64,000 bases of DNA, taken from assembly GCF_003634215.1 (NCBI RefSeq), contig NZ_RBWX01000007.1, positions 854,945 to 918,944 on the forward strand, written 5' to 3'. Positions 1-64,000 of the stretch are shown piece by piece. The notes under the pieces were generated by a model. The model saw only the letters and a program-made list of their open reading frames with translations, had not been told where the DNA came from and did no database searches. The translations under genes were made by a program, and so were the position numbers. Source of the stretch: Sphingosinicella microcystinivorans. GTDB taxonomy: Bacteria > Pseudomonadota > Alphaproteobacteria > Sphingomonadales > Sphingomonadaceae. Each line of letters starts with the position of its first letter. The stretch's first letter is position 1.

Positions 1-1202
1 GTCATGTAGATGTCGATGTCCTTGAACTGCGCGCGGTACGAAGCCATCGCCTCGTCGAGCGCTGCCGTGGAGACCTGCATCTGCTCGGTCGTATAGGTTG
101 CGGCCTGCGCCGCCATGGTCAGCGTCAGCGGCTCCAGCAGCGTCGAAGGGTCGACCCCCGGCGCCATCTTGGTGATCTCGGCGACGACCTGTCCCGCACC
201 TGATTCCCACAGCGCCATGAAGGCGGGGATCACCACGTCACCCTTGTAGGGTGCCGGCACGTCCTTCACCTTGTGGCCGAGCTTCTGAAGCAGCGCGGAG
301 GCCTCGCCGAACACGCGCTGAACCTCTTCATGCGGCAGGCCGCCCGACGGGTGGTTGAGCCGAAGCCCCACGCGCAGCCGGTCCTTCGATGGTCCGGTCA
401 CGAGCGGCGCTTCGGGGAAGGGGATGCCTTCGCCCTTCGCCTGCGTCGCATGGAACCACGCCGCCGTATCGCGCACGGTACGCGATACGCAGCCCTCGAC
501 GCCAAGGTGCGTCGCCACGTCCGGTGATGCGGCATCGCCCGCCATCCGCCGACGCGAGGGCTTGAGGCCCACAAGCCCGCAGCAGCTTGCCGGGATGCGG
601 ATCGATCCGCCGCCGTCGTTGGCATGCGCCACCGGCACCACGCCCGCCGCAACGGCCGCCGCGCTGCCGCCCGAAGAGCCGCCCGTCGAATGGTCGAGGT
701 TCCAGGGATTGCGCGTCACGCCCGTCAGCAGCGGCTCGGTCGTTGCGGTGATGCCGAATTCGGGCAGCGTCGAGCGGCCGATGGAAATGAAGCCCGCCGC
801 CTCGATCGCCGCCGGATAGGCGTCGGTGTTGTCGGCGACCGTCCCGGCGAGCGCCCGGCAGCCCTGCGTGTAGGGCAGGCTCTTCTGGTGGACATTGTCC
901 TTGATCAGCGTCGGCACGCCCGCGAGCGGGCCTTTGACGCCGTTCGCCGCCATTTCGCGGGCACGCTCGAAGTTCGGAAGCTTCACGGCGTTGATTTTGC
1001 CGTTCACGCTTTCCAGCCGCTTGATCGCGGTCTCGACCAGCGCGGCGGGTTGCGCCTTGCCCTCGCTTACGGCTTTCGCCTGCGAAACGGCGTCCGTCCA
1101 GTTGCTGGACGGCGCCTTGGCCGACGTCGTCTGGCGACACGCGGAAAGCGCGGCAATCGCCGCGCCCGTTCCCAGAAAACCGCGGCGTGAAACAAAGGCC
1201 AT
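1..1202 (-). CDS. Amidase signature family enzyme, exported (3' end outside window)
   Basis: Amidase-signature serine hydrolase that would cleave an amide bond through a Lys-cis-Ser-Ser triad. The visible 400 residues start at the ATG ending at 1202 with a twin-arginine leader (SRRGFLGTGAAIAALSAC) followed by Cys, so it may be a Tat-exported lipoprotein. Family motifs seen are TLIKDN (catalytic Lys), STGGSSGGSAAAVA (Gly/Ser-rich core) and GGGSIRIPAS (nucleophile region). The reading frame is open to the window edge, so the C-terminus is missing. It is more like the free-standing amidases than GatA because of the leader and the absence of gatC/gatB. The substrate cannot be told from sequence. 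Confidence 0.9.
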   Translation of the reverse strand, partial: MAFVSRRGFLGTGAAIAALSACRQTTSAKAPSSNWTDAVSQAKAVSEGKAQPAALVETAIKRLESVNGKINAVKLPNFERAREMAANGVKGPLAGVPTLIKDNVHQKSLPYTQGCRALAGTVADNTDAYPAAIEAAGFISIGRSTLPEFGITATTEPLLTGVTRNPWNLDHSTGGSSGGSAAAVAAGVVPVAHANDGGGSIRIPASCCGLVGLKPSRRRMAGDAASPDVATHLGVEGCVSRTVRDTAAWFHATQAKGEGIPFPEAPLVTGPSKDRLRVGLRLNHPSGGLPHEEVQRVFGEASALLQKLGHKVKDVPAPYKGDVVIPAFMALWESGAGQVVAEITKMAPGVDPSTLLEPLTLTMAAQAATYTTEQMQVSTAALDEAMASYRAQFKDIDIYM

Positions 1203-1285
1203 ACGAAACCTCCCCCGAATCAGACGGCTGACTGTCTCAGCCACCGCGCCGGTATGCAATCTGGCAGATTGAGAGGGGTGGTCGC

Positions 1286-2635
1286 TCAGCCCTCGCGCCG
1301 CTTCTCCAGCCAGCTTTCCAGCCACTTGATCGTGTAGTCGCCGTTCTGGAACTCGGGGTCTTCGATCAGCGCCTGATGCAGCGGGATCGTCGTTTTGGGG
1401 CCGGAGATGATGTATTCCTCCAGCGCGCGGCGCAGCCGCATCAGGCAGTCGTTGCGGCCCGATCCGTAGACGATCAGCTTGGAGATCAGGCTGTCGTAGT
1501 TCGAAGGGATGCGATAGCCGTCGTAGAGCGCGCTATCGACGCGCACATGAAGGCCGCCCGGCGCATGATAGTGCTCCACCTTGCCGGGCGAGGGCGCGAA
1601 CGTCGCCGGGTCTTCGGCGTTGATGCGGCACTCGATGGCATGGCCCGCGAAGCGGATATCTTCCTGTTTCACCGAAAGCGGCAGCCCCGCCGCCACGCGG
1701 ATCTGCTCCCGCACGAGATCGATGCCCGTGATCATCTCGGTGACGGGATGCTCCACCTGCAGGCGGGTGTTCATCTCGATGAAGTAGAAGCGCCCGTCTT
1801 CGTACAGGAACTCGATCGTGCCCGCGCCGCGATAGCCGAGGCCCGCGATCGCCTTGCGCACGATCTCGCCCATCTCCGCGCGCTGCGCTGCATTGAGCGC
1901 GGGCGAGGGGGCCTCCTCCAGCACCTTCTGGTGGCGGCGTTGCAGCGAGCAGTCGCGCTCGCCGAGGTGGACCGCGTTTCCGTGCGTGTCGCCGAACACC
2001 TGGAACTCGATATGGCGCGGATTGCCGAGGTATTTTTCAAGGTACACGGTGTCGTCGCCGAACGCGGCCTTCGCCTCGGCGCGCGCCTGCGCGATCAGCG
2101 TGCCGAGCTTTTCGGGGCTGTCGACGACCTTCATGCCGCGTCCGCCGCCGCCCGATGCGGCTTTCACCAGCACGGGATAGCCGATCTCGAACGCCACCGT
2201 TTCGGCTTCCGAAAGGTCCGTGATCGGCCCGTCGCTGCCCGGCACGAGCGGCAGGCCGAGGCGCGCGGCGGTGCGCTTTGCCTCCACCTTGTCGCCCATC
2301 ATGCGGATATGCTCGGGGCTCGGCCCGATCCAGGCGAGCTTGTGCTCTTCCACGATCTCGGCGAAGCGCGCGTTCTCGGACAGGAAGCCGTAGCCCGGGT
2401 GGATCGCGTCCGCGCCCGTGATCTCGGCGGCCGATATGATCGCCGGGATGTTGAGGTACGATTCGGTCGCGCTCGGCGGCCCGATGCACACGGCCTGGTC
2501 GGCAAGGCGCACGTGCATGGCGTCGGAATCGGCGGTCGAGTGGACCGCGACCGTCTTGATGCCCATTTCATGGCACGCGCGATGGACGCGAAGCGCGATT
2601 TCGCCGCGGTTCGCGATGAGGATCTTGTCGAACAT
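1286..2635 (-). CDS. accC: Biotin carboxylase subunit of acetyl-CoA carboxylase
   Basis: ATP-dependent carboxylation of the biotin on AccB, the first half-reaction of acetyl-CoA carboxylase in fatty acid synthesis. At 449 residues it equals the usual AccC length. It has the N-terminal [14 protein letters not shown], the ATP-grasp glycine loop SGGGGRGM near residue 165, and [14 protein letters not shown] near the active site. It lies 2 bases after accB on the same strand, completing aroQ-accB-accC. Nothing looks broken. Confidence 0.98.
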
Positions 2636-2637
2636 CG

Positions 2638-3111
2638 TTATTCGATGACCACCAGCGGCTGATCGTATTCCACGGGCTGTTCGTTCGCCACGCAGATCTT
2701 CACGACCTTGCCGGATTTGGGCGCCTGAATCGGGTTCATCACCTTCATGGCTTCAACGATCAGCAGCGTGTCACCCGCCGAAACCGTGGCGCCTTCCGTC
2801 ACGAACGGCGGCGCGCTGGGGTCGGAGGAGAGATACACGGTGCCCACCATCGGCGACTTCACGGCGCCGGGGTGGCTCTTGAGGTCGGCCTGGGCCGGTG
2901 CGGCTGCCGGAGCGGCGGCAGGGGCGGCCGGGGCTGCTGCGACCGCAGCCACCGGCGCCGCGGCGACAACGCCGCTTATCTGCCGCGCAACGCGGATCTT
3001 GCGCCCTTCGTCCTCAACCTCGATCTCGGTGAGGCCTGTTTCATCCAGCAATTCCGCGAGCTGGCGCACCAGCTTCGTATCGACGTTCATGCCCGTCTTA
3101 CCATTGGTCAC
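2638..3111 (-). CDS. accB: Biotin carboxyl carrier protein of acetyl-CoA carboxylase
   Basis: Carries the biotin that shuttles CO2 between AccC and the carboxyltransferase. The C-terminal lipoyl/biotinyl domain has the biotinylation site EAMKVMN, and the N-terminal half is joined by an Ala/Pro-rich linker. I chose the GTG at 3111 because GGGGA sits 6 bases upstream; the ATG ending at 3090 (MNVDTKL) is a credible alternative that removes 7 residues. It sits between aroQ and accC in one minus-strand operon. Confidence 0.96.
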
Positions 3112-3144
3112 GTTGCGTCCCCGATGTTGTTGTTCTGTAAGGTC

Positions 3145-3585
3145 TTAAAGTTGTGCGGCGGCGTCGAGCGCCAGCGCATATCCGTGGATACCGAAACCCG
3201 TGATCGATCCCTTCGCGACCGGCGCCACATGGCTCAGGTGGCGGAAGGCCTCACGGGCGTGAGGGTTGGAAATATGGACTTCGATGACCGGAACCGCAAT
3301 CGCCTTGATGGCGTCGCGGATCGCGATCGACGTGTGCGTATAGGCTCCGGCGTTCAGAATCACGGCCTTTGCCCCCCGCGAAGCCGCCTCGTGAAGCCAA
3401 TCGACGAGGTGCCCTTCGTGGTTCGACTGGCGCACGTCGACTTCAAGGCCGAGCTCTTTGGCCCGGTCCTCCAGCATCACCGCCACGTCATCAAGCGTGT
3501 CGGCGCCGTATATCTCCGGCTCGCGCGTGCCGAGCAGGTTGAGGTTCGGCCCGTTGAGGACCAGCACCAGCGGCGTTTCTGCCAT
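3145..3585 (-). CDS. aroQ: Type II 3-dehydroquinate dehydratase
   Basis: Converts 3-dehydroquinate to 3-dehydroshikimate in the shikimate pathway. The 146-residue product has all family blocks: NGPNLNLLGTREPEIYG with the catalytic Tyr, QSNHEG, ILNAGAYTHTS and EVHISNPHAREAFRH. I place the start at the ATG ending at 3585 because AGGGG lies 6 bases upstream; an in-frame GTG at 3609 is possible. It is the first gene of an aroQ-accB-accC operon, a common alphaproteobacterial order. Confidence 0.97.
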   Translation of the reverse strand: MAETPLVLVLNGPNLNLLGTREPEIYGADTLDDVAVMLEDRAKELGLEVDVRQSNHEGHLVDWLHEAASRGAKAVILNAGAYTHTSIAIRDAIKAIAVPVIEVHISNPHAREAFRHLSHVAPVAKGSITGFGIHGYALALDAAAQL

Positions 3586-3680
3586 TCGAAGCCCCTTTGC
3601 CCCAGACACTGGCCTGCGGCGAAAGCGGTCCTTATATGGACGCTCCGCGCCACAGGGAAGCCTGAGAAGAATAAGGACCG

Positions 3681-4670
3681 ATGACCATCAGCATCACCGT
3701 GAACGGCGAACTGCGCCGCATCCTCCCCGGCGCCAGCATTGCGGCGCTTGTAGCCGAGCTGGATCTTGATCCCAGGGCCGTGGCCGTGGAGCGCAACCTC
3801 GAGATCGTCCCGAAGTCCGCCTATGCCGACATCGCGCTTGCGGACGGCGACCGGCTGGAGATCGTGCATTTCGTCGGTGGCGGCAGCGCTGGCGGGAGCG
3901 AGGACGACGGCTGGGAAGTCGCCGGACGCCGGTTCTCCTCGCGCCTGATCGTGGGCACGGGCAAGTACAAGGATTATGCGGTGAACGCCGCAGCGGTCGA
4001 AGCTTCGGGCGCTGAGATCGTTACCGTCGCCGTGCGCCGCGTGAACCTCACGGACCGTTCGCAGCCGCTTCTCACCGATTATGTCGATCCGAAGCGCTAT
4101 ACATATCTTCCCAACACGGCGGGCTGCTTCACGGCGGATGAGGCGATGCGCACGCTGCGCCTCGCGCGCGAGGCGGGCGGCTGGAATCTTGTGAAGCTCG
4201 AAGTTCTGGGCGAAGCGAAGACGCTCTATCCGGATATGGAGCAGACGCTGCGCGCGACGAAGGAGCTCGTGAACGACGGCTTCGATGTCATGGTCTACTG
4301 CGCGGACGATCCCATCGCCGCGAAGAAGCTGGAAGACGCGGGCGCCGCCGCGATCATGCCGCTGGGCGCGCCGATCGGTTCGGGCCTCGGTATCCAGAAC
4401 CCGGTGATGATCCGCCTTATCGTCGAGCAGGCGAAGGTGCCCGTGCTCGTCGACGCGGGCGTCGGCTGCGCGTCGGATGCAGCGGTCGCGATGGAACTCG
4501 GCTGCGACGGTGTCCTTATGAACACGGCGATCGCCGAGGCGAAAGACCCGGTGATGATGGCGGGCGCCATGCGCCGCGCCGTAGAGGCCGGGCGTCTCTC
4601 CTACCGCGCTGGAAGGATGCAGCGTCGGCTCTACGCCGATCCGTCCAGTCCACTCGGCGGGTTGATCTGA
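3681..4670 (+). CDS. thiG: Fused sulfur carrier ThiS / thiazole synthase ThiG
   Basis: Bifunctional thiamine-thiazole enzyme. Residues 1 to about 68 are ThiS-like (ubiquitin fold, ending IVHFVGGG), and residues 80 to 329 are ThiG, a TIM barrel with the Schiff-base Lys in LVKLEVLGE and the phosphate-binding stretch [12 protein letters not shown]. In stand-alone ThiS the Gly-Gly C-terminus must be free to become a thiocarboxylate; here it runs straight into ThiG through a Ser/Gly/Asp linker. Sulfur delivery must therefore involve cleavage, an internal route or another donor. No other thi gene is in the window. Confidence 0.93.
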
Positions 4671-4763
4671 CGCCTGCGACGAACCGCGGAACCCCTCAGC
4701 CGTCCCAAGCATTCTCCTGATGTGCGCATCCCCCGACGCACAGTAATTTCAGGAGTGAACATC

Positions 4764-4946
4764 ATGGGTGAACTCAAGGATCGCGCGAAAGGTCTCGCCA
4801 ACGAGGCCGCCGGCAACGTCAAACAGGCGGTCGGTCGGGCCACCAACAACCCGCGTCTCGAAGGCGAAGGCATCGCCCAGGAACGCCGTGGCGAAGTCCA
4901 GAACGCAAAAGGCAAGGTGAAGGGCGCCCTCGGCGACCGCATCTGA
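4764..4946 (+). CDS. CsbD-family stress protein
   Basis: A 60-residue, charged, Met-poor protein of the CsbD family, abundant under general stress in many bacteria but of unknown biochemical role. It shows the typical pattern GELKDRAKGLANEAAGNVKQ followed by a second related helix (GEVQNAKGKVKGALGD). The start is fixed by AGGAG 9 bases before the ATG. It is followed by a strong hairpin terminator, so it is probably monocistronic. Confidence 0.9.
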   Translation: MGELKDRAKGLANEAAGNVKQAVGRATNNPRLEGEGIAQERRGEVQNAKGKVKGALGDRI

Positions 4947-4965
4947 CGCCTTGTGCGTGAGGGAG

Positions 4966-4998
4966 ACGGCCGGGTCCCTTCGGGCCCGGCCGTTTTCT
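4966..4998 (+). terminator. Rho-independent terminator after csbD-like gene
   Basis: ACGGCCGGG (4966-4974) pairs with CCCGGCCGT (4985-4993), with an inner CCC/GGG extension and a three-base loop, followed by a short T run (TTTTCT). It lies 20 bases after the CsbD stop codon. Confidence 0.85.
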
Positions 4999-5037
4999 AT
5001 GTTATGATCCGCGGCGCTCATGCTTGCGGAGGCAAAA

Positions 5038-5448
5038 ATGTCGGATACACCAGAGCTTACCGGCGTAACCCCCCATCTCACCATCCGGGACAACAAGGCG
5101 AAGGACGCGATAGCGTTCTACGAAAAGGCATTCGGCGCGCAGGAGCTTTTCCGTCACCCCGCCGACGACGGCGTCCGTCTCATGCATGCGCGTCTCGCGA
5201 TCGCGGGCGGCGGGTTGATGCTCCACGACGATTTTCCCGAAATGATGGGCGGCAAACCGTCGGGCCCTCCGGCCTGCGTCGTGCTTCACATCGAAGTCCC
5301 CGATGCCGATGCGGCGTGGGAGCAGGCCGTCGCGGCGGGCGCCACGGTGCGCTTCCCGCTCGACAACCAGTTCTGGGGACAGCGCTACGGTCAACTCGCT
5401 GACCCGTTCGGCCACGTCTGGTCGATCGGCGGTCCGCTCAAACCCTGA
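5038..5448 (+). CDS. VOC-superfamily protein (PhnB/glyoxalase-like)
   Basis: A 136-residue vicinal oxygen chelate protein built from paired beta-alpha-beta-beta-beta modules: TPHLTIRDNKAKDAIAFYEK at the N-terminus, LMHARLAIAGGGLMLHD in the middle, and YGQLADPFGHVWSIG at the end. This is the PhnB-like subgroup, whose members rarely have an assigned substrate. I prefer the ATG at 5038 because GCGGAGG lies just upstream; an ATG at 5020 would add six residues. It is expressed after the terminator at 4966. Confidence 0.88.
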   Translation: MSDTPELTGVTPHLTIRDNKAKDAIAFYEKAFGAQELFRHPADDGVRLMHARLAIAGGGLMLHDDFPEMMGGKPSGPPACVVLHIEVPDADAAWEQAVAAGATVRFPLDNQFWGQRYGQLADPFGHVWSIGGPLKP

Positions 5449-5493
5449 ACCAGCGTCGTCCCTCCCCCGTCGGGACAGAGGGACGACCGCGTC

Positions 5494-7275
5494 CTAGAGC
5501 TTGGCCATCGTCAGCCAGTCTTTCTTCCCCATCCACGCCTTGGCGAACGCCGTGCGCGTGGCTGTCGCGCCCGCGCTATCTCCCGTGCGCGCCTGCGTTT
5601 CGCCGAGGCCCCACAGCGCCCAGGCATTGCCCGGATACTGCACCAGCGCCTTCTGGAACGCGGCTTCGGCGCCCTTGTAGTCGCCGGCCATGTAGAGCGC
5701 ACCGCCAAGCGACTGGTTGACGGGATAGTACCAATAGGGGGGCTCGGTGTAGTTCACCCGCGTCTCCGCCTCGGCGCCCTTGCGGTAGAAGGCGATCGCC
5801 TCCTTGTAGCGCTTCTTCGCCATTGCCTGCCGCCCGAGCGCGACGTTCTCCGCGACCTCCAGAAGCGCCGGAACCGGCACCAGCCCGTCGGTCAGCGGCT
5901 TCCAGTCGGTCGTGCGGCCGATTTCACGCATCGCATCAAGTTCGGCCTTGAAGCCTTTGTCATTCCTTGCATCTGCCTGTGCCACAGCGCGGGCGTAGCG
6001 CCACATGGCCTGCACATAGGGCAGGCGCGGATCGGGCGCGGGCAGCGCCATGATCTCCTTCGGCGTCGCGAAATGCGCGTAGGCGAGATAGGGCGCGGCA
6101 TCCACCGGTTGCACGAACGGGATCGTCACGGTCACGTCGGGGTTCAGCAGCTCGCGCAGCTTCGTCGCCTGCGAGACCGCCGTCTCCATGTCGCCCGCCA
6201 TCTGCGCGGCGCTGACGATGAAGTGGATATTGTGCGGATAGTAGCCGAACCGGTAGATGCCCGCGAGCGGGGAGGATTTGAGATAGTCCTCATCGGCCTT
6301 CGCGGCATCCACATTGACGCGGATTGCATCGGCATAGCGCCCGACGCGGTAGAACAGGTGCCCCGGCATGTGGACGAGGTGGCCAGCCGCGGGCACCAGC
6401 GGCTTCGAAAGCCGGTCCGCCGCCGCTTCCGCCTGCGCAGGGCGCGCCGAGGCTTCGAGCAGGTGGATATAAAGATGCGCCGCCTGCGGGTGATACGGAT
6501 CGCGCGCCATCACCTGCTCAACGAGCCGGATCGCGGGCACCATATGCGGGTAGGGGGTCAGCCCGCCCGGCTCCCAATAGTCCCACGGCGAGGACGTCAT
6601 CGCGGATTCCGCCGCGAGCACGCCGATGTCGTTGTCCATCGGGTACGCGGCTGCCACTTTCATCATCGCCGCCGAAAACGCCTTATCGAGGCCGCTGCGG
6701 TCAGCGGGCGGGGTTTCCGCGTAGCGGGTCTGCAGCGCCTCGATCAGTGCGCGCTCGCGCGGGCTCACCTTGTCCTTCGCCGCCACGGCCTTCTGCAGCG
6801 CCGCCCAGGTCGCCTCGTTGGTCGAAGGGTCCATCGGCGCGTTGACGTTGGAGCCGTGCGAATAGGCCTCGCCCCAGTAGCACATCGCGCAGTCGGGGTC
6901 GCGGCGGGCGGCGGCACGGAAGGCGCGGATCGCCTCCTGATGGTTGAAGCCGTAAACCAGCATCAGCCCCTGGTTGAAGTAGGCCCGGGCCTCGGGGCTC
7001 TTCGTCGTGATCTGGAAGTTCGTACTGCCCAGCCCCTCGTAGAGCGGCGGCTCGCTGTCGAACTGCGGCAGCGTGTTCGCCATCGCGTACTGGATGCGCT
7101 GCGGCAGCAGAGAGCGCTTCTTGCCCTGGCCGCAGGCCTGGCTGAACGCGGTGGCCGGGTTCAGCAGCCGCAAGGCTTCAGGCGTCAGGGTTGCGGAAGC
7201 GGGAACGGCGGCGGGTATGGCTGCAAGCGCGGCAAGCGAGAAAACGGCAAGGGGAACGCGAGTGGATATGCTCAT
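5494..7275 (-). CDS. Exported tetratricopeptide-repeat protein
   Basis: A 593-residue protein with a cleavable signal peptide (MSISTRVPLAVFSLAALAAI...ASA) and several TPR units, for example residues about 90-125 (AYFNQGLMLVYGFNHQEAI) and the C-terminal units (YKEAIAFYRKGAEAE and YKGAEAAFQKALVQYPGNA). It contains the block DPDCAMCYWGEAYSHGSNVN with a CxxC pair, typical of a family of periplasmic TPR proteins with no assigned function. The start is placed at the ATG ending at 7275, where the signal peptide begins; longer starts would bury it. It probably works as a periplasmic scaffold, which is an inference. Confidence 0.87.
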   Translation of the reverse strand: MSISTRVPLAVFSLAALAAIPAAVPASATLTPEALRLLNPATAFSQACGQGKKRSLLPQRIQYAMANTLPQFDSEPPLYEGLGSTNFQITTKSPEARAYFNQGLMLVYGFNHQEAIRAFRAAARRDPDCAMCYWGEAYSHGSNVNAPMDPSTNEATWAALQKAVAAKDKVSPRERALIEALQTRYAETPPADRSGLDKAFSAAMMKVAAAYPMDNDIGVLAAESAMTSSPWDYWEPGGLTPYPHMVPAIRLVEQVMARDPYHPQAAHLYIHLLEASARPAQAEAAADRLSKPLVPAAGHLVHMPGHLFYRVGRYADAIRVNVDAAKADEDYLKSSPLAGIYRFGYYPHNIHFIVSAAQMAGDMETAVSQATKLRELLNPDVTVTIPFVQPVDAAPYLAYAHFATPKEIMALPAPDPRLPYVQAMWRYARAVAQADARNDKGFKAELDAMREIGRTTDWKPLTDGLVPVPALLEVAENVALGRQAMAKKRYKEAIAFYRKGAEAETRVNYTEPPYWYYPVNQSLGGALYMAGDYKGAEAAFQKALVQYPGNAWALWGLGETQARTGDSAGATATRTAFAKAWMGKKDWLTMAKL

Positions 7276-7373
7276 GGCAAACCTCCTGTTTGCGCGGGTT
7301 GCCCCGCGCTGCTCTTCCTCGCACCGCGACGAATACAGGATCACAAAAGGCGGATCAATTCCGCCGCCGCCCT

Positions 7374-7856
7374 TCACGCGAGGATGGGTTCGAACTCACG
7401 CAACACATCAATGTAAAGCTGCCGTTTGAACGGCACGATCAGATCGGGGAGCGTAGCAGGTTTTGCCCACTTCCACTCACTGAATTCCGGGTGCTCGGTT
7501 TCGATGTCGATATCGCTGTCCTTGCCGGTGAAGCGCATCACGAACCATTTCTGCCGCTGTCCGGCGTAGCGGCCCTTCCAGATCTTGCCGATCAGGTCGT
7601 CGGGAAGGTCATACCAGTGCCAGCCCCTGCTCTCGGCGATGATCTCGGCCTTGGTCGTGCCGATCTCTTCGCCGAGTTCGCGCACTGCCGCCTCCACAGG
7701 CTCTTCGCCGGGGTCAATGCCGCCCTGCGGCATCTGCCAGGCCTCCGCGATCATATCGAGCCGCTTTGCCACGAAGACGTGCTTCTTGGTGTTGAGCAGC
7801 ATGATGCCGACGCAGGGCCGATACGGGAGCCCGGAGGGGTGGACGCGTTCGCTCAC
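7374..7856 (-). CDS. rppH: RNA pyrophosphohydrolase (Nudix)
   Basis: Removes pyrophosphate from 5'-triphosphorylated RNA ends and so opens mRNAs to RNase E decay. The 160-residue product has the Nudix box GGIDPGEEPVEAAVRELGEE and the RppH blocks YRPCVGIMLLN, AWQMPQGG, GRYAGQRQKWF and PEFSEWKW. It starts at a GTG whose GTGA overlaps the stop of the upstream esterase gene by four bases, which indicates translational coupling. Confidence 0.95.
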   Translation of the reverse strand: MSERVHPSGLPYRPCVGIMLLNTKKHVFVAKRLDMIAEAWQMPQGGIDPGEEPVEAAVRELGEEIGTTKAEIIAESRGWHWYDLPDDLIGKIWKGRYAGQRQKWFVMRFTGKDSDIDIETEHPEFSEWKWAKPATLPDLIVPFKRQLYIDVLREFEPILA

Positions 7857-8839
7857 TCGGCGGCGGCTTTCATCATGGTGAGGTCGGCGCCCGCCTCGTT
7901 GATGATGTCGCGCAGCACCGACAGGCACCCGGCGAGGTCGCCCTGCGCCGACGGGATCGCCTGCCGCAGCGTCATGCTGCCGTGGATCTGGCCCTTGGCT
8001 TCGCGGAACACCGTCGGCACGCCGCTCGCGATCAGTTTCGCGGCATAGGCGCGGCCCTGATCGCGCAGCGGATCGAGTCCGCAGGTGAAGACGAGCGCGG
8101 CGGGCTGGTTGTCGAGCGCCGGCGAATGCAGCGGCGAAGCGCGTGGATCGGTATGGTCGGGGAGATTCCCGATATAGTGGCGCATGAACCACGCCATGCT
8201 CTCTGCGGTCAGCAGATAGCCGTCCGCGAAGTCCTCCATCGATCCCGTGTTCGCGGTCATGTCGACGCCCGGATAGATCAGCCACTGCGCGATGATCGGC
8301 ACCGGCATCTTTCCGGAGAGTTCCTGTGCCACGATGGCCGCGAGGTTGCCGCCCGCGCTGTCGCCCGCCACGACGATGCTCGTCACCGCGTGCCCGATCT
8401 CCTTGGGCGAGGCGGCCGCCCAGCGCGTCGCGGTAAGGCAGTCCTCGCCCGCCGCGGGGAACGCGTGCTCGGGAGCGAGCCGATAGTCGACCGAAATCAC
8501 GGTGATGTCGAGGCTGCGCGCGATTTCGGCGCACAGGCCATCGTGCGTTTCGAGGTCGCCGACCACCCATCCGCCGCCGTGGAAGTACATCAGCACGCTC
8601 TGCGGCGCGCCGCCCGCCGCGCGCGGGCTGTAGAGCCTCAGCGGAATGCGGTCGCCGTGCGGGCCGTCGATGGCAAGGTCTTCCACCCGCGCGATCTCGC
8701 CGCGCGGCGCTTCGGCCATCTGCACCATCATGCCCATCATCTGGCGGGCCGTGCCGGGATCAAGCTCGTGCAGCTTCGGCCCGGGCTGCGCATTCAGCAT
8801 ATCGAGGAACGCCTGCACGTCTGGACGAACGAAACTCAT
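7853..8839 (-). CDS. Alpha/beta hydrolase, hormone-sensitive-lipase family esterase
   Basis: Carboxylesterase with the HSL-family oxyanion motif YFHGGGWVVGD, nucleophile elbow GDSAGGN, acid region GLDPLRDQG and a His in GQIHGSM. The length, 328 residues, is normal. The start at the ATG ending at 8839 (MSFVRPDVQAF) follows a GGGAG; upstream in-frame codons lack a ribosome site. It is translationally coupled to rppH. The natural substrate is unknown, probably short acyl esters. Confidence 0.92.
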   Translation of the reverse strand: MSFVRPDVQAFLDMLNAQPGPKLHELDPGTARQMMGMMVQMAEAPRGEIARVEDLAIDGPHGDRIPLRLYSPRAAGGAPQSVLMYFHGGGWVVGDLETHDGLCAEIARSLDITVISVDYRLAPEHAFPAAGEDCLTATRWAAASPKEIGHAVTSIVVAGDSAGGNLAAIVAQELSGKMPVPIIAQWLIYPGVDMTANTGSMEDFADGYLLTAESMAWFMRHYIGNLPDHTDPRASPLHSPALDNQPAALVFTCGLDPLRDQGRAYAAKLIASGVPTVFREAKGQIHGSMTLRQAIPSAQGDLAGCLSVLRDIINEAGADLTMMKAAAE

Positions 8840-9029
8840 CGCCGATTCTCCCTCCCAAATGGATTTGGCGCGGACTATCCGCTGAGGCGCGCTCCGCCGC
8901 AAGTCGCGCTATCGAGAGGATGGTCAAGCAAGCCTGACCTTGGGAGCCTCACATAAAATCTACTTTGCGGGCACGGGCTCGGGGGCTTAGAGATTCCCCG
9001 AACAAGCATACACAGTCCCGGGACCGCCA

Positions 9030-10904
9030 ATGGCAACCAAGCTTAAAGACCCCATGCCCACCGAGGGCGCGGCGATCGCGCGTGACGCGGTCGTTGTTCG
9101 TTTCGCCGGAGACTCCGGCGACGGCATGCAGCTCACCGGCGGGCAGTTCACGCTGTCCACCGCGCTCGCGGGCAACGACCTCGCGACCTTCCCGGATTTT
9201 CCGGCGGAAATCCGCGCGCCGCAGGGCACGACCTTCGGCGTTTCGGCATTCCAGATCAATTTCGGTTCCACCGCGATCGAAACTGCGGGCGATGCGCCCG
9301 ACATCCTCGTCGCGATGAACCCTGCCGCCTTGAAGACGAACCTCAAGGCGCTGCGTCCGGGCGGGCTCATCATCGCCGACACCGGCGAGTTCAACGCCCG
9401 CAACCTCAAGAAGGCGGGCTACGAGGTCGATCCGCTGACAGACGGCAGCCTTGCCGACTATCAGGTCGTCGCCTTCGATATCTCCGCGCGCACCATGGAG
9501 TCGGTCGCCGACTTCGGCCTCGGCAACAAGGAAGCCCTGCGCTGCAAGAACATGTGGACGCTCGGCCTCGCGCTCTGGATGTTCGATCGCGACCGCCAGC
9601 CGCTCATCGATTGGCTGAACGCCAAGTTCTCGAAGAACCCGGTCCTCGCCGACGCGAACATCGCCGCGCTCAACGCCGGTCACGGTTACGGCGAAACGGC
9701 GGAAATGGGCACGTTCGCGCGCTATCATGTCGATGCCGCGCCTGCCGAGGCGGGTCTCTACCGCACCGTCACGGGCGCGGAGGCGCTGAGCCTCGGTCTC
9801 GTCGTCGGCGCGAACCTCGCGCATCTGCCGCTGTTCTTCGGCTCGTACCCGATCACGCCCGCCTCCTCGATCCTGCACACGCTCGCGCGTCTCAAGGAGT
9901 ACGGCGTCACCACCTTCCAGGCCGAAGACGAGATCGCCGCGATCTGCGCCGCGATCGGCGCGTCCTATGCGGGCCAGCTCGGCATCACCTCGTCGTCCGG
10001 CCCCGGCATTGCGCTGAAGGGTGAAGCGCTCGGCCTCGCGATCATGACCGAACTGCCGCTCGTCATCGTGAACAGCCAGCGCGGCGGGCCGTCGACGGGC
10101 CTTCCCACGAAGACCGAGCAGTCGGATCTCTATCAGGCGGTCTACGGCCGCAACGGCGACGCGCCGCTCGCCGTGATCGCCGCCCGCTCACCGTCCGATG
10201 CGTTCGATGCCGCGATCGAGGCCTGCCGCCTCGCCGTGCGCTACATGACCCCGGTGATGCTGCTGACGGACGGCTACATCGCCAACGCCGCCGAGCCGTG
10301 GAAGGTGCCGGACATCGGCACCTATGAAGAGTTCCCGGTGACGTTCCACGAGGAACTGCCGCCAGAGGGCACGGAGCTGAACCCCTACGCCCGCGACGAA
10401 AAGCTCGCGCGCGTCTGGATCAAGCCCGGCACGCCCGGCCTGATGCACCGCATCGGCGGCATCGAGAAGAGCTACAATTCGGGTCACATCGATTATTCGC
10501 CCGAAAACCACCAGAAGATGACCGACACGCGCAAGGCGAAGATCGACGGCATCGCCAACGACATTCCGGAGCAGGACGTCTGCCTCGGCGCGCCGGGCGA
10601 ACGCCTCGCCGTCGTCGGCTGGGGATCGACCTTCGGCCCGATCCATCAGGCCGTGCGCCGCGCCCGCGCGAAGGGTGCGAGCGTTGCCCACATCCACGTC
10701 CGTCACATCTGGCCGCTGCCCAGAAATCTGGGCGAACTTCTGAAGTCTTACGACCGGATTCTCGTGCCTGAAATGAACACCGGCCAGCTCAAGACCGTGC
10801 TGCGCGATCAGTATCTCGTGGATGCGAAACCGCTCAACAAGGTCTCCGGCCAGCCCTTCAAGATCGCCGAGATCGAGGCCGCTATCGAGGGAGCCCTCGC
10901 ATGA
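9030..10904 (+). CDS. korA: 2-oxoacid:acceptor oxidoreductase, fused gamma-alpha subunit
   Basis: Large subunit of a 2-oxoacid (probably 2-oxoglutarate) oxidoreductase that passes electrons to ferredoxin or a similar carrier. The N-terminal ~190 residues are the gamma domain (VVVRFAGDSGDGMQLTGGQF) and the rest is the alpha/pyrimidine-binding part (SYPITPASSILHTLA, FQAEDEIAAICAAIGASYAG, SQRGGPSTGLPTKTEQSDL). The 624 residues match the two-subunit KorAB type found in some aerobes. Its ATGA overlaps korB, so both subunits are made together. Confidence 0.94.
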   Translation: MATKLKDPMPTEGAAIARDAVVVRFAGDSGDGMQLTGGQFTLSTALAGNDLATFPDFPAEIRAPQGTTFGVSAFQINFGSTAIETAGDAPDILVAMNPAALKTNLKALRPGGLIIADTGEFNARNLKKAGYEVDPLTDGSLADYQVVAFDISARTMESVADFGLGNKEALRCKNMWTLGLALWMFDRDRQPLIDWLNAKFSKNPVLADANIAALNAGHGYGETAEMGTFARYHVDAAPAEAGLYRTVTGAEALSLGLVVGANLAHLPLFFGSYPITPASSILHTLARLKEYGVTTFQAEDEIAAICAAIGASYAGQLGITSSSGPGIALKGEALGLAIMTELPLVIVNSQRGGPSTGLPTKTEQSDLYQAVYGRNGDAPLAVIAARSPSDAFDAAIEACRLAVRYMTPVMLLTDGYIANAAEPWKVPDIGTYEEFPVTFHEELPPEGTELNPYARDEKLARVWIKPGTPGLMHRIGGIEKSYNSGHIDYSPENHQKMTDTRKAKIDGIANDIPEQDVCLGAPGERLAVVGWGSTFGPIHQAVRRARAKGASVAHIHVRHIWPLPRNLGELLKSYDRILVPEMNTGQLKTVLRDQYLVDAKPLNKVSGQPFKIAEIEAAIEGALA

Positions 10905-11923
10905 ACGTCCAGACCCCTTTGAAGCCCGCCGACTTCGCCACCGATCAGGAAGTGCGCTGGTGCCCCGGCTGCGGCGACTATGCCATCCTGAAAGGCGTGC
11001 AGCGCACGATGGCGGAGCTTGGCGCGCGGCCTGAAAACACCGTGTTCGTCAGCGGCATCGGCTGCTCGTCGCGCTTCCCGTACTACATGGCGACCTACGG
11101 CTTCCACACCATCCACGGCCGCGCGCCCGCCATCGCGACCGGCGTGAAGCTCGCCAACCCGGAACTCGACGTGTGGCTCGTCACCGGCGACGGCGACGGC
11201 CTGTCGATCGGCGGCAACCACATGCTGCACCTGCTGCGCCGCAATCTCGATTGCCAGGTGCTGCTGTTCAACAACGAGATCTACGGGCTCACCAAGGGCC
11301 AGTATTCGCCCACCAGCCGCGTCGGCACGCGCACGCCCACCTCGCCGTTCGGTTCGGTGGACCGTCCCGCGAGCCCCTGCGCCTTCGCGATCGGCGCGGG
11401 CGCACGCTTCATCGCGCGCTGCATCGATACCTCGCAGAAGGAAATGCCCGGCATCCTGAAACGCGCCCACGCGCACAAGGGCACCAGCTTCGTCGAGCTC
11501 TACCAGAACTGCATCGTCTACAACGACGCGGTGTTCGAGCCGTTCACCGCGAAGGCGAATGCCGCCGAGAGCCAGATCTGGCTGGAACACGGCAAGCCGA
11601 TGCTGTTCGCGGGCGGCACCAAGGGCCTCACGCTCAACCGTCAGGAACTCCGTCTGGAGGTCGTCGAGGTTGCGGACGGCAACTGGGAAGCTGCGGGCGT
11701 CATCGTCCACGACGAAACCAACAAGGGCGTCGCGCAGATGCTGGTGGACATGCCGTTCCCCGGTTTTCCGATCGCGCTCGGCGTCATCTTCTGCTCGCCC
11801 GCGCCCAGCTACGAAAGCGCACTCGTCGAACAGGCGAAGACGCTGACGCAAGGCAAGATCGCCGACCTCTCCGCGCTGATCCGCAAGGGCCAGACGTGGG
11901 AAGTCGCCGAAAAGCGCGACTGA
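10901..11923 (+). CDS. korB: 2-oxoacid:acceptor oxidoreductase, beta subunit
   Basis: Thiamine diphosphate and iron-sulfur subunit of the KorAB enzyme. Visible motifs are the Cys pair WCPGCGDY (Cys21, Cys24) and GIGCSS for the 4Fe-4S cluster, and the TPP/Mg motif TGDGDGLSIGGNH followed by NNEIYGLTKGQ. The length is 340 residues. It overlaps korA by four bases. The pair could provide a second, ferredoxin-linked route from 2-oxoglutarate to succinyl-CoA alongside the TCA-cycle dehydrogenase, which is not in this window. Confidence 0.95.
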   Translation: MNVQTPLKPADFATDQEVRWCPGCGDYAILKGVQRTMAELGARPENTVFVSGIGCSSRFPYYMATYGFHTIHGRAPAIATGVKLANPELDVWLVTGDGDGLSIGGNHMLHLLRRNLDCQVLLFNNEIYGLTKGQYSPTSRVGTRTPTSPFGSVDRPASPCAFAIGAGARFIARCIDTSQKEMPGILKRAHAHKGTSFVELYQNCIVYNDAVFEPFTAKANAAESQIWLEHGKPMLFAGGTKGLTLNRQELRLEVVEVADGNWEAAGVIVHDETNKGVAQMLVDMPFPGFPIALGVIFCSPAPSYESALVEQAKTLTQGKIADLSALIRKGQTWEVAEKRD

Positions 11924-11951
11924 GCCGAGCGGGCGGGGAGGGCAGACCCGC

Positions 11952-12128
11952 ATGGCCGAACTCATAAACCTCCGCCAAAGGCGCAAGGCAAAAGCCCGCG
12001 CCGAGGCGGAGGTCAAAGCCGCCCAAAATCGCCACCTTCACGGAAGAACCCTCGCCGAAAAACGCGCGGCGAAGGACGAAGCCACGCGTCTGGAAAAGCA
12101 CGTCGAGGCGCACAAGCGCGAGGACTAA
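11952..12128 (+). CDS. DUF4169 family small basic protein
   Basis: A 58-residue, Lys/Arg/Ala-rich protein beginning MAELINLRQRRKAKARAEAE and ending in a charged helix (LEKHVEAHKRED). This is the characteristic pattern of DUF4169, common in Alphaproteobacteria and of unknown function. GGGAGGG lies about 10 bases before the ATG. It follows korB by 28 bases and is probably cotranscribed. Confidence 0.85.
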   Translation: MAELINLRQRRKAKARAEAEVKAAQNRHLHGRTLAEKRAAKDEATRLEKHVEAHKRED

Positions 12129-12143
12129 CCCCGCGTTCCCACC

Positions 12144-12172
12144 CGTCATACCGGCGAAGGCCGGTATCCATG
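12144..12172. repeat. REP-like palindromic element
   Basis: ATACCGGC (12149-12156) and GCCGGTAT (12161-12168) form a perfect 8-bp stem with a GAAG loop, inside the common alphaproteobacterial intergenic pattern CGTCATNCCGGCGAAGGCCGG. It lies just downstream of the korAB-DUF4169 operon and may stop or stabilise that transcript. Confidence 0.75.
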
Positions 12173-12217
12173 CAACGGTCAAATGGGCGCCAGCCTACGC
12201 TGTGAAGACCATAGGTC

Positions 12218-12568
12218 TCACCTGTTGCGATACCAGCGGACAGGTTGCCGCCTGTCCTTGCCTAGCCAACGGAATACGCGAACGTTAACGCTCACCAGCA
12301 GATGTAGAGAGCGTGTGCGATCAATATAGTTGCACAATCGGAGCAGGCGATCAGCGCTAAGCTCCTTTGGGACGCTGGCTCTGATTGTCCACTGCGTGGC
12401 AGAAACACGAGTAGGAATGGACACTTTAAACCCATGTAGCCTGAGAAGACGCGCGATGCCGCCAACGTCGGGAAGAGAAGCTCTGAAGCGAAACAGGCTT
12501 GGTCGTTCATCGCGCTTAGACCTTCTCAGGCGATGTCTTTTTCGCTTCTCATAAGTCCAAGGTTTCAC
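12218..12568 (-). CDS. Hypothetical protein, basic, RraB-like pattern
   Basis: A possible 116-residue protein from the GTG ending at 12568, with GGGAG 9 bases upstream. The first 25 residues are very basic (EKRKRHRLRRSKRDERPS). The middle, FRASLPDVGGIARLLRLHGF then WTIRASVPKELSADRLLRL, has the beta-alpha-beta rhythm of RraB-type or similar small domains. The region is less GC-rich than its neighbours, which suggests transfer. I do not recognise a family with certainty, and it may be non-coding. Confidence 0.4.
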   Translation of the reverse strand: MKPWTYEKRKRHRLRRSKRDERPSLFRFRASLPDVGGIARLLRLHGFKVSIPTRVSATQWTIRASVPKELSADRLLRLCNYIDRTRSLHLLVSVNVRVFRWLGKDRRQPVRWYRNR

Positions 12569-12701
12569 GGCAATTCGCTCCCGAGTTAAGCGAAAGTCGA
12601 AGGGCGACACAAAACAGTTGAAGCAACAACAATCGGCAACATCTTCTAATCGTACAACCCCAACCTTCCAAAATAGGAACACCTGTGCCTCCCTCCGGCA
12701 C

Positions 12702-13508
12702 ATGAACCAACCCCCCGCATCCCTTGCACCCCACCCGAAAACCCAGCGCCACGATGGCTGGACGCCCGAACGCCAGCGCATCTTCCTCGAAAAGCTCGCT
12801 GAATGCGGCACCGTGCAGGATGCCTGCCGCGCTGCGGGGATGAGTCCCGCAAGCGCCTATGCGCTGCGTCAGCGGGCGTCCGGCGCGCTGTTCGCGCTCG
12901 GCTGGGCCGCGGCGCTCCGCCATGCGCGGGAGCGGCTGGCGGACGAGCTTCTCTCCCGCGCCATGCACGGCTGCACCGAAACGGTGGAGCGCGGCGACGA
13001 AATCATCACGCGCCACCGGTTCGACAACCGCTTGTCGATGGCCATGCTCACCCGGCTGGACCGCGAGGCGGAGAAGTTCGACGATGCCGCGCGTACTGTC
13101 ACTGCCGTCGCGGAGGATTTCGAGGCGCTGCTCGATTGCGTGGAAGCGGGCGATACGGAGGCCGAAGCCGCGTTCGTTGCCGCGCACCGGCCGGCGCCGT
13201 GCGCGTCTCCGAATGCGCCGTTTAAGGTTCCGTTTGTCGACAGCGAGCTCATGCTCTCACTCGCCGCAGCGGATCGGCTGCGCGCCTATGCCGCGATGCG
13301 CCCCGAAGACATCGACACGTCCGATCTCGATCCCGGCGCGTTCGGGGCGTGGAGCACAGACCAGTGGGAACGCGCCTATCGCAGCGGTCTTGTGGATGCG
13401 ATAGGGCAATTCGATGCGGAAGAGGACGACGAGGACGATGTGGACGACGAGGGCGCCGGTCCCGGCGAAACGCCCTGGCATGTCTCAACTTCGTCAACTT
13501 CGGCCTGA
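12702..13508 (+). CDS. Hypothetical helix-turn-helix protein
   Basis: A 268-residue protein whose N-terminal 100 residues carry a helix-turn-helix-like section (TPERQRIFLEKLAECG, then VQDACRAAGMSPASAYALR), like the DNA-binding head of transposase- or terminase-small-subunit-type proteins. The C-terminus is strongly acidic (EEDDEDDVDDEG). The final codons encode STSSTSA and contain the repeat described at 13481. The start at 12702 is chosen because the DNA upstream reads as a non-conserved tail. I believe sphingomonads carry several copies of this kind, from memory. Function unknown. Confidence 0.7.
   Translation: MNQPPASLAPHPKTQRHDGWTPERQRIFLEKLAECGTVQDACRAAGMSPASAYALRQRASGALFALGWAAALRHARERLADELLSRAMHGCTETVERGDEIITRHRFDNRLSMAMLTRLDREAEKFDDAARTVTAVAEDFEALLDCVEAGDTEAEAAFVAAHRPAPCASPNAPFKVPFVDSELMLSLAAADRLRAYAAMRPEDIDTSDLDPGAFGAWSTDQWERAYRSGLVDAIGQFDAEEDDEDDVDDEGAGPGETPWHVSTSSTSA
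13481..13502 (+). repeat. Dispersed repeat TGTCTCAACTTC..., copy 1
   Basis: A 22-base sequence beginning TGTCTCAACTTC. It recurs on the other strand at 27181-27202 with one mismatch. Here it forms the last codons of the helix-turn-helix gene. Confidence 0.6.
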
Positions 13509-13583
13509 GCGTTTCGGCCCTGTCGCAGGGGCGGCTGAAAAACCTGCGGGGGAGTTCGGCGCTGCCGCGCGTATCCCCTCTCG

Positions 13584-14162
13584 ATGCTGCAGGTGAATAG
13601 GGGCGCCGAGCGATCGGACGAGCCCGGGGGGCTCATGGTTGCCGTGCAAAACGGCGACGAGGATGCTTTTCGCCTGCTCACAAGGCGCCTTTACGGGCCT
13701 GCGATCGGCGTCGCGACCAAGGTTCTCGGCGACCGCAGCGAGGCCGAGGATGCGGTGCAGGCGGCGCTTGTGAAGCTGTGGCGGCAGGCGGCGTCGTTCG
13801 ATGCGGGCAAGGCGAAGGTGGAAACCTGGTTCCGCCGCATCGTGGTCAACGCCTGTATCGATCGGAAACGGTCGCTGAAGCCGGTGCAGCCGCTCGAACT
13901 GGTGGCTGAGCGGGCGAGCGACGCGCCCGATCCGGAGGAGCTGGCGGGGCAAAGCGCCCGGTCGCGGCGGATATCCGAGGCGATGGGGCATCTGCCCGCG
14001 CGGCAGCGCACCGCCATCGCGCTCTTCTATGGGGAGGGCGCGACGATGAACGAGATTGCCGAGGCGCTGGAGACGACGCCGAAGGCTGTGGAGGGATTAT
14101 TGGCGCGGGCGCGCGCCGAGCTTGCGGAGCGGCTTCGGTCGCTGGCCGATGAGGTGAAGTGA
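13584..14162 (+). CDS. ECF-type RNA polymerase sigma factor
   Basis: A 192-residue sigma-70 family factor with region 2 (GDEDAFRLLTRRLYG...DRSEAEDAVQAALVKLWRQA) and region 4 (LPARQRTAIALFYGEGATMNEIAEAL and KAVEGLLARARAEL), without regions 1 and 3. The ATG at 13635 (MVAVQNGDED) is an alternative start. Its TGA shares a base with the ATG of the next gene. Gene order sigma - membrane protein - periplasmic protein suggests control by an extracytoplasmic signal. Confidence 0.9.
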   Translation: MLQVNRGAERSDEPGGLMVAVQNGDEDAFRLLTRRLYGPAIGVATKVLGDRSEAEDAVQAALVKLWRQAASFDAGKAKVETWFRRIVVNACIDRKRSLKPVQPLELVAERASDAPDPEELAGQSARSRRISEAMGHLPARQRTAIALFYGEGATMNEIAEALETTPKAVEGLLARARAELAERLRSLADEVK

Positions 14163-14644
14163 TGGAACGGGGAAGAGTGATCGAGATCATCGAGGCTTAC
14201 GGCGGTTCCCCCGCCGCGTGGCCCGAGGATGAACGCGCGGCGGCGGAGCGGCTTGCCATGACGGATTCGGCGCTGATCGCCCTGATGAACGATGCGCGCA
14301 GTGTGGATCGGCTGCTGCGTGATTGGGCCTGCGAACTCGTCCCGACGACCGATGCGGAGGCCGATGCCGCCGCGGAGCGCGCGCTTGCCGAGGTTTACAG
14401 GTCTGGCGCGCCGCGTCGCTGGTGGATGCGTGCCGCGTTCGGCGGTGCGATTGCCGCGTCGCTGGCGATTGGCGCCGTGCTTTTGTCGCGGCCCGATGCC
14501 GTGCCGACTCCCGTGCAGGCTCCAAAGCCGGCTGTTCAGGTCGCGCTCGGGGAACTGCCTGGCGAGGATGCGCAGGCGGCGCACGACATGCTGGTGTGGG
14601 GAAACGTATTCACGCCCACGCCTGAAGAGGAGATGGTGTTATGA
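14162..14644 (+). CDS. Single-pass membrane protein, probable anti-sigma factor
   Basis: A 160-residue protein with an acidic cytoplasmic N-terminal part (about residues 1-90, containing Trp-Pro and repeated helices), one membrane segment (AAFGGAIAASLAIGAVLLS) and a short periplasmic tail. I see no zinc-binding HxxxCxxC, so it is not a ZAS-type anti-sigma. The role is inferred from position: it starts inside the sigma stop codon and overlaps the next gene by ATGA. Confidence 0.7.
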   Translation: MERGRVIEIIEAYGGSPAAWPEDERAAAERLAMTDSALIALMNDARSVDRLLRDWACELVPTTDAEADAAAERALAEVYRSGAPRRWWMRAAFGGAIAASLAIGAVLLSRPDAVPTPVQAPKPAVQVALGELPGEDAQAAHDMLVWGNVFTPTPEEEMVL

Positions 14645-15267
14645 GAATGGCGCTGGCAGGCGCGATGCTGGCCGTGGCCGCGTTCGGCGCGGCGGCCGCT
14701 TCCGCGGGCGATGATGTCCGCGCGCAGCGGCAGACGTATCGCTTCGAATGGAAGGCGCCGTTCGCGGATATGTCTCCGCAGGGCGCGGCGATCATTGCAG
14801 AGGCGATGCAGGCGCAGCGCATGCCCTCCAATGCCGAGGAGGTGCGCCGGGCGCGCCAGAAGGTGCTCGATCTGATTTCGGCGGAAAAGCTCGATCTCGA
14901 TGCGATCCGCAAGGCGCAGGCGGAGGAGAGGTCGCTCGCGATCAAGGAGCATGCCCGCGCGCAGGAAAAGATGCTGAAGGCCTATCAGCGGCTGTCGCTG
15001 CAGGATCGCCGCGCCTTCGCCGAAGGGATGCGCGAGCAGGAGGAGCGCATGATGCAGCACCTCGCCCGCGCCCGCGAACGCATGAGGGACGCGCAGGAAC
15101 GCAGCCGCATGGATGCGGATCGCATGAAGCGCGAGATGGAAAAGATGCGCAAGGAGATGCTGCGCAATGCCAAGGAAACCGGCAGTCTCTGGATCGTGAT
15201 CCCTCCGGTGCAGCCGGTTCCGCCCGTCGTTCCGCCCGAACCGGTCGATCCCGACCGGCACGGCTGA
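14641..15267 (+). CDS. Periplasmic metal-sensor-like protein (CnrX/CpxP-type helices)
   Basis: A 208-residue exported protein with a signal peptide (MRMALAGAMLAVAAFGAAAASA) and a long Met-, Arg- and Glu-rich coiled helical region (about residues 40-185) resembling heavy-metal resistance or CpxP/ZraP-like proteins. A Pro-rich end follows (PPVQPVPPVVPPEP). As the third gene in an overlapping operon after a sigma factor and a membrane protein, it is a good candidate for the periplasmic signal sensor. The ligand is unknown; the abundance of Met could suit copper or silver, which is speculation. Confidence 0.7.
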   Translation: MRMALAGAMLAVAAFGAAAASAGDDVRAQRQTYRFEWKAPFADMSPQGAAIIAEAMQAQRMPSNAEEVRRARQKVLDLISAEKLDLDAIRKAQAEERSLAIKEHARAQEKMLKAYQRLSLQDRRAFAEGMREQEERMMQHLARARERMRDAQERSRMDADRMKREMEKMRKEMLRNAKETGSLWIVIPPVQPVPPVVPPEPVDPDRHG

Positions 15268-15277
15268 AGGGCAGGGC

Positions 15278-16147
15278 CTAGCGGCGCCAGCCGGTTTGGC
15301 GTTCGACCTCGCTCCACAGCGCTTCGGCGAGCCGCGCCGTTACCGGGCCGGGCGTGCCGTCGCCGATCCGGTTGCCGTCGATGCTGACGATCGGCAGGCA
15401 GGGCGCGGTGGTCGAGGTCAGGAACGCTTCGGCGGCGTCCAGCGCATCGGCAGCGGTGAACGGCGCTTCCTCGACCCGGATCTGGTGTTCGCGGGCAAGT
15501 GCGAGAAGCGTGCCGCGCATCACGCCGTGCAGGATGTTTTCGGATGCCGGGTAGGTGACGATGGTGCCGTCCTTGCGGACGATCCAGGCGTTGGTGGAGG
15601 AGCCTTCGGTCACGGTGCCGTCGGCGTCAACGAACCAGGCCTCGAAGGCCTTCGCTTCACGGGCCGACTGCTTGGCGAGCACGTTCGGCAGCAGCGCGAT
15701 GGATTTGATGTCGCGGCGCTGCCAGCGGATTTCGGGGTGGGTGATGACGGAAATGCCGGTTTTCTGCTGTGCGACCCGCACCCGGAAGTCGAACGGGCGC
15801 GCTGTCATCACCAGCGTCGGGGTGGTATTGGCGGGGAAGGGATGGTCGCGCCGCGCCGCGCCGCGTGTCACCTGCACATACAGCAGGCCGTCGCGAATGC
15901 GGTTCGCGGCAAGCACGCGGCGGGCGACGATCGAAAGCGCTGCGTCGCTCATGGGCGCGGCGATCGAAAGTTCCCGAAGGCTGCGGCCGAGCCGTGCGAC
16001 GTGCTGCGGCCAGTCGAGCATTCGGCCGTTCAGAGATGCTGCAACCTCGTAGACACCGTCGGCGAACTGAAAGCCCCGGTCTTCGATGTGAACCGTGGCA
16101 TCGGCGAGCGGAACGAGGCGACCGTTGACGTAGGCGAGACGGGACAT
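15278..16147 (-). CDS. D-amino acid transaminase (class IV aminotransferase)
   Basis: PLP fold-type IV transaminase, 289 residues, probably producing D-Ala and D-Glu for peptidoglycan. It starts MSRLAYVNGRLVPLADATVH and contains IEDRGFQFADGVYEV, the PLP lysine region RRDIKSIALLPNVL, VTEGSSTNAWIV and SENILHGVMR. The start at 16147 gives the usual family N-terminus; longer frames do not. It converges with the sigma operon and diverges from the photolyase gene. Confidence 0.9.
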   Translation of the reverse strand: MSRLAYVNGRLVPLADATVHIEDRGFQFADGVYEVAASLNGRMLDWPQHVARLGRSLRELSIAAPMSDAALSIVARRVLAANRIRDGLLYVQVTRGAARRDHPFPANTTPTLVMTARPFDFRVRVAQQKTGISVITHPEIRWQRRDIKSIALLPNVLAKQSAREAKAFEAWFVDADGTVTEGSSTNAWIVRKDGTIVTYPASENILHGVMRGTLLALAREHQIRVEEAPFTAADALDAAEAFLTSTTAPCLPIVSIDGNRIGDGTPGPVTARLAEALWSEVERQTGWRR

Positions 16148-16232
16148 TCTATCGTTATGACTCCGGGGTGTTTTTCGAGCTTGTGAGTAGTGGTCGGGGC
16201 AGGGAAGAACAAGCGGCGATGAAGGGAAAAGC

Positions 16233-17603
16233 ATGAGCGGTACGATCGTTTGGCTCCGCGAGGATCTCCGCCTCGCCGACCAGCCCGCCCTTGCCGCCGC
16301 GGCGCGCGAGGGCTGGGTGATTCCGGTATACGTCCTCGACGATGAAACGCCCCGCCACCGCCGCATCGGCGGTGCCCAGCGCTGGTGGCTGCACCACAGC
16401 CTCGCAAGTCTGGATGCCGATCTCCGCGCCCTCGGTTCGCGCCTCATCCTGCGGCGCGGGGTGGCGGCGGACGTGCTTGCCGATCTCGCCGCGGAAACCG
16501 GTGCCCGGCGGGTTCATGCCCTCCGCCACTACGCGCCGTGGTGGCGCAATGCCGAGCGCGCGCTCGGCGGCAAGGTCGATCTCGTCCTCCACGATGGCGT
16601 CTGCCTGCTGCCGCCGGGCGAAGTGCGGACAGGGGCGGGCGATCTCTACAAGATTTTCACGCCCTTCTGGCGCGCACTCCGCGACCGGATGCCGCCTGCC
16701 GCATCCATCCCCGCGCCCGAGCGTCTCACTGCACCGGAAGTTTGGCCCGCGTCCGACACGCTTGCGGACTGGGCGCTGTTGCCCACCCGTCCCGACTGGG
16801 CGGGCGGCTTCGATGTCTGGATGCCAGGCGAAGCCGGAGCGTCGGAAAGGCTGGAAGCGTTTCTCCCGAACGTCGCGGCCTACGATGCGACACGAAACCT
16901 GCCGTCGGAGGAGGGCGTCTCGTACCTGTCGCCGCATCTGCATTTCGGGGAAATTTCCGTCGCCGAGGTCTGGCGCCGCGCTGCCGCGCGGCCCGGCGCA
17001 GAGCCGTTTCTGCGCGAACTCGCGTGGCGCGACTATGCGCAGAATGTCATCCTTGCCCGCCCGGACTACGGCAAGGCGAACGGCCTTCCTGTGTTCGATC
17101 CGTTTCCCTGGCGTGACATGGCGGACCCCGATGTCGCTGCGGATTTTCGGGCCTGGTGCCGGGGCGAGACCGGTTATCCGATCGTCGACGCGGGGATGCG
17201 TGAGCTTTGGGCCACGGGCTGGATGCACAACCGCGTGCGGATGATCGCGGCGAGTTTTCTCGTGAAGCATCTCCTCGTCGACTGGCGCGAGGGCGAGCGC
17301 TGGTTCTGGGACACGCTCGTCGATGCCGATTACGGCAGCAACAGCGTCAACTGGCAGTGGACGGCGGGCACGGGAATCGACGCGAACATGTTCGTGCGCA
17401 TCATGGCTCCCCTTACCCAGTCCCCAAAGTTCGGCGCGGCGGACTATATCCGCCGCTGGGTCCCCGAACTTTCGGGTCTGGACGATGCCGTGATCCACGA
17501 TCCGGAGGAGCATGACGCGCGGCCCGCGGCCTATCCCGCAAAGCGCATCGGACACCGCGCGGCGCGGGAGCGTGCGCTCGCAGCCCTCTCCACGATTCGC
17601 TAG
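16233..17603 (+). CDS. phrB: Deoxyribodipyrimidine photolyase (cryptochrome/photolyase family)
   Basis: Light-driven repair of cyclobutane pyrimidine dimers. The 456-residue product has the N-terminal antenna-binding Rossmann domain (TIVWLREDLRLADQPAL) and a C-terminal FAD domain with the photolyase signature blocks (RELAWRDYAQNV, TGYPIVDAGMRELWATGWMHNRVRMI and YGSNSVNWQWTAGTG). GAAGGG precedes the ATG. The cyclopropane synthase gene follows 50 bases later, and both are stress-protection functions. Confidence 0.95.
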   Translation: MSGTIVWLREDLRLADQPALAAAAREGWVIPVYVLDDETPRHRRIGGAQRWWLHHSLASLDADLRALGSRLILRRGVAADVLADLAAETGARRVHALRHYAPWWRNAERALGGKVDLVLHDGVCLLPPGEVRTGAGDLYKIFTPFWRALRDRMPPAASIPAPERLTAPEVWPASDTLADWALLPTRPDWAGGFDVWMPGEAGASERLEAFLPNVAAYDATRNLPSEEGVSYLSPHLHFGEISVAEVWRRAAARPGAEPFLRELAWRDYAQNVILARPDYGKANGLPVFDPFPWRDMADPDVAADFRAWCRGETGYPIVDAGMRELWATGWMHNRVRMIAASFLVKHLLVDWREGERWFWDTLVDADYGSNSVNWQWTAGTGIDANMFVRIMAPLTQSPKFGAADYIRRWVPELSGLDDAVIHDPEEHDARPAAYPAKRIGHRAARERALAALSTIR

Positions 17604-17653
17604 GCTTTGAATTCGCATGAAAATGCAGCATAATCGCCGCTTGGGAGAGGCGG

Positions 17654-18916
17654 ATGGCAACACATCCGGAAGCACGCGGCGCGCACGTCGTCGAAGCGGA
17701 TCGCCGGTTCTGGATCGGCGGCCTTCCTGCACGATTGTTCGCCGGAAGCCGCCAGCGTCTGATCGAACGTGTCGATGCCGGCCTCGCTCGTGGTACGCTG
17801 ACGCTTGTGGAGCCGGACGGCCGCGTGCAGCGGCTCGGCGGTCGTGCCCCAGGTCCGCAGGCGGAGCTTCGCCTCATCAACTGGCGTCCGTTCCTGCGGC
17901 TTGCGGCGGGCGGGTCGGCGGGCTGGGCGCGGGCGTATTTCGATGGGGACTGGACGAGCCCCGATGTGCCCGCCTTTTTCGAAGTCATGATGCTCAACCG
18001 GCGAGAGCTTGGCAACACCGGACGCGGCGCGCTTCCGGGACGCCTCTTCAACCGGCTGATGCGTGCACTGCAGGCGAACACGCTCACCGGCGCGCGCCGC
18101 AACATCCAGTTCCACTACGATCTCGGCAACGATTTCTACGCTGCCTGGCTCGACGAGACGATGGCATACTCATCGGCGATCTTCGGGGCGCCGGACGAAC
18201 CGCTCGCCGAGGCGCAGCGCCGAAAGGTGCGCCTGCTGCTCGACCGGCTGGAGATGAAGCCGGGCCAGCGTCTGCTGGAAATCGGCTGCGGCTGGGGCGG
18301 CCTCGCCGAGATCGCCGCGAAGGAATTCGGCGTCCACGTCACCGGCATCACGCTAAGCCGGGAGCAACTGGAGTACGGGCAGCGCCGGATCGCCGCCGCC
18401 GGACTTTCGGATCGCGTCGACCTGCGCATCGCCGACTACCGCGAGGATATCGGCCGTTTCGATCACATGGCATCCGTCGAGATGTTCGAGGCGGTCGGTG
18501 CCCGCTACTGGAAAACCTTCATGCGCTCGGCCTTCCGCGCCCTGAAACCGGGCGGACGCGCGGCCATGCAGGTCATCACCATCGACGAAGCGGTGTTTCC
18601 CGCCTATCGCTCAGGCGCGGATTTTATCCAGACCTACATCTTCCCCGGCGGAATCCTGCCGAGCGAGCCGCGCTTGCGGACGTCGGCGGAAAAAGCTGGC
18701 TTCCGGTGGGAAGGCGCGCAGGCGTTCGGGCAGCACTATGCCGAAACGCTCCGCCAGTGGCGGCTCCGCTATGATGCGGCGCGGCAGGAGCAGCGCCTTC
18801 CGCCCGGCTTCGATGCCGCCTTCGATACCATCTGGCGCTACTACCTGATGTATTGCGAAGGCGGCTTCCGGTCAGGCGGGATCGACGTCGTGCAGACGCT
18901 GTTGAGGCGGCCTTGA
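17654..18916 (+). CDS. cfa: Cyclopropane-fatty-acyl-phospholipid synthase family
   Basis: S-adenosylmethionine-dependent methylation of unsaturated acyl chains in membrane phospholipids. The 420 residues comprise an N-terminal lipid-binding part and a methyltransferase domain with FHYDLGNDFYAAWLDETMAYS, the SAM site LEIGCGWGGLAEIAAK, VTGITLSREQLEYGQ and the end YYLMYCEGGFRSGGI. The start at 17654 lacks a textbook ribosome site but gives the expected N-terminus. It probably shares a transcript with phrB. Confidence 0.92.
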   Translation: MATHPEARGAHVVEADRRFWIGGLPARLFAGSRQRLIERVDAGLARGTLTLVEPDGRVQRLGGRAPGPQAELRLINWRPFLRLAAGGSAGWARAYFDGDWTSPDVPAFFEVMMLNRRELGNTGRGALPGRLFNRLMRALQANTLTGARRNIQFHYDLGNDFYAAWLDETMAYSSAIFGAPDEPLAEAQRRKVRLLLDRLEMKPGQRLLEIGCGWGGLAEIAAKEFGVHVTGITLSREQLEYGQRRIAAAGLSDRVDLRIADYREDIGRFDHMASVEMFEAVGARYWKTFMRSAFRALKPGGRAAMQVITIDEAVFPAYRSGADFIQTYIFPGGILPSEPRLRTSAEKAGFRWEGAQAFGQHYAETLRQWRLRYDAARQEQRLPPGFDAAFDTIWRYYLMYCEGGFRSGGIDVVQTLLRRP

Positions 18917-18949
18917 AAGCGCTTCCCAAATAGGGAAAGTCGTGGGACG

Positions 18950-18978
18950 AACCCCGTGTTCTTTGAAAACCCGGGGTT
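18950..18978. terminator. Bidirectional hairpin between cfa and nitronate monooxygenase
   Basis: AACCCCG (18950-18956) pairs with CGGGGTT (18972-18978) between two converging genes. There is no strong T run on either side, so termination is likely but not certain. Confidence 0.5.
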
Positions 18979-18979
18979 G

Positions 18980-19957
18980 CTATGCGTTCGCGAAGCCCGT
19001 CAGTCTCTGACGGATGATCGCATCTGCTTCGGCCATGATCCGATCGATCAACTCTTGGCAGGTTGGGATGTCGTGGATCAGTCCGGCAACCATGCCGCAA
19101 CTCCACGCGCCCGCATCCATGTCGCCGTCTTTCATGATGCGTGGATAGACGCCAGCGACCTCTTCGATGATGTCCTCGAATTTGAGGTTCGCGCCCAGCA
19201 CCTTCTCCTTTTCCAGCAGGCGCTCGACGGCGGCATTGCTGAGCACGCGCTCGGTGTTGCGAAGCGGGCGCATCACCAGGCGCGTATCCAGTTCACTCGC
19301 GGCGAGAAGTGCCTGTTTCACCTTCTCGTGCACGGGCGCTTCCTTCGTCGCGATGAAGCGCGTTCCCATGTTCATGCCTTCCGCGCCAAGCGCGAGGGCT
19401 GCGACGAGGCTGCGCCCGTCCGCCATGCCTCCCGACGCTACGAATGGAATTTCGAGCTCATCGGCGGCGCGCGGCAGCAGGATGAAGTTCGGCACGTCGT
19501 CCTCGCCCGGATGGCCGCCGCACTCGAAGCCGTCCACCGAAACGGCATCGCAGCCGATCGACTGGGCCTTCAGCGAATGGCGCACCGACGTGCACTTGTG
19601 GATGACCTTGATGCCCGCGTCTTTAAGATAGGGAAGAACCTGTTGCGGATTATTGCCTGCTGTTTCGACTGCCTTGACGCCGCCCTCGATGATCGCGCGC
19701 ACGTAGCCCGGGTAGTCCGGCGTATTGACGACGGGGAGAAACGTGAGGTTCACGCCGAAGGGCTTGTCCGTCATGTCCCGGCAACGCGCGATCTCGTTCG
19801 CAAGATCTGCGGGCGTGCGCTGGGTGAGGCCGGTGATGATGCCGAGGCCGCCGGCGTTCGAAACCGCCGCTGCCATTTCCGCGAAACCGACGAAGTGCAT
19901 ACCACCCTGAATGATCGGGTGCTGGACGCCAAAAAGCTCGGTGATGCGTGTTTTCAT
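18980..19957 (-). CDS. Nitronate monooxygenase (2-nitropropane dioxygenase family)
   Basis: FMN-dependent TIM-barrel enzyme oxidising alkyl nitronates. The 325 residues begin MKTRITELFGVQHPIIQGGM and contain AVSNAGGLGIIT, IHKCTSVRHSLKAQ, DAVSVDGFECGGHPGEDDV and FVASGGMADGRSLVAALALGA. The ATG ending at 19957 is preceded by GAGGAGGAC, which fixes the start. It stands alone, converging with cfa. Confidence 0.93.
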   Translation of the reverse strand: MKTRITELFGVQHPIIQGGMHFVGFAEMAAAVSNAGGLGIITGLTQRTPADLANEIARCRDMTDKPFGVNLTFLPVVNTPDYPGYVRAIIEGGVKAVETAGNNPQQVLPYLKDAGIKVIHKCTSVRHSLKAQSIGCDAVSVDGFECGGHPGEDDVPNFILLPRAADELEIPFVASGGMADGRSLVAALALGAEGMNMGTRFIATKEAPVHEKVKQALLAASELDTRLVMRPLRNTERVLSNAAVERLLEKEKVLGANLKFEDIIEEVAGVYPRIMKDGDMDAGAWSCGMVAGLIHDIPTCQELIDRIMAEADAIIRQRLTGFANA

Positions 19958-20045
19958 CAAGTCCTCCTCATCTTTCTCAGGAGAATATGACTTTTAGATA
20001 TATATGAGCAAGTTGCATTTTTGGGCAGGTGCGCGCGGGTCCGAA

Positions 20046-21401
20046 TCAGTCTTCGGTGACCGCGGTGTCGTCGCCAGGACCCGCGGCGGGATCGGGCTTG
20101 GCCGCAATCGGAAGCGATGGCCCCGCGAGCGCAGCGTTCAGCGCTTCACGATCGAGTTCGCCTTCCCAGCGCGCGACGACGATTGTCGCAACCGCATTCC
20201 CAACAAAGTTGGTGAGCGCGCGGCATTCGCTCATGAAGCGGTCGATGCCGAGGATAAGCGCCATGCCCGCGACGGGGACGCTCGGCACCACCGAAAGCGT
20301 GGCCGCCAGCGTGATGAAGCCGGCGCCGGTGATGCCCGCTGCGCCCTTCGAACTCAGCATTGCGACGAGGAGGAGGAGGATCTGCTCTTCAAGGCTGAGA
20401 TCGATATTCAGCGCCTGCGCGATAAACAGCGCCGCCATCGTCATGTAGATGTTGGTGCCGTCGAGGTTGAACGAATATCCCGTCGGCACGACGAGTCCGA
20501 CAACGGATTTGGAAGCGCCCGCGCGCTCCATCTTTGCGATCAGGCTAGGGAGAGCGGCTTCCGAGCTCGATGTTCCGAGGACGAGCAGCAGTTCTTCCTT
20601 GAGGTAGCGGATCAGCTTCAGGATCGAGAAGCCGTTCGCGACCCCGACCAGTCCAAGGACGCCGAGCACGAAAAGCAGGGAGGTGAGATAGAAGGTCCCG
20701 ATCAGGGCGGCGAGGTTCGCCACCGTGCCGATACCGTATGCGCCGATCGTGAAGGCGAAGGCGCCGAACGCCCCGATCGGCGCTGCTCTCATCAGAATGC
20801 CGACGAGCCGGAACACCGCGGCACCGAGTGCTTCCAGAAAGTTGACGACCGGCGCGCCGGTATCACCGACAAGTGTAAGCGCGATGCCAAAAAGAATGGA
20901 GACGAACAGGACCTGAAGGATGTCGCCATCCACGAAGCCACTGATGAGCGTGTTCGGAATGATGTGCATCAGGAAGCCGACGATGCTGTTGTCGTGTGCT
21001 GCCTTCGAATATTGGGCAACGGCGCCGCCGTCGAGCGTGGCGGGGTCGATGTTGAGCCCACGCCCCGGCTGGATGACGTTGGCAACGATAAGGCCTACGA
21101 TGAGGGCGAGCGTCGAGAAGACAAGGAAGTAGATGAAGGCCTTCGCCGCCACCCGTCCGACCCGCCCAAGGTCGCGCATCCCTGCGATGCCGGTGACGAT
21201 GGTGAGGAAGATCACCGGGCCGATGATCATCTTCACCAGTTTGATGAAGGCGTCGCCGAGCGGCTTCAGGCTCTCGCCGAATTCCGGCCAGATATGACCG
21301 ATCGTCCCGCCGAGCGCGATGGCGAGCAGGACCTGGAAATAGAGGTGCGCGTAAAACGGCCGCCGCATTGCCGGAGTCGGAACCGATTGCGGCTGGATCA
21401 A
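20046..21401 (-). CDS. dctA: C4-dicarboxylate/cation symporter
   Basis: Inner-membrane importer of succinate, fumarate and malate of the DAACS family, 451 residues. Signature stretches are [36 protein letters not shown] and [14 protein letters not shown], with about eight hydrophobic segments and two re-entrant loops expected. I use the TTG ending at 21401, because GGAG lies 8 bases upstream; the ATG at 21368 has none. It follows the tRNA-Gly gene on the same strand. Confidence 0.95.
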
Positions 21402-21415
21402 GGGCGTTCTCCGGA

Positions 21416-21489
21416 TGGAGCGGGTGAAGGGAATCGAACCCTCGTCGTAAGCTTGGGAAGCTTCTGCTCTACCATTGAGCTACACCCGC
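21416..21489 (-). tRNA. tRNA-Gly (anticodon CCC)
   Basis: A 74-nt cloverleaf with acceptor GCGGGTG/CACCCGC, D-arm GCTC/GAGC, anticodon loop TTCCCAA, T-arm GAGGG-TTCGATT-CCCTT, discriminator T and an encoded CCA. The first anticodon-stem pair (G:A) is mismatched; the rest pairs. It lies 14 bases upstream of dctA on the same strand. Confidence 0.95.
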
Positions 21490-21567
21490 ACGCCGCCCAT
21501 TTGAATGGCGCGCCTTCGCTGGTCAAGAGGCGTTGACGCGGACGCGCGCGGCTGCGATGCACGCGCC

Positions 21568-22776
21568 ATGAAACGGATGAGCGGAGCGAACAGGGAAGAA
21601 ACCAAAGGCTGGCGTCCGGCCACGCGCGCCGTGCGCGGCGGCACGATGCGCAGCGAGTTCGGCGAGACCTCGGAGGCGATCTTCCTGACGTCCGGCTATT
21701 GCTACGACGACGCCGAAACGGTGGCCGCGCGCTTCCGCGGCGACGAGAAGGGCATGACCTACTCGCGCCTGCAGAACCCGACCGTCGCGATGTTCGAGGA
21801 ACGGCTGCGGCTCATCGAGGGGGCCGAGGCATGCCGCGCGATGGCGAGCGGCATGGCGGCGATGACGGCGGCGCTGCTCTCGCAGCTGCGCGCCGGCGAT
21901 CATGTCGTCGCGGGCCGCGCGCTGTTCGGCTCCTGCCGCTGGCTCGTCGATTCGCTGCTCCCCAAGTTCGGTGTCGAAACCACGGTTGTCGACGGGCGCG
22001 AGGTCGACGACTGGAAGGCGGCGGTACGGCCGAACACCAAGCTGTTCTTCATGGAAACGCCCGCGAACCCGACGCTCGACATCTGCGACATCCGCGCCAT
22101 CTCCGACATCGCGCACGACGCGGGTGCAGTGGTGGTCGTGGACAACGCCTTTGCAACGCCCGTCCTCCAGCGTCCGCTCGAGTGCGGCGCGGATATCGTA
22201 GCCTATTCGGCAACGAAGATGCTTGATGGGCAGGGCCGCGTGCTCGCGGGCGCCGTGCTCGGCTCGGAAGACTTCATCGAGGGCGAACTGCTCGCCTTCA
22301 CCCGCAATACGGGGCCGACACTCTCCGCGTTCAATGCATGGGTGGTGCTGAAAGGCCTGGAAACGCTCGAACTCCGGATGGCCAAGCAGTGCGAGAATGC
22401 GCTCGCAGTCGCCCGCTTCCTCGATGCGCGCGTGCCGCGCCTGCTTTATCCCGCGCTGCCTTCACACCCCCAGCACAACCTCGCGATGGCGCAGATGTCG
22501 GGCGGCGGCACGATCATGAGCCTGTTTGTTACAGACGGGCGCAAACAGGCGCACGGGCTCTTGGACGCGCTCAGCCTCGTCGATATCTCGAACAACATCG
22601 GAGACTCCCGCACGCTGATGACGCACCCGGCCTCGACGACCCACGCAGGGCTCGACGAGAAGGTGCGTGAGGAGATGGGCGTCACGGAGTCGATGCTGCG
22701 CCTCTCCGTGGGGCTCGAAGACCCCGCCGACGTCATCGACGATCTCGACCGGGCGCTCTCGGCGGTGGGGTTGTGA
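21568..22776 (+). CDS. metZ: O-succinylhomoserine sulfhydrylase
   Basis: PLP enzyme of the Cys/Met metabolism family that makes homocysteine from O-succinylhomoserine and sulfide. The 402 residues include TRAVRGGTMRSEFGETSEAI, the PLP lysine region YSATKMLDGQGRVL, and LMTHPASTTHAGL near the end. The start at 21568 (MKRMSGANREETKGW) is the first ATG giving the family N-terminus. It overlaps apaG by GTGA, a common pairing. Confidence 0.93.
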   Translation: MKRMSGANREETKGWRPATRAVRGGTMRSEFGETSEAIFLTSGYCYDDAETVAARFRGDEKGMTYSRLQNPTVAMFEERLRLIEGAEACRAMASGMAAMTAALLSQLRAGDHVVAGRALFGSCRWLVDSLLPKFGVETTVVDGREVDDWKAAVRPNTKLFFMETPANPTLDICDIRAISDIAHDAGAVVVVDNAFATPVLQRPLECGADIVAYSATKMLDGQGRVLAGAVLGSEDFIEGELLAFTRNTGPTLSAFNAWVVLKGLETLELRMAKQCENALAVARFLDARVPRLLYPALPSHPQHNLAMAQMSGGGTIMSLFVTDGRKQAHGLLDALSLVDISNNIGDSRTLMTHPASTTHAGLDEKVREEMGVTESMLRLSVGLEDPADVIDDLDRALSAVGL

Positions 22777-23180
22777 AGGAGTTCTTCGCAGCCTCTGCCA
22801 CGACCGCCGGTGTCACCGTGCGCGCCAACCCGTCCTACCTGCCGGAGCGCTCGCTGCCGGAGCGGGACCACTATGTGTGGACCTACCACATACGGATTGA
22901 GAACGGGCGCGATGCGCCGGTGCAACTCATCAGCCGGCACTGGATCATCACAGACGGGACGGGAAACGTGCATGAGGTGCGCGGCGCGGGCGTCGTAGGG
23001 GCGCAGCCGGTGATCGCGCCGGGCGAGGCCTACGACTATGTCTCAGCCTGTCCGCTCGAAACGCCGATGGGCACGATGGCGGGTTCGTTCCAGATGCTGG
23101 ATGAAAAGGGGCAGGGCTTCGACGTTGCGATCCCGCTGTTTCTGCTGACGAGTCCTGCAGCGGCCGGCGCCGCTCACTGA
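22773..23180 (+). CDS. apaG: ApaG domain protein
   Basis: A 135-residue immunoglobulin-like protein of the ApaG family, linked by mutant work in enterobacteria to Co2+/Mg2+ efflux, with unclear biochemistry. It shows YVWTYHIRIENG, QLISRHWIITDGTGNVHEVRG, GVVGAQPVIAPGEAYDYVS and ETPMGTMAGSFQM. It starts at a GTG that overlaps the metZ stop by four bases. Confidence 0.95.
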   Translation: MKEFFAASATTAGVTVRANPSYLPERSLPERDHYVWTYHIRIENGRDAPVQLISRHWIITDGTGNVHEVRGAGVVGAQPVIAPGEAYDYVSACPLETPMGTMAGSFQMLDEKGQGFDVAIPLFLLTSPAAAGAAH

Positions 23181-23181
23181 C

Positions 23182-23568
23182 TCAGCAGTCGCCGACGCGC
23201 TTGAATTCCTGACGCACTGCGAACGGCTCGCGGCCGCGAATGCCCTGTGCGTCGATCGTGAAGTGGTTGCGATTGTCCTTCACGATGGTCGTGCGCCCGC
23301 TGCCGAGGCCGCGGCAGCTGTAGGCCACCGTGGCGCGTTCCGCGGTATCCTCGACGATGGTGTGGACACAGCTTTTGCCGTCCGCGGCTTCGAGGCCGAC
23401 GTGCATCAGCGATTCGGGCGAAATGATACAGCGATTGGCGCCGCCCGAAACGCTGTACGAGCCCGGCTGGAAATCACCGCCGCCGAACAGCGATAGCGTC
23501 ACCGGCTGCGCAAACGCAGCTGTTGCCGCAACAAGGGCACCACCAGCAAGAACCAGACTACGGCGCAT
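23182..23568 (-). CDS. Exported small protein, DUF3617-like
   Basis: A 128-residue secreted protein with signal peptide MRRSLVLAGGALVAATAAFAQ. It has the pattern of DUF3617 proteins: a Cys-x-Ser-Pro-Glu block (RCIISPESLM), a central Cys (KSCVHTIVED), then YSCRGLGSGRTT and a closing Cys. Function unknown. The start is placed at 23568, where the signal peptide begins. It converges with apaG with only a 1-base gap. Confidence 0.7.
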   Translation of the reverse strand: MRRSLVLAGGALVAATAAFAQPVTLSLFGGGDFQPGSYSVSGGANRCIISPESLMHVGLEAADGKSCVHTIVEDTAERATVAYSCRGLGSGRTTIVKDNRNHFTIDAQGIRGREPFAVRQEFKRVGDC

Positions 23569-23654
23569 GAGCGCTTCACTCCCTGTCAAATCTCCGGCTG
23601 TCCGAAGATAGTCACACTATAACGATGACAGATGAATAAGGCATATCCGGGACG

Positions 23655-24581
23655 TTAATCCCCCATATCAATTGGGAACAGACGCGAGCAGAACTCGCAG
23701 TTTACATCGATCGTACCTTCGGGCCCGCGCATTTCGGCGAGTTCTTCGGCCGGGAAGCGGCCGAGCACCTCGCGGAAGTGCTGCACGGTGCAGCGACAAC
23801 CGCGGGTGAGGGCAATGGACGGCGAGACGCGGACCTCGTCCTCATTGAACAGCCGCCAGAGCAGGGCCTCCTCGCTCAAATGGCTGTCGGTCAGCTCCAT
23901 TTCGGTGATCGTGGAGGCGAGGGCGAGCACATGCTCCCAGTCATGCGTGTCGGTGCGCGCCGTAAGGCGCGGGCCGCCCGTTTCGCCGTGCGGGAGGTGC
24001 TGGACCAGAAGCCCGCCGGCCTCCCACGCGCCGTCCTCCGTCTGTCGCACTGCGCCGCGCACGAGTGTCGGCACCTGCTCCGAGTCGGTGAAATAGCGCT
24101 CGGCCGCGTGACACAGCGTGTCGCCTTCCAGCGGCACGATGCCCTGATAACGTTCATCGGCGGCGCCCTGATCAATGGTGATCGCGAGATAGCCTGTGCC
24201 GAACAGGTCCGGGAGTAGCGCGCCGGGCACGATCTCGCCGAGCCGCTCAGCGTCGAAGCGCAGATAGCCGCGGATTTCACCGGCGCGGTAGTCGCAGACG
24301 AGAAGGTCGATCGGGCCGCCCTTCGACTGTACCTGTACGGTTGTTTGCCCTTCGCCCTTCTGGACCGTGGTGCCGATGAGCACGGTGAGAATCAACGCCT
24401 CACCGAGAAGCTGGCAGAGCGGGGCCGGATAGTCGTGCGCGCCAAGGATCGCGGCGAGCGCCGGGCCAAGCCGCGCGACGCGCCCACGTGCGCTGCGCGC
24501 CGGGATCGTGAACGGCAGCACGCGCCCTGTTTGCGGCGCGCCTGCGGCGCCGTTGCCGTTCAGCCGAGTTTGTTCAGACAC
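23655..24581 (-). CDS. hslO: Redox-regulated chaperone Hsp33
   Basis: Holdase chaperone switched on by oxidative stress through a C-terminal zinc centre. The four zinc cysteines are in GCRC and CEFC near the C-terminus. Other blocks are [36 protein letters not shown] and SGYLAIT-like [15 protein letters not shown]. The start is a GTG ending at 24581, which gives 308 residues and a 22-base overlap with the end of argF; no ATG exists near the N-terminus. Confidence 0.94.
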
Positions 24582-25489
24582 CAGAGCAGGATCGCTTTCT
24601 GTGCATGTACGCGGTTTTCGGCTTCGTCCCACACGGCCGACTGGGGGCCGTCCATGACGGTGTCGACGACCTCCTCGCCGCGGTGAGCGGGAAGGCAGTG
24701 CAGGAAGAGTGCCGAAGGCTTCGCCTTCGCCATCAGCGCTTCGGTCACCTGATACGGCCCCATCGCAACCATGCGCTGCGCCTCGCCGGACTGGCCCATC
24801 GAGACCCACGTGTCTGTCACGACGACATCGGCCCCGGCCACAGCCGCTTCGGGATTGCGCTCCACGACGATCCGCGCGCCGCGTGCTTCGGCGCGGGCGA
24901 CGACGGCGTCGTCCGGGTCGTAGGCGGCGGGTACTGAAAGGCGCATCTCGAAGCCGAGCAGACCCGCGGCCTCGATCAGCGAGTAGCAGACGTTGTTGCC
25001 ATCGCCGAGCCACGTCCACACCGTGTCCGTGACACTGCGGCCGAGGCGCTCCTCCACGGTCATCAGATCGGCGACGATCTGGCAGGGGTGGCCGCTGTCC
25101 GTCAGCATGTTGATCACCGGCACGCCGCTGGCCGCGGCGAGCGCTTCCACCTTGTCGTGGCCGTTGGTACGCAGCGAAATGACGTCGACGAAGCGCGAGA
25201 GAACGCGCGCGGTGTCCTCGATCGTCTCGCCACGGCCAAGCTGCATGTCCGCCGAGGACAGGACCATCGCCGAGCCGCCGAGCTGACGCATCGCCATGTC
25301 GAAGGAGACGCGCGTGCGCGTGGACGACTTCTCGAAGATCGCGGCGAGCATGTGCCCGGCGAGCGGGGCGTCGTCGTCGACCGCGCCTTTCGGCCGGCCG
25401 GCGCGGGCCTGCTTGCGACGCTTCGCCTCGTCGAGGATCAGCCGCAGGGTTTCAGCGCCCGTGCTTTCGAGATCGAGAAAATGCCGCAT
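24560..25489 (-). CDS. argF: Ornithine carbamoyltransferase
   Basis: Makes citrulline from ornithine and carbamoyl phosphate in arginine synthesis. The 309 residues begin [20 protein letters not shown] and contain the carbamoyl phosphate site [10 protein letters not shown], the ornithine loop [10 protein letters not shown], and [19 protein letters not shown] precedes the ATG. It is followed by an overlapping hslO, an arrangement also seen in relatives. Confidence 0.97.
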
Positions 25490-25541
25490 CGCCCTTCAAA
25501 ACCTCGTTCGTGAATGGCCCTGAAACCGGCCTTCGAAACGG

Positions 25542-25566
25542 AAAAAGGCGGCCAATCTGACCGCCC
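25542..25566 (-). terminator. Rho-independent terminator of the ABC permease gene
   Basis: Read on the minus strand, GGCGGTCA and TGGCCGCC form an 8-bp stem (one G:U) with a GAT loop, followed directly by TTTTTC. It lies about 50 bases after the permease stop codon and separates it from argF. Confidence 0.85.
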
Positions 25567-25613
25567 TTCGGACTCGTGCGCCTCCATGACGCACGCACGC
25601 CGCCAAGTCAATG

Positions 25614-26507
25614 TTACTGGCGGGTGCGCCAGCCAGTACGAAGCGCCCAGTAGCAGAGCGTCCACAGCGCCGTGTTGATGAGGGCGAGGGCGATCGCGCC
25701 GCCGATGACCGGGCCGTCGTGGATGCCGATGAAGCCGGAACGGAAGCCGTCGATCACGTAGAAGAACGGGTTGAAGTGGCTCGCCGTGTTCCACACGCCC
25801 GCCAGCCGGTCGATCGAGTAGAAGGTGCCCGAAAGCAGCGACAGCGGCTGCACGACGAAGTTGGTGACGGCGGCGGCATGATCGAACTTGTCCGCCCACA
25901 GCCCGGTGATGACCCCGAGCAGCCCCAGCATCACCGCGCCCATCGTGCCGTAGAACACGACGGCGAGTGGGTTGTGGATCGCCACCGAAACGCCCGGCCA
26001 CAGCACCATCGCGCCCCATACGGCAAGACCAACGAGCCACGCCCGCGTCACGGCGCCCGCGACGAACGAGACCAAAAGCTCCCCCGGCGACAGGGGCGGC
26101 ATCAATATGTCCACGATCGTGCCCTGGACCTTGCCGATGAGAATCGAGGACGAGGTGTTGGCGAAGCTGTTCTGCATCATCGCCATCACGATAAGGCCCG
26201 GCGCGAGGAAGCTGTTGAACGGCACGCCGAGCACCGTGAGGTTGCCGCGCCCGAGCGCCACGGTGAAAATGGCGAGGAACAGGAGCGTGGTGATCGCGGG
26301 CGCCCACACGGTTTGCAACTGCACCTTGAAGAACCGCCTCACCTCCTTCACATAGAGGGTCCGAAGGCCCGGCCAGTTGATGCGGCCGATGATCGGCACG
26401 CCGGGTTCGCTGTGGGCGGGTTCGCTGTGGACCGGCGCGGCCGGTTTCGCTACGGAAGGCTTTGCAAGCTGATCGTGCATCTGCGTGGGAGTAGTGGCTG
26501 TGGCCAT
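25614..26507 (-). CDS. ABC-2 type transporter permease
   Basis: Integral membrane half of an ABC exporter, 297 residues, with a hydrophilic Pro/Ala-rich N-terminus (about 40 residues) and six hydrophobic segments beginning AITTLLFLAIFTVAL. It includes the family signature region SFANTSSSILIGKVQGT and PLSLLSGTFYSIDRL. No ATPase partner is in the window, so it relies on a gene elsewhere. Divergent from gcrA across about 50 bases. The exported substrate is unknown. Confidence 0.9.
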   Translation of the reverse strand: MATATTPTQMHDQLAKPSVAKPAAPVHSEPAHSEPGVPIIGRINWPGLRTLYVKEVRRFFKVQLQTVWAPAITTLLFLAIFTVALGRGNLTVLGVPFNSFLAPGLIVMAMMQNSFANTSSSILIGKVQGTIVDILMPPLSPGELLVSFVAGAVTRAWLVGLAVWGAMVLWPGVSVAIHNPLAVVFYGTMGAVMLGLLGVITGLWADKFDHAAAVTNFVVQPLSLLSGTFYSIDRLAGVWNTASHFNPFFYVIDGFRSGFIGIHDGPVIGGAIALALINTALWTLCYWALRTGWRTRQ

Positions 26508-26558
26508 GCCCCGCAAGCCGGTCGGCTCTTTTGTTTGAAGATTGGAAGTGGGAACGCG

Positions 26559-27155
26559 ATGTCCTGGACGGACGAACGGATCGAGACGCTGAGGAGCCTC
26601 TGGGAAAAGGGGCTGACCGCGAGCCAGATCGCCGACAAGCTCGGCAGCGTGAGCCGCAACGCGGTGATCGGCAAGGCACACCGGCTGGGCCTGAAGGCGC
26701 GCCCGTCTCCCGTGAAGGGCGATAGCGACGGCACACCGCGCGAGACCGCGAAGAAGGCCGCCGCGCCCGCGGCGCCCAAGCCGAAGCCCGAAGCCGCCGC
26801 GCCGGAAGCCGCGGCCTCGCAGCCGCGTCCGGCCCCCGAAGCCAAGGCGACGCCGACGGCGGCGCCCGCAGCCGCACCGAAGCCGGCGATCCCCGTGCGC
26901 ACCGCGATGCCCGCCGCGCCGGTGAAGCCGCGTGCGCCCGGCGAGAAGGTGACGCTGCTCGATCTCAGCGACAAGATCTGCAAGTGGCCGATCGGTCACC
27001 CCGGCGAGCCCGATTTCCAGTTCTGCGGCCGCCCGGTGAACCCCGGCTTCCCCTACTGCACCCCGCACTGCGCCGAGGCCTATCAGGCCCAGCTCCCGCG
27101 CGACCGCAACCGGCCCTCCAGAGCGCCGATGCCGCCGTTACCGCGGGTTCGCTAG
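26559..27155 (+). CDS. gcrA: Cell-cycle regulator GcrA
   Basis: Sigma-70 partner and transcriptional activator that reads methylated GANTC sites in Alphaproteobacteria. The 198 residues have the DNA-binding N-terminus MSWTDERIETLRSLWEKG, then SQIADKLGSVSRNAVIGKAH, a long Ala/Pro linker and the C-terminal sigma-binding block DLSDKICKWPIGHPGEPDF with FCGRP and YCTPHC cysteines. GGGA precedes the ATG. Both ends are intact. Confidence 0.96.
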   Translation: MSWTDERIETLRSLWEKGLTASQIADKLGSVSRNAVIGKAHRLGLKARPSPVKGDSDGTPRETAKKAAAPAAPKPKPEAAAPEAAASQPRPAPEAKATPTAAPAAAPKPAIPVRTAMPAAPVKPRAPGEKVTLLDLSDKICKWPIGHPGEPDFQFCGRPVNPGFPYCTPHCAEAYQAQLPRDRNRPSRAPMPPLPRVR

Positions 27156-27180
27156 CCCGCTGAGGGCGGCGAAAGCCGAG

Positions 27181-27202
27181 CGAAGTTGATGAAGTTGAGA
27201 CA
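27181..27202 (-). repeat. Dispersed repeat TGTCTCAACTTC..., copy 2, within gcrA/SEC-C spacer
   Basis: Same 22-base sequence as at 13481-13502, inverted, with one mismatch. The 255-base spacer 27156-27410 between converging gcrA and the SEC-C gene holds this repeat and T-rich stretches (eight T at 27210), but no gene that I can support. Confidence 0.6.
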
Positions 27203-27410
27203 ATGGAGCGTTTTTTTTCGAAACGCGCGGCGCTAGCGGCTGTCCGCAGCGCGTGCAAGCGCGTGCCGAGGACGAGGTTTTTCATTTTCAACGCGCGAAC
27301 CAGCGATGGGCGACGCGCTTCAAAGAGCGCGGCGAGGCTGGCATAGCTTTTCCTATTTCAGAAGTGTGAACTGCGCACTTTGAGGCGCGATTTGTCCCGG
27401 CCGTTCCGAC

Positions 27411-28397
27411 TCAGCTCGGATATTGTCTACTGCTCATTGCGGGATTGTCCCTGCGACAATCGCGATCGGAAAATTGACGTGTTACCTCAGAGGCTACGTA
27501 TTGTGCGCCCATTAGAATGTGACCCGTTTCCGTCCGGCTTGGAGGTGGCAAATTGTATCTGCTCGCAACAAAACGGGGGAAGGTGCCAACGACGCGCTGT
27601 ACGCGATCGACTTCAAATAAAGGACAAAATTTGCTGAGCCGGATTGCTGCTGTGCATAGATTATGACCGATATCCGTCCTGAGTTCTGCGTCGGAGACAC
27701 CAAAAGCGGCAAGTCCTGCTTTTAACGCTAGCTCAGTCCCCAAGAGTGCGCTCTGAATAGTTCCACGAAAGTCATATGCAGAAGTGGCAGTAGCGGCTGC
27801 GGCTTCAAGCTGAGTGTGGGCACGCCAAATGAGGTCCTGACCACGTGAATCAATTTTGCGCTGGTGGCCGAATTCATAACAGCCATAGCCGAAGTCCAAA
27901 ATATCAGCGGATTGATCAGTAAAGCACGCAAGATCGTCTGGATTTTCTGTCAACCACTTCTTTTGGAAATCTGAAAGATCAAGCATCTCCCAAAAATCAA
28001 TTCGAACTTCTCCAACAGAGACCGGAGTGTAAAGCCTGCAAAACATATCACGAAAAAGGAACGCGCCAAGGTGCATGCAGCCCATTTTTAATTCTTTCGG
28101 TACGAAGAGCATATTGTTGAATTTCTGCGCACGTTCGACGATGGATGGCTTGTTTCGGCCTATCAAAACGAACTCTTCGTATCCAAACTCTCTAAGCGCC
28201 CTGCCAATGTTTAATAAGCTACGCGCGGAAGGCTCTTGTCCTAAGCGTATCCCTTCATCATCGGCGCGCTTAAGGGCAGCAATCAAGGCCTGATCTGTTA
28301 CATTGTTTTCGATCTCACGACTTTCAACAACTGCTCCGTGGCAGTGTTTGTGGCGCTTGCCGCTGCCACAGGCACAGAGGTTATTCCGGAGGGGCAT
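27411..28397 (-). CDS. SEC-C zinc-motif protein with HEPN-like C-terminal region
   Basis: A 328-residue protein. Its N-terminus is a SEC-C motif (CACGSGKRHKHCHG; Cys8, Cys10, Cys19, His20), a zinc knuckle found at the end of SecA and on many stand-alone proteins. Residues about 210-260 read like a HEPN helix bundle: ALLGTELALKAGLAAFG then RTDIGHNL, which supplies an Arg-x4-His pair (Arg240, His245) as in HEPN ribonucleases. The middle is unrecognised. GC content is clearly lower than in gcrA or phaC, suggesting transfer. No antitoxin-like neighbour is visible. Confidence 0.75.
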   Translation of the reverse strand: MPLRNNLCACGSGKRHKHCHGAVVESREIENNVTDQALIAALKRADDEGIRLGQEPSARSLLNIGRALREFGYEEFVLIGRNKPSIVERAQKFNNMLFVPKELKMGCMHLGAFLFRDMFCRLYTPVSVGEVRIDFWEMLDLSDFQKKWLTENPDDLACFTDQSADILDFGYGCYEFGHQRKIDSRGQDLIWRAHTQLEAAAATATSAYDFRGTIQSALLGTELALKAGLAAFGVSDAELRTDIGHNLCTAAIRLSKFCPLFEVDRVQRVVGTFPRFVASRYNLPPPSRTETGHILMGAQYVASEVTRQFSDRDCRRDNPAMSSRQYPS

Positions 28398-28427
28398 CAG
28401 TTTCTTTTTAGATGTTCGCGGGCGCCC

Positions 28428-30200
28428 CTACCCAACCCGCTCCCGCACATAGCGCCCCGGCGCGTCCTCGATCACCTTGAGCGCACCACCTTTGGCGCCT
28501 TTGCCGGGGGTGCGGGCGGGGACTTCCTTGCCGGACTGGGCGGTGAGCCATTTTATCCAGTCGGGCCACCAGCTTCCGGGGTGTTCGGTGGCGGTGGCGG
28601 CGAAGTCTTCGAAACGCTCGGGGAGCGTGTCGTTGGTCCAGTGCTGGTACTTCTTCGCGTCGGGCGGGTTGACGACGCCCGCGATGTGGCCGCTGCCCGC
28701 GAGCACGAAACGAACCGGTCCGGCGAAGTGCTGGGTGAGTTTGTAGGAGGATCGGGCAGGGGCGATGTGGTCTTCCTTGCCGCCCTGGATATAGACCGGC
28801 GTGTCTACCTTGGTGAGATCGATCGGCGTGCCGTCGATGACGATGGCGCCGGGCTTGATCATGCGGTTGTCTCGGTAGAGGCCTTCCAGATACTCGGCGT
28901 GCCATTTGGCGGGGACGTTCGTCGCGTCCGAGTTCCAGTAGAGCAGGTCGAAGGGGAAATAATCCTTCCCCAGCAGGTAGTTGTTGACGACGTAGTTCCA
29001 GATGAGGTCGTTCGCGCGGAGCATGTTGAACGTGGTCGCCATGTAGCGGCCGTCCAGATAGCCCTTGCTTTCCGACAATTCCTTCACCGCCTTCAGGTGG
29101 TCCTCGTCCACGAACACGCCGAGTTCGCCGCATTCGGAAAAATCGACCTGCGCCGTGAAGAACGTCGCCGTCTTCACCTTCTCCGCCTCGCCCCGCGCTG
29201 CCAGGAAGGCGAGCGTCATCGCGAGCGTGGTGCCCGCGACGCAGTAGCCGATGGTGTGCGTGGACTTGACGCCGAGGCCCTTCAGCACCGCATCGATCGC
29301 GGTGGTGAAGCCTTCTTCGATGTAGGTCGCGGTGGTCGCGTCCGCGATGCTCTCGTCGGCGTTCTTCCACGACACGACGAACACGGTGAGACCCTGCGCC
29401 ACCGCCCAGCGGATGAAGCTTTTCTCCGGCGTGAGATCGAGGATGTAGAACTTGTTGATCCACGGCGGGAAGATGAGGAGCGGCGTTTCGTAAACGTTCG
29501 CTGTGCTCGGCGAATACTGGATGAGCTGGAACATCCGGTTTTCGAACACGACCTTGCCGGGGGTGACGGCGACGTTGCGGCCGACCTCGAACGCCTTCTC
29601 GTCGGTCATCGTCATGCGGCCGCGCTGAAGATCGTCGAGTAGGTGCTGCGTGCCCTTCAGCAGGTTCTCGCCCTTGCTCTCCACGGTGGCCTTCAGCACC
29701 TCCGGGTTGGTGAGCACGTAGTTGGAGGGGGAGAGCGCGTCGATGAACTGGCGCGTGTAGAAGATCGCCTTCTGCCGCTCTTTGTCTTCAAGCCCGTCGA
29801 GCCCGCCGACGAGCTGGAGGATATATTGGCTCGCAAGGAGGTAGGACGATTTCAGGAAATCGAAGGCGGGCATTTCAGACCACGCCTGCCCCTTGAAGCG
29901 CTTGTCGGCGGGAAGCTTCGGGGGCTGCACCTCGCCGGGCGTGGCGAAGGCCTGCCAGAGTGTCATCGCATCTCGCCAGTAATCCGACTGAAGCTGGGCA
30001 AGGCGAGCCGGATCGGTCATCGCCGCGGTCGCCATCTTGCTCCACGTCTCGACAAGGCCGAGCGGATCGGGGCCGAGAACGACGCCGTCCGTCGCCTCTT
30101 TTGCGAGGAATTCCATCATCATCTGCTGCATCTTGCCCGCAAGCCAGGTCCAGCGCTGGACGTGCTCGGCAAGACCTTCAATGTCGGCGGCGGCAACCAT
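28428..30200 (-). CDS. phaC: Class I poly(R)-hydroxyalkanoate synthase
   Basis: Polymerises hydroxyacyl-CoA into PHA storage granules. The 590-residue protein has the lipase-like box GYCVAGT with nucleophile Cys320, the Asp region GGKEDHIAP and the His region GSGHIAGVVNPP. The start at 30200 (MVAAADIEGLAEHV) follows GGGGAG. phaA, phaB and phasins are not in the window. It diverges from the aminotransferase gene across 130 bases. Confidence 0.96.
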   Translation of the reverse strand: MVAAADIEGLAEHVQRWTWLAGKMQQMMMEFLAKEATDGVVLGPDPLGLVETWSKMATAAMTDPARLAQLQSDYWRDAMTLWQAFATPGEVQPPKLPADKRFKGQAWSEMPAFDFLKSSYLLASQYILQLVGGLDGLEDKERQKAIFYTRQFIDALSPSNYVLTNPEVLKATVESKGENLLKGTQHLLDDLQRGRMTMTDEKAFEVGRNVAVTPGKVVFENRMFQLIQYSPSTANVYETPLLIFPPWINKFYILDLTPEKSFIRWAVAQGLTVFVVSWKNADESIADATTATYIEEGFTTAIDAVLKGLGVKSTHTIGYCVAGTTLAMTLAFLAARGEAEKVKTATFFTAQVDFSECGELGVFVDEDHLKAVKELSESKGYLDGRYMATTFNMLRANDLIWNYVVNNYLLGKDYFPFDLLYWNSDATNVPAKWHAEYLEGLYRDNRMIKPGAIVIDGTPIDLTKVDTPVYIQGGKEDHIAPARSSYKLTQHFAGPVRFVLAGSGHIAGVVNPPDAKKYQHWTNDTLPERFEDFAATATEHPGSWWPDWIKWLTAQSGKEVPARTPGKGAKGGALKVIEDAPGRYVRERVG

Positions 30201-30330
30201 GACGATCTCCCCGGGAGCAGCAACTGAAGCCGACGATAAACAAGCGCTCGCCAAGCGCCAAGGGCGGTCGCTATAACGGCGCCGCCGCGATCCAGCGGCC
30301 CATACACGGGAAAGACCCGAAGAGGAGACA

Positions 30331-31545
<1,215 letters not shown>

Positions 31546-31582
31546 GCGCCTGTCGGAATGTCTTGAGAATCGGGGTTAAGCA

Positions 31583-32875
31583 GTGAACTCTCCCTTGCGC
31601 ATCGCGCTTGCCGGGCTCGGTACGGTCGGCGCCGGCGTTGTCAAACTTCTGGACGAGAACCGCGACCTGATCGCGCGCCGTTCGGGGCGGCCGATCGAGA
31701 TCGTGTTGGTTTCCGCGCGGGACCGGATGCGGGACCGGGGCATCGATCTCGGCCGATTCGAATGGGTCGACGACACGTCGTCGCTTGCCGACCGGGACGA
31801 CGTTGATGTCGTCGTCGAACTGATCGGCGGGTCGGACGGGCCGGCGGTGGCGCTGGTCCGCAGCGCGATCGCGCAGGGGAAAGGTGTCGTCACCGCGAAC
31901 AAGGCGATGATGGCGCACCACGGCCTCGAACTCGCCGCCGCTGCCGAGAAGGCAGGAACTGCGCTCAAATACGAAGCGGCGGTCGCGGGCGGCATCCCGA
32001 TCATCAAGGCGATCCGCGAAGGCGCGGCGGCGAACCGCATCGACCGCGTTTACGGCATCCTCAACGGCACCTGTAACTACATCCTCACCGAGATGGAGGA
32101 GAAGGGCACGGCGTTCGCCGACGTGCTCGGCGAGGCGCAGCGGCTGGGCTATGCGGAGGCCGATCCCACCTTCGACATCGACGGCATCGACGCCGCGCAC
32201 AAGCTCGCCATTCTTGCGAGCCTTGCGTTCGGCAGCGAGATCGACTTCGCGAGCGTGCGCACCACCGGCATCCGCGCCGTGGCGGCGACCGACATCGCGC
32301 ACGCGGCCGAGCTTGGTTTCCGCGTGCGGCTCGTCGGGCTCGCAGAGGTGGTCGGGGACCGCATCCACCAGCGCGTGCACCCGTGCCTCGTCCCGCTCAC
32401 CAACCCGCTCTCCAAGGTCACGGGTTCGCTGAACGCCGTGGTCGCGGAAGGCAACTTCGTCGGGCGGCTGTTCTTCGAAGGGCGCGGCGCGGGCGAGGGG
32501 CCGACGGCAAGCGCCGTCGTTGCCGACCTCATCGACATCGCGCGCGGCGAGGCGGGGCCTGCGTTCGCAATGCCTTCGCACCATCTGGAGCCGATCGGCG
32601 CGGGCGAGGCGGGCGACCGCCGCGGACGCTATTACCTGCGCCTGTCGGTCGCCGATGAAACGGGCGTGCTTGCAGAGCTTGCGGCAATGCTGCGCGATGC
32701 AGGTGTTTCAATCGATAGCCTCATCCAGCGCGGTCAGGCCGATGCGGGGGGTGTCTTCATCGCCATCGTTTCGCACGAAACCGACGAAAGTGCAGTCCGC
32801 AAAGCCATCGAGGCGATGCGCGCGAGCAGCAGCGTGCTCGGCGAGCCGATGCTGATGCATATTCTGGACTTTTGA
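31583..32875 (+). CDS. hom: Homoserine dehydrogenase
   Basis: NAD(P)H reduction of aspartate semialdehyde to homoserine, the branch towards Thr and Met. The 430 residues start at a GTG with the nucleotide-binding GLGTVGAGVV, then YEAAVAGGIPIIKAI, GILNGTCNYILTEM, and a C-terminal ACT domain (RLSVADETGVLAELAAML) for feedback control. It lies in the run aminotransferase-hom-glpX-recJ, all on the plus strand. Confidence 0.96.
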   Translation: MNSPLRIALAGLGTVGAGVVKLLDENRDLIARRSGRPIEIVLVSARDRMRDRGIDLGRFEWVDDTSSLADRDDVDVVVELIGGSDGPAVALVRSAIAQGKGVVTANKAMMAHHGLELAAAAEKAGTALKYEAAVAGGIPIIKAIREGAAANRIDRVYGILNGTCNYILTEMEEKGTAFADVLGEAQRLGYAEADPTFDIDGIDAAHKLAILASLAFGSEIDFASVRTTGIRAVAATDIAHAAELGFRVRLVGLAEVVGDRIHQRVHPCLVPLTNPLSKVTGSLNAVVAEGNFVGRLFFEGRGAGEGPTASAVVADLIDIARGEAGPAFAMPSHHLEPIGAGEAGDRRGRYYLRLSVADETGVLAELAAMLRDAGVSIDSLIQRGQADAGGVFIAIVSHETDESAVRKAIEAMRASSSVLGEPMLMHILDF

Positions 32876-32930
32876 GGCGAGGGGGCTACCAGCCTTAGCG
32901 CATATTCGAATCAATGGGAGTTCAAGGCCG

Positions 32931-33908
32931 ATGGTGAACCGCAGCGACGTGCTCGACCGCGTGCTCGTTCTGGAAATGGTGCGCGTGACGGAATGCGCCG
33001 CGATGGCAGCTTCGCACCTCGTGGGACGCGGCGACGAGAAGGCGGCAGACGCCGCCGCCGTCGATGCGATGCGCGATGCGCTCAATGAACTCGCGTTCGA
33101 CGGCACGATCGTGATCGGCGAGGGCGAGCGCGACGAGGCGCCGATGCTCTACATTGGTGAAAAGGTCGGCGCCGCGATCGGCACCGGTCCCAAGATCGAC
33201 ATCGCGCTCGATCCGCTGGAAGGCACGACGATCACCGCCAAGGCCGGGCCGAACGCGCTTGCCGTGCTCGCGATCGCCGAAGAAGGCTGCCTTCTCAATG
33301 CGCCCGACGTTTACATGGAAAAGCTGGCGATCGGGCCGGGCTACGCGAAGGACCTTGTCAGCCTCGACAAGAGCGTCACCGAGAACGTCGAAGCGCTTGC
33401 CAAGGCGAAGGGCGTGAAGCCCAACGAGATCATCGCCTGCGTGCTCGATCGCCCGCGCCACGAGAAGCTGATCGCCGAACTGCGCGCGATCGGCTGCGGC
33501 GTTGTGCTGATCCCGGACGGCGACGTGGCGGGCGTGATCGCGGTGACGAACCCTGAGACCACTGTCGACATTTACTTCGGCCAGGGCGGCGCGCCGGAAG
33601 GCGTGCTCGCGGCGGCGGCGCTGCGCTGTGTCGGCGGCCAGATCCAGGGCCGGCTCGTGTTCCGCAACGACGACGAGCGGCGGCGCGCGGCGAAGTGGGG
33701 CATCACCGACCTCGACCGCATCTACGACACCGAGGACATGGCCAAGGGCGACGTGATCTTCGCGGCGACCGGCGTGACGGACGGTTCGCTGCTCGACGGC
33801 GTGAAGCGCCTCAAGGGCGGGCTGGTGACGACGGAATCGGTCGTGATGCGCGCGTCTTCGGGCACGGTCAGGTGGGTGCGTGGCGAGCATCGCCGTTCCG
33901 ACGCCTGA
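32931..33908 (+). CDS. glpX: Class II fructose-1,6-bisphosphatase
   Basis: Gluconeogenic removal of the 1-phosphate from fructose-1,6-bisphosphate. The 325 residues show the lithium-sensitive phosphatase-fold motifs DGTIVIGEGERDEAPML and DIALDPLEGTTITAKAG, with DVAGVIAV and GGAPEGVLAAAAL further on. It overlaps the following recJ by 29 bases, so the two are probably one transcript. Confidence 0.96.
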   Translation: MVNRSDVLDRVLVLEMVRVTECAAMAASHLVGRGDEKAADAAAVDAMRDALNELAFDGTIVIGEGERDEAPMLYIGEKVGAAIGTGPKIDIALDPLEGTTITAKAGPNALAVLAIAEEGCLLNAPDVYMEKLAIGPGYAKDLVSLDKSVTENVEALAKAKGVKPNEIIACVLDRPRHEKLIAELRAIGCGVVLIPDGDVAGVIAVTNPETTVDIYFGQGGAPEGVLAAAALRCVGGQIQGRLVFRNDDERRRAAKWGITDLDRIYDTEDMAKGDVIFAATGVTDGSLLDGVKRLKGGLVTTESVVMRASSGTVRWVRGEHRRSDA

Positions 33909-35670
33909 CGCCTTTGTCTTCGGCGTCAGCCGCTCGGTCTCCGGGCGGCAGTGGCGCTGGCGGGGCGGCCCGCCGGGTGATGCCGCCGACGCGCTGAGGC
34001 TCGGCATCAGTGACGTGACCGCGCGCCTGTTCACGGCGCGCGGCGTGCGGGTTGAGGACATCGCCGCCCTCGCGCAGCCGACCATCCGCGATCTGCTGCC
34101 CGACCCTTCCATCTTCCGCGACATGGACACGGCTGCGTCGCGCATGGCGGACGCGGTGACGCGCGGTGAGGCCGTGGTGATCTTCGGCGACTATGACGTC
34201 GACGGGGCGACGAGCGCTGCCGTGCTGATCCGCTTCCTGCGCGCCGTCGGCGGCACGGTTTCGCATTACATCCCGGACCGGCTGCTCGAAGGCTACGGCC
34301 CCTCGGCGGAGGCGCTGGTGGCGCTGAAGCGTGCGGGCGCGGAGCTTGTCGTGTGCGTCGATTGCGGCACACAGGGCTTCGAAGCGCTGGAGGCGGCGAA
34401 GAATGCGGGGCTCGACGTGATCGTCGTCGATCACCACAAGGCTTCGACACTGCTGCCGCCCGCCGTCGCCATCGTGAACCCCAACCGCATCGATGAAGAC
34501 GAAGGTGCCGCGTTCGGGCATCTCGCGGCGGTCGGCATGGCATTCCTCGTCGCCGTCGCGGTGAACCGTGAACTCCGACGGCGGGGCTGGTTCGCGGACC
34601 GTCCTGAGCCGAAGCTCACCGAACTGCTCGATCTCGTCGCGCTTGGCACGGTAGCGGACGTTGTGCCGCTTACGGGCCTCAACCGCGCTTATGTCTCGCA
34701 AGGCCTCAAGGTGATGGCGACGCGGCGCAACGCGGGCCTTGCCGCGCTTGCCACCGCAGCGCGGCTGGAACGCGCGCCGCGTGCGTCCGACCTCGGCTTC
34801 GCGCTCGGACCGCGCATCAATGCCGGTGGCCGCGTGGGGCAGGCGGATCTCGGCGTGCGGCTGCTGACCGGGGAGGGAGGCGAACTCACTGCCCTCGCGG
34901 ATGAGCTCAACCGGCTTAACGACGAACGCCGCGCCATCGAGGCGATGGTGACGGAAGCTGCAATCGCGGCGTGCGAGCGCGCGGGCAACGCGCCGATTGC
35001 GGTGATCGCGGGTGACGGGTGGCATCCCGGAGTCATCGGCATCGCTGCCAGCCGCCTCAAGGACCGCTTCGGTGTGCCCGCGCTCGTGATCGGCATCGAC
35101 GAGGCGGGCACCGGCAAAGGTTCGGGCCGCTCGATCCCCGGTGTCGATCTCGGCGCGGCGGTGCTGGCGGCGCGCGACGCGGGGCTCATCAGCGCGGGCG
35201 GCGGCCACGCCATGGCGGCGGGTGTCACGGTGGCGCGCGAGCGTGTCGACGACCTCGCGCGTTTCCTCTGCGAGCGACTGGAAGGAGATGTGGCGCGCGC
35301 ACGCGCTGTCGATGCGCTCTCCTTCGACCTCGCGCTGGCGCCGGCGGGGGTTACGGTGTCGCTCGCCGAGGCCCTGGAAGCCGCGGGACCCTATGGAGCA
35401 GGTTGGCCGGGGCCCCGGGTCGCGGCTGGGCCGGTTTCGGTTGTGAAGGCCGACATCGTCGGCACCGGACACGTGAGGGTGATTCTGGCGGGCGCCGACG
35501 GCGCGCGCGTGAAAGCGGTGGCATTCCGCAGCGTCGATACACCGCTTGGCGCGGCGCTGATGCAGGCCGGCGGACGCAGGCTCTGGGTGTCGGGGCGTGT
35601 CAGCCAGGACGATTGGGGCTCGACGCCGCGCGCGGAGCTGCATCTCGACGATGCCGCGTGGGCCGACTGA
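33880..35670 (+). CDS. recJ: Single-stranded-DNA-specific exonuclease RecJ
   Basis: 5'-3' ssDNA exonuclease of the DHH family for recombination and mismatch repair. The 596 residues have FGDYDVDGATSAAVL, the DHH motif VVDHHKAS, and the DHHA1-type stretch SGRSIPGVDLGAAV...SAGGGHAMAAGVTV. The start used is the GTG at 33880, within glpX; later starts would remove the conserved N-terminal section. Confidence 0.95.
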   Translation: MASIAVPTPDAFVFGVSRSVSGRQWRWRGGPPGDAADALRLGISDVTARLFTARGVRVEDIAALAQPTIRDLLPDPSIFRDMDTAASRMADAVTRGEAVVIFGDYDVDGATSAAVLIRFLRAVGGTVSHYIPDRLLEGYGPSAEALVALKRAGAELVVCVDCGTQGFEALEAAKNAGLDVIVVDHHKASTLLPPAVAIVNPNRIDEDEGAAFGHLAAVGMAFLVAVAVNRELRRRGWFADRPEPKLTELLDLVALGTVADVVPLTGLNRAYVSQGLKVMATRRNAGLAALATAARLERAPRASDLGFALGPRINAGGRVGQADLGVRLLTGEGGELTALADELNRLNDERRAIEAMVTEAAIAACERAGNAPIAVIAGDGWHPGVIGIAASRLKDRFGVPALVIGIDEAGTGKGSGRSIPGVDLGAAVLAARDAGLISAGGGHAMAAGVTVARERVDDLARFLCERLEGDVARARAVDALSFDLALAPAGVTVSLAEALEAAGPYGAGWPGPRVAAGPVSVVKADIVGTGHVRVILAGADGARVKAVAFRSVDTPLGAALMQAGGRRLWVSGRVSQDDWGSTPRAELHLDDAAWAD

Positions 35671-35773
35671 TCGATAAAATCAATCTGTCTGTCTCAAAAA
35701 AGTAATTTCGCCTTTGCTCCGTGCGTTGCTAAAGGGTCGCCATCCCCCAGTAACCCACAGCAATGGAGCGTAC

Positions 35774-36337
35774 ATGTCCCTCGTAAATACCCCGATCAAG
35801 CCGTTCAAAGCGCAGGCCTTCAAGCAGGGCAAGTTCGTCGAAGTGACGGAAGCGGATGTGAAGGGAAAATGGTCGATCTTCTTCTTCTACCCGGCCGACT
35901 TCACCTTCGTGTGCCCGACCGAGCTTGAAGACCTCGCCGACATCTACCCGACGCTGCAGAGCATCGGCGTCGAAGTGTATTCCGTCTCCACCGACACGCA
36001 CTTCTGCCACAAGGCGTGGCACGACACGTCGCCCGCGATCGGCAAGATCAACTACTACATGCTGGGCGACCAGAACCACGACATCTCGAACAACTTCGAG
36101 ATCCTGCGCGCGGGCGTCGGCCTTGCCGATCGCGGCACGTTCGTTGTCGATCCCGAGGGCGTGATCCAGCTCGTCGAGATCACGCCGGAAGGCGTGGGCC
36201 GCAACGCAGCCGAGCTTTTGCGCAAGATCAAGGCGCTTCAGTACTGGGTGAGCCATCCGGGTGAAGTGTGCCCGGCGAAGTGGGAAGAGGGCGAGAAGAC
36301 GCTTGCTCCTTCGCTGGACCTCGTCGGCAAGATCTAA
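35774..36337 (+). CDS. ahpC: Alkyl hydroperoxide reductase C (peroxiredoxin)
   Basis: Typical 2-Cys peroxiredoxin reducing H2O2 and organic peroxides, 187 residues. The peroxidatic Cys is in [12 protein letters not shown] (about Cys47) and the resolving Cys in [12 protein letters not shown] (about Cys166). The start at 35774 follows ATGGAG; upstream in-frame codons lack a ribosome site. ahpF follows after a strong intercistronic hairpin. Confidence 0.97.
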
Positions 36338-36361
36338 GGACCCCCTGGGTCGCAGGGGTTT

Positions 36362-36393
36362 CCCGGGGCGGCGGTTTGCGCCGCCTCCCCGGG
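36362..36393 (+). other. Stable intercistronic hairpin between ahpC and ahpF
   Basis: CCCGGGG (36362-36368) pairs with CCCCGGG (36387-36393), continuing with GGCGG/CCGCC around a TTTGCG loop, and a smaller CCCCTG/CAGGGG hairpin sits just upstream. There is no T run, so it should stabilise the ahpC 3' end or weaken read-through rather than stop it fully. Confidence 0.75.
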
Positions 36394-36432
36394 GGCTCGC
36401 GGCCAAAAAACTGAATTTTCCGGAGCGTATCC

Positions 36433-38013
36433 ATGTTGGACGACAACCTGAAACAGCAGCTGAAAGCCTATCTGCAGAACATCACGCAGCCGATCGAGCT
36501 GGTGGCGTCGCTGAATGACAGTGCGAAATCCGCGGAGATGAACACGCTCCTCGAAGAAATCGCAGCGCTTTCGGAAAAGGTAAGCGTCGCTCGCAAGGAT
36601 GACGACAAGCGGCGGCCCAGCTTCATGATCCGCCGTGTCGGCACAGATATCGGCGTGCGCTTCGCAGGCCTCCCCATGGGCCACGAGTTCACCTCGCTTG
36701 TGCTCGCGCTGCTGCAGGTCGGCGGACATCCGTCGAAGGCCGCGCAGGACGTGATCGAACAGGTGAAGGCGCTGGACGGCGACTTCGTGTTCGAAACCTA
36801 TTTCTCGCTGTCGTGCCAGAATTGCCCGGACGTGGTGCAAGCGCTGAACCTGATGGCGGTGCTCAATCCCCGCATCAAACACACCGCGATAGATGGCGCG
36901 CTCTTCAAGGACGAGGTCGACGAGCGCAAGGTGATGGCGGTGCCGACGGTGTTCCTGAACGGCGAGCCGTTCGCTTCGGGCCGCATGGAGCTGGAGCAGA
37001 TCGTCGCGAAGATCGACACGGGCGCGCAGGCGCGCGCGGCGGAGAAGATCAACGGCAAGGCGCCGTTCGACGTGCTCGTCGTCGGCGGCGGCCCCGGCGG
37101 TGCGGCGGCGGCGATCTATGCCGCGCGCAAGGGCATCCGTGTGGGTGTGGCGGCCGAGCGTTTCGGCGGACAGGTGCTCGACACAATGGGCATCGAGAAC
37201 TTCATTTCCGTGCAGCACACCGAAGGCCCCAAGCTCGCGGCTCAGCTTGAGCAGCACGTGAAGGACTATGACGTCGACATCATGAACCTTCAGAAGGCCG
37301 AAAAGCTGATCCCGGCACGCGCGGCGGGCGGGCTGCACGAAGTCCGGCTGGAGAACGGCGCATCGCTGAAAGCGCGAACGGTTGTGCTCGCCACCGGTGC
37401 GCGCTGGCGGCAGATGAACGTGCCGGGCGAGAACGACTATCGCAACAAGGGCGTGGCCTATTGCCCGCACTGCGACGGGCCGCTGTTCAAGGGCAAGCGC
37501 GTCGCGGTGATCGGCGGCGGCAACTCGGGCGTGGAAGCTGCGATCGACCTCGCGGGGATCGTCGCGCATGTCACGCTGATCGAGTTCGACAGCCAGCTCC
37601 GCGCGGACGCGGTGTTGCAGCGCAAGCTCGCCAGCCTGCCGAACGTGAAGGTCATCACGTCCGCTCTGACCACCGAAGTGCTGGGCGACGGCGAAAAGGT
37701 GACGGCGCTCACCTACAAGGACCGGAATAGCGACGATCTGCACCAGATCGAGCTGGAAGGCATTTTCGTGCAGATCGGCCTCGTGCCCAACACGGAGTGG
37801 CTGAAGGACGCGGTTGCGCTCTCTCCGCGCGGCGAGATCGAGGTCGATCACCGCGGCGAAACGAGCCAGCCGGGCATACTTGCGGCCGGCGATTGCACCA
37901 CCGTGCCCTACAAGCAGATCGTGATCGCAATGGGCGAGGGGTCGAAGGCAGCGCTTTCCGCATTCGACTATCTGATCCGCACCGTGCCTGCGGAAGAAAC
38001 GCAGGCAGCGTAA
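36433..38013 (+). CDS. ahpF: Alkyl hydroperoxide reductase F subunit
   Basis: NADH-dependent flavoprotein that re-reduces AhpC. The 526 residues comprise an N-terminal double thioredoxin-fold domain with CQNC, an FAD site [18 protein letters not shown], the redox pair CPHCDG, a pyridine-nucleotide site [17 protein letters not shown], and the FAD motif [16 protein letters not shown]. It is downstream of ahpC and complete. Confidence 0.97.
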
Positions 38014-38076
38014 AGCTTCATATGCTGCTTGACCGACCGGGGCGTCCCCATTAGTGGAGGCGCCTCAACCGGCGCT

Positions 38077-38152
38077 GGCCCCATCGTCTAGCGGTCTAGG
38101 ACGTCGCCCTTTCACGGCGAAAACACGGGTTCGAGTCCCGTTGGGGTCACCA
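38077..38152 (+). tRNA. tRNA-Glu (anticodon TTC)
   Basis: A 76-nt cloverleaf with acceptor GGCCCCA/TGGGGTC (one G:U), anticodon loop CTTTCAC, T-arm with GTTCGAGTC, and encoded CCA. Its 3' end is the exact point where a DUF736 gene is cut, so it looks like the attachment site of an integrated element. Confidence 0.96.
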
Positions 38153-38303
38153 CGAAGCCTTCGGACGACACCCGGTAGTCGGGATGGCTGTCGTTGGCCT
38201 TGGACGGGTTGGGCGTGATCTCGATCGCGGCGCGGATCGTGAGGGTGCGAAGCTGGCCCTTGAAGCTGTCGCCTTCGCGGGTGACGTAGCCGATTGCAGA
38301 CAT
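38150..38303 (-). pseudogene. DUF736 gene truncated at the tRNA-Glu 3' end
   Basis: The first 51 or so residues of a DUF736 protein (MSAIGYVTREGDSFKGQLRT, then SHPDYRVSSEGF), with a good AGGAG ribosome site before the ATG ending at 38303. DUF736 proteins are about 100 residues and are common on conjugative elements of Sphingomonadales. The C-terminal half is absent: after Val-Val the frame runs straight into the tRNA and stops at 38112. This marks an element boundary or a deletion that ended at the tRNA. Confidence 0.85.
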
Positions 38304-38729
38304 AATTTCTCTCCTGTGTCTCGACGGCGACCATTCGCGGGCGATGGCCAGCCTGAGGAACGGCGTCAGCGCCCTTGCCGGACCTGTAAGGCCGCAGCGA
38401 ACGCGGAGGACCGGAGACGGGGATAGAATTTTCCGATTTATTCCTTCGCGGGTAATGTCGGCTGTTTGGGACGATCCGGAAAGGCGGCTTACGGAACGCG
38501 AAGAGGCATAAGCTGCCGTTCCAAGTGATCGACACCAGTGTCAGCAAAGCGCCCCATAATCAGCCATTCGACCGTCTCGAACTTCGTCCCGAAAGCCGAC
38601 ATTGCCAAGCGATCGCACGGTCGGCAGGAAGTGGGTGGGAACCGGAATGGCGGGTTATGGAAGACAGATTGAGATAGCTGCCGTCCCAAAAAACGATCGA
38701 ATATCGGGAAAGTCGCGACCGTAGTGCGA
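38304..38729. other. Non-coding segment with degenerate dispersed repeats
   Basis: About 425 bases with no supportable gene. Two inverted partial copies of an ACGGCAGCTAT-type repeat are visible (about 38508-38530 as AGCTGCCGTT, and 38668-38690 as AGCTGCCGTC), together with GCCGACATTGCC (38596). These belong to the repeat described at 39626. Confidence 0.5.
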
Positions 38730-39248
38730 TCAGAGCCCTATCTGATTGAGAAGCTCCTTGGTTGGCTGATTTAGATGGCTCCAAGCGTCATAAGCGCAAT
38801 GCGCCCAATCACGCACCAAAGCGGAATGGTTGTCGATTGGCCGAGCGATCACGTCGGCGTGAGTAACCGCAAATCGCCCGGGGATCGTCGGCAAGGGCGG
38901 GAAGCTACCCCCCGCTAACTTCTGCATGACGGGCGGGATATCCGCGAGCGGACGTTTATGCTCGAAAGCTAATTGGAGGGCCGCATAATGCACCCACACC
39001 GACTGGACAGCTCGACGGTCGTTGGTATCGCCCGGATGCTGTAGCGCATAAGCGTCAACAGTAAGTCTATGAACGGCCCCGAAAAGCACCGGATTTTCAT
39101 ATTCCCGCGCCAGCAGATCGCCGTATGAGGACCAGCAACCTGCGGTGGACAGCATATATTTATGCGTCGTGCCTGACATTTCGGGAAATAGGCCTCCACA
39201 GCCAAAGCATTTCTGCAAAGAGGTTTCGATAACGCTGTCTGTGGCCAC
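38730..39248 (-). CDS. DUF5946 family protein
   Basis: A 172-residue protein with a zinc-knuckle-like start (KCFGCGGLFPEMSG) and the family blocks THKYMLSTAGCWSSYGDLLA, HRLTVDAYALQHPGD and VWVHYAALQLAFEH. DUF5946 has no known function. The GTG ending at 39248 is used because GGAG lies 8 bases upstream. It sits between the DUF736 scar and rtcR, within the accessory island. Confidence 0.75.
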   Translation of the reverse strand: MATDSVIETSLQKCFGCGGLFPEMSGTTHKYMLSTAGCWSSYGDLLAREYENPVLFGAVHRLTVDAYALQHPGDTNDRRAVQSVWVHYAALQLAFEHKRPLADIPPVMQKLAGGSFPPLPTIPGRFAVTHADVIARPIDNHSALVRDWAHCAYDAWSHLNQPTKELLNQIGL

Positions 39249-39680
39249 ATCACGTCTCCGTATCGACACGACGAATATCCTTTGCCACGGCGCGCCGCAA
39301 TCAACGCCACCAGAGTGGCGAAGGATCAGCTTTCCCGATTGGGAACCTGTGACGGGACGGCCAAGGCAAGATCGGGCTCGGAATGTCTCCGAGTTAGGTT
39401 GTTTTCCCAAAATCTGTTCCCGATTGCGTTTTCCCGAAACGGTCCGTGGGACATGGAGAAACGGGAATCTCGCGGGTCACGGAATGGCCGGTTTTCGGGT
39501 TCCGCGCCGGTCTGCTGAACGACCGCGATTGGGGCGGAAGCCGAACGACCGCTTCGCACGATTCTCTGCCAGAAGGAGACAGACTGGAATCGGCCCAATC
39601 TCTGCCTTCAGCATGCACCTTAACCAGTGGCAGCTTTCGGCGACCCAATCTGAGTCCCTGGACGTCAGCTATGTCGGCGA
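39249..39680. other. Non-coding spacer upstream of the DUF5946 gene
   Basis: About 430 bases between the DUF5946 start and the rtcR stop. Long open frames here are not family-like and I support none. The last 55 bases are a dispersed repeat copy (39626-39679). Confidence 0.5.
39626..39679. repeat. Dispersed intergenic repeat, copy A (left of rtcR)
   Basis: Begins AGTGGCAGCTTTCGGCGACC and ends GTCAGCTATGTCGGCG. Related copies lie at 46526-46585 and 56218-56275, with fragments at 38.5-38.7 kb. Copies A and B flank the RNA-repair genes on both sides. Confidence 0.6.
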
Positions 39681-41276
39681 TCACGGACCTAGTGATGCCC
39701 AATCCAATCCAAAGCGAGCGAGATACTTTCTTAGCCGGTCGGCATCGTTCGAGCTGTTGCGGCGCGCTCGTGAGGCGTTGAACAGGGTTCGCCCCGCTTC
39801 CGAGAGCGATCGGCTGGAGCGACATATACGGATCGTTTCGGCAAGTTGCACGCGATCGAACAGGTCGAGATTGGCAATTCTGTCGTCGCCCAATACTTGG
39901 GAAAGAATGCCGGCAGGATTGTCGGTCTGCCCCGACCAAAGGCGCCGCAGCCGCTCGATTTCCTTGTCGACGCAGTCCACATCAATACGGCCTTTCGGGC
40001 TGAGCGTGGACATGCGTGTCACGCTTGCCGCAAGGTCACGAAAATTCCCCGGCCAGCGTGCTTCGCCTGACGTCGCGAACGCAAGATAGCGCTGGCGTGC
40101 TTCCTTGTTGAAGCTCGCCTGATTTCCCTCGCGTTCGGCGAAGCGGTCGAGTTCATAGTCGAGATTGGGCGCTATATCCTCACGCCGGTCAGCAAGGCCG
40201 GGCAAACTGAAAGTCCAAAGGTTCAGGCGCGCATAAAGGTCGTCGCGGAAGGCGCCGGCGCCTACCGCTTCACCCAGGTCTCGATTGGTGCCGGCGATGA
40301 GCTGGAAATCAGATGCGACCTCTTTGTCGGCGCCGACAGGCAGGAAGCGTTTGTCTTCAATAGCACGGAGGATCATCGCCTGTTCGTCGACACCAAGTTC
40401 GCCAATCTCGTCGAGGAACAGCATGCCTTTGTCGGCAGACCGGAGCAGACCCGGCCGATCGGCGACGGCACCCGTGAAGGCGCCCTTGCGATGGCCGAAC
40501 AAAGCCGACGTCGCACTGTCGCCCTTCAGCGTCGCACAATTCACCTCTACGAATGACCCGGCGATCTGGTGTTTGGCTTTTTTCAATTCGTAGATTCTTC
40601 GCGCAAGCTGGCTTTTGCCCGCGCCAGTCGGCCCCATCAGCAGCACTGGCGCGCGGGACCGCAGCGCAACCTGCTCGATCTCATCGATCATGCGGTTGAA
40701 GGCGGCATTGCGCGTGTCGATGCCGGACTTGAGGTAAGATGTGCTCTCCGCGCTCGCAACGGCAAAACGGGTGGCGATGCTGTCATAGCGCGACAGGTCG
40801 AGGTCGATGATGCTCCAGCGGCCGGGCGCCCCGCCATCCTCGGCACGTTTGGCCGGCTGGGTCTGGAGCAGGCGCCCCGGCAAATAGCGCGCCTCGGTCA
40901 GCAGGAAGAGGCATATTTGCGCGACGTGCGTGCCAGTGGTGATGTGGAGGAGATAATCCTGCTCGTCCGGATCGAACGGCTCGGCGCGCGCGAAGTCGAG
41001 CAGCTTTCCATAGACCTCCTCGAAGTCCCAAGCGTCGCGGAAATCAAGGACTCGCATGTCGACCTGGGTCTCGGGCGAGACCGAAGCGATGTCTTCGGCG
41101 ACATATTCAGCTAGGCGCCGGTGGGCTGTGCTGTGGAGCAGCACCAATCGATCGATCCGCAAATCCTCATGCATCGTGAGCGCGACCGTCGGCCGCCACT
41201 TGTTCCAGCGTGATGGCCCGAATTTGCTCGCATCGAGTGTAGAGCCAATGAATCCAATGACGGTGAGGGGTTTCAT
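39681..41276 (-). CDS. rtcR: RtcR, sigma-54-dependent activator of RNA repair genes
   Basis: A 531-residue enhancer-binding protein. Residues 1-180 are the CARF-type sensor (VIGFIGSTLD, LLHITTGTHVAQICLFLL) that in E. coli and Salmonella senses RNA ends with 2',3'-cyclic phosphate. The AAA+ domain has Walker A GPTGAGKS (215-222), the sigma-54 contact loop GAFTGA (265-270) and Walker B GMLFLDEIGE. A C-terminal Fis-like DNA-binding region follows. The ATG ending at 41276 gives the same N-terminus and length as E. coli RtcR. Divergent from the operon it should control, across 245 bases. Confidence 0.96.
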   Translation of the reverse strand: MKPLTVIGFIGSTLDASKFGPSRWNKWRPTVALTMHEDLRIDRLVLLHSTAHRRLAEYVAEDIASVSPETQVDMRVLDFRDAWDFEEVYGKLLDFARAEPFDPDEQDYLLHITTGTHVAQICLFLLTEARYLPGRLLQTQPAKRAEDGGAPGRWSIIDLDLSRYDSIATRFAVASAESTSYLKSGIDTRNAAFNRMIDEIEQVALRSRAPVLLMGPTGAGKSQLARRIYELKKAKHQIAGSFVEVNCATLKGDSATSALFGHRKGAFTGAVADRPGLLRSADKGMLFLDEIGELGVDEQAMILRAIEDKRFLPVGADKEVASDFQLIAGTNRDLGEAVGAGAFRDDLYARLNLWTFSLPGLADRREDIAPNLDYELDRFAEREGNQASFNKEARQRYLAFATSGEARWPGNFRDLAASVTRMSTLSPKGRIDVDCVDKEIERLRRLWSGQTDNPAGILSQVLGDDRIANLDLFDRVQLAETIRICRSSRSLSEAGRTLFNASRARRNSSNDADRLRKYLARFGLDWASLGP

Positions 41277-41366
41277 TTTTATATTGTAGGATAAAATCGT
41301 ATCTGTTGCGATAAAGAATTTAATCGTCGTCCAGCGAGATATGGCGCGCGTCCAAAAAATAAACCG

Positions 41367-41382
41367 TTCCATATCAATGGAA
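41367..41382. promoter_or_regulatory. Inverted repeat, candidate RtcR binding site
   Basis: TTCCAT (41367-41372) and ATGGAA (41377-41382) around ATCA, about 30 bases upstream of the -24 element. A single such site is closer to the promoter than most sigma-54 enhancers, so other sites in the AT-rich stretch 41277-41340 may matter. The assignment is inference. Confidence 0.35.
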
Positions 41383-41411
41383 TGAGAATTTTATGGTTTC
41401 TTGCCAGCAAG

Positions 41412-41427
41412 TTGGCACGCCTCCTGC
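41412..41427 (+). promoter_or_regulatory. Sigma-54 (-24/-12) promoter of the RNA-repair operon
   Basis: TTGGCACGCCTCCTGC carries the invariant GG (-24) and GC (-12) exactly 10 bases apart and matches TGGCACGNNNNNTGC. It points at the tRNA-like gene and rsr and is paired with the divergent sigma-54 activator rtcR. Transcription should begin near 41438-41440. Confidence 0.93.
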
Positions 41428-41476
41428 GATATGGATTTTCGTCGGTCGAGCTGATTGTTCGGTCGGCAGGCGGAAC

Positions 41477-41506
41477 TGGGGCGGTCGGAATGGGCTGGCC
41501 GCCCCA
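41477..41506 (+). other. Leader hairpin before the tRNA-like RNA
   Basis: TGGGGCGG (41477-41484) pairs perfectly with CCGCCCCA (41499-41506), and CGGTC (41460-41464) with GACCG (41509-41513) outside it. It lies in the roughly 80-nt leader between the sigma-54 start and the tRNA-like RNA and may mark a processing boundary. Confidence 0.5.
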
Positions 41507-41521
41507 AGGACCGGAAATTCA

Positions 41522-41598
41522 CAGGGCGTAGCTCAGTCTGCGCAGAGCGCCTGCCTTTGAGCAGGAGGCCGCAGGTTCAAATCCTGCCGCCCTGACCA
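41522..41598 (+). ncRNA. tRNA-like RNA with 6-nt anticodon loop, first gene of the repair operon
   Basis: A 77-nt cloverleaf with a perfect 7-bp acceptor (CAGGGCG/CGCCCTG), TA linker, D-arm GCTC/GAGC with a 10-nt loop, 5-bp anticodon stem CCTGC/GCAGG, variable AGGCC, T-arm GCAGG-TTCAAAT-CCTGC, discriminator A and encoded CCA. The anticodon loop is CTTTGA, only 6 nt, so normal decoding is unlikely. It starts about 80 bases after the sigma-54 promoter, and the rsr ATG is 16 bases after its CCA. It may serve as a decoy, RtcB/RtcA substrate or damage reporter; these are inferences. Confidence 0.85.
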
Positions 41599-41614
41599 GA
41601 TGAGGAGTTGGACG

Positions 41615-43162
41615 ATGGCCAACAAGGGACTATTTGCGAGCGCCGTGGCGAAGCTGCTGCCGCGCACCGATACGCTGAACCGGGAGGGCGCGCCGGCCTA
41701 TGCCTATAGACCGAAGGCCAAGCTCGCCCAACTCGCGGCGACAGGCACGCTGGCCGACAATTTCTACGGCGCGGCGGAGACGCAGCTTGCCGATGTGCTG
41801 GATGCTGCTCGCGTTGTCGATCCGTACTTTGTTGCCCAGACTGCGATCTATGCCCGCACCTCCGGCGCGATGAAGGATATGCCGGCTTTGCTGGCAGCAT
41901 ATCTGACGGTTGCCGATCCTGACCTTGCGGTCAGGGTCTTCGGCCAGGTCGTGAACAGCGGTCGCATGCTGCGCAGCTTCGTACAAATCATGCGGTCGGG
42001 GCAGGTCGGGCGTACGTCGCTTGGCACGCGGCCGAAGCGGCTGGTCCAGCAGTGGCTGGAGCAGGCATCGATGCGTGACCTGATGCAGGCCGCGACCGGC
42101 AATGCGCCGAGCCTGGCGGACATCGTAAAGATGGTCCACCCGCGTCCCGCTGATGCGCAGCGCAAGGCTTTCTATGGCTGGCTGATCGGTCGTCCCTATG
42201 ACGTTACCGCTCTGCCCGCCGAGATCGCTGCGTTCGAGACCTGGAAACAGGATCGCACGCTGCCGCTGCCACAGGTTCCGTTCGAGTGGCTGACTGCTTA
42301 TCCGCTGGGCGCGGAGCAGTGGGCGGAGCTCGCCGGTCGCATGGGCTGGCAGGCGCTGCGGATGAACCTCAACGCCCTCGCGCGCGCAGGCGCGTTTGGG
42401 GTGGAGGGGTTCACCGAGAAGGTCGCGGGTCGGCTTGCCGACCGCAATGCGCTCCTTGCCGTGCGGCCCATGCCCTATCAGTTGATGCTGGCGCTGGGGC
42501 AGGTGAGTGACGGCGTGCCGCTCAAGGTGCATGCAGCGCTCGAGGACGCGCTGGAGCTCTCGCTCCGGAGCGTACCACAGGTGCCGGGCCGCGTGGTCGT
42601 CTGTCCCGACGTGTCCGGGTCGATGAAATCGCCGGTAACGGGCTACCGCAGGGGCGCTTCGTCGAAGGTGCGCTGCATTGATGTCGCGGCTCTCGTCACG
42701 GCGGCGATGCTGCGGTCCAACGGCCAGGCGCGGGTTATCCCATTCGAGCAGGCCATTGTGCCGGTGATGCTGAGGGCGACTGACCGGGTCGCGGTGAATG
42801 CTGCGACACTGGCTGCAGTCGGCGGTGGCGGGACGAATGTCTCTGCGCCTCTCGCTCTCCTCAACAAGGAGAAGGCGGCGGTCGATCTCGTCATTATCGT
42901 CTCGGACAACGAGTCCTGGGTCGATGCGACGCGGGGCGGTTCAACTGCGACGATGCAGGAGTGGACGAAGCTGGCGAAGCGCAATCCGCAGGCAAAACTC
43001 GTCTGCATCGACATCGCGCCTTACGGCACGACGCAGGCAGCGAGCCGGCGGGATATATTGAACGTCGGAGGCTTCTCCGACGCGGTGTTCGTCACCATCG
43101 CGCGTTTCGTCTCCGGCGAGACGCACGACTGGGTGAGCATCGTCGAACAAGTGGAGGTCTGA
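41615..43162 (+). CDS. rsr: Rsr, bacterial Ro60 orthologue (TROVE + vWA)
   Basis: A 515-residue ring-shaped RNA-binding protein. In other bacteria Ro60 binds Y RNAs and misfolded RNAs and can link them to the exonuclease PNPase. Residues about 10-320 form the TROVE HEAT-repeat ring (KLAQLAATGTLADNFY near the N-terminus), and residues 325-515 the vWA domain with the MIDAS motif DVSGS (332-336) and SDNES. The ATG at 41615 follows GAGGAG; an ATG at 41600 has none. It lies between the tRNA-like RNA and three Y-RNA genes. Confidence 0.95.
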   Translation: MANKGLFASAVAKLLPRTDTLNREGAPAYAYRPKAKLAQLAATGTLADNFYGAAETQLADVLDAARVVDPYFVAQTAIYARTSGAMKDMPALLAAYLTVADPDLAVRVFGQVVNSGRMLRSFVQIMRSGQVGRTSLGTRPKRLVQQWLEQASMRDLMQAATGNAPSLADIVKMVHPRPADAQRKAFYGWLIGRPYDVTALPAEIAAFETWKQDRTLPLPQVPFEWLTAYPLGAEQWAELAGRMGWQALRMNLNALARAGAFGVEGFTEKVAGRLADRNALLAVRPMPYQLMLALGQVSDGVPLKVHAALEDALELSLRSVPQVPGRVVVCPDVSGSMKSPVTGYRRGASSKVRCIDVAALVTAAMLRSNGQARVIPFEQAIVPVMLRATDRVAVNAATLAAVGGGGTNVSAPLALLNKEKAAVDLVIIVSDNESWVDATRGGSTATMQEWTKLAKRNPQAKLVCIDIAPYGTTQAASRRDILNVGGFSDAVFVTIARFVSGETHDWVSIVEQVEV

Positions 43163-43169
43163 ACGAACA

Positions 43170-43329
43170 GGGTCGTGGCGAATGCTGGCAGGACTACATG
43201 TCACCAGAGGAGGCCCGACGAGTAAAGCGCCCGAAAGGCAGTTGTGCCGGAAGGGAGATGCGGGTTCGAACCCCGCCGCCGACACGTAGCTTAAGGGCCG
43301 CGTCTTGCCGTCCCTCGTCGCCACGACCC
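43170..43329 (+). ncRNA. Y RNA 1 (Ro60-associated), divergent tRNA-like domain
   Basis: The ends pair in a perfect 12-bp stem: GGGTCGTGGCGA (43170-43181) with TCGCCACGACCC (43318-43329). After an internal loop, GGCAGGAC (43187-43194) pairs with GTCTTGCC (43302-43309, one G:U). Inside are hairpin GGCA-GTTG-TGCC (43237-43248), a T-arm GCGGG-TTCGAAC-CCCGC (43260-43276) and GGCCC/GGGCC (43212-43216 with 43295-43299). It shares GGCGAATGC and GGACTACA with units 2 and 3. It begins 7 bases after the rsr stop. This end-paired stem with a tRNA-like head is the layout of bacterial Y RNAs. Confidence 0.8.
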
Positions 43330-43340
43330 GACCAGAATAT

Positions 43341-43460
43341 CATGGCGAATGCCTGTGGAACTACATGGATTTCAGGGTCGACGGTTCGAATCCGTCCGGG
43401 TGCATCCCGTAGCTCAGTGGATAGAGCATGAAACTGTTTCACGACCCCCTTGTCGCCATG
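43341..43460 (+). ncRNA. Y RNA 2 with circularly permuted tRNA-like domain
   Basis: Outer stem CATGGCGA (43341-43348) with TCGCCATG (43453-43460). The head is a tRNA read from the middle: stem GGGTC (43375-43379) with GACCC (43443-43447), T-arm GACGG-TTCGAAT-CCGTC (43380-43396), a closed acceptor CGGG-TGCAT-CCCG (43397-43409), linker TA, D-arm GCTC-AGTGGATA-GAGC (43412-43427) and a small hairpin TGAAA-CTG-TTTCA. The acceptor is sealed by a 5-nt loop, and the RNA ends sit where the anticodon arm would be. Conserved GGCGAATGC and GGAACTACA are present. Confidence 0.85.
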
Positions 43461-43472
43461 GCACCGATTGAA

Positions 43473-43575
43473 GCTGGCGAATGCCGGTGGGACTACACGG
43501 TTGAGGTCGAAAGGCCGAGCGGTTCGAATCCGCCCCGGAGCAATCCGGGATGTCTCGCCAAAACTCGTCGCCGGC
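43473..43575 (+). ncRNA. Y RNA 3, reduced tRNA-like domain
   Basis: Outer stem GCTGGCGA (43473-43480) with TCGCCGGC (43568-43575; one G:U). It contains GGCGAATGC and GGGACTACA, hairpin GGTC-GAAA-GGCC, T-arm GCGG-TTCGAAT-CCGC (43519-43533) and a sealed acceptor CCCGG-AGCAAT-CCGGG (43534-43549). No D-arm is recognisable. It ends 26 bases before the rtcB start, with the rtcB ribosome site between. Confidence 0.8.
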
Positions 43576-43600
43576 ACCATGACCATGTAAGGAGGTCGAG

Positions 43601-44830
43601 ATGACCGAGAGTAAAACCTACGACATTCAACACGTCGAAGGCGGCAAGCCGATCAAGCTGTGGACGCGCGGTGTGCCAGTTGACGAGAAGGCGCATGAGC
43701 AGCTCCGCAAGGCGGCGCAGATGCCCTTTGTGTTCAAACATGTGGCGGCGATGCCGGATGTGCATGTCGGCATAGGTGCGACCGTTGGCTCGGTGATCCC
43801 GACCAAGGGTGCCGTCATTCCAGCAGCGGTCGGGGTCGATATCGGCTGCGGCATGATGGCCGCGCGCACGTCGCTCACGGCAAGCGATCTTCCGGACAAT
43901 CTGGAGGGCGTACGCTTGGCGATAGAGCGCGCCGTGCCGCATGGGCGCAGCGTCAACCGGAACAAGCGCGATACCGGCTCGTGGGGTGATCCGCCGGCCG
44001 AGATTGTGGCGGCCTGGGCGACGCTCATCGAGCGTTTCGACCGGATCACGGAAAAGTACCCGCGGTTCAAGAACACGAACCAGTTGACCCATCTCGGCAC
44101 GCTGGGAACGGGCAACCACTTCATCGAGCTCTGTCTCGATACCGAGCAGCGCGTGTGGATCATGCTCCACTCGGGATCGCGCGGTGTGGGGAATGCAATC
44201 GGCACGTTCTTCATTGAGCTGGCCAAGCAGGACATGCGCAAGTGGTTCATCAACCTGCCTGACGAGGATATGGCTTACTTCCCGGAAGGGACGGACCATT
44301 TCGACGACTATGTCGAAGCGGTCGAGTGGGCGCAGGACTTCGCCGCGCTGAACCGCCGGATGATGATGACGAACGTGATCCGGGCGCTGCGCGGCCAGAT
44401 CGCTAAGCCTTTCGACGCAGAGCTGGAAGCGGTGAACTGCCATCACAATTATGTGACGCGCGAGAACCATTTCGGCGAGAATGTGCTCGTGACCCGCAAA
44501 GGCGCAGTGCGCGCGGCGAAGGGCGCGATGGGCATCATCCCGGGTTCGATGGGCGCGAAATCGTTCATCGTGCGCGGTCTCGGCAATGCGGAATCGTTCG
44601 AGAGCTGCAGCCATGGCGCGGGGCGTGTGATGTCACGCACCCAGGCCAAGAAGCTGGTCTCGCTCGACGAGCATATCGCCGATACGGCGGGCGTCGAATG
44701 CCGGAAGGACGAGAGCGTCATCGACGAGACGCCCAAGGCCTACAAGCCGATCGAAGCCGTGATGGCCGCCCAGGCCGATCTGGTGGAAATCGTTCATACG
44801 TTGAAGCAGGTGGTGTGCGTGAAGGGATAA
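43601..44830 (+). CDS. rtcB: RNA-splicing ligase RtcB
   Basis: GTP- and Mn-dependent ligase joining 2',3'-cyclic or 3'-phosphate RNA ends to 5'-OH ends. The 409 residues include the GMP-accepting His in CSHGAGR (His338), metal ligands in VGVDIGCGM (Asp80, Cys83) and GTGNHF, plus HSGSRGVGN and NCHHNYV. GGAGGTCGAG precedes the ATG. This is the short, operon-linked RtcB like that of E. coli, downstream of the Y RNAs. Confidence 0.97.
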   Translation: MTESKTYDIQHVEGGKPIKLWTRGVPVDEKAHEQLRKAAQMPFVFKHVAAMPDVHVGIGATVGSVIPTKGAVIPAAVGVDIGCGMMAARTSLTASDLPDNLEGVRLAIERAVPHGRSVNRNKRDTGSWGDPPAEIVAAWATLIERFDRITEKYPRFKNTNQLTHLGTLGTGNHFIELCLDTEQRVWIMLHSGSRGVGNAIGTFFIELAKQDMRKWFINLPDEDMAYFPEGTDHFDDYVEAVEWAQDFAALNRRMMMTNVIRALRGQIAKPFDAELEAVNCHHNYVTRENHFGENVLVTRKGAVRAAKGAMGIIPGSMGAKSFIVRGLGNAESFESCSHGAGRVMSRTQAKKLVSLDEHIADTAGVECRKDESVIDETPKAYKPIEAVMAAQADLVEIVHTLKQVVCVKG

Positions 44831-44856
44831 GCCTTCACGCACATCCAGGGGGAATC

Positions 44857-45870
44857 ATGATCATCATTGAAGGGTCGGAAGGCGAAGGTGGTGGGCAGGT
44901 CGTGCGCAATGCATGCGCGCTTTCGCTCGTCACTGGCAAGGCCGTCCGGATCGAGAATGTCCGCGCCAAGCGGTCGAAGCCGGGGCTCATGCGTCAGCAT
45001 GTGACGGCAGTCGAAGCCGCGTGTGTCATTGGAAATGCTGAATGCCAGGGGCTCCATGTCGGATCATCTGTGCTCAGCTTCACGCCGGGCCGCGTCGCGC
45101 CGGGCGAGTATCACTTCGCGGTCGGCACGGCGGGGTCGACGGGTCTTGTCCTGCAGACAGTGCTCATGCCGCTGCTGCTTGCCGATGCACCTTCGCGGGT
45201 GGTGTTGGAGGGCGGTACGCACAACATGCTCGCGCCACCTTTTGATTTCATTGAAAAATGCTTCTTGCCAGTCATCAACCGCATGGGACCAACGGTGGAG
45301 GCTCGACTTGTCCGGCACGGTTTCTATCCGCGCGGTGGCGGCAGGATCGAGGTTGATATCAGCCCGGCGCCACTGAGACCCATTGATTGTCTCGAGCGGG
45401 GCGCTCTGATTGGCGTCAGTGGTCAGGCTCTCCTCGCAGGTTTGCCGTTCGAGATCGCTGAGCGCGAGATCAAAATGGTGCGTCGCGAACTTGGCTGGTC
45501 GGACCGAGAGGCCGGCATCCGCGAGCTCCCCGACGATCAGGGACCAGGCAACATCCTGTTGCTCGAAGCGCAGTTCGAACATGGCACTGAGATCGTAAGC
45601 GGCTTCGGCCAGTTGGGCGTGACCGCTGAACGCGTAGCCAAGAAGGCGGTCGGGCGGATGCTTGGGTTCTTGGAATCCAAAGCCTTTGCCGGCCCCTATC
45701 TGGCCGATCAGTTGCTGCTTCCCTTCGCGCTCGCTGGCGGAGGCAGTTTCACGACAGTCAAGCCGAGCCAGCATAGCCTGACGGCAATCGACGTGATTGG
45801 GCGCTTCCTGGATCGGCGGCTTGCGTTCTCCCAGCGGCCCAGTGGGATGCACTTGCTCACCGTGCAGTAA
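44857..45870 (+). CDS. rtcA: RNA 3'-terminal phosphate cyclase RtcA
   Basis: ATP-dependent conversion of an RNA 3'-phosphate to a 2',3'-cyclic phosphate, making ends suitable for RtcB. The 337 residues have IIIEGSEGEGGGQVVRNA, GGTHNMLAPPFDFI, RHGFYPRGGGRIEVD and the catalytic His in KPSQHSLTAIDV. AGGGGGAA precedes the ATG at 44857. It is the last gene of the sigma-54 operon. Confidence 0.97.
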   Translation: MIIIEGSEGEGGGQVVRNACALSLVTGKAVRIENVRAKRSKPGLMRQHVTAVEAACVIGNAECQGLHVGSSVLSFTPGRVAPGEYHFAVGTAGSTGLVLQTVLMPLLLADAPSRVVLEGGTHNMLAPPFDFIEKCFLPVINRMGPTVEARLVRHGFYPRGGGRIEVDISPAPLRPIDCLERGALIGVSGQALLAGLPFEIAEREIKMVRRELGWSDREAGIRELPDDQGPGNILLLEAQFEHGTEIVSGFGQLGVTAERVAKKAVGRMLGFLESKAFAGPYLADQLLLPFALAGGGSFTTVKPSQHSLTAIDVIGRFLDRRLAFSQRPSGMHLLTVQ

Positions 45871-45874
45871 GTAT

Positions 45875-45908
45875 ACAGTCATGCTTCGGAGTTCCCGAGC
45901 ATGGCTGT
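45875..45908 (+). terminator. Hairpin after rtcA, probable operon end
   Basis: ACAGTCATGCTT (45875-45886) pairs with GAGCATGGCTGT (45897-45908) with G:U pairs, starting 5 bases after the rtcA stop codon. There is no T run. It probably ends or protects the operon transcript. Confidence 0.5.
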
Positions 45909-46189
45909 AGGCGCGGTAGCGCCACGAGATCGCCGCATCAAGGGGTGTCGGCTTGCAGGTTCTGGCGGCTTACCGACAGACGTCTGCTATGTTGTCGGGT
46001 CTGGTCACCGAACCTGCTCCGCCCACAATGGCTGCTATTCGCGGTAATCGCTTGAGATCGGACTGTCTGGGCACGACAACTTCATGGCCTTCTTTGGATT
46101 ACGGCTAGAAATCTGAAATCTGTCAATGTTCAGGGGGCCCAGCGCCAGTCTGATGGCCTTTTAGCGTTGAGATAGCGTCGCTGCCACGC
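45909..46189. other. Non-coding spacer after the RNA-repair operon
   Basis: About 280 bases of lower GC. I see no gene, RNA fold or repeat that I can support. Confidence 0.4.
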
Positions 46190-46399
46190 TCACCAATTCA
46201 AGTACCCTACTTCGCCCAGGACCGGCGCCACCAACAGAAGCAAAGCCGTGCTAACCCCAGCGCATATCCAAGCCCAAAACCAAAGGTGGCTCCGCTGCAT
46301 TCGTTTGGAAGACCTCCACCAGTATACCACCGCGAAGGCAGGCAGCCACATGATCAGCGCTGGTAATAGATAGTAGCCGAAGAAGATTAGAGCGCCCAT
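46190..46399 (-). CDS. Small membrane protein, hypothetical
   Basis: A possible 69-residue protein with two hydrophobic segments (YYLLPALIMWLPAFAVVYWW and ICAGVSTALLLLVAPVL) separated by a basic loop, so the loop probably faces the cytoplasm. Lower GC than the core genes suggests transferred DNA. I recognise no family. Confidence 0.5.
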   Translation of the reverse strand: MGALIFFGYYLLPALIMWLPAFAVVYWWRSSKRMQRSHLWFWAWICAGVSTALLLLVAPVLGEVGYLNW

Positions 46400-46525
46400 T
46401 CCGAGACAATATGTTAAATGCCGATCACCACAAGTGAGGTATATCGTACCTGAAGACGACGTTCTGATCCCCCGAGTTTTAAGCCATCGACCTCGATCAT
46501 TCGCACGCCCGAGATCGGTCAGCCT

Positions 46526-46585
46526 GAACCGACGGCAGCTTTAAAAGATCACATCAACGGAAGCGAACGGCAGCTATGTCGGCGG
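46526..46585. repeat. Dispersed intergenic repeat, copy B (right of rtcA)
   Basis: Begins GAACCGACGGCAGCTTT and ends GAACGGCAGCTATGTCGGCGG. It is related to copies at 39626-39679 and 56218-56275 and sits on the right flank of the RNA-repair genes. Confidence 0.6.
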
Positions 46586-46587
46586 CT

Positions 46588-46932
46588 TCAGGCGCCACCA
46601 CCCCAAACTGCCATGTAAGGCAGTATCGCAAAGAGCGACACCCCGCTGACCGATCCTAGGACCCATGGCCGACGTAGGAACGCATTGCAAAGCCACGCGC
46701 ACGCAAGGAGCATAATTGCCACAAAGAGCGGCCAGACGATGTAGAGGTTTATTTGTCCGATGTTGGGATATCCAGCTACCTGCTGGGCGACGACCCCCCT
46801 CAAGCCATCGCGACCCAAAAGTGCCAGTGCGAACCAGAGGCTGATCGCCACGCCTGCTATGATGTTCGCCGCTCTCACGAGTTTAGAATATCGACACCGG
46901 TGAAGTTCGCAATGACCGGTTTCAGTGGCCAT
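46588..46932 (-). CDS. Membrane protein, hypothetical
   Basis: A possible 114-residue protein from the ATG ending at 46932 (MATETGHCELHRCRYSKLVR), with three hydrophobic segments (IIAGVAISLWFALALLG, LYIVWPLFVAIMLLACAWL and VSGVSLFAILPYMAVWG). An ATG at 46947 would add five residues. There is no recognised family. It belongs to the low-GC right edge of the island. Confidence 0.5.
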   Translation of the reverse strand: MATETGHCELHRCRYSKLVRAANIIAGVAISLWFALALLGRDGLRGVVAQQVAGYPNIGQINLYIVWPLFVAIMLLACAWLCNAFLRRPWVLGSVSGVSLFAILPYMAVWGGGA

Positions 46933-47076
46933 GCGAGGGCAATGCAATGGCGGCTATTCAGGCGACTGTCGACATCCAGGCCGCCGGTCGCCTCAGCCGG
47001 AAGGCGCGTTCGAGTCGATGTTTGCAGAAGACTTGCCGTTCATATCCGCAGGATGCGAACGGCAATCTCCTTGTCC

Positions 47077-47781
47077 TTAAATCTGGATTGTGTCCACGAG
47101 AACAATCTCGCTGTCCTCGATCGCGGTGATCCGCAGGACCTCGACATCGCTGATCGCTGCCCCGTCCCGAGCGCCGATGCGAACGTCGTCGACCCGTACT
47201 GTACCAGTTGCAGGGACGAGATAGGCCTTGCGATCCTTGCCCAGTGGATATTCGGCGGTTTCTCCGGCTTTCAGAGATGCTCCGATCACACGTGCGTCGG
47301 TACGGATGGGAAGCGCGTCGGCGTCGTTGTCGAAGCCTGAAGCGAGCGTGACAAAATGGCCGGAGCGATCGCCTTTCGGAAATGGCCGCGAACCCCAGCT
47401 CGGCTGCTCGCCGCTTCGCGTCGGCAAAATCCAGATCTGGAAGATGCGCGTCGTCACATCCTCCAGATTATACTCCGAATGGCGAATGCCGGTGCCCGCC
47501 GACATGACCTGCACGTCACCGGCTTCCGTGCGTCCTTTGTTGCCAAGATTGTCCTCGTGCGTGATCGCGCCCTCGCGGACATAGGTGATGATCTCCATGT
47601 CACGGTGCGGGTGTGGCGGGAACCCGGTTTTCGGCGCGATCGTGTCATCGTTCCACACGCGCAGATTGCCCCACTGCATCCGCTTTGGGTCATGGTAATC
47701 TGCGAACGAGAAATGGTGCTTGGCATCCAGCCACCCGTGGTTGGCGCCACCAAGGCTTTCAAACGGTCTAAGTTCGATCAT
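47077..47781 (-). CDS. Pirin family protein
   Basis: A bicupin iron protein of 234 residues. Some family members have quercetin 2,3-dioxygenase activity. It shows GFPPHPHRDMEIITYV and VQVMSAGTGIRHSEYN, with the metal-binding His residues of the N-terminal cupin. The ATG ending at 47781 follows GGAG. Divergent from a LysR regulator that probably controls it. Confidence 0.92.
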   Translation of the reverse strand: MIELRPFESLGGANHGWLDAKHHFSFADYHDPKRMQWGNLRVWNDDTIAPKTGFPPHPHRDMEIITYVREGAITHEDNLGNKGRTEAGDVQVMSAGTGIRHSEYNLEDVTTRIFQIWILPTRSGEQPSWGSRPFPKGDRSGHFVTLASGFDNDADALPIRTDARVIGASLKAGETAEYPLGKDRKAYLVPATGTVRVDDVRIGARDGAAISDVEVLRITAIEDSEIVLVDTIQI

Positions 47782-47899
47782 CGGAAATCTCCTTATCAAG
47801 CGGCCGTGCCGCTCGCTCTGTCACCAAGGCAAGATAGGGATTGCGAGCTTTACCGTTTAGACGGATAAACCTGCATGAAACGTTCGAAGGAATTGAATA

Positions 47900-48829
47900 G
47901 TGGCTGGTCCCGGAACGCCGACTTTCGATCAGCTACGTATCTTCCTTGCCATCGTCGATACCGGCAGTTTCGCGGCGGCCGGACGTAAGCTGAACCGCGC
48001 GGTTTCCGTCATCAGTTACGGCATCGCGAATCTCGAGACGCAGCTGGGCCTCACGCTGTTCGAGCGCGAAGGCACGCGAAAGCCGAAGCTGACCGTGGCG
48101 GGCCGTGCCGTGCTCGCGGAGGTGCGTGCGGTTTCCCACGGCATCGACGGCCTGCGGGCAACGGTGAAGGGCCTTCTGGAAGGGCTCGAGGCGGAGGTGG
48201 ATCTTGCCATCGACGTGATGCTGCCCCCGGAGCGCGTCGGCCGCGTGTTGAGGACGTTTGCCGTGGAGTTCCCGACGGTACAGCTCAGGCTTCACGTCGA
48301 AGCGCTGGGCGCGATCACGGCCATGGTGCTCGATCGCAAGGCCGCGATCGGCATATCCGGTCCGCTCGCCGCTGGGATCGAAGGCGTGGAGTGTATTTCA
48401 GCGGGATCGGTTCCAATGGTGCCGGTCGCCGCTCCGGACCACCCTCTCGGGCGCATGGAACGCATCGCGCCGGGTGCAGGGCGCGATTATACGCAGCTCG
48501 TCCTCACCGACCGCTCGCGCTTTACGGAGGGGCAGGATTATTCCGTATTGAGCCCCAAGACTTGGCGACTCGCCGATCTGGGGGCAAAGCATGCGCTGCT
48601 GCGCGAAGGTATCGGCTGGGGCAACATGCCACTGCCGCTCATCGAACCCGACCTCGTCGCAGGCACGTTGGTCCGCCTTGTCATGCCGGACCATCCAGGC
48701 GGCATATACCGCTTTGCAGGCGTCTGGCGCCGTGACACGCCGCCGGGCCCTGCCGCCTCATGGCTGCTCGATCAGTTCGTGAGGATCGGGCGCAATGATG
48801 TGGAAGAAAACGGGCTCGGAGATGTCTAG
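47900..48829 (+). CDS. LysR family transcriptional regulator
   Basis: A 309-residue regulator starting at a GTG, with the winged helix-turn-helix FDQLRIFLAIVDTGSFAAAG, then LNRAVSVISYGIANLETQLG and LTLFERE, and a substrate-binding C-terminal domain. It is divergent from pirin across 118 bases and ends 4 bases inside the convergent porin gene. It probably regulates pirin, and perhaps the operon beyond, in response to an unknown effector. Confidence 0.92.
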   Translation: MAGPGTPTFDQLRIFLAIVDTGSFAAAGRKLNRAVSVISYGIANLETQLGLTLFEREGTRKPKLTVAGRAVLAEVRAVSHGIDGLRATVKGLLEGLEAEVDLAIDVMLPPERVGRVLRTFAVEFPTVQLRLHVEALGAITAMVLDRKAAIGISGPLAAGIEGVECISAGSVPMVPVAAPDHPLGRMERIAPGAGRDYTQLVLTDRSRFTEGQDYSVLSPKTWRLADLGAKHALLREGIGWGNMPLPLIEPDLVAGTLVRLVMPDHPGGIYRFAGVWRRDTPPGPAASWLLDQFVRIGRNDVEENGLGDV

Positions 48830-50202
48830 AAGCGCATCATCGTTTCAAAGCCGACCATACCGATGGTGCGTGCGCGACCTGTCTCGCGGATAAAGCCGCC
48901 GGGCAGGAACAGGGATGCGGAAAGCCCGACGGAAAACACCGAACTTACCTGCCAGCCGAGCACGGCTTCCGTCTGAGCACCAATGAATCGCGCGTTTGCC
49001 GCGCCAGTTCGAAGCAATTGCCCCGGCACCTCGTAAACGCCGTCGCGCCGGCTCGCGCGCCAATAGGCGACGCCGGCGAGATCGAACGAAACGCCGCCGC
49101 TGAGATCAAAGTCGATGCTCGGGTGGATGTTGGCGATGTTGTAGGGGCCGATCGGCGAGAGCTCGCCGAAATACTTGCCCTTGGGGAACATGGGATTGAA
49201 CGTGCCGAGGCTGTTGTCGGTGGGGTTATCGTCCCCGCTCGCTATATTCGCGCGCAAACGCATTCGGGGCGCAAATGGTGCATCTTCGAATCGGTAGGCC
49301 GTTTCCGTCGCGAGCGACCACGCACGGATTCGCGCGCTGCCGAAATGCCCGCGCTGCAGCATCGCCTCCCAGTTCCACGCCCAGCGGCCGCGCGCGCCAA
49401 AGATGCGGACACCGTAGGTGCGCCGCTTTTCGTTGGCTACCGCCTGCACGAAGCGGGCGGCTTCGTTGCGATAGTCCAGCCAGTAGGCATCAACGGCAAG
49501 CCCATCGGCGACCGGCACAGTTGCATAGACCCCGCGCAGGCGTTTCGTCGAAGAGGTGCGATCATCGAAATCGTCCGGACCGGGCGCAACGGGTTTCACG
49601 CCGATCAGGTCGGCCTGCACGCCTTGATACCTTAGCGACAGGCGAACGCCGTCGAACGCTTGCGGCACGTTGGGGCCATAACGCGTACCGACGAGCCGTT
49701 CGCTGCCGAGCGGTATGAACGCGCGACCCCCGCGAACCGTGATGTGCGCGTTTTCGCCGAGCGGCAGATCGAGATCGGCGAACGCCTGCAACATATCGAT
49801 GCCCGTTGCGTCGGCAGGGCCGTCTCCAGCGCCGACGCCGCGCGCCATGGCTAGGATCGGCTGCACGAAGGCGCGCAGTGGCCCAGCATGGACATCCATA
49901 TGCGGTATCGCGCGTAGCCAGAGATAGGAATCGTCCGGCGCATCGCCGCCCCCCCACAGGTTGCCCCGAAACCCTTCGTAGCGGGCCCGCAACTCCAGCC
50001 CGAAACTCGCATAGCCCGAGCCGTCTGCGTGCAGCGGCTGATACTTGGCCACACGCCACCATGGATCATCGCCCGATTTCGGTAGTGCGCGCAGTCCCGT
50101 CCAGTCCTCGTCGTAGCGCCAGTTGCTCTGCGCGACGTCCGGCATCTCGGCCGCCGCCGTGCCCGGAAGCATCACGGCAAACAGCAGAAGAGACCAACGC
50201 AT
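48826..50202 (-). CDS. Outer-membrane porin, alginate-export family
   Basis: A 458-residue exported beta-barrel protein with signal peptide MRWSLLLFAVMLPGTAAAE. It has the alginate_exp pattern: LELRARYEGF, FVQPILAMARG, ITVRGGRAFIPLGSERLVGTR and aromatic-ended beta strands to the terminal Phe (GFETMMRF). Family members serve as substrate-uptake or export channels, and alginate is rarely the real substrate. It is the last gene of a seven-gene operon starting at 55972. Confidence 0.85.
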   Translation of the reverse strand: MRWSLLLFAVMLPGTAAAEMPDVAQSNWRYDEDWTGLRALPKSGDDPWWRVAKYQPLHADGSGYASFGLELRARYEGFRGNLWGGGDAPDDSYLWLRAIPHMDVHAGPLRAFVQPILAMARGVGAGDGPADATGIDMLQAFADLDLPLGENAHITVRGGRAFIPLGSERLVGTRYGPNVPQAFDGVRLSLRYQGVQADLIGVKPVAPGPDDFDDRTSSTKRLRGVYATVPVADGLAVDAYWLDYRNEAARFVQAVANEKRRTYGVRIFGARGRWAWNWEAMLQRGHFGSARIRAWSLATETAYRFEDAPFAPRMRLRANIASGDDNPTDNSLGTFNPMFPKGKYFGELSPIGPYNIANIHPSIDFDLSGGVSFDLAGVAYWRASRRDGVYEVPGQLLRTGAANARFIGAQTEAVLGWQVSSVFSVGLSASLFLPGGFIRETGRARTIGMVGFETMMRF

Positions 50203-50204
50203 GA

Positions 50205-51785
50205 TCAGGCCGGGCGCAGCAGGTGGCGAACCACGGGAGGCACATCACCGATATGGAAGGCGTTCAGCGTTTCCTGATCGACACGGTCCGCATGGGTGGC
50301 GCGCGCATGCTGGCGCTGATGTTCAAGCCAGCTTTCAACGACGAAACCCTCGGTGACACGGCCAGGTTCGGCAGCATCCTCCCACACGTCCCAGCGGATC
50401 GCGCCGTCGCGGAGGCGGACGGTGCTGAACCGGCGCAGCGCCGCAATAAAGTCGGGGGCCCGCGCGGGATCTATACGGTATTCGATCTCGATCAGCACCG
50501 GCCCCCGGTCTCCAGCAAGCGGAACGGCGACGACCGGCTCCGCCCAGTGGTTGGACGGCGCCAGATCAACCGCCTCTCCGGCGGGAAGCCGCCAGACGAT
50601 CGCCAACAGCAGCGCGGCACCCTGTCCGATCCCGGCGACGATCAGCGCCGTCGCGACATCGGTGCGGGCCGCAAGCGTTCCCCAGAGCACGCTGCCGCCC
50701 GTCATCGCGCCCTGAAAGGCCAGCAGGTAAACGGCGAGCGCGCGTGCCTTCACCCAGCCGGGTGATGCCATCTGCGCGGCAACGTTGAGCGAGGTGAGCA
50801 TCCCGATCCACGCCAGGCCCGCAACAAGCATCACGGCGCCCGCAACAACCGCGCTCTCGGCCAGGGCAAGCGATAGCGTGGCGAGCGCGAACAGCGCTGT
50901 CGCGCCGATGGAGATGGTGTTCGTGGCGATGCGCTTACGCAAACGCTTCAGCAGCAGCGCACCCATCACCGCACCCGCGCCCATGCAGCCGAGGAGCGCG
51001 CCGTAGCCTGCCGCATCAAGCCCGAGCTCGCGCCGCGCCACCAGCGGCAGCATCGCCCAAAGCGCACTGCCGAAAACGAAGAAGCCGACCGCACGGATCA
51101 ACACCAGTCGCAGCGCGGGCGCATGCCGCGCGTACCGGTATCCGGCTTTAAGCGCGCCAAAGAAATGCTCGGGCGGCAAGGCGCGCGCGGTTGCGGGTCG
51201 CTGCCAGCGAAGTAGCACGAAGAGAACCGCGACCACCGAGAGCGCGTTGAGCGCGAAGACGGCGGGGGTTCCCGCGAGCGCGACGATGACGCCGCCAAGC
51301 GCCGGGCCGATGGCGCGCGAGATGTTGACCCCAAGGCTGTTGAGCGCAACCGCATCCGGCAGGGTCTTCGCGTCGACGAGTTCGGGTACGATGGCCTGGA
51401 AGACCGGCGCGCTGAGCGCCGCTGCGATGCCGAGCACGAAGGTCGCGGCGAGCAGCACATAAGGTGTCGTCAGCCCCTGCCATGTCAGCACCGCGAGCAC
51501 GGCCGCCGCCGTAAGACCGAGCATTTGTGCTGCAAGCAGCATCCGCCGCCGGTCGAGGATATCGGCGAGCGCGCCCGATGGCAGCGCGAGCAGGAACATC
51601 GGCAGCGTCGTCGCCGCCTGCACCATCGCCACCAGTAGCGGACTGGGGCTGAGCGAAGTCATCAACCAGCCCGCGCCGACATCATGCATCCACGTGCCGA
51701 TGTTGGAAATGACCGTGGCGATCCACAGCGCACGGAACACCGGGAAGCTGAGGGGCCCTGCGGCTTTCGCGGAATCCGCCGTCAC
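50205..51785 (-). CDS. MFS transporter (EntS-type) with C-terminal ABM-like domain
   Basis: A 526-residue protein. The first ~400 residues are a 12-segment MFS_3 exporter (FPVFRALWIATVISNIGTWM, GWVKARALAVYLLAFQG). The last ~95 residues (VLIEIEYRIDPARAPDFIAA to RVDQETLNAFHI) resemble an antibiotic-biosynthesis-monooxygenase ferredoxin-like fold, with WLEHQRQH. It starts at a GTG whose GTGA overlaps the DoxX stop by four bases. Confidence 0.85.
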   Translation of the reverse strand: MTADSAKAAGPLSFPVFRALWIATVISNIGTWMHDVGAGWLMTSLSPSPLLVAMVQAATTLPMFLLALPSGALADILDRRRMLLAAQMLGLTAAAVLAVLTWQGLTTPYVLLAATFVLGIAAALSAPVFQAIVPELVDAKTLPDAVALNSLGVNISRAIGPALGGVIVALAGTPAVFALNALSVVAVLFVLLRWQRPATARALPPEHFFGALKAGYRYARHAPALRLVLIRAVGFFVFGSALWAMLPLVARRELGLDAAGYGALLGCMGAGAVMGALLLKRLRKRIATNTISIGATALFALATLSLALAESAVVAGAVMLVAGLAWIGMLTSLNVAAQMASPGWVKARALAVYLLAFQGAMTGGSVLWGTLAARTDVATALIVAGIGQGAALLLAIVWRLPAGEAVDLAPSNHWAEPVVAVPLAGDRGPVLIEIEYRIDPARAPDFIAALRRFSTVRLRDGAIRWDVWEDAAEPGRVTEGFVVESWLEHQRQHARATHADRVDQETLNAFHIGDVPPVVRHLLRPA

Positions 51786-52195
51786 GACCGAATCTCCCTC
51801 TCGGCAAGGATCGCGGCGAGTACCAGCCCGCCGATCAGCCCGGCATGCTCGAGGAAGGTGTTGCGTTCGTGGAAACGCGCCAGCGGATCGGCAACCTGCC
51901 AGAAGGGATGCGCAATGATCGTGGCGAGCGCCGTGAACACGCCGAGCGCACCCGCGCCGAGCCATGCCATGCGGCCAAGGATGAGCAATGCCGATGCGCC
52001 GATCTGAACTAGGATGGTTGCCGTAACGGCGAGCGCTGCAGGCCGCAGCCCGAAGTACGCGGCCTCGGCGAGTGCGCCGCCCAAATCGGCAAGCTTGGCA
52101 AGGCCGCTTGTCCAGTAAGGAAGCGTGAGCAGCGCCGTCGCGGCAACCGCGAACCAGCGCTTCCTTAACAGCGCGGCGATGGGTGCGGGCGTCAT
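51782..52195 (-). CDS. DoxX family membrane protein
   Basis: A 137-residue protein with four membrane segments (PYWTSGLAKLADLGGALAEA and ILVQIGASALLILG among them), typical of DoxX proteins, some of which associate with redox or thiosulfate-oxidising systems. The ATG ending at 52195 is 2 bases after the amidohydrolase stop. It is coupled to the MFS gene downstream. Confidence 0.82.
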   Translation of the reverse strand: MTPAPIAALLRKRWFAVAATALLTLPYWTSGLAKLADLGGALAEAAYFGLRPAALAVTATILVQIGASALLILGRMAWLGAGALGVFTALATIIAHPFWQVADPLARFHERNTFLEHAGLIGGLVLAAILAEREIRS

Positions 52196-52197
52196 CA

Positions 52198-54126
52198 CTA
52201 GACCGCCCAGCATCCGCAGCCGAGCGCACCCCAGAAGCTTTGGACGTCGGAAGCAGGGACGGATGCCCCGAGTGCCGCGGCATGATCGTGGCCATGCACG
52301 GTACAGGCGGACTGACAGCCGCAGGCGGATGCAAGTTTCTTCGCCGTTTCCGGCGCGCGGTGATAGCCGCCGAACGTGGCGACGGGCGACCAGTCGGGCA
52401 TCGCCTTCGGCAGCGCCGGGGCGAGCGGCGTGAAATCGCCTTCGCCGTGCACGACCTTGCCGCCGAGCATCGTTAGCACCGCGCGAAGGTGCACGATCTC
52501 GCTTTCCGCGACGCCAAAGTAATCGTCGGAGAGCAAGGCGAGGTCGGCGAGTTGTCCGGCCTTGATCTGCCCTTTCTTGCCTTCCTCGTTCGAGAACCAG
52601 GTATTGGCCTCGGTCCACAGGCGTAGCGCAGTCTCGCGGTCGAGGCGATTGCGCGGCGGATAGAGGGTGAGGCCGCCCAGTGTCTTGCCTGTGACCAGCC
52701 ACGACAGCGACACCCAGGGATTGTAACTGGCGACGCGCGTCGCGTCGGTGCCCGCGCCGACAGGAATGCCCGCCTCCATCATGCGCCGGATCGGCGGCGT
52801 CGCCTCGGCGGCCTTCGCACCGTAGCGTTCGACGAAATATTCGCCCTGAAACGTCATGCGATGCTGCACGGCGATGCCGCCACCTAGCGCCGCGATGCGA
52901 TCGATATTGCGTTCGCTGATTGTCTCGGCGTGATCGAAGAACCAGTGCAGACCATCGAAGGGCACGTCGCGGTTCACCTTTTGGAACACGTCGAGCGCAC
53001 GGTCGATCGTCTGATCGTAGGTCGCGTGGAGTCGCCACGGCCAGCGCCGCTCTGCGAGCAGGCGGATGACGGGTTCGAGATCGGTTTCCATGTTCTGCGG
53101 CATGTCCGGCCGTGCGACGCGGAAATCCTCGAAATCAGCTGCGGAATAGACGAGCATCTCGCCCGCGCCGTTATGCCGGTAAGTGTCGTCCCCGTCGCCG
53201 GGCTTCACCATCGTCGACCACGTCGCGAAGTCCTTGAGCTCTTCCTTCGGCTTCTGCGTGAAGAGGTTGTAGGCGATGCGCAGCGTCAGCTCGCCGTCTG
53301 CGTGCAGCTTCTCGATGATCTCGTAATCGTCGGGATAATTCTGCGAACCGCCGCCGGCATCGACCACACTGGTGACGCCGAGCGAATTCAATTCGCGCAT
53401 GAAATGCTTCGTCGAATTCAGTTGATATTCGGGGGGCAGCTTCGGGCCTTTGGCAAGCGTCGAATAGAGGATCGTCGCGTTCGGCTGGGCGAGCAGGAGG
53501 CCCGTGGGATTCCCCGCGGCATCGCGCACGATCTCGCCGCCCGGCGGGTTCGGCGTGTCCTTCGTGTAGCCCACCGCCCGCAGCGCGGCAGCATTCAGCA
53601 GCGCACGATCGTAAAGATGCAGGATGACCACCGGCGTTTCCGGCGCGACGGCGTTGATCTCCTCGATCGTCGGGAGGCGTTTCTCCGCGAACTGATGCTC
53701 TGTGAAGCCGCCGACGACACGCACCCATTGCGGCGGCGGAGTATTTTCGGCCTGACGCTTCAGCATCGCCATCGCGTCGGCGAGCGTCGGCACGCCTTCC
53801 CAGCGCAACTCCATGTTGTAATTGAGCCCGCCCCGGATCACGTGGATGTGGCTGTCGATGAGGCCGGGGATGAGGCGGCGCCCTTTCGCGTTGATCACTC
53901 GGGCGCCTGGCACGGCGGAGCGAACCTCCTGCTCTGACCCGACCGCAAGGAACTTGCCGTCTCGGATCGCGACAGCTTCGGCACTTGGGTTCTCCCGGTC
54001 CAGCGTCGTCACTTTGGCGTTGGTGATGATGATATCGTCGCGGTTCATGGCGAGGCTCTCCGATGCGGTCAGCAGGGCGGTGGTGGCGGCGCCGGCGAGC
54101 GCCTGTCGGCGTGTGATCGTCTTCAT
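52198..54126 (-). CDS. Exported amidohydrolase, YtcJ type, with Cys-rich tail
   Basis: A 642-residue metal-dependent hydrolase with a Tat-like leader (MKTITRRQALAGAATTALL), HxH motif LIDSHIHVIRGG, central HATYD and FDHAETIS, and the catalytic Asp in VGAGTDATR. The last 45 residues carry several Cys and His (ACGCQSACTVHGHDH, GCGCWAV), unusual for this family and possibly metal-binding. Its ATG overlaps the xapX stop (ATGA). The substrate is unknown. Confidence 0.88.
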   Translation of the reverse strand: MKTITRRQALAGAATTALLTASESLAMNRDDIIITNAKVTTLDRENPSAEAVAIRDGKFLAVGSEQEVRSAVPGARVINAKGRRLIPGLIDSHIHVIRGGLNYNMELRWEGVPTLADAMAMLKRQAENTPPPQWVRVVGGFTEHQFAEKRLPTIEEINAVAPETPVVILHLYDRALLNAAALRAVGYTKDTPNPPGGEIVRDAAGNPTGLLLAQPNATILYSTLAKGPKLPPEYQLNSTKHFMRELNSLGVTSVVDAGGGSQNYPDDYEIIEKLHADGELTLRIAYNLFTQKPKEELKDFATWSTMVKPGDGDDTYRHNGAGEMLVYSAADFEDFRVARPDMPQNMETDLEPVIRLLAERRWPWRLHATYDQTIDRALDVFQKVNRDVPFDGLHWFFDHAETISERNIDRIAALGGGIAVQHRMTFQGEYFVERYGAKAAEATPPIRRMMEAGIPVGAGTDATRVASYNPWVSLSWLVTGKTLGGLTLYPPRNRLDRETALRLWTEANTWFSNEEGKKGQIKAGQLADLALLSDDYFGVAESEIVHLRAVLTMLGGKVVHGEGDFTPLAPALPKAMPDWSPVATFGGYHRAPETAKKLASACGCQSACTVHGHDHAAALGASVPASDVQSFWGALGCGCWAV

Positions 54127-54371
54127 GCGTCACGCTCCGCGTTGGAGTGAACCGATCCGAGCACATGCTTCGCGCAATCCCCGCGGACGAATTCAGCAAG
54201 CGCGGGGCGGTTGCCGAGACGCTTCGCGAGCGGGAGCAGTTGCTCACCGAGCAGGATACCCGCGAGGCCGACGAGGGCAACGATGGGCGGGGCCGGAGAG
54301 CGGACACCAAGCAGGCTGTAGACGAGCCCGACGAGCAGCCCGGCGCCCAGCGAGATGAGGTAGAGTTTCAT
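54123..54371 (-). CDS. XapX domain membrane protein
   Basis: An 82-residue protein. The first 50 residues are the XapX domain, two membrane helices around MKLYLISLGAGLLVGLVYSL, the characteristic GVRSPAPPIVALVGLAGILL and LGEQL. The rest is hydrophilic. Domain function is unknown. It overlaps the amidohydrolase by four bases. Confidence 0.88.
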   Translation of the reverse strand: MKLYLISLGAGLLVGLVYSLLGVRSPAPPIVALVGLAGILLGEQLLPLAKRLGNRPALAEFVRGDCAKHVLGSVHSNAERDA

Positions 54372-54393
54372 GGCATCCGCTCTCCCTCTTTCC

Positions 54394-55230
54394 TCAGGCC
54401 TGCACGAACGCGAGCAGATCGGGGTTAAGAACATCGGCGTTCACGGTGAGCATCCCGTGCGAGAAGCCCTCATAGATCTTCAGCGTCGCGTTCGGCAGCA
54501 GTTCGGCCTGCAGCAGCGCCCCGTTCCTGTAGGGCACGACCTGGTCGTCGTCGCCGTGCAGCACGAGCGTCGGCACAGTGATCGCCTTCAGATCGTCAGT
54601 CTGGTCGGTTTCAGAGAAGGCCTTGATTCCTTCGTAATGTGCTTTCGCGCTGCCCATCATGCCTTGGCGCCACCAATTGTCGACAACCGCGGGCTGCAAC
54701 TTCGCATCCGGACGGTTGAAGCCGTAAAATGGCCCGGCCGCGACGTCACGGAAGAAAGCCGCGCGGTTCGCGGCAAGCGCGGTGCGGAAACCGTCGAACA
54801 CCTCGATCGGCAATCCGCCCGGGTAGCGCTCCGTCTTCAGCATGATCGGCGGCACGGCCGATACGAGCACGGCCTTGGCAACGCGTCCCTGCGGGATGCC
54901 GTGCCGTGCGACATAGCGCGCCACCTCGCCGCCACCCGTGGAGTGGCCGATATGCACGGCATTCCGGAGGTCGAGATACTCAGCGACGGCAGCGGCATCG
55001 GCGGCATAATGGTCCATGTCGTGGCCTTCGTTCACCTGCGCCGACCGGCCGTGGCCGCGCCGATCATGCGCGACGACGCGGTATCCTTTAGAGAGGAAGA
55101 ACATCATCTGCGCGTCCCAGTCGTCCGACGAGAGCGGCCAGCCGTGATGGAAGACGATCGGCTGCGCGTCCTTTGGTCCCCAATCCTTGTAGAAGATGGC
55201 GGCACCGTCTTTGGTGGTCACGTAACTCAT
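54394..55230 (-). CDS. Alpha/beta hydrolase, non-haem haloperoxidase/esterase type
   Basis: A 278-residue alpha/beta hydrolase beginning SYVTTKDGAAIFYKDWG, with the oxyanion HHGWPLSSDDWD, nucleophile GHSTGGGE, acid LHGDDDQVVP and His in EGFSHGML. This is the cofactor-free chloroperoxidase-like group, in which most members are really esterases. It sits in the middle of the 55972-48826 operon. Confidence 0.9.
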   Translation of the reverse strand: MSYVTTKDGAAIFYKDWGPKDAQPIVFHHGWPLSSDDWDAQMMFFLSKGYRVVAHDRRGHGRSAQVNEGHDMDHYAADAAAVAEYLDLRNAVHIGHSTGGGEVARYVARHGIPQGRVAKAVLVSAVPPIMLKTERYPGGLPIEVFDGFRTALAANRAAFFRDVAAGPFYGFNRPDAKLQPAVVDNWWRQGMMGSAKAHYEGIKAFSETDQTDDLKAITVPTLVLHGDDDQVVPYRNGALLQAELLPNATLKIYEGFSHGMLTVNADVLNPDLLAFVQA

Positions 55231-55312
55231 GGTGGTCTCCTCTCGAAAATACCGTGAAAAAGCAGAGGTGCGGCCGGGCCCAAGGGGGGAAGGCCCGACC
55301 GCGGCAACTCGG

Positions 55313-55972
55313 CTAGTGGTCGCCTTCCGATGCGTCGAACATCGTCTTGGCGTAGGTGATGCCGAGGCCGTAGGCGCCGCCCCACCTGCGGGCGATGCCC
55401 GTGGTGAGGTCATAGGTCTCGGCGCGCGCCCAATCACGTTGCAGTTCGAGAAGATACTGAAGCGAGGTGATCGGCTTTGCGCCGGCCTGGATCATCCGCT
55501 CCACGGCGCGCTCATGCGCCTCTTCGGAAATGTCCCCGCTCGCATCGGTGATGACATAGACTTCGAAGCCTTGTTCCAGTGCCGAAAGCACGGGGCCGAC
55601 GATGCAGACCGACGTCCAGAGACCGGCAAACACGATGCGGTCCTTTCCGATCCGGTTCACCTCGTCGATCACGGCAGCGTCTTCCCAGGTGTTCATGCTG
55701 GTGCGGTCGAGCAGCGTCTGGCTGGGGAAAGCGTCGGTAATCTCTTCGAACATCGGGCCTGAAAAGCTCTTCTCGGCGACCGTGGTCAGGATGGTGGGCA
55801 CATGAAAGCCTGCGGCACCGTTCGAGACGAGGGCCGCATTGTTGCGAAGCAGCTCGGGAGCAATCGATTTGGTGGCAAAGGCCATCTGCGACTGAAAATC
55901 GATAAGGATCAGCGCGTGGTTGCTGGGGGTGAGCAGCGCCTTGGCGGGGGTCGGGGTCGCTTTGATCGGCAT
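55313..55972 (-). CDS. Isochorismatase-family cysteine hydrolase (YcaC-like)
   Basis: A 219-residue hydrolase with the Asp-Lys-Cys triad pattern: LILIDFQSQMAF, a Lys region VAEKSFSG, and nucleophile Cys in GLWTSVCIVGPVL. YcaC-like members occur with haloperoxidase-type hydrolases in stress- or xenobiotic-responsive operons. It is the first gene of a seven-gene minus-strand operon. The substrate is unknown. Confidence 0.9.
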   Translation of the reverse strand: MPIKATPTPAKALLTPSNHALILIDFQSQMAFATKSIAPELLRNNAALVSNGAAGFHVPTILTTVAEKSFSGPMFEEITDAFPSQTLLDRTSMNTWEDAAVIDEVNRIGKDRIVFAGLWTSVCIVGPVLSALEQGFEVYVITDASGDISEEAHERAVERMIQAGAKPITSLQYLLELQRDWARAETYDLTTGIARRWGGAYGLGITYAKTMFDASEGDH

Positions 55973-56326
55973 GGCTGAAATGCTCCTGTTGGTTAATTCG
56001 GGCTCCCGATCGGTTCGGGATGAGATCTTTTTAGGAGTGAGAGTTTGTGTGAAACAGGCAGATAAAATTATCCTGTTTGTTCGACAAAATAGAAAAGATT
56101 AAAACGCGGGGGCCGCTGATTGGTGCGGTTCAGCTGAAGAATCGTCCGCTGTGTGAGCGTTGCGGACAAAGCGGACTGGCTGCGATCTGCCCGGTTCTCG
56201 CCGTCAGTGAATTCCTGAACGAATGGCAACTTCCGGCCAGCCAAACTACGGGCGGGAACGGCGGCGATGTCGGCGGGTGCGGTCGGTGAGAGGCCAGCCG
56301 CATCCGTCGACCTGTTTGCTTCAGGC
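55973..56326. other. Spacer with dispersed repeat copy C
   Basis: About 350 bases between the operon promoter side and the BdcA-like gene. The segment 56218-56275 (AACGAATGGCAACTTCCGG ... GGCGATGTCGGCGG) is a third copy of the repeat at 39626 and 46526. I support no gene here. Confidence 0.55.
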
Positions 56327-57040
56327 TTAGGCTCCGAAGCCGCCGTCGATGGTGTGCATGGCGCCGGTGATTATCGCGCCATTGGGGCCGGCGATGAATG
56401 CTGCAAACTCGGCGATCTCACTTGGCTTGGCGTGCCGCTTGATGGCCATGAAGTTGTGCATGGTCGATGCCATCGGACCCTCGGCAGGATTCATGTCGCT
56501 GTCCGTCGGCCCTGGCTGGATGCTGTTTACGGTTATGCCGCGATCGCCAAAATCGCGGGCGAGGCCGCGCACCATGCCCTGCACGGCAGACTTGGTCATC
56601 GCGTAAGCCGCGCCACCGGCAAAAGGCATGCGATCACCGTTGACCGAGCCGATGATGATGATGCGACCATTCGGGTTCATCCATCGTGCCGCTTCGACTG
56701 CAGCGTGATAGGGGGCGCGGACGTTGACATCGATCATGTGGTCGATGTCGTCCGCGGCAAGCTCCAGCGGATCGCCCATGACAAGCGTACCGGCGTTGAT
56801 CACGATCACGTCAAGGGCTCCGCGGCTGGCGACAGTCGAGGTGAGGGCGTCGCGGTCTGCGCTGTTTGCCTTGATTGCTTGTGCGCCAGTGTCTCGCTTG
56901 AGGGCCTGTGCTGCGCTCTCCGAGCCGGCATAAGTAAAGGCGACAGCGGCACCGCCTTGGCTGAAGCGGCGGACTATCGCTGCGCCGATGCCACGGCTGC
57001 CACCCAGGACGAGGACGTTCTTTCCGGTAAAGTCATTCAT
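56327..57040 (-). CDS. bdcA: SDR oxidoreductase, BdcA-like
   Basis: A 237-residue short-chain dehydrogenase with GGSRGIGAAIVRRFS, VINAGTLV, Ser in GSVNGDRMPFAG, and the YxxxK of AAYAMTKSA. Length and blocks such as APYHAAVEAARWM and MAIKRHAKPSEIAE closely match E. coli BdcA, reported to bind c-di-GMP and promote biofilm dispersal, as I recall it. Divergent from a LysR gene; in E. coli the partner regulator is of the TetR type. Confidence 0.85.
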   Translation of the reverse strand: MNDFTGKNVLVLGGSRGIGAAIVRRFSQGGAAVAFTYAGSESAAQALKRDTGAQAIKANSADRDALTSTVASRGALDVIVINAGTLVMGDPLELAADDIDHMIDVNVRAPYHAAVEAARWMNPNGRIIIIGSVNGDRMPFAGGAAYAMTKSAVQGMVRGLARDFGDRGITVNSIQPGPTDSDMNPAEGPMASTMHNFMAIKRHAKPSEIAEFAAFIAGPNGAIITGAMHTIDGGFGA

Positions 57041-57181
57041 GGTCAGTCTCCATTGGTTCAGGTTTCGGCGGAACTGGTGGGGGTGCCGATGCCGTCTCGC
57101 TGTCTGGACTTGAAGATGCCGATGGCACATCGTCCAAACTAGCCATACAATGCCGGAACAAGTTGACGGAAAAGCCGAACG

Positions 57182-58081
57182 ATGATGAAGCTTGATGGTA
57201 TCGCCGCCTTCATCGCCACGGTTGAGGAAACCTCGATCAGTGCGGCTTCAAGACGGCTTGGTCTTGCAAAATCCGTGGTGAGTGAGAGGCTGGCCGAACT
57301 GGAGCGTAGCCTCGGTGTGACTTTGCTTCAGCGCTCCACGCGAAAGCTGACGCTGACCAGCGCAGGACAGGCCTTTCTGTCGCGCGCGCAGCGCGTCATG
57401 CGAGAGATCGAGGAAGCGGCTGCAGAGGTTGATGCCAGCGCCGGGAAACTGGCCGGCCCATTGCGGATATCCGCGCCTGTTGGCTTTGGCATTCTGCATC
57501 TTGGGCCTGCGATCACGCGCTTTCTGAAAGACAATCCAGCCATCGAGATGTCGCTCGAACTTGATGACAACTTCGTCGATGCCGCGACCGGCGGGTTCGA
57601 TGCGGTCCTGCGCCACGGAGCAATTGGCGATGGGCGCCTGATCGCGCGTAGGCTGGCAAGAAGTCGCCGGTTGCTCGTTGCGTCTCCAAATTATCTTGTA
57701 AACAGAGGCGCGCCGGTAGCACTGAAAGATCTCGAGGACCACAGCGGTATCCTCTACGCCAACCGTTCAGGCGATTGGCGATTTGCTGTCGGAACAGGCT
57801 GGTCCGTTGTTCGGCCCAAATCTGCGTTGCGGGTCAACAACGGCATCGTGATGCGTGATGCGGCATTGGCGGGTTTGGGGCTGGCCCTGCTGCCAAGCTT
57901 CTTCGTCCACAAGGAAGTCCGCGAGGGCTTGTTGACGGTCGTGGATATTGGCTGGCCAGCCGAAGGCGCAGAGCTTTTTCTCACTTATCCCCGTGACCAT
58001 GGGGCGGCAGCGAAGATCAAAGCCTTGAGTGAAAGTCTGCGCGCCAGTTTCGGCGATCCACCTTACTGGGATATCCTCTAA
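57182..58081 (+). CDS. LysR family transcriptional regulator
   Basis: A 299-residue regulator with the helix-turn-helix LDGIAAFIATVEETSISAAS, then SVVSERLAELERSLG and TLLQRSTRKLTLT, and the effector domain typical of the CrgA-like subgroup (GPLRISAPVGFGI, LGLALLPSFFV). It diverges from the BdcA-like gene across about 140 bases and is its likely regulator. Confidence 0.93.
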   Translation: MMKLDGIAAFIATVEETSISAASRRLGLAKSVVSERLAELERSLGVTLLQRSTRKLTLTSAGQAFLSRAQRVMREIEEAAAEVDASAGKLAGPLRISAPVGFGILHLGPAITRFLKDNPAIEMSLELDDNFVDAATGGFDAVLRHGAIGDGRLIARRLARSRRLLVASPNYLVNRGAPVALKDLEDHSGILYANRSGDWRFAVGTGWSVVRPKSALRVNNGIVMRDAALAGLGLALLPSFFVHKEVREGLLTVVDIGWPAEGAELFLTYPRDHGAAAKIKALSESLRASFGDPPYWDIL

Positions 58082-58173
58082 ATTGGAAATCACCCGTGGC
58101 GAACAGCTTCTTTTCGGAGCAGCTGCCGTTAGCACATTCTGAGATCGGCAGGCTCCACGTCGCTTTGACGCCG

Positions 58174-58390
58174 TCAAGGTAGGCGAGCGAGGTCGATCCA
58201 ATACGTGAGACCTGCAGCGAAGCTGCTCGATTTTACATCGTCGATCGCCATCACGCCGCCGTAAAGCCGGTCCCCCTCTAGCTTCAGATCTACACGCATC
58301 GTCGAGGCGTAGCTGGACTGCCCGCGATGACTGGTCCGGTTGCTTCAACACCGACACAATCTGCTCTGTCGAAAACCTCTGCTTCTTCAT
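58174..58390 (-). pseudogene. Chimeric scar: IS3-type OrfA start joined to an unknown gene tail
   Basis: The segment ending at 58390 starts as IS3-family OrfA (MKKQRFSTEQIVSVLKQ), then loses similarity after about 17 codons. In another frame, the following bases down to the TGA at 58174 encode a plausible protein tail (STMRVDLKLEGDRLYGGVM, then LTYWIDLARLP), unrelated to transposases. Two gene fragments have therefore been joined, probably by deletion. The rest of 58082-58710 holds no gene that I can support. Confidence 0.6.
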
Positions 58391-58710
58391 CGACGTACCT
58401 CCCTCAAAAATGGAAAATCCGCCGGAAAAACTAACTTTGCAACTGGACCACTTTCACGATGTCACCTCAGATCAGGGGCAAGCCGGCGTGCTGAACAGCG
58501 GGCATCGAGACCCACTTGCTGCCTCAAATGCAAACTCGCCCGATATCCAGCCCGCTCGCTTTACCTCTTACGCCGACGGGGACGCTTGACTCGAATTAAA
58601 GGTGCACTATTATTCGAAGAAAGTTTCGCATATCGAAATTCTGTTGTGTTGTTAGGTCGCTTGCTCAGAGACGTTCACAGGGTCCGATAACAATGGGAGA
58701 GGGGGGCAAA

Positions 58711-60924
58711 ATGCGTATACGTAGACAGGGCGCGTTCATCACCGGTACGGCGCTGGCGCTGATCGCCGCGCAAAATCCCGCGGCGGCGCAGCAGACTGCG
58801 GCGACGCAGGCGGATGACGGTGCACTCGAAGACATCGTGATCACAGCAGAGCGGGTCGAAAGCAGCTCGCAGCGCTCCGCGCTCGCAATCACTGCTGTCG
58901 AAGGCGATGCCCTCGACCGCGCAGGCGTGACCAAGGTGACCGATCTTGTAAAGCTCGTTCCCGGGCTCGAGATCGCATCGGCGGGTACACTGACGCAGGT
59001 CTATGTTCGCGGCGTTGGTGCCAATGCAGCCAGCTCCTATGCCGAAGGGGCTGTCGCTGTGAATCTGGACCAGGCGTATATTGCGCGTCCCACTGCAATC
59101 GGCGGCGCATTCTTCGATCTGGATCGGGTCGAGATCGTAAAAGGTCCCCAAGGTACGCTTTACGGACGCAATGCAACCGGCGGCGCGATGAACATCGTGA
59201 CCCGCAAACCCGTTCTGGGCGAGTTTGGGCTGGAAGGCCTGGTCGAGGTCGGCAATTACGATGCTGTCAAACTCAACGCGGCGATCAATGTGCCTCTCTC
59301 TGACGTCAGCGCAGCGCGCATCGCCGGCCAGTATGTCAAGCATGACGGTTACTTGTCTGACGGCTACAACGATGACGACAGCCTATCATTGCGCGGGCAC
59401 GTTTTGTTTGAACCGTCAGACAGGTTCAGCCTGCTCGTGTCGAGCGACTATTATCGCCAGAAAGGTATGGGCCAAAGCTGGGCCATCTACTCCCAGAGGA
59501 ACGACTGGATCGGTCCGAGCGACCCGCGATCGCAAGCCCTGTTTTCGGCCGCTGCCCTCGGTCGCTATGGCCCAGCGCTCGGCAGCCAGATACCCGTACC
59601 GCAGAACAATGGCTACGTTGACAACGACACGTTCGATATCCGGGCGACGCTGACCTGGGATCTCGATTTCGCCGACCTCACCATTGTGCCGGACTATCGC
59701 CGTTCGACGGTGGATACGATCTTCTATCCGAACGGTGTGCTGGGTGCGATCAAGGACGTGGCGAAGCAGCGTTCCCTTGAAGTGCGCCTGTCGGACAAGC
59801 GCGATAATCTCACCTGGGTTGTCGGCGGCTATTATTTCCATGAAACGCAAGACACCTTCTATTCATACACGCAGGGCCTCTTCAATCAGGAGGTCTACGG
59901 CGATCTCGACAGCAAGAATTTCGCGCTTTTTGGTCAGGCAACTTACAGTCTCACACCCGATTTTCGAGTAACCGGTGGCGCTCGCTACACTAAGGAGAAC
60001 AAAGGTCAGCTTGGCACCGTATTCTGCTCAGCGCTGTTTTGTCCTCTGCCGGGTGTACGCGTGCCGTTCGACGGTGATCTTTCATTCGACAACATATCAT
60101 GGAAGGTTGGTGCAGAATTTGATGTCGCGCCGCAATCAATGGCCTACGCGAGTGTCTCGCGCGGCTACAAGGGCGGGGGGTTCAGCCCCATCGTGGCGCC
60201 CAATACATTCGGTTCCGAAAAGCTCACCGCGTACGTGATCGGTATCAAGAATCGTTTCCTCGATAACCGGCTGCAGGTGAACCTCGAGGGTTTTTACTGG
60301 GATTATATCGGCCAGCAGGTCGGCTTCCTGTCGTCGGGACAGATCGCACCCGGGCAGGTCGGCAATGTCTTCGTGACCGAGAACATTGGCAAGTCCACAA
60401 TCAAGGGCTTCGATCTTGACGTTGCCGTGCAGGCATCCAGCACGATCCGGCTTGGTGCACGCATCGGCTATCTCGATGCCACCGCGGACGATTTCGTTTA
60501 TACTCCAGCGTCGGTGCCAGCTAGCGCCTGTGACATTTCGGGAGCGCCCCCGCGCGTGAACGTGGATTGCAGCGGACGTGACTTGCCGCGGTCGCCAAAA
60601 TGGTCAGGGACGTTGACGTATGATCAAACAATCCCGCTGGGCAATGAGGCTGAGCTCCTGATCAACATCGGGTCGCGCTTCTCCTCCAGCTATTCTTCGT
60701 CGATCTTCTATTTGCCCCAACATCGACAGGGCAGCTACACGCGCACTGACATGTCACTCACCTATGTTGCACCGGAAAATCGCTGGTCTCTTGGCGCATT
60801 CGTCAACAACATCGAAGACAAGGCGGTGGTGACAATGGCAGGCACATTTTCGCTGATGCGTGTAGACTACGTAAATCTGCAGCCGCCGCGTACTTATGGG
60901 CTTCGCGCAACGATCAACTTCTAA
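58711..60924 (+). CDS. TonB-dependent outer-membrane receptor
   Basis: A 737-residue receptor with signal peptide (RRQGAFITGTALALIAAQ...AAA), TonB-box-like DIVITAERVE, plug domain (DLVKLVPGLEIASAG, VEIVKGPQGTLYGRNATGGA) and a 22-strand barrel ending in TYGLRATINF. GAGAGGGGGG precedes the ATG at 58711. It resembles the sphingomonad receptors for organic substrates rather than known siderophore receptors. The next gene, an exported amidohydrolase, probably acts on the imported compound. Confidence 0.93.
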   Translation: MRIRRQGAFITGTALALIAAQNPAAAQQTAATQADDGALEDIVITAERVESSSQRSALAITAVEGDALDRAGVTKVTDLVKLVPGLEIASAGTLTQVYVRGVGANAASSYAEGAVAVNLDQAYIARPTAIGGAFFDLDRVEIVKGPQGTLYGRNATGGAMNIVTRKPVLGEFGLEGLVEVGNYDAVKLNAAINVPLSDVSAARIAGQYVKHDGYLSDGYNDDDSLSLRGHVLFEPSDRFSLLVSSDYYRQKGMGQSWAIYSQRNDWIGPSDPRSQALFSAAALGRYGPALGSQIPVPQNNGYVDNDTFDIRATLTWDLDFADLTIVPDYRRSTVDTIFYPNGVLGAIKDVAKQRSLEVRLSDKRDNLTWVVGGYYFHETQDTFYSYTQGLFNQEVYGDLDSKNFALFGQATYSLTPDFRVTGGARYTKENKGQLGTVFCSALFCPLPGVRVPFDGDLSFDNISWKVGAEFDVAPQSMAYASVSRGYKGGGFSPIVAPNTFGSEKLTAYVIGIKNRFLDNRLQVNLEGFYWDYIGQQVGFLSSGQIAPGQVGNVFVTENIGKSTIKGFDLDVAVQASSTIRLGARIGYLDATADDFVYTPASVPASACDISGAPPRVNVDCSGRDLPRSPKWSGTLTYDQTIPLGNEAELLINIGSRFSSSYSSSIFYLPQHRQGSYTRTDMSLTYVAPENRWSLGAFVNNIEDKAVVTMAGTFSLMRVDYVNLQPPRTYGLRATINF

Positions 60925-60983
60925 CCTATCTGCGGGCGGGGCTGCGGCCCTGCCCGCCGACCCAGCGGGGGAATAGCCTAGCC

Positions 60984-62561
60984 ATGCGTCACAACCATAA
61001 CGAGGGGCGCGGCTACGGTTGCGTGATTTGCCAGGCGGCGATAACCACCGATGACCATCGAGGACTGGATCGCCGCGCCCTCCTTGCGGCATTTGCCGCC
61101 GTCCCCGCGACCGGCCTGATCGCTGCTCCCGCTCAAAGCCACGCCAAAGTCGCACGGCAACAGCGCGGCTCGCTCATCGTCGAGCCGAGCTGGACGCTTG
61201 TATGGCGTGATGGCAAGCCGGAACTTCTGCGCGATCATTCGGTCGTGATTGAAGGCGACACTATCGTGCGTATCTCAGAAGGGCGTATCGACGGTGAAAA
61301 CAGGCGCATTGCAATGCCAGGGCAACTCTTGGTTCCCGGCCTAATTTCAGCGCACACCCACACCGCTTGCGGCTCGCCGACACGTGGACTGATCGAAAGC
61401 GGCGGTCGATCTTATTCACGACCGCTCGAAATCATGGAAACCCTGGATGACGCAGATCTCGATGCGCTGACGGCTTACAACCTTGCCGAATTGCTTCGCA
61501 GCGGATGCACCGCGCAAGTGGAGCAATCGGTCTCGTTGAAGCAGGCGCAGTCCTACGTTCGCGTGGCGCGGCGCTGGGGTGTTCGTGGCTTTCCCGGCGG
61601 TATGGTGCCCGGCTGGAGGCGCGTAATGCCGATCTGGCGCCGGTCGGACGACAAGGCGCTCTTTGCTTCTGTTGCCGATACACTTTCGGAGATCGACGCG
61701 AACCTGGCGTTCGCGCTTTCCGTGAACGGCGCGGAGGAAGGGCTCATACGGCCGATGATGGCCCCGCACGGACCGGAGACGCATACGCCCGATACCTTGC
61801 GTGCGGTCGCGAAGGCTGCGTTGCAGCTAGGGAATGGCATCCATACCCACCTGGCTACGAGCCCCGGCGATTCCGAACGCATCCGCAAGCTGTGGGGCAA
61901 AGCGCCGGTTCAGTGGATCGATGAATTCGGCTTTTACGAGCAGCGTCTGTTCGGTGCGCACATGACGGGATGGGATGCCGTATCCGACGCTCCCTTCCTG
62001 GCGAAGAAGCCGCACTTCACGTTCGCCCATTGTCCGTCAGGGGCGGGGGCTGGTTCCGGTCAGTCCAACCAGCCGTTCATCGAAGCGCTCGGCGCAGGGT
62101 TCAATTCCGCCGTCGGCGTGGATACGCATTCGAACGACATGGTCGAGAACATGAAGCTCGCGCTTCTGTATGGACGTGCGCGGCATTCGCTGATTGCAGG
62201 CACGTCGCCGGTGCCGGTGAAACGACCGAGCGTTGCCGATATGATTGCCGCGGCAACGCTGCACCCGGCAAATGGCCTTGGGCGTGAGGACTTGGGTCGG
62301 ATCGCTGTGGGGGCCAAGGCCGATCTCGCTTCGATCGATGTCTCGGGTCTGCTGGTTGGACCGGGGTTTGCGCCGCCAGAACCGCTCAACAATCTACTCT
62401 ACGCCAATGGAATGGCCGTGCGCAATGTCATGACGGCGGGCCGCGTTCAGGTCCTTGATGGTCGGCTGACTGTCGATGACGAAGCGCACGTGATCGCGCG
62501 TGGCGCTACCGTCGTGCAAAGAATTTGGCGGCAGATGTTTGACGAAGGCTGGTTCGCCTGA
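60984..62561 (+). CDS. Amidohydrolase, TRZ/ATZ (cytosine-deaminase-like) family, probably exported
   Basis: A 525-residue metal-dependent hydrolase with HxH SAHTHTACG, GIHTHLATSP, FAHCPSGAG and Asp in GVDTHSND, the standard deaminase/chlorohydrolase residue set. The N-terminus has CVICQ and then DRRALLAAFAAVPATGLIAA, which looks like a Tat signal placed unusually far in (about residue 29). It lies 59 bases after the TonB receptor gene. The substrate is unknown, possibly an N-heterocycle. Confidence 0.87.
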   Translation: MRHNHNEGRGYGCVICQAAITTDDHRGLDRRALLAAFAAVPATGLIAAPAQSHAKVARQQRGSLIVEPSWTLVWRDGKPELLRDHSVVIEGDTIVRISEGRIDGENRRIAMPGQLLVPGLISAHTHTACGSPTRGLIESGGRSYSRPLEIMETLDDADLDALTAYNLAELLRSGCTAQVEQSVSLKQAQSYVRVARRWGVRGFPGGMVPGWRRVMPIWRRSDDKALFASVADTLSEIDANLAFALSVNGAEEGLIRPMMAPHGPETHTPDTLRAVAKAALQLGNGIHTHLATSPGDSERIRKLWGKAPVQWIDEFGFYEQRLFGAHMTGWDAVSDAPFLAKKPHFTFAHCPSGAGAGSGQSNQPFIEALGAGFNSAVGVDTHSNDMVENMKLALLYGRARHSLIAGTSPVPVKRPSVADMIAAATLHPANGLGREDLGRIAVGAKADLASIDVSGLLVGPGFAPPEPLNNLLYANGMAVRNVMTAGRVQVLDGRLTVDDEAHVIARGATVVQRIWRQMFDEGWFA

Positions 62562-62631
62562 AGCACTTCGGGGCCGGCACGCGTCTGCACCGGGGCCGGC
62601 ATTTCACATTTCCTAACCGACGGAGGCTATC

Positions 62632-63231
62632 ATGGCAAAGGTGCTGGTACTTTATTATTCAAGCTATGGTCATGTCGAGACGATGGCTGTCGCCGTCGCC
62701 GCGGGTGCGCGCGCCGCGGGCGCCGATGTCGATGTCAGGCGCGTTCCTGAAACTGTGCCTCAGGAAATCGCACGCAATGCCGGCTACAAACTCGAGCAGG
62801 ACGCACCCGTCGCGAAGGTTGAGGATCTCGAGCGCTACGATGCCATCGTTATTGGGACCGGCACGCGGTTCGGACGCATCTCCTCACAGATGGCCGCCTT
62901 TCTCGATCAGGCCGGCGGGCTCTGGGCGCGCGGCGCCCTCAACGGCAAGGTCGGTGGCGCGTTCACGGCGACGGCCGCACAGCACGGAGGACAGGAGGTG
63001 ACGTTATTCTCGCTGATCACCAACATGCTGCATTTCGGCATGATCGTCGTGGGTCTGCCGTATAGTCACGCGGGACAAATGCGCCTCGACGAGGTGGTCG
63101 GAGGATCGCCATATGGCGCAACCACTATCACCGGGAGCGATGGTAGCCGCTTGCCGAGCGCGACGGAGTGCGACGGCGCCCGTCATCAGGGCGAACTCAT
63201 TGCCCGGACCGCGATCAAATTGTTTGGCTGA
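62632..63231 (+). CDS. wrbA: NAD(P)H:quinone oxidoreductase WrbA
   Basis: Flavodoxin-like FMN enzyme reducing quinones by two electrons, limiting redox cycling. The 199 residues have [45 protein letters not shown] and [25 protein letters not shown] precedes the ATG. Downstream of the amidohydrolase and perhaps cotranscribed, it could protect against quinones made by the same pathway. Confidence 0.95.
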
Positions 63232-63319
63232 CGCGAGTGCGGCCTGCGGAAAGATGCGCCTCGAAATGAGTGTCGTGTACGCGGTTTATTGCGGATTGCA
63301 GGCTGTGCAATTCCCCAAT

Positions 63320-64000
63320 TCAGACACAGACGCTTTCTGCAAAACGGCTAAGCAAGCGATTGAACGCCGCCGGAGCGTCTGCGTTGCACAAATGGCCGCC
63401 TTCGGGAATTTCGGCGCGTGTGCCGTGCGGCAGCGCGACTGCGATCGCATCGCCGACACGCCTTCGCCAAGCGGTGTCGTGCGTCCCCGTTATAACAAGC
63501 GCGGGCGCGGTTATCGCTCCGAGACCACCAATATCGGGGCCGGGCTGCGGAGCCGGCGCGAGGAGGTCTTGACCGGTATAGTTGGCGAGCATGGCGGCCA
63601 TCGGCGCATGAGTGGTACCGCTGCCGCCCTGTATCATCGGGTGCGCGGCCCATAACTGCTTCATCTCATCAAGACGGTCGGCTGTAGCGAGTGCGCGGTA
63701 ATGCTCAAGCGGGACGTCCTCGCCGGGAGCGGGGCCCGGTTCTAAGCCGCCGATGGGAGACCCAACAAGCACGAGTCCGGCGGTGCGCCCGGGGTGCTGG
63801 TTGGCGAACCGTAGCGCAGCACGTCCCGCCTGCGACTGCCCGACGAGAATGACGCGATCCACATCGAGATGGTCAAGTACGGCAATGATATCTTCGGGCT
63901 CGCGGTCGAGGTCTGGAGGTGCCTTGGATGCGCCGAAACCGCGGCGGTCGATGGCGACGAGCCGGAAACTTTGGGCAAGCGCCTGATCGTCGAACTGGGG
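63320..64000 (-). CDS. Alpha/beta hydrolase (5' end outside window)
   Basis: The last 227 residues of an alpha/beta hydrolase: FRLVAIDRRGFGASKAPPDL, nucleophile elbow LVGQSQAGRAAL, acid region VITGTHDTAWRR and His in IPEGGHLCNADAPAAFN. The frame is open to the window end, so the start lies beyond 64000. The Gly-x-Ser-x-Ala elbow is a slight departure from the usual Gly-x-Ser-x-Gly. Converges with wrbA. Confidence 0.85.
   Translation of the reverse strand, partial: PQFDDQALAQSFRLVAIDRRGFGASKAPPDLDREPEDIIAVLDHLDVDRVILVGQSQAGRAALRFANQHPGRTAGLVLVGSPIGGLEPGPAPGEDVPLEHYRALATADRLDEMKQLWAAHPMIQGGSGTTHAPMAAMLANYTGQDLLAPAPQPGPDIGGLGAITAPALVITGTHDTAWRRRVGDAIAVALPHGTRAEIPEGGHLCNADAPAAFNRLLSRFAESVCV

What the first reader, a model, noticed from the sequence alone, without database searches (positions are those of the whole stretch)
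43170..43575. Three tandem Y-RNA-like genes between rsr and rtcB
Each unit closes with a 5'/3' end stem that begins at a conserved GGCGAATGC and ends at TCGCC preceded by CTYG, and each carries GG-N-ACTACA-YG and a tRNA-type T-arm with TTCGAA. Unit sizes are 160, 120 and 103 nt, separated by only 11-12 nt. The GGCGAATG strand fits the G-N-C-G-A-A-N-G Ro-binding motif that I recall for bacterial Y RNAs. Most described operons have one or two Y RNAs, so three different ones suggests specialised guides for Rsr.
Basis: partly seen in the sequence, partly recalled or inferred. Interest (0 to 1): 0.88.

Follow-up and report, generated by a model that had tools for sequence, protein, structure and literature searches.

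The report
Tandem tRNA-mimicking Y RNA genes
Between two RNA-repair genes this bacterium encodes three small RNAs that share one protein-binding handle but carry three differently built tRNA look-alike heads; sets of two to six are usual in its relatives, and the variety of heads, not the number three, is the interesting part.

Summary
In detail: three structured units lie between rsr and rtcB in an RtcR/sigma-54 RNA-repair operon. Covariance models built from other species, without the window and its nearest kin, find unit 1 at 140 bits and unit 3 at 106 bits. Unit 2 matches Rfam YrlA at 65.4 bits, just under the cutoff of 69. Helices covary, least in unit 3. They are best read as Rsr-bound bacterial Y RNAs. 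Three is not unusual: 65 of 75 readable spacers hold three or more parsed units. The units fall into families conserved among relatives, with different heads. Unit 2 is a tRNA circularly opened at the anticodon (the Rfam YrlA topology). Unit 1 looks like a tRNA opened in the D-loop with a capped anticodon arm; this topology is well supported in another family (3), only moderately for unit 1. Unit 3 is a reduced T-arm and acceptor-hairpin form. Of 62 D-loop-opened heads of relatives that could be parsed, 1 keeps a normal anticodon loop. 'Specialised guides' is not shown; uncleavable tRNA decoys or tethers are better hypotheses, untested. A tRNA-Pro-like gene with a 6-nt anticodon loop lies in the leader. 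Rsr binding is inferred.

The parts
39681..41372 (-). rtcR, sigma-54 activator with RtcR sensor domain, divergent from the operon
   Evidence: Pfam RtcR 5.9e-82 and Sigma54_activat 2.5e-49
41412..41427 (+). sigma-54 promoter TTGGCACG-N5-TGC
   Evidence: single match in the window, 0.04 expected; a similar site (laxer pattern) in 76 of 81 regions upstream of rsr
41478..41505 (+). leader hairpin GGGGCGGTCGGAATGGGCTGGCCGCCCC
   Evidence: read from the sequence; a loop motif found in 60 of 81 upstream regions, the window itself missed by one base
41522..41598 (+). operonic tRNA-Pro-like gene with encoded CCA; 6-nt anticodon loop CTTTGA in the window
   Evidence: Rfam tRNA 61.6 bits, ARAGORN 'tRNA-???'; 13 of 13 relatives matched by one pattern have anticodon TGG
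41600..43162 (+). rsr, Ro60 orthologue (longest frame; the likelier start is the ATG at 41615 behind GAGGAG)
   Evidence: Pfam vWA_Ro60 1.2e-17; TROVE 22.3 bits, below its cutoff of 23; up to 90% identity to relatives with the same operon
43170..43329 (+). Y RNA unit 1 (family 1): 12-bp handle, P2 GGCAGGAC/GTCTTGCC, P3 GGCCC/GGGCC, D-stem-like AAGC/GCTT, capped 'anticodon' arm, T-arm, 2-bp acceptor stub
   Evidence: R2 140.2 bits, 4.7e-40, model without window and L004-L006; covariation
43340..43461 (+). Y RNA unit 2 (family 6): YrlA-type, tRNA opened at the anticodon: anticodon stem TTTCA/TGAAA, T-arm, acceptor hairpin CGGG-TGCAT-CCCG, D-arm GCTC..GAGC
   Evidence: Rfam YrlA 65.4 bits, 4.4e-14; covariation; rotation test
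43473..43575 (+). Y RNA unit 3 (family 0): handle, P2, hairpin GGTC-GAAA-GGCC, T-arm, acceptor hairpin, no D-arm found
   Evidence: R3 106.2 bits, 7.9e-27, model without window and L004-L006; Rfam YrlA 36.0 bits; weak covariation
43601..44830 (+). rtcB, RNA ligase
   Evidence: Pfam RtcB 8.5e-129
44857..45870 (+). rtcA, RNA 3'-phosphate cyclase
   Evidence: Pfam RTC 2.2e-73

Best explanation
The three units are bacterial Y RNAs made from the stress-induced RtcR/sigma-54 operon rsr-Y1-Y2-Y3-rtcB-rtcA. Each has one common handle (end stem plus P2) that most likely docks on the Rsr ring, and a variable tRNA-shaped head. Shown: handles and many head helices are conserved with covariation, and the three heads belong to three different families of a larger repertoire. 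Inferred from the literature on Salmonella and Deinococcus: RtcR senses tRNA 5' halves and switches the operon on, Rsr binds the handle, and the head tethers Rsr to a tRNA-recognising partner such as PNPase, or occupies such proteins. Inferred here: the three heads keep a T-arm (unit 2 a D-arm, unit 1 probably) but lack a normal anticodon loop and a free acceptor end, so they would be recognised as tRNA without being charged, decoded or cut in the anticodon.
For: Place and operon genes. Rfam YrlA matches to all three units, below its cutoff. Models without the window's clade. Covariation: unit 1 family 97.5% of cells paired, 21 of 41 pairs with a two-sided change, 2-8 in slid controls, 0 of 500 shuffles as high; unit 2 family 96.4%, 12 of 34, slid 1-4, 0 of 500. 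288 parsed units in 74 loci cluster into families, with W1, W2, W3 in families of 39, 13 and 51. In other genomes, all nine loci with R1 matches at E up to 1e-8 (own genome aside) lie beside an RtcB gene, 8 of 9 beside rsr; six weaker ones examined are ordinary tRNAs. Rotating heads at the acceptor hairpin raises tRNA similarity in 101 of 101 anticodon-opened units (mean 32.5 against 22.1) and in 37 of 37 of family 3 (28.6 against 24.3).
Against: None of the three reaches Rfam's gathering score of 69 (23.5, 65.4, 36.0 for units 1, 2, 3; unit 1 only E 0.055). The rotation test is flat for the families of units 1 and 3: family 1 better in 12 of 38, family 0 in 9 of 48; of the other long D-loop-opened families, 5 of 8 (family 7) and 0 of 5 (family 10). 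Unit 1's D-stem has a two-sided change in only 3 sequences that form one clade, and RNAalifold prefers another pairing there. In unit 2's family the D-stem never varies, and the number of further pair types is no higher than in shuffles (224 of 500). In the unit 3 alignment slid versions reach as many changed pairs (5). No expression or binding data.
Confidence: 0.85

Rival explanations
1. The heads are non-cleavable tRNA decoys: when an anticodon nuclease cuts tRNAs and RtcR is triggered by the halves, Rsr-held tRNA mimics without anticodon loops bind and block the nuclease, while RtcB/RtcA mend cut tRNAs. This is a rival only for the function of the heads.
For: Hughes et al. 2020 suggest that the YrlA tRNA-like domain may be a competitive inhibitor of the nuclease and report that no YrlA fragments were seen (PMC7790460, passages). 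A normal 7-nt anticodon loop in 1 of 62 parsed D-loop-opened heads of families 1, 3, 7, 10 (30 of 92 could not be parsed, window unit 1 among them) against 42 of 43 tRNAs of this genome; anticodon-opened heads have none because they are opened there. Some heads have isotype character: Leu-like units whose best four matches are all Leu in L141, L142 and L161; Glu-like in 3 of 4 of family 11.
Against: Most heads are not isotype-specific by sequence: family 6 splits into 7 Arg, 5 Phe, 1 Asn, and the same scoring finds the right isotype for only 28 of 42 real tRNAs. No nuclease is identified here.
Confidence: 0.3
2. The heads are tethers that bring PNPase to Rsr, as in the Deinococcus RYPER particle, and the diversity is neutral drift of a tolerant domain.
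For: RYPER, and recognition of YrlA by tRNA-modifying enzymes, are described in reviews seen in passages (PMC8394870; PMC4726728).
Against: Families recur across the order and hold preferred places (families 7 and 9 first in 11 of 11 and 6 of 6, family 0 last in 38 of 51), which drift alone does not predict.
Confidence: 0.4
3. The structures are processing or attenuation elements of the rsr-rtcB mRNA (for example cleavage sites that separate the two messages) and not free RNAs.
For: They lie in one presumed transcript with 10-11-nt spacers; a simple scan of 41300-43700 finds no sigma-70-type promoter, and no terminator-like site inside 43170-43575.
Against: Each unit keeps its own closed handle and the array differs in number between species; one processing site would do. 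That YrlA of Salmonella is a separate RNA is recalled.
Confidence: 0.08
4. Debris of tRNA genes without function.
For: tRNA-like T- and D-arm sequences; a tRNA-Pro-like gene with an abnormal anticodon loop lies in the same operon.
Against: Covariation of handles and heads and related units in Sphingomonadales and beyond.
Confidence: 0.02

Closest known systems
YrlA Y RNA (Rfam RF02553; Salmonella, Chen et al. 2014, not readable here, cited by PMC8394870)
   Same: Place beside rsr and rtcBA, GNCGAANG handle (motif recalled), tRNA-like head opened at the anticodon in unit 2
   Different: Units score below the gathering cutoff; units 1 and 3 have other heads; three families side by side
Deinococcus Y RNA / RYPER (from passages of PMC8394870 and PMC4726728)
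   Same: A Y RNA with a stem for Rsr and an effector domain
   Different: The PNPase tether shown there is not tested here
RNA repair operon of Salmonella (rtcR, rsr-yrlBA-rtcBA; Hughes et al. 2020, PMC7790460, passages)
   Same: rtcR divergent from an operon with rsr, Y RNAs, rtcB, rtcA
   Different: Three Y RNAs of three families, and a tRNA-Pro-like gene in the leader
Circularly permuted tRNA genes (PMC3978253, seen in a search listing only)
   Same: tRNA parts in permuted order
   Different: Here the parts are closed into a handle; no free CCA end and no anticodon, so a working tRNA is not expected (inference)

Membership tests
Bacterial Y RNA (class) | Encoded next to an rsr gene | tested here: met
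   7 nt between the rsr stop and unit 1; rsr by vWA_Ro60
Bacterial Y RNA (class) | 5'/3' end stem with GNCGAANG on its 5' strand (motif recalled) | tested here: met
   GGCGAATG in all three; end-stem pairs with two-sided changes: 7 of 11 for the unit 1 family, 4 of 9 for unit 2, 2 of 8 for unit 3
Bacterial Y RNA (class) | Bound and stabilised by Rsr | not testable with these tools
   needs pull-down or knockout
Rfam RF02553 YrlA | Score at or above the curated gathering score of 69 bits | tested here: not met
   23.5, 65.4 and 36.0 bits for units 1-3; so the units are not filed under RF02553
Rfam RF02553 YrlA | tRNA-like head opened at the anticodon (D, T, acceptor arms), unit 2 | tested here: met
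   full-length alignment to the model, covariation, rotation
Rfam RF02553 YrlA | The same head in units 1 and 3 | tested here: not met
   unit 1 has another order of arms, unit 3 no D-arm by the patterns used
D-loop-opened tRNA-like head | D-stem between the start and the end of the head, anticodon arm as a capped hairpin, T-arm, acceptor hairpin | tested here: inconclusive
   strong for family 3, which the window lacks; for unit 1 the parts can be drawn, but D-stem covariation is one event, RNAalifold differs, the rotation test is flat and my strict parser did not accept it
RtcR-regulated RNA repair operon | rtcR divergent from a sigma-54 promoter and rtcB-rtcA | tested here: met
Functional tRNA | 7-nt anticodon loop and free CCA end | tested here: not met
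   ARAGORN calls none of the three units and the drawn structures lack both; the leader tRNA has CCA but a 6-nt loop

The most novel reading that the evidence does not exclude
Rsr operons carry evolving repertoires of tRNA mimics built in at least two different circular permutations (opened at the anticodon, or inside the D-loop with the anticodon loop replaced by a cap, often a tetraloop), copying different tRNA kinds including Leu with its long variable arm. Their common feature is the missing anticodon loop: a set of uncleavable tRNA decoys held by Rsr and induced by tRNA cleavage.
Probability: 0.2. Interest if true: 0.82.

Novelty: new variant of a known kind. Interest (0 to 1): 0.56.

Why it matters
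What the tRNA-like heads of bacterial Y RNAs do is still open in the papers I could see. Arrays with several conserved head families in one operon turn that into a comparison inside one cell: which proteins does each head pull down, and does removal of one head change cleavage or repair of particular tRNAs? Rfam's single YrlA model misses most of these RNAs at its cutoff (9 of 47 parsed units in the 11 loci searched reach it, all nine of the anticodon-opened kind), so surveys that use that cutoff would undercount them.

Tried and rejected
Isotype-specific mimicry as a general rule: not proven; two scorings give mixed best isotypes within families, and unit 2 is Arg-like only narrowly (Arg 36.0 and 33.1, Phe 32.9). 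Only Leu-like units outside the order and the Glu-like family 11 stand out. A first regular-expression parse of units missed units and was replaced by a stem-guided parse. 6 of the 80 fetched loci (L063, L064, L066, L072, L073, L082) were left out because the spacer could not be read or, for L072, looked like a near copy of L071; in L074 and L079 the spacer was measured to rtcA, in L028 to the contig end. The parse asks for a handle motif and an end stem, so its counts of these features are no independent evidence; it misses some units (one of L009) and is unsure in distant loci such as L067. In one search a few units of L142 and L160 overlap or are cut wrongly. D-stem types were found by asking for pairing, so they are no covariation test; 27 of 37 extra units and 30 of 92 units of families 1, 3, 7, 10 could not be parsed, window unit 1 among the latter. 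The count of 45 of 62 loops with GNRA or UNCG allows the motif anywhere in loops of up to 17 nt; a strict GNRA cap is in 23 of 62, that is 23 of the 31 loops of 6 nt or less. Genome scans with model R1 at lax E-values ring on ordinary tRNAs. The tree of Rsr holds 64 of 81 sequences; labels of damaged leader tRNAs there were set by eye. Papers: Chen 2013, Chen 2014, Wang 2018 and Sim and Wolin 2018 are not held, so I cannot say that D-loop-opened Y RNAs are not in print; the listings of searches (the last shows 15 of 920) showed no title on them.

Full report
1. What is there. The window holds rtcR (39681-41372, minus strand), then on the plus strand a sigma-54 promoter TTGGCACG-N5-TGC at 41412, a tRNA-like gene at 41522-41598, rsr, the three units, rtcB and rtcA. 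Units 1-3 lie at 43170-43329, 43340-43461 and 43473-43575.

2. Not chance. Rfam YrlA matches units 1, 2, 3 at 23.5, 65.4 and 36.0 bits, below the gathering score of 69, with E 0.055, 4.4e-14 and 1.4e-5. The own genome has no other match at E up to 1. Models built only from other species, without the window and its nearest relatives L004-L006, find unit 1 at 140.2 bits (26 of 39 family members used) and unit 3 at 106.2 bits (28 of 51 used); the best places in the window outside the array score 13.7 and 13.1 bits.

3. Relatives. A scan with Rsr gave 80 loci; 74 plus the window had a readable spacer (to rtcA in two, to the contig end in one). Parsed units per spacer: 6 in 3, 5 in 20, 4 in 27, 3 in 15, 2 in 8, 1 in 1, 0 in 1. 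So three is slightly below the usual. In a distant family 5 of 119 genomes also hold three YrlA matches each. The 288 parsed units of 74 loci cluster by similarity into families: window unit 1 in family 1 (39 units), unit 2 in family 6 (13), unit 3 in family 0 (51). These clusters are a convenience, not a phylogeny.

4. Structure. Family 1 (39 of 39): 97.5% of cells paired, 21 of 41 pairs with two-sided changes, 2-8 in slid versions, 0 of 500 shuffles as high (4 of 500 for further pair types). Family 6 (13 of 13): 96.4%, 12 of 34, slid 1-4, 0 of 500, but further pair types 224 of 500. Family 0 (32 of 51): 96.6%, 5 of 28, 2 of 500; slid versions also reach 5, so that measure does not discriminate, though cells with two-sided change are 14 against at most 7 and paired cells at most 52.3% when slid. 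Family 3, which the window lacks (34 of 37 units): 97.3%, 14 of 33 pairs, slid at most 6, 0 of 500; its D-stem never varies.

5. Two ways to open a tRNA. In unit 2 and in Rfam's YrlA the head reads T-arm, acceptor hairpin, D-arm, with the anticodon stem joined to the handle: a tRNA opened at the anticodon. In family 3 the order is D-stem 3' strand (GG..AGAGC), an anticodon arm with a replaced loop, variable loop, T-arm, acceptor hairpin, D-stem 5' strand (TAGCTCA): a tRNA opened in the D-loop. Rotating heads at the acceptor hairpin raises the best similarity to 42 tRNAs of this genome in 101 of 101 anticodon-opened units (mean 32.5; 22.1 unrotated, 26.6 randomly rotated, 12.2 shuffled) and in 37 of 37 of family 3 (28.6, 24.3, 23.5, 11.9). 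Window unit 1 can be drawn with the same order of parts (AAAGC, capped arm, T-arm, 2-bp acceptor stub, TAGCTTAA), but its family gains little by rotation (19.4 against 19.0; better in 12 of 38), families 7 and 10 are better in 5 of 8 and 0 of 5, its D-stem shows a two-sided change only in three sequences (L023, L056, L062, which carry AGAGC with GCTC), one clade, and RNAalifold pairs these columns otherwise. I rate the D-loop-opened reading of unit 1 at about 0.6. Unit 3 keeps a T-arm, an acceptor hairpin and a hairpin GGTC-GAAA-GGCC that resembles a long variable arm (inference); rotation helps its family in 9 of 48.

6. Missing anticodons. Of 92 units of families 1, 3, 7 and 10, 62 could be parsed as D-loop-opened (22, 33, 2, 5), not window unit 1. 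A normal 7-nt anticodon loop occurs in 1 of 62 (L042); a strict GNRA cap in 23 of 62, all among the 31 loops of 6 nt or less. In the genome's tRNAs 42 of 43 have the normal loop; the exception is the leader tRNA. Outside the order, units in L141, L142 and L161 pair GCGG with ACGC in the D-stem and have a hairpin of the long-variable-arm kind; their best four matches are all Leu. A fourth, L145 1757, is Leu-like only weakly (18.6 against Met 17.7). Three other units pair GCGC with GCGC. The D-stem pairs there were found by asking for pairing.

7. Specificity. R1 was run on 385 and 398 genomes. I examined 15 loci: the nine with E up to 1e-8 (all such genomes except the own) lie beside an RtcB gene (9 of 9; in L130, L141, L142 and L143 a distant one, 24-26% identity) and rsr (8 of 9); the six weaker ones are ordinary tRNAs (6 of 6). 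L129 has a unit between rtcR and rtcB with no rsr in the stretch held. At E up to 1e-4 one search lists 55 of 398 genomes, so lax thresholds must not be read as Y RNAs.

8. How it most likely works. From papers seen in passages: RtcR is activated by tRNA 5' fragments with cyclic phosphate; no fragments of YrlA were seen and it was suggested to compete with tRNA for the nuclease (PMC7790460). Y RNAs gate Rsr and tether it to PNPase, and YrlA is modified by tRNA enzymes (PMC8394870 and PMC4726728). From the anatomy: the handle is for Rsr; the heads are for proteins that know the tRNA elbow or T-arm. Lack of an anticodon loop in both permutations fits a decoy or tether that cannot be cut. None of this was tested.

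9. Known or new. Y RNAs beside rsr and rtcBA are known, and two per operon are known (rsr-yrlBA-rtcBA). Conserved multi-family arrays with different head topologies may be a new variant; the key paper (Chen 2014) could not be read, so this is no claim of absence from print.

Noticed in passing
41522-41598: A tRNA-Pro-like gene with encoded CCA lies in the operon leader, 1 nt before the longest rsr frame (16 nt before the likelier ATG at 41615). ARAGORN finds a tRNA-Pro(TGG) at this place in 16 of 80 related loci and an odd tRNA in 3 more; the window copy has a 6-nt loop CTTTGA where L004 has CTTGGGA. The genome has ordinary tRNA-Pro TGG, CGG and GGG elsewhere. On the Rsr tree (64 of 81 sequences) presence needs at least 6 changes.
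   Followed up: partly
L008 8150-8227: A similar tRNA-Pro(TGG)-like gene lies after the Y RNA array instead of before rsr, so its tie to the operon may not depend on one position.
   Followed up: no
41478-41505: A conserved leader hairpin with loop sequence around GGAATGGG between promoter and rsr; the loop motif is in 60 of 81 upstream regions. Function unknown; possibly a protein site.
   Followed up: no
L129 1501: A Y-RNA-like unit between rtcR and rtcB with no rsr in the stretch held.
   Followed up: no
L141, L142, L143: Operons with Rsr 52-57% identical but an RtcB-like protein only 24-25% identical to the window's, with 6, 7 and 4 parsed Y units (some of L142 uncertain), including Leu-like heads in L141 and L142.
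   Followed up: partly
L010 4242-4310, L012 8015-8087 and similar: Short units of about 70-80 nt with the handle but no T-arm found (families 8 and 9, 9 and 6 units): perhaps Y RNAs without a tRNA-like head.
   Followed up: no
41525-41644: The family 3 Y RNA model scores the leader tRNA at 28.3 bits, above the tRNA-Gly place at 15.7. 15 of 36 family 3 heads are nearest to the leader tRNA of L004, the other 21 to tRNA-Thr(TGT); a common origin is possible, not shown.
   Followed up: partly
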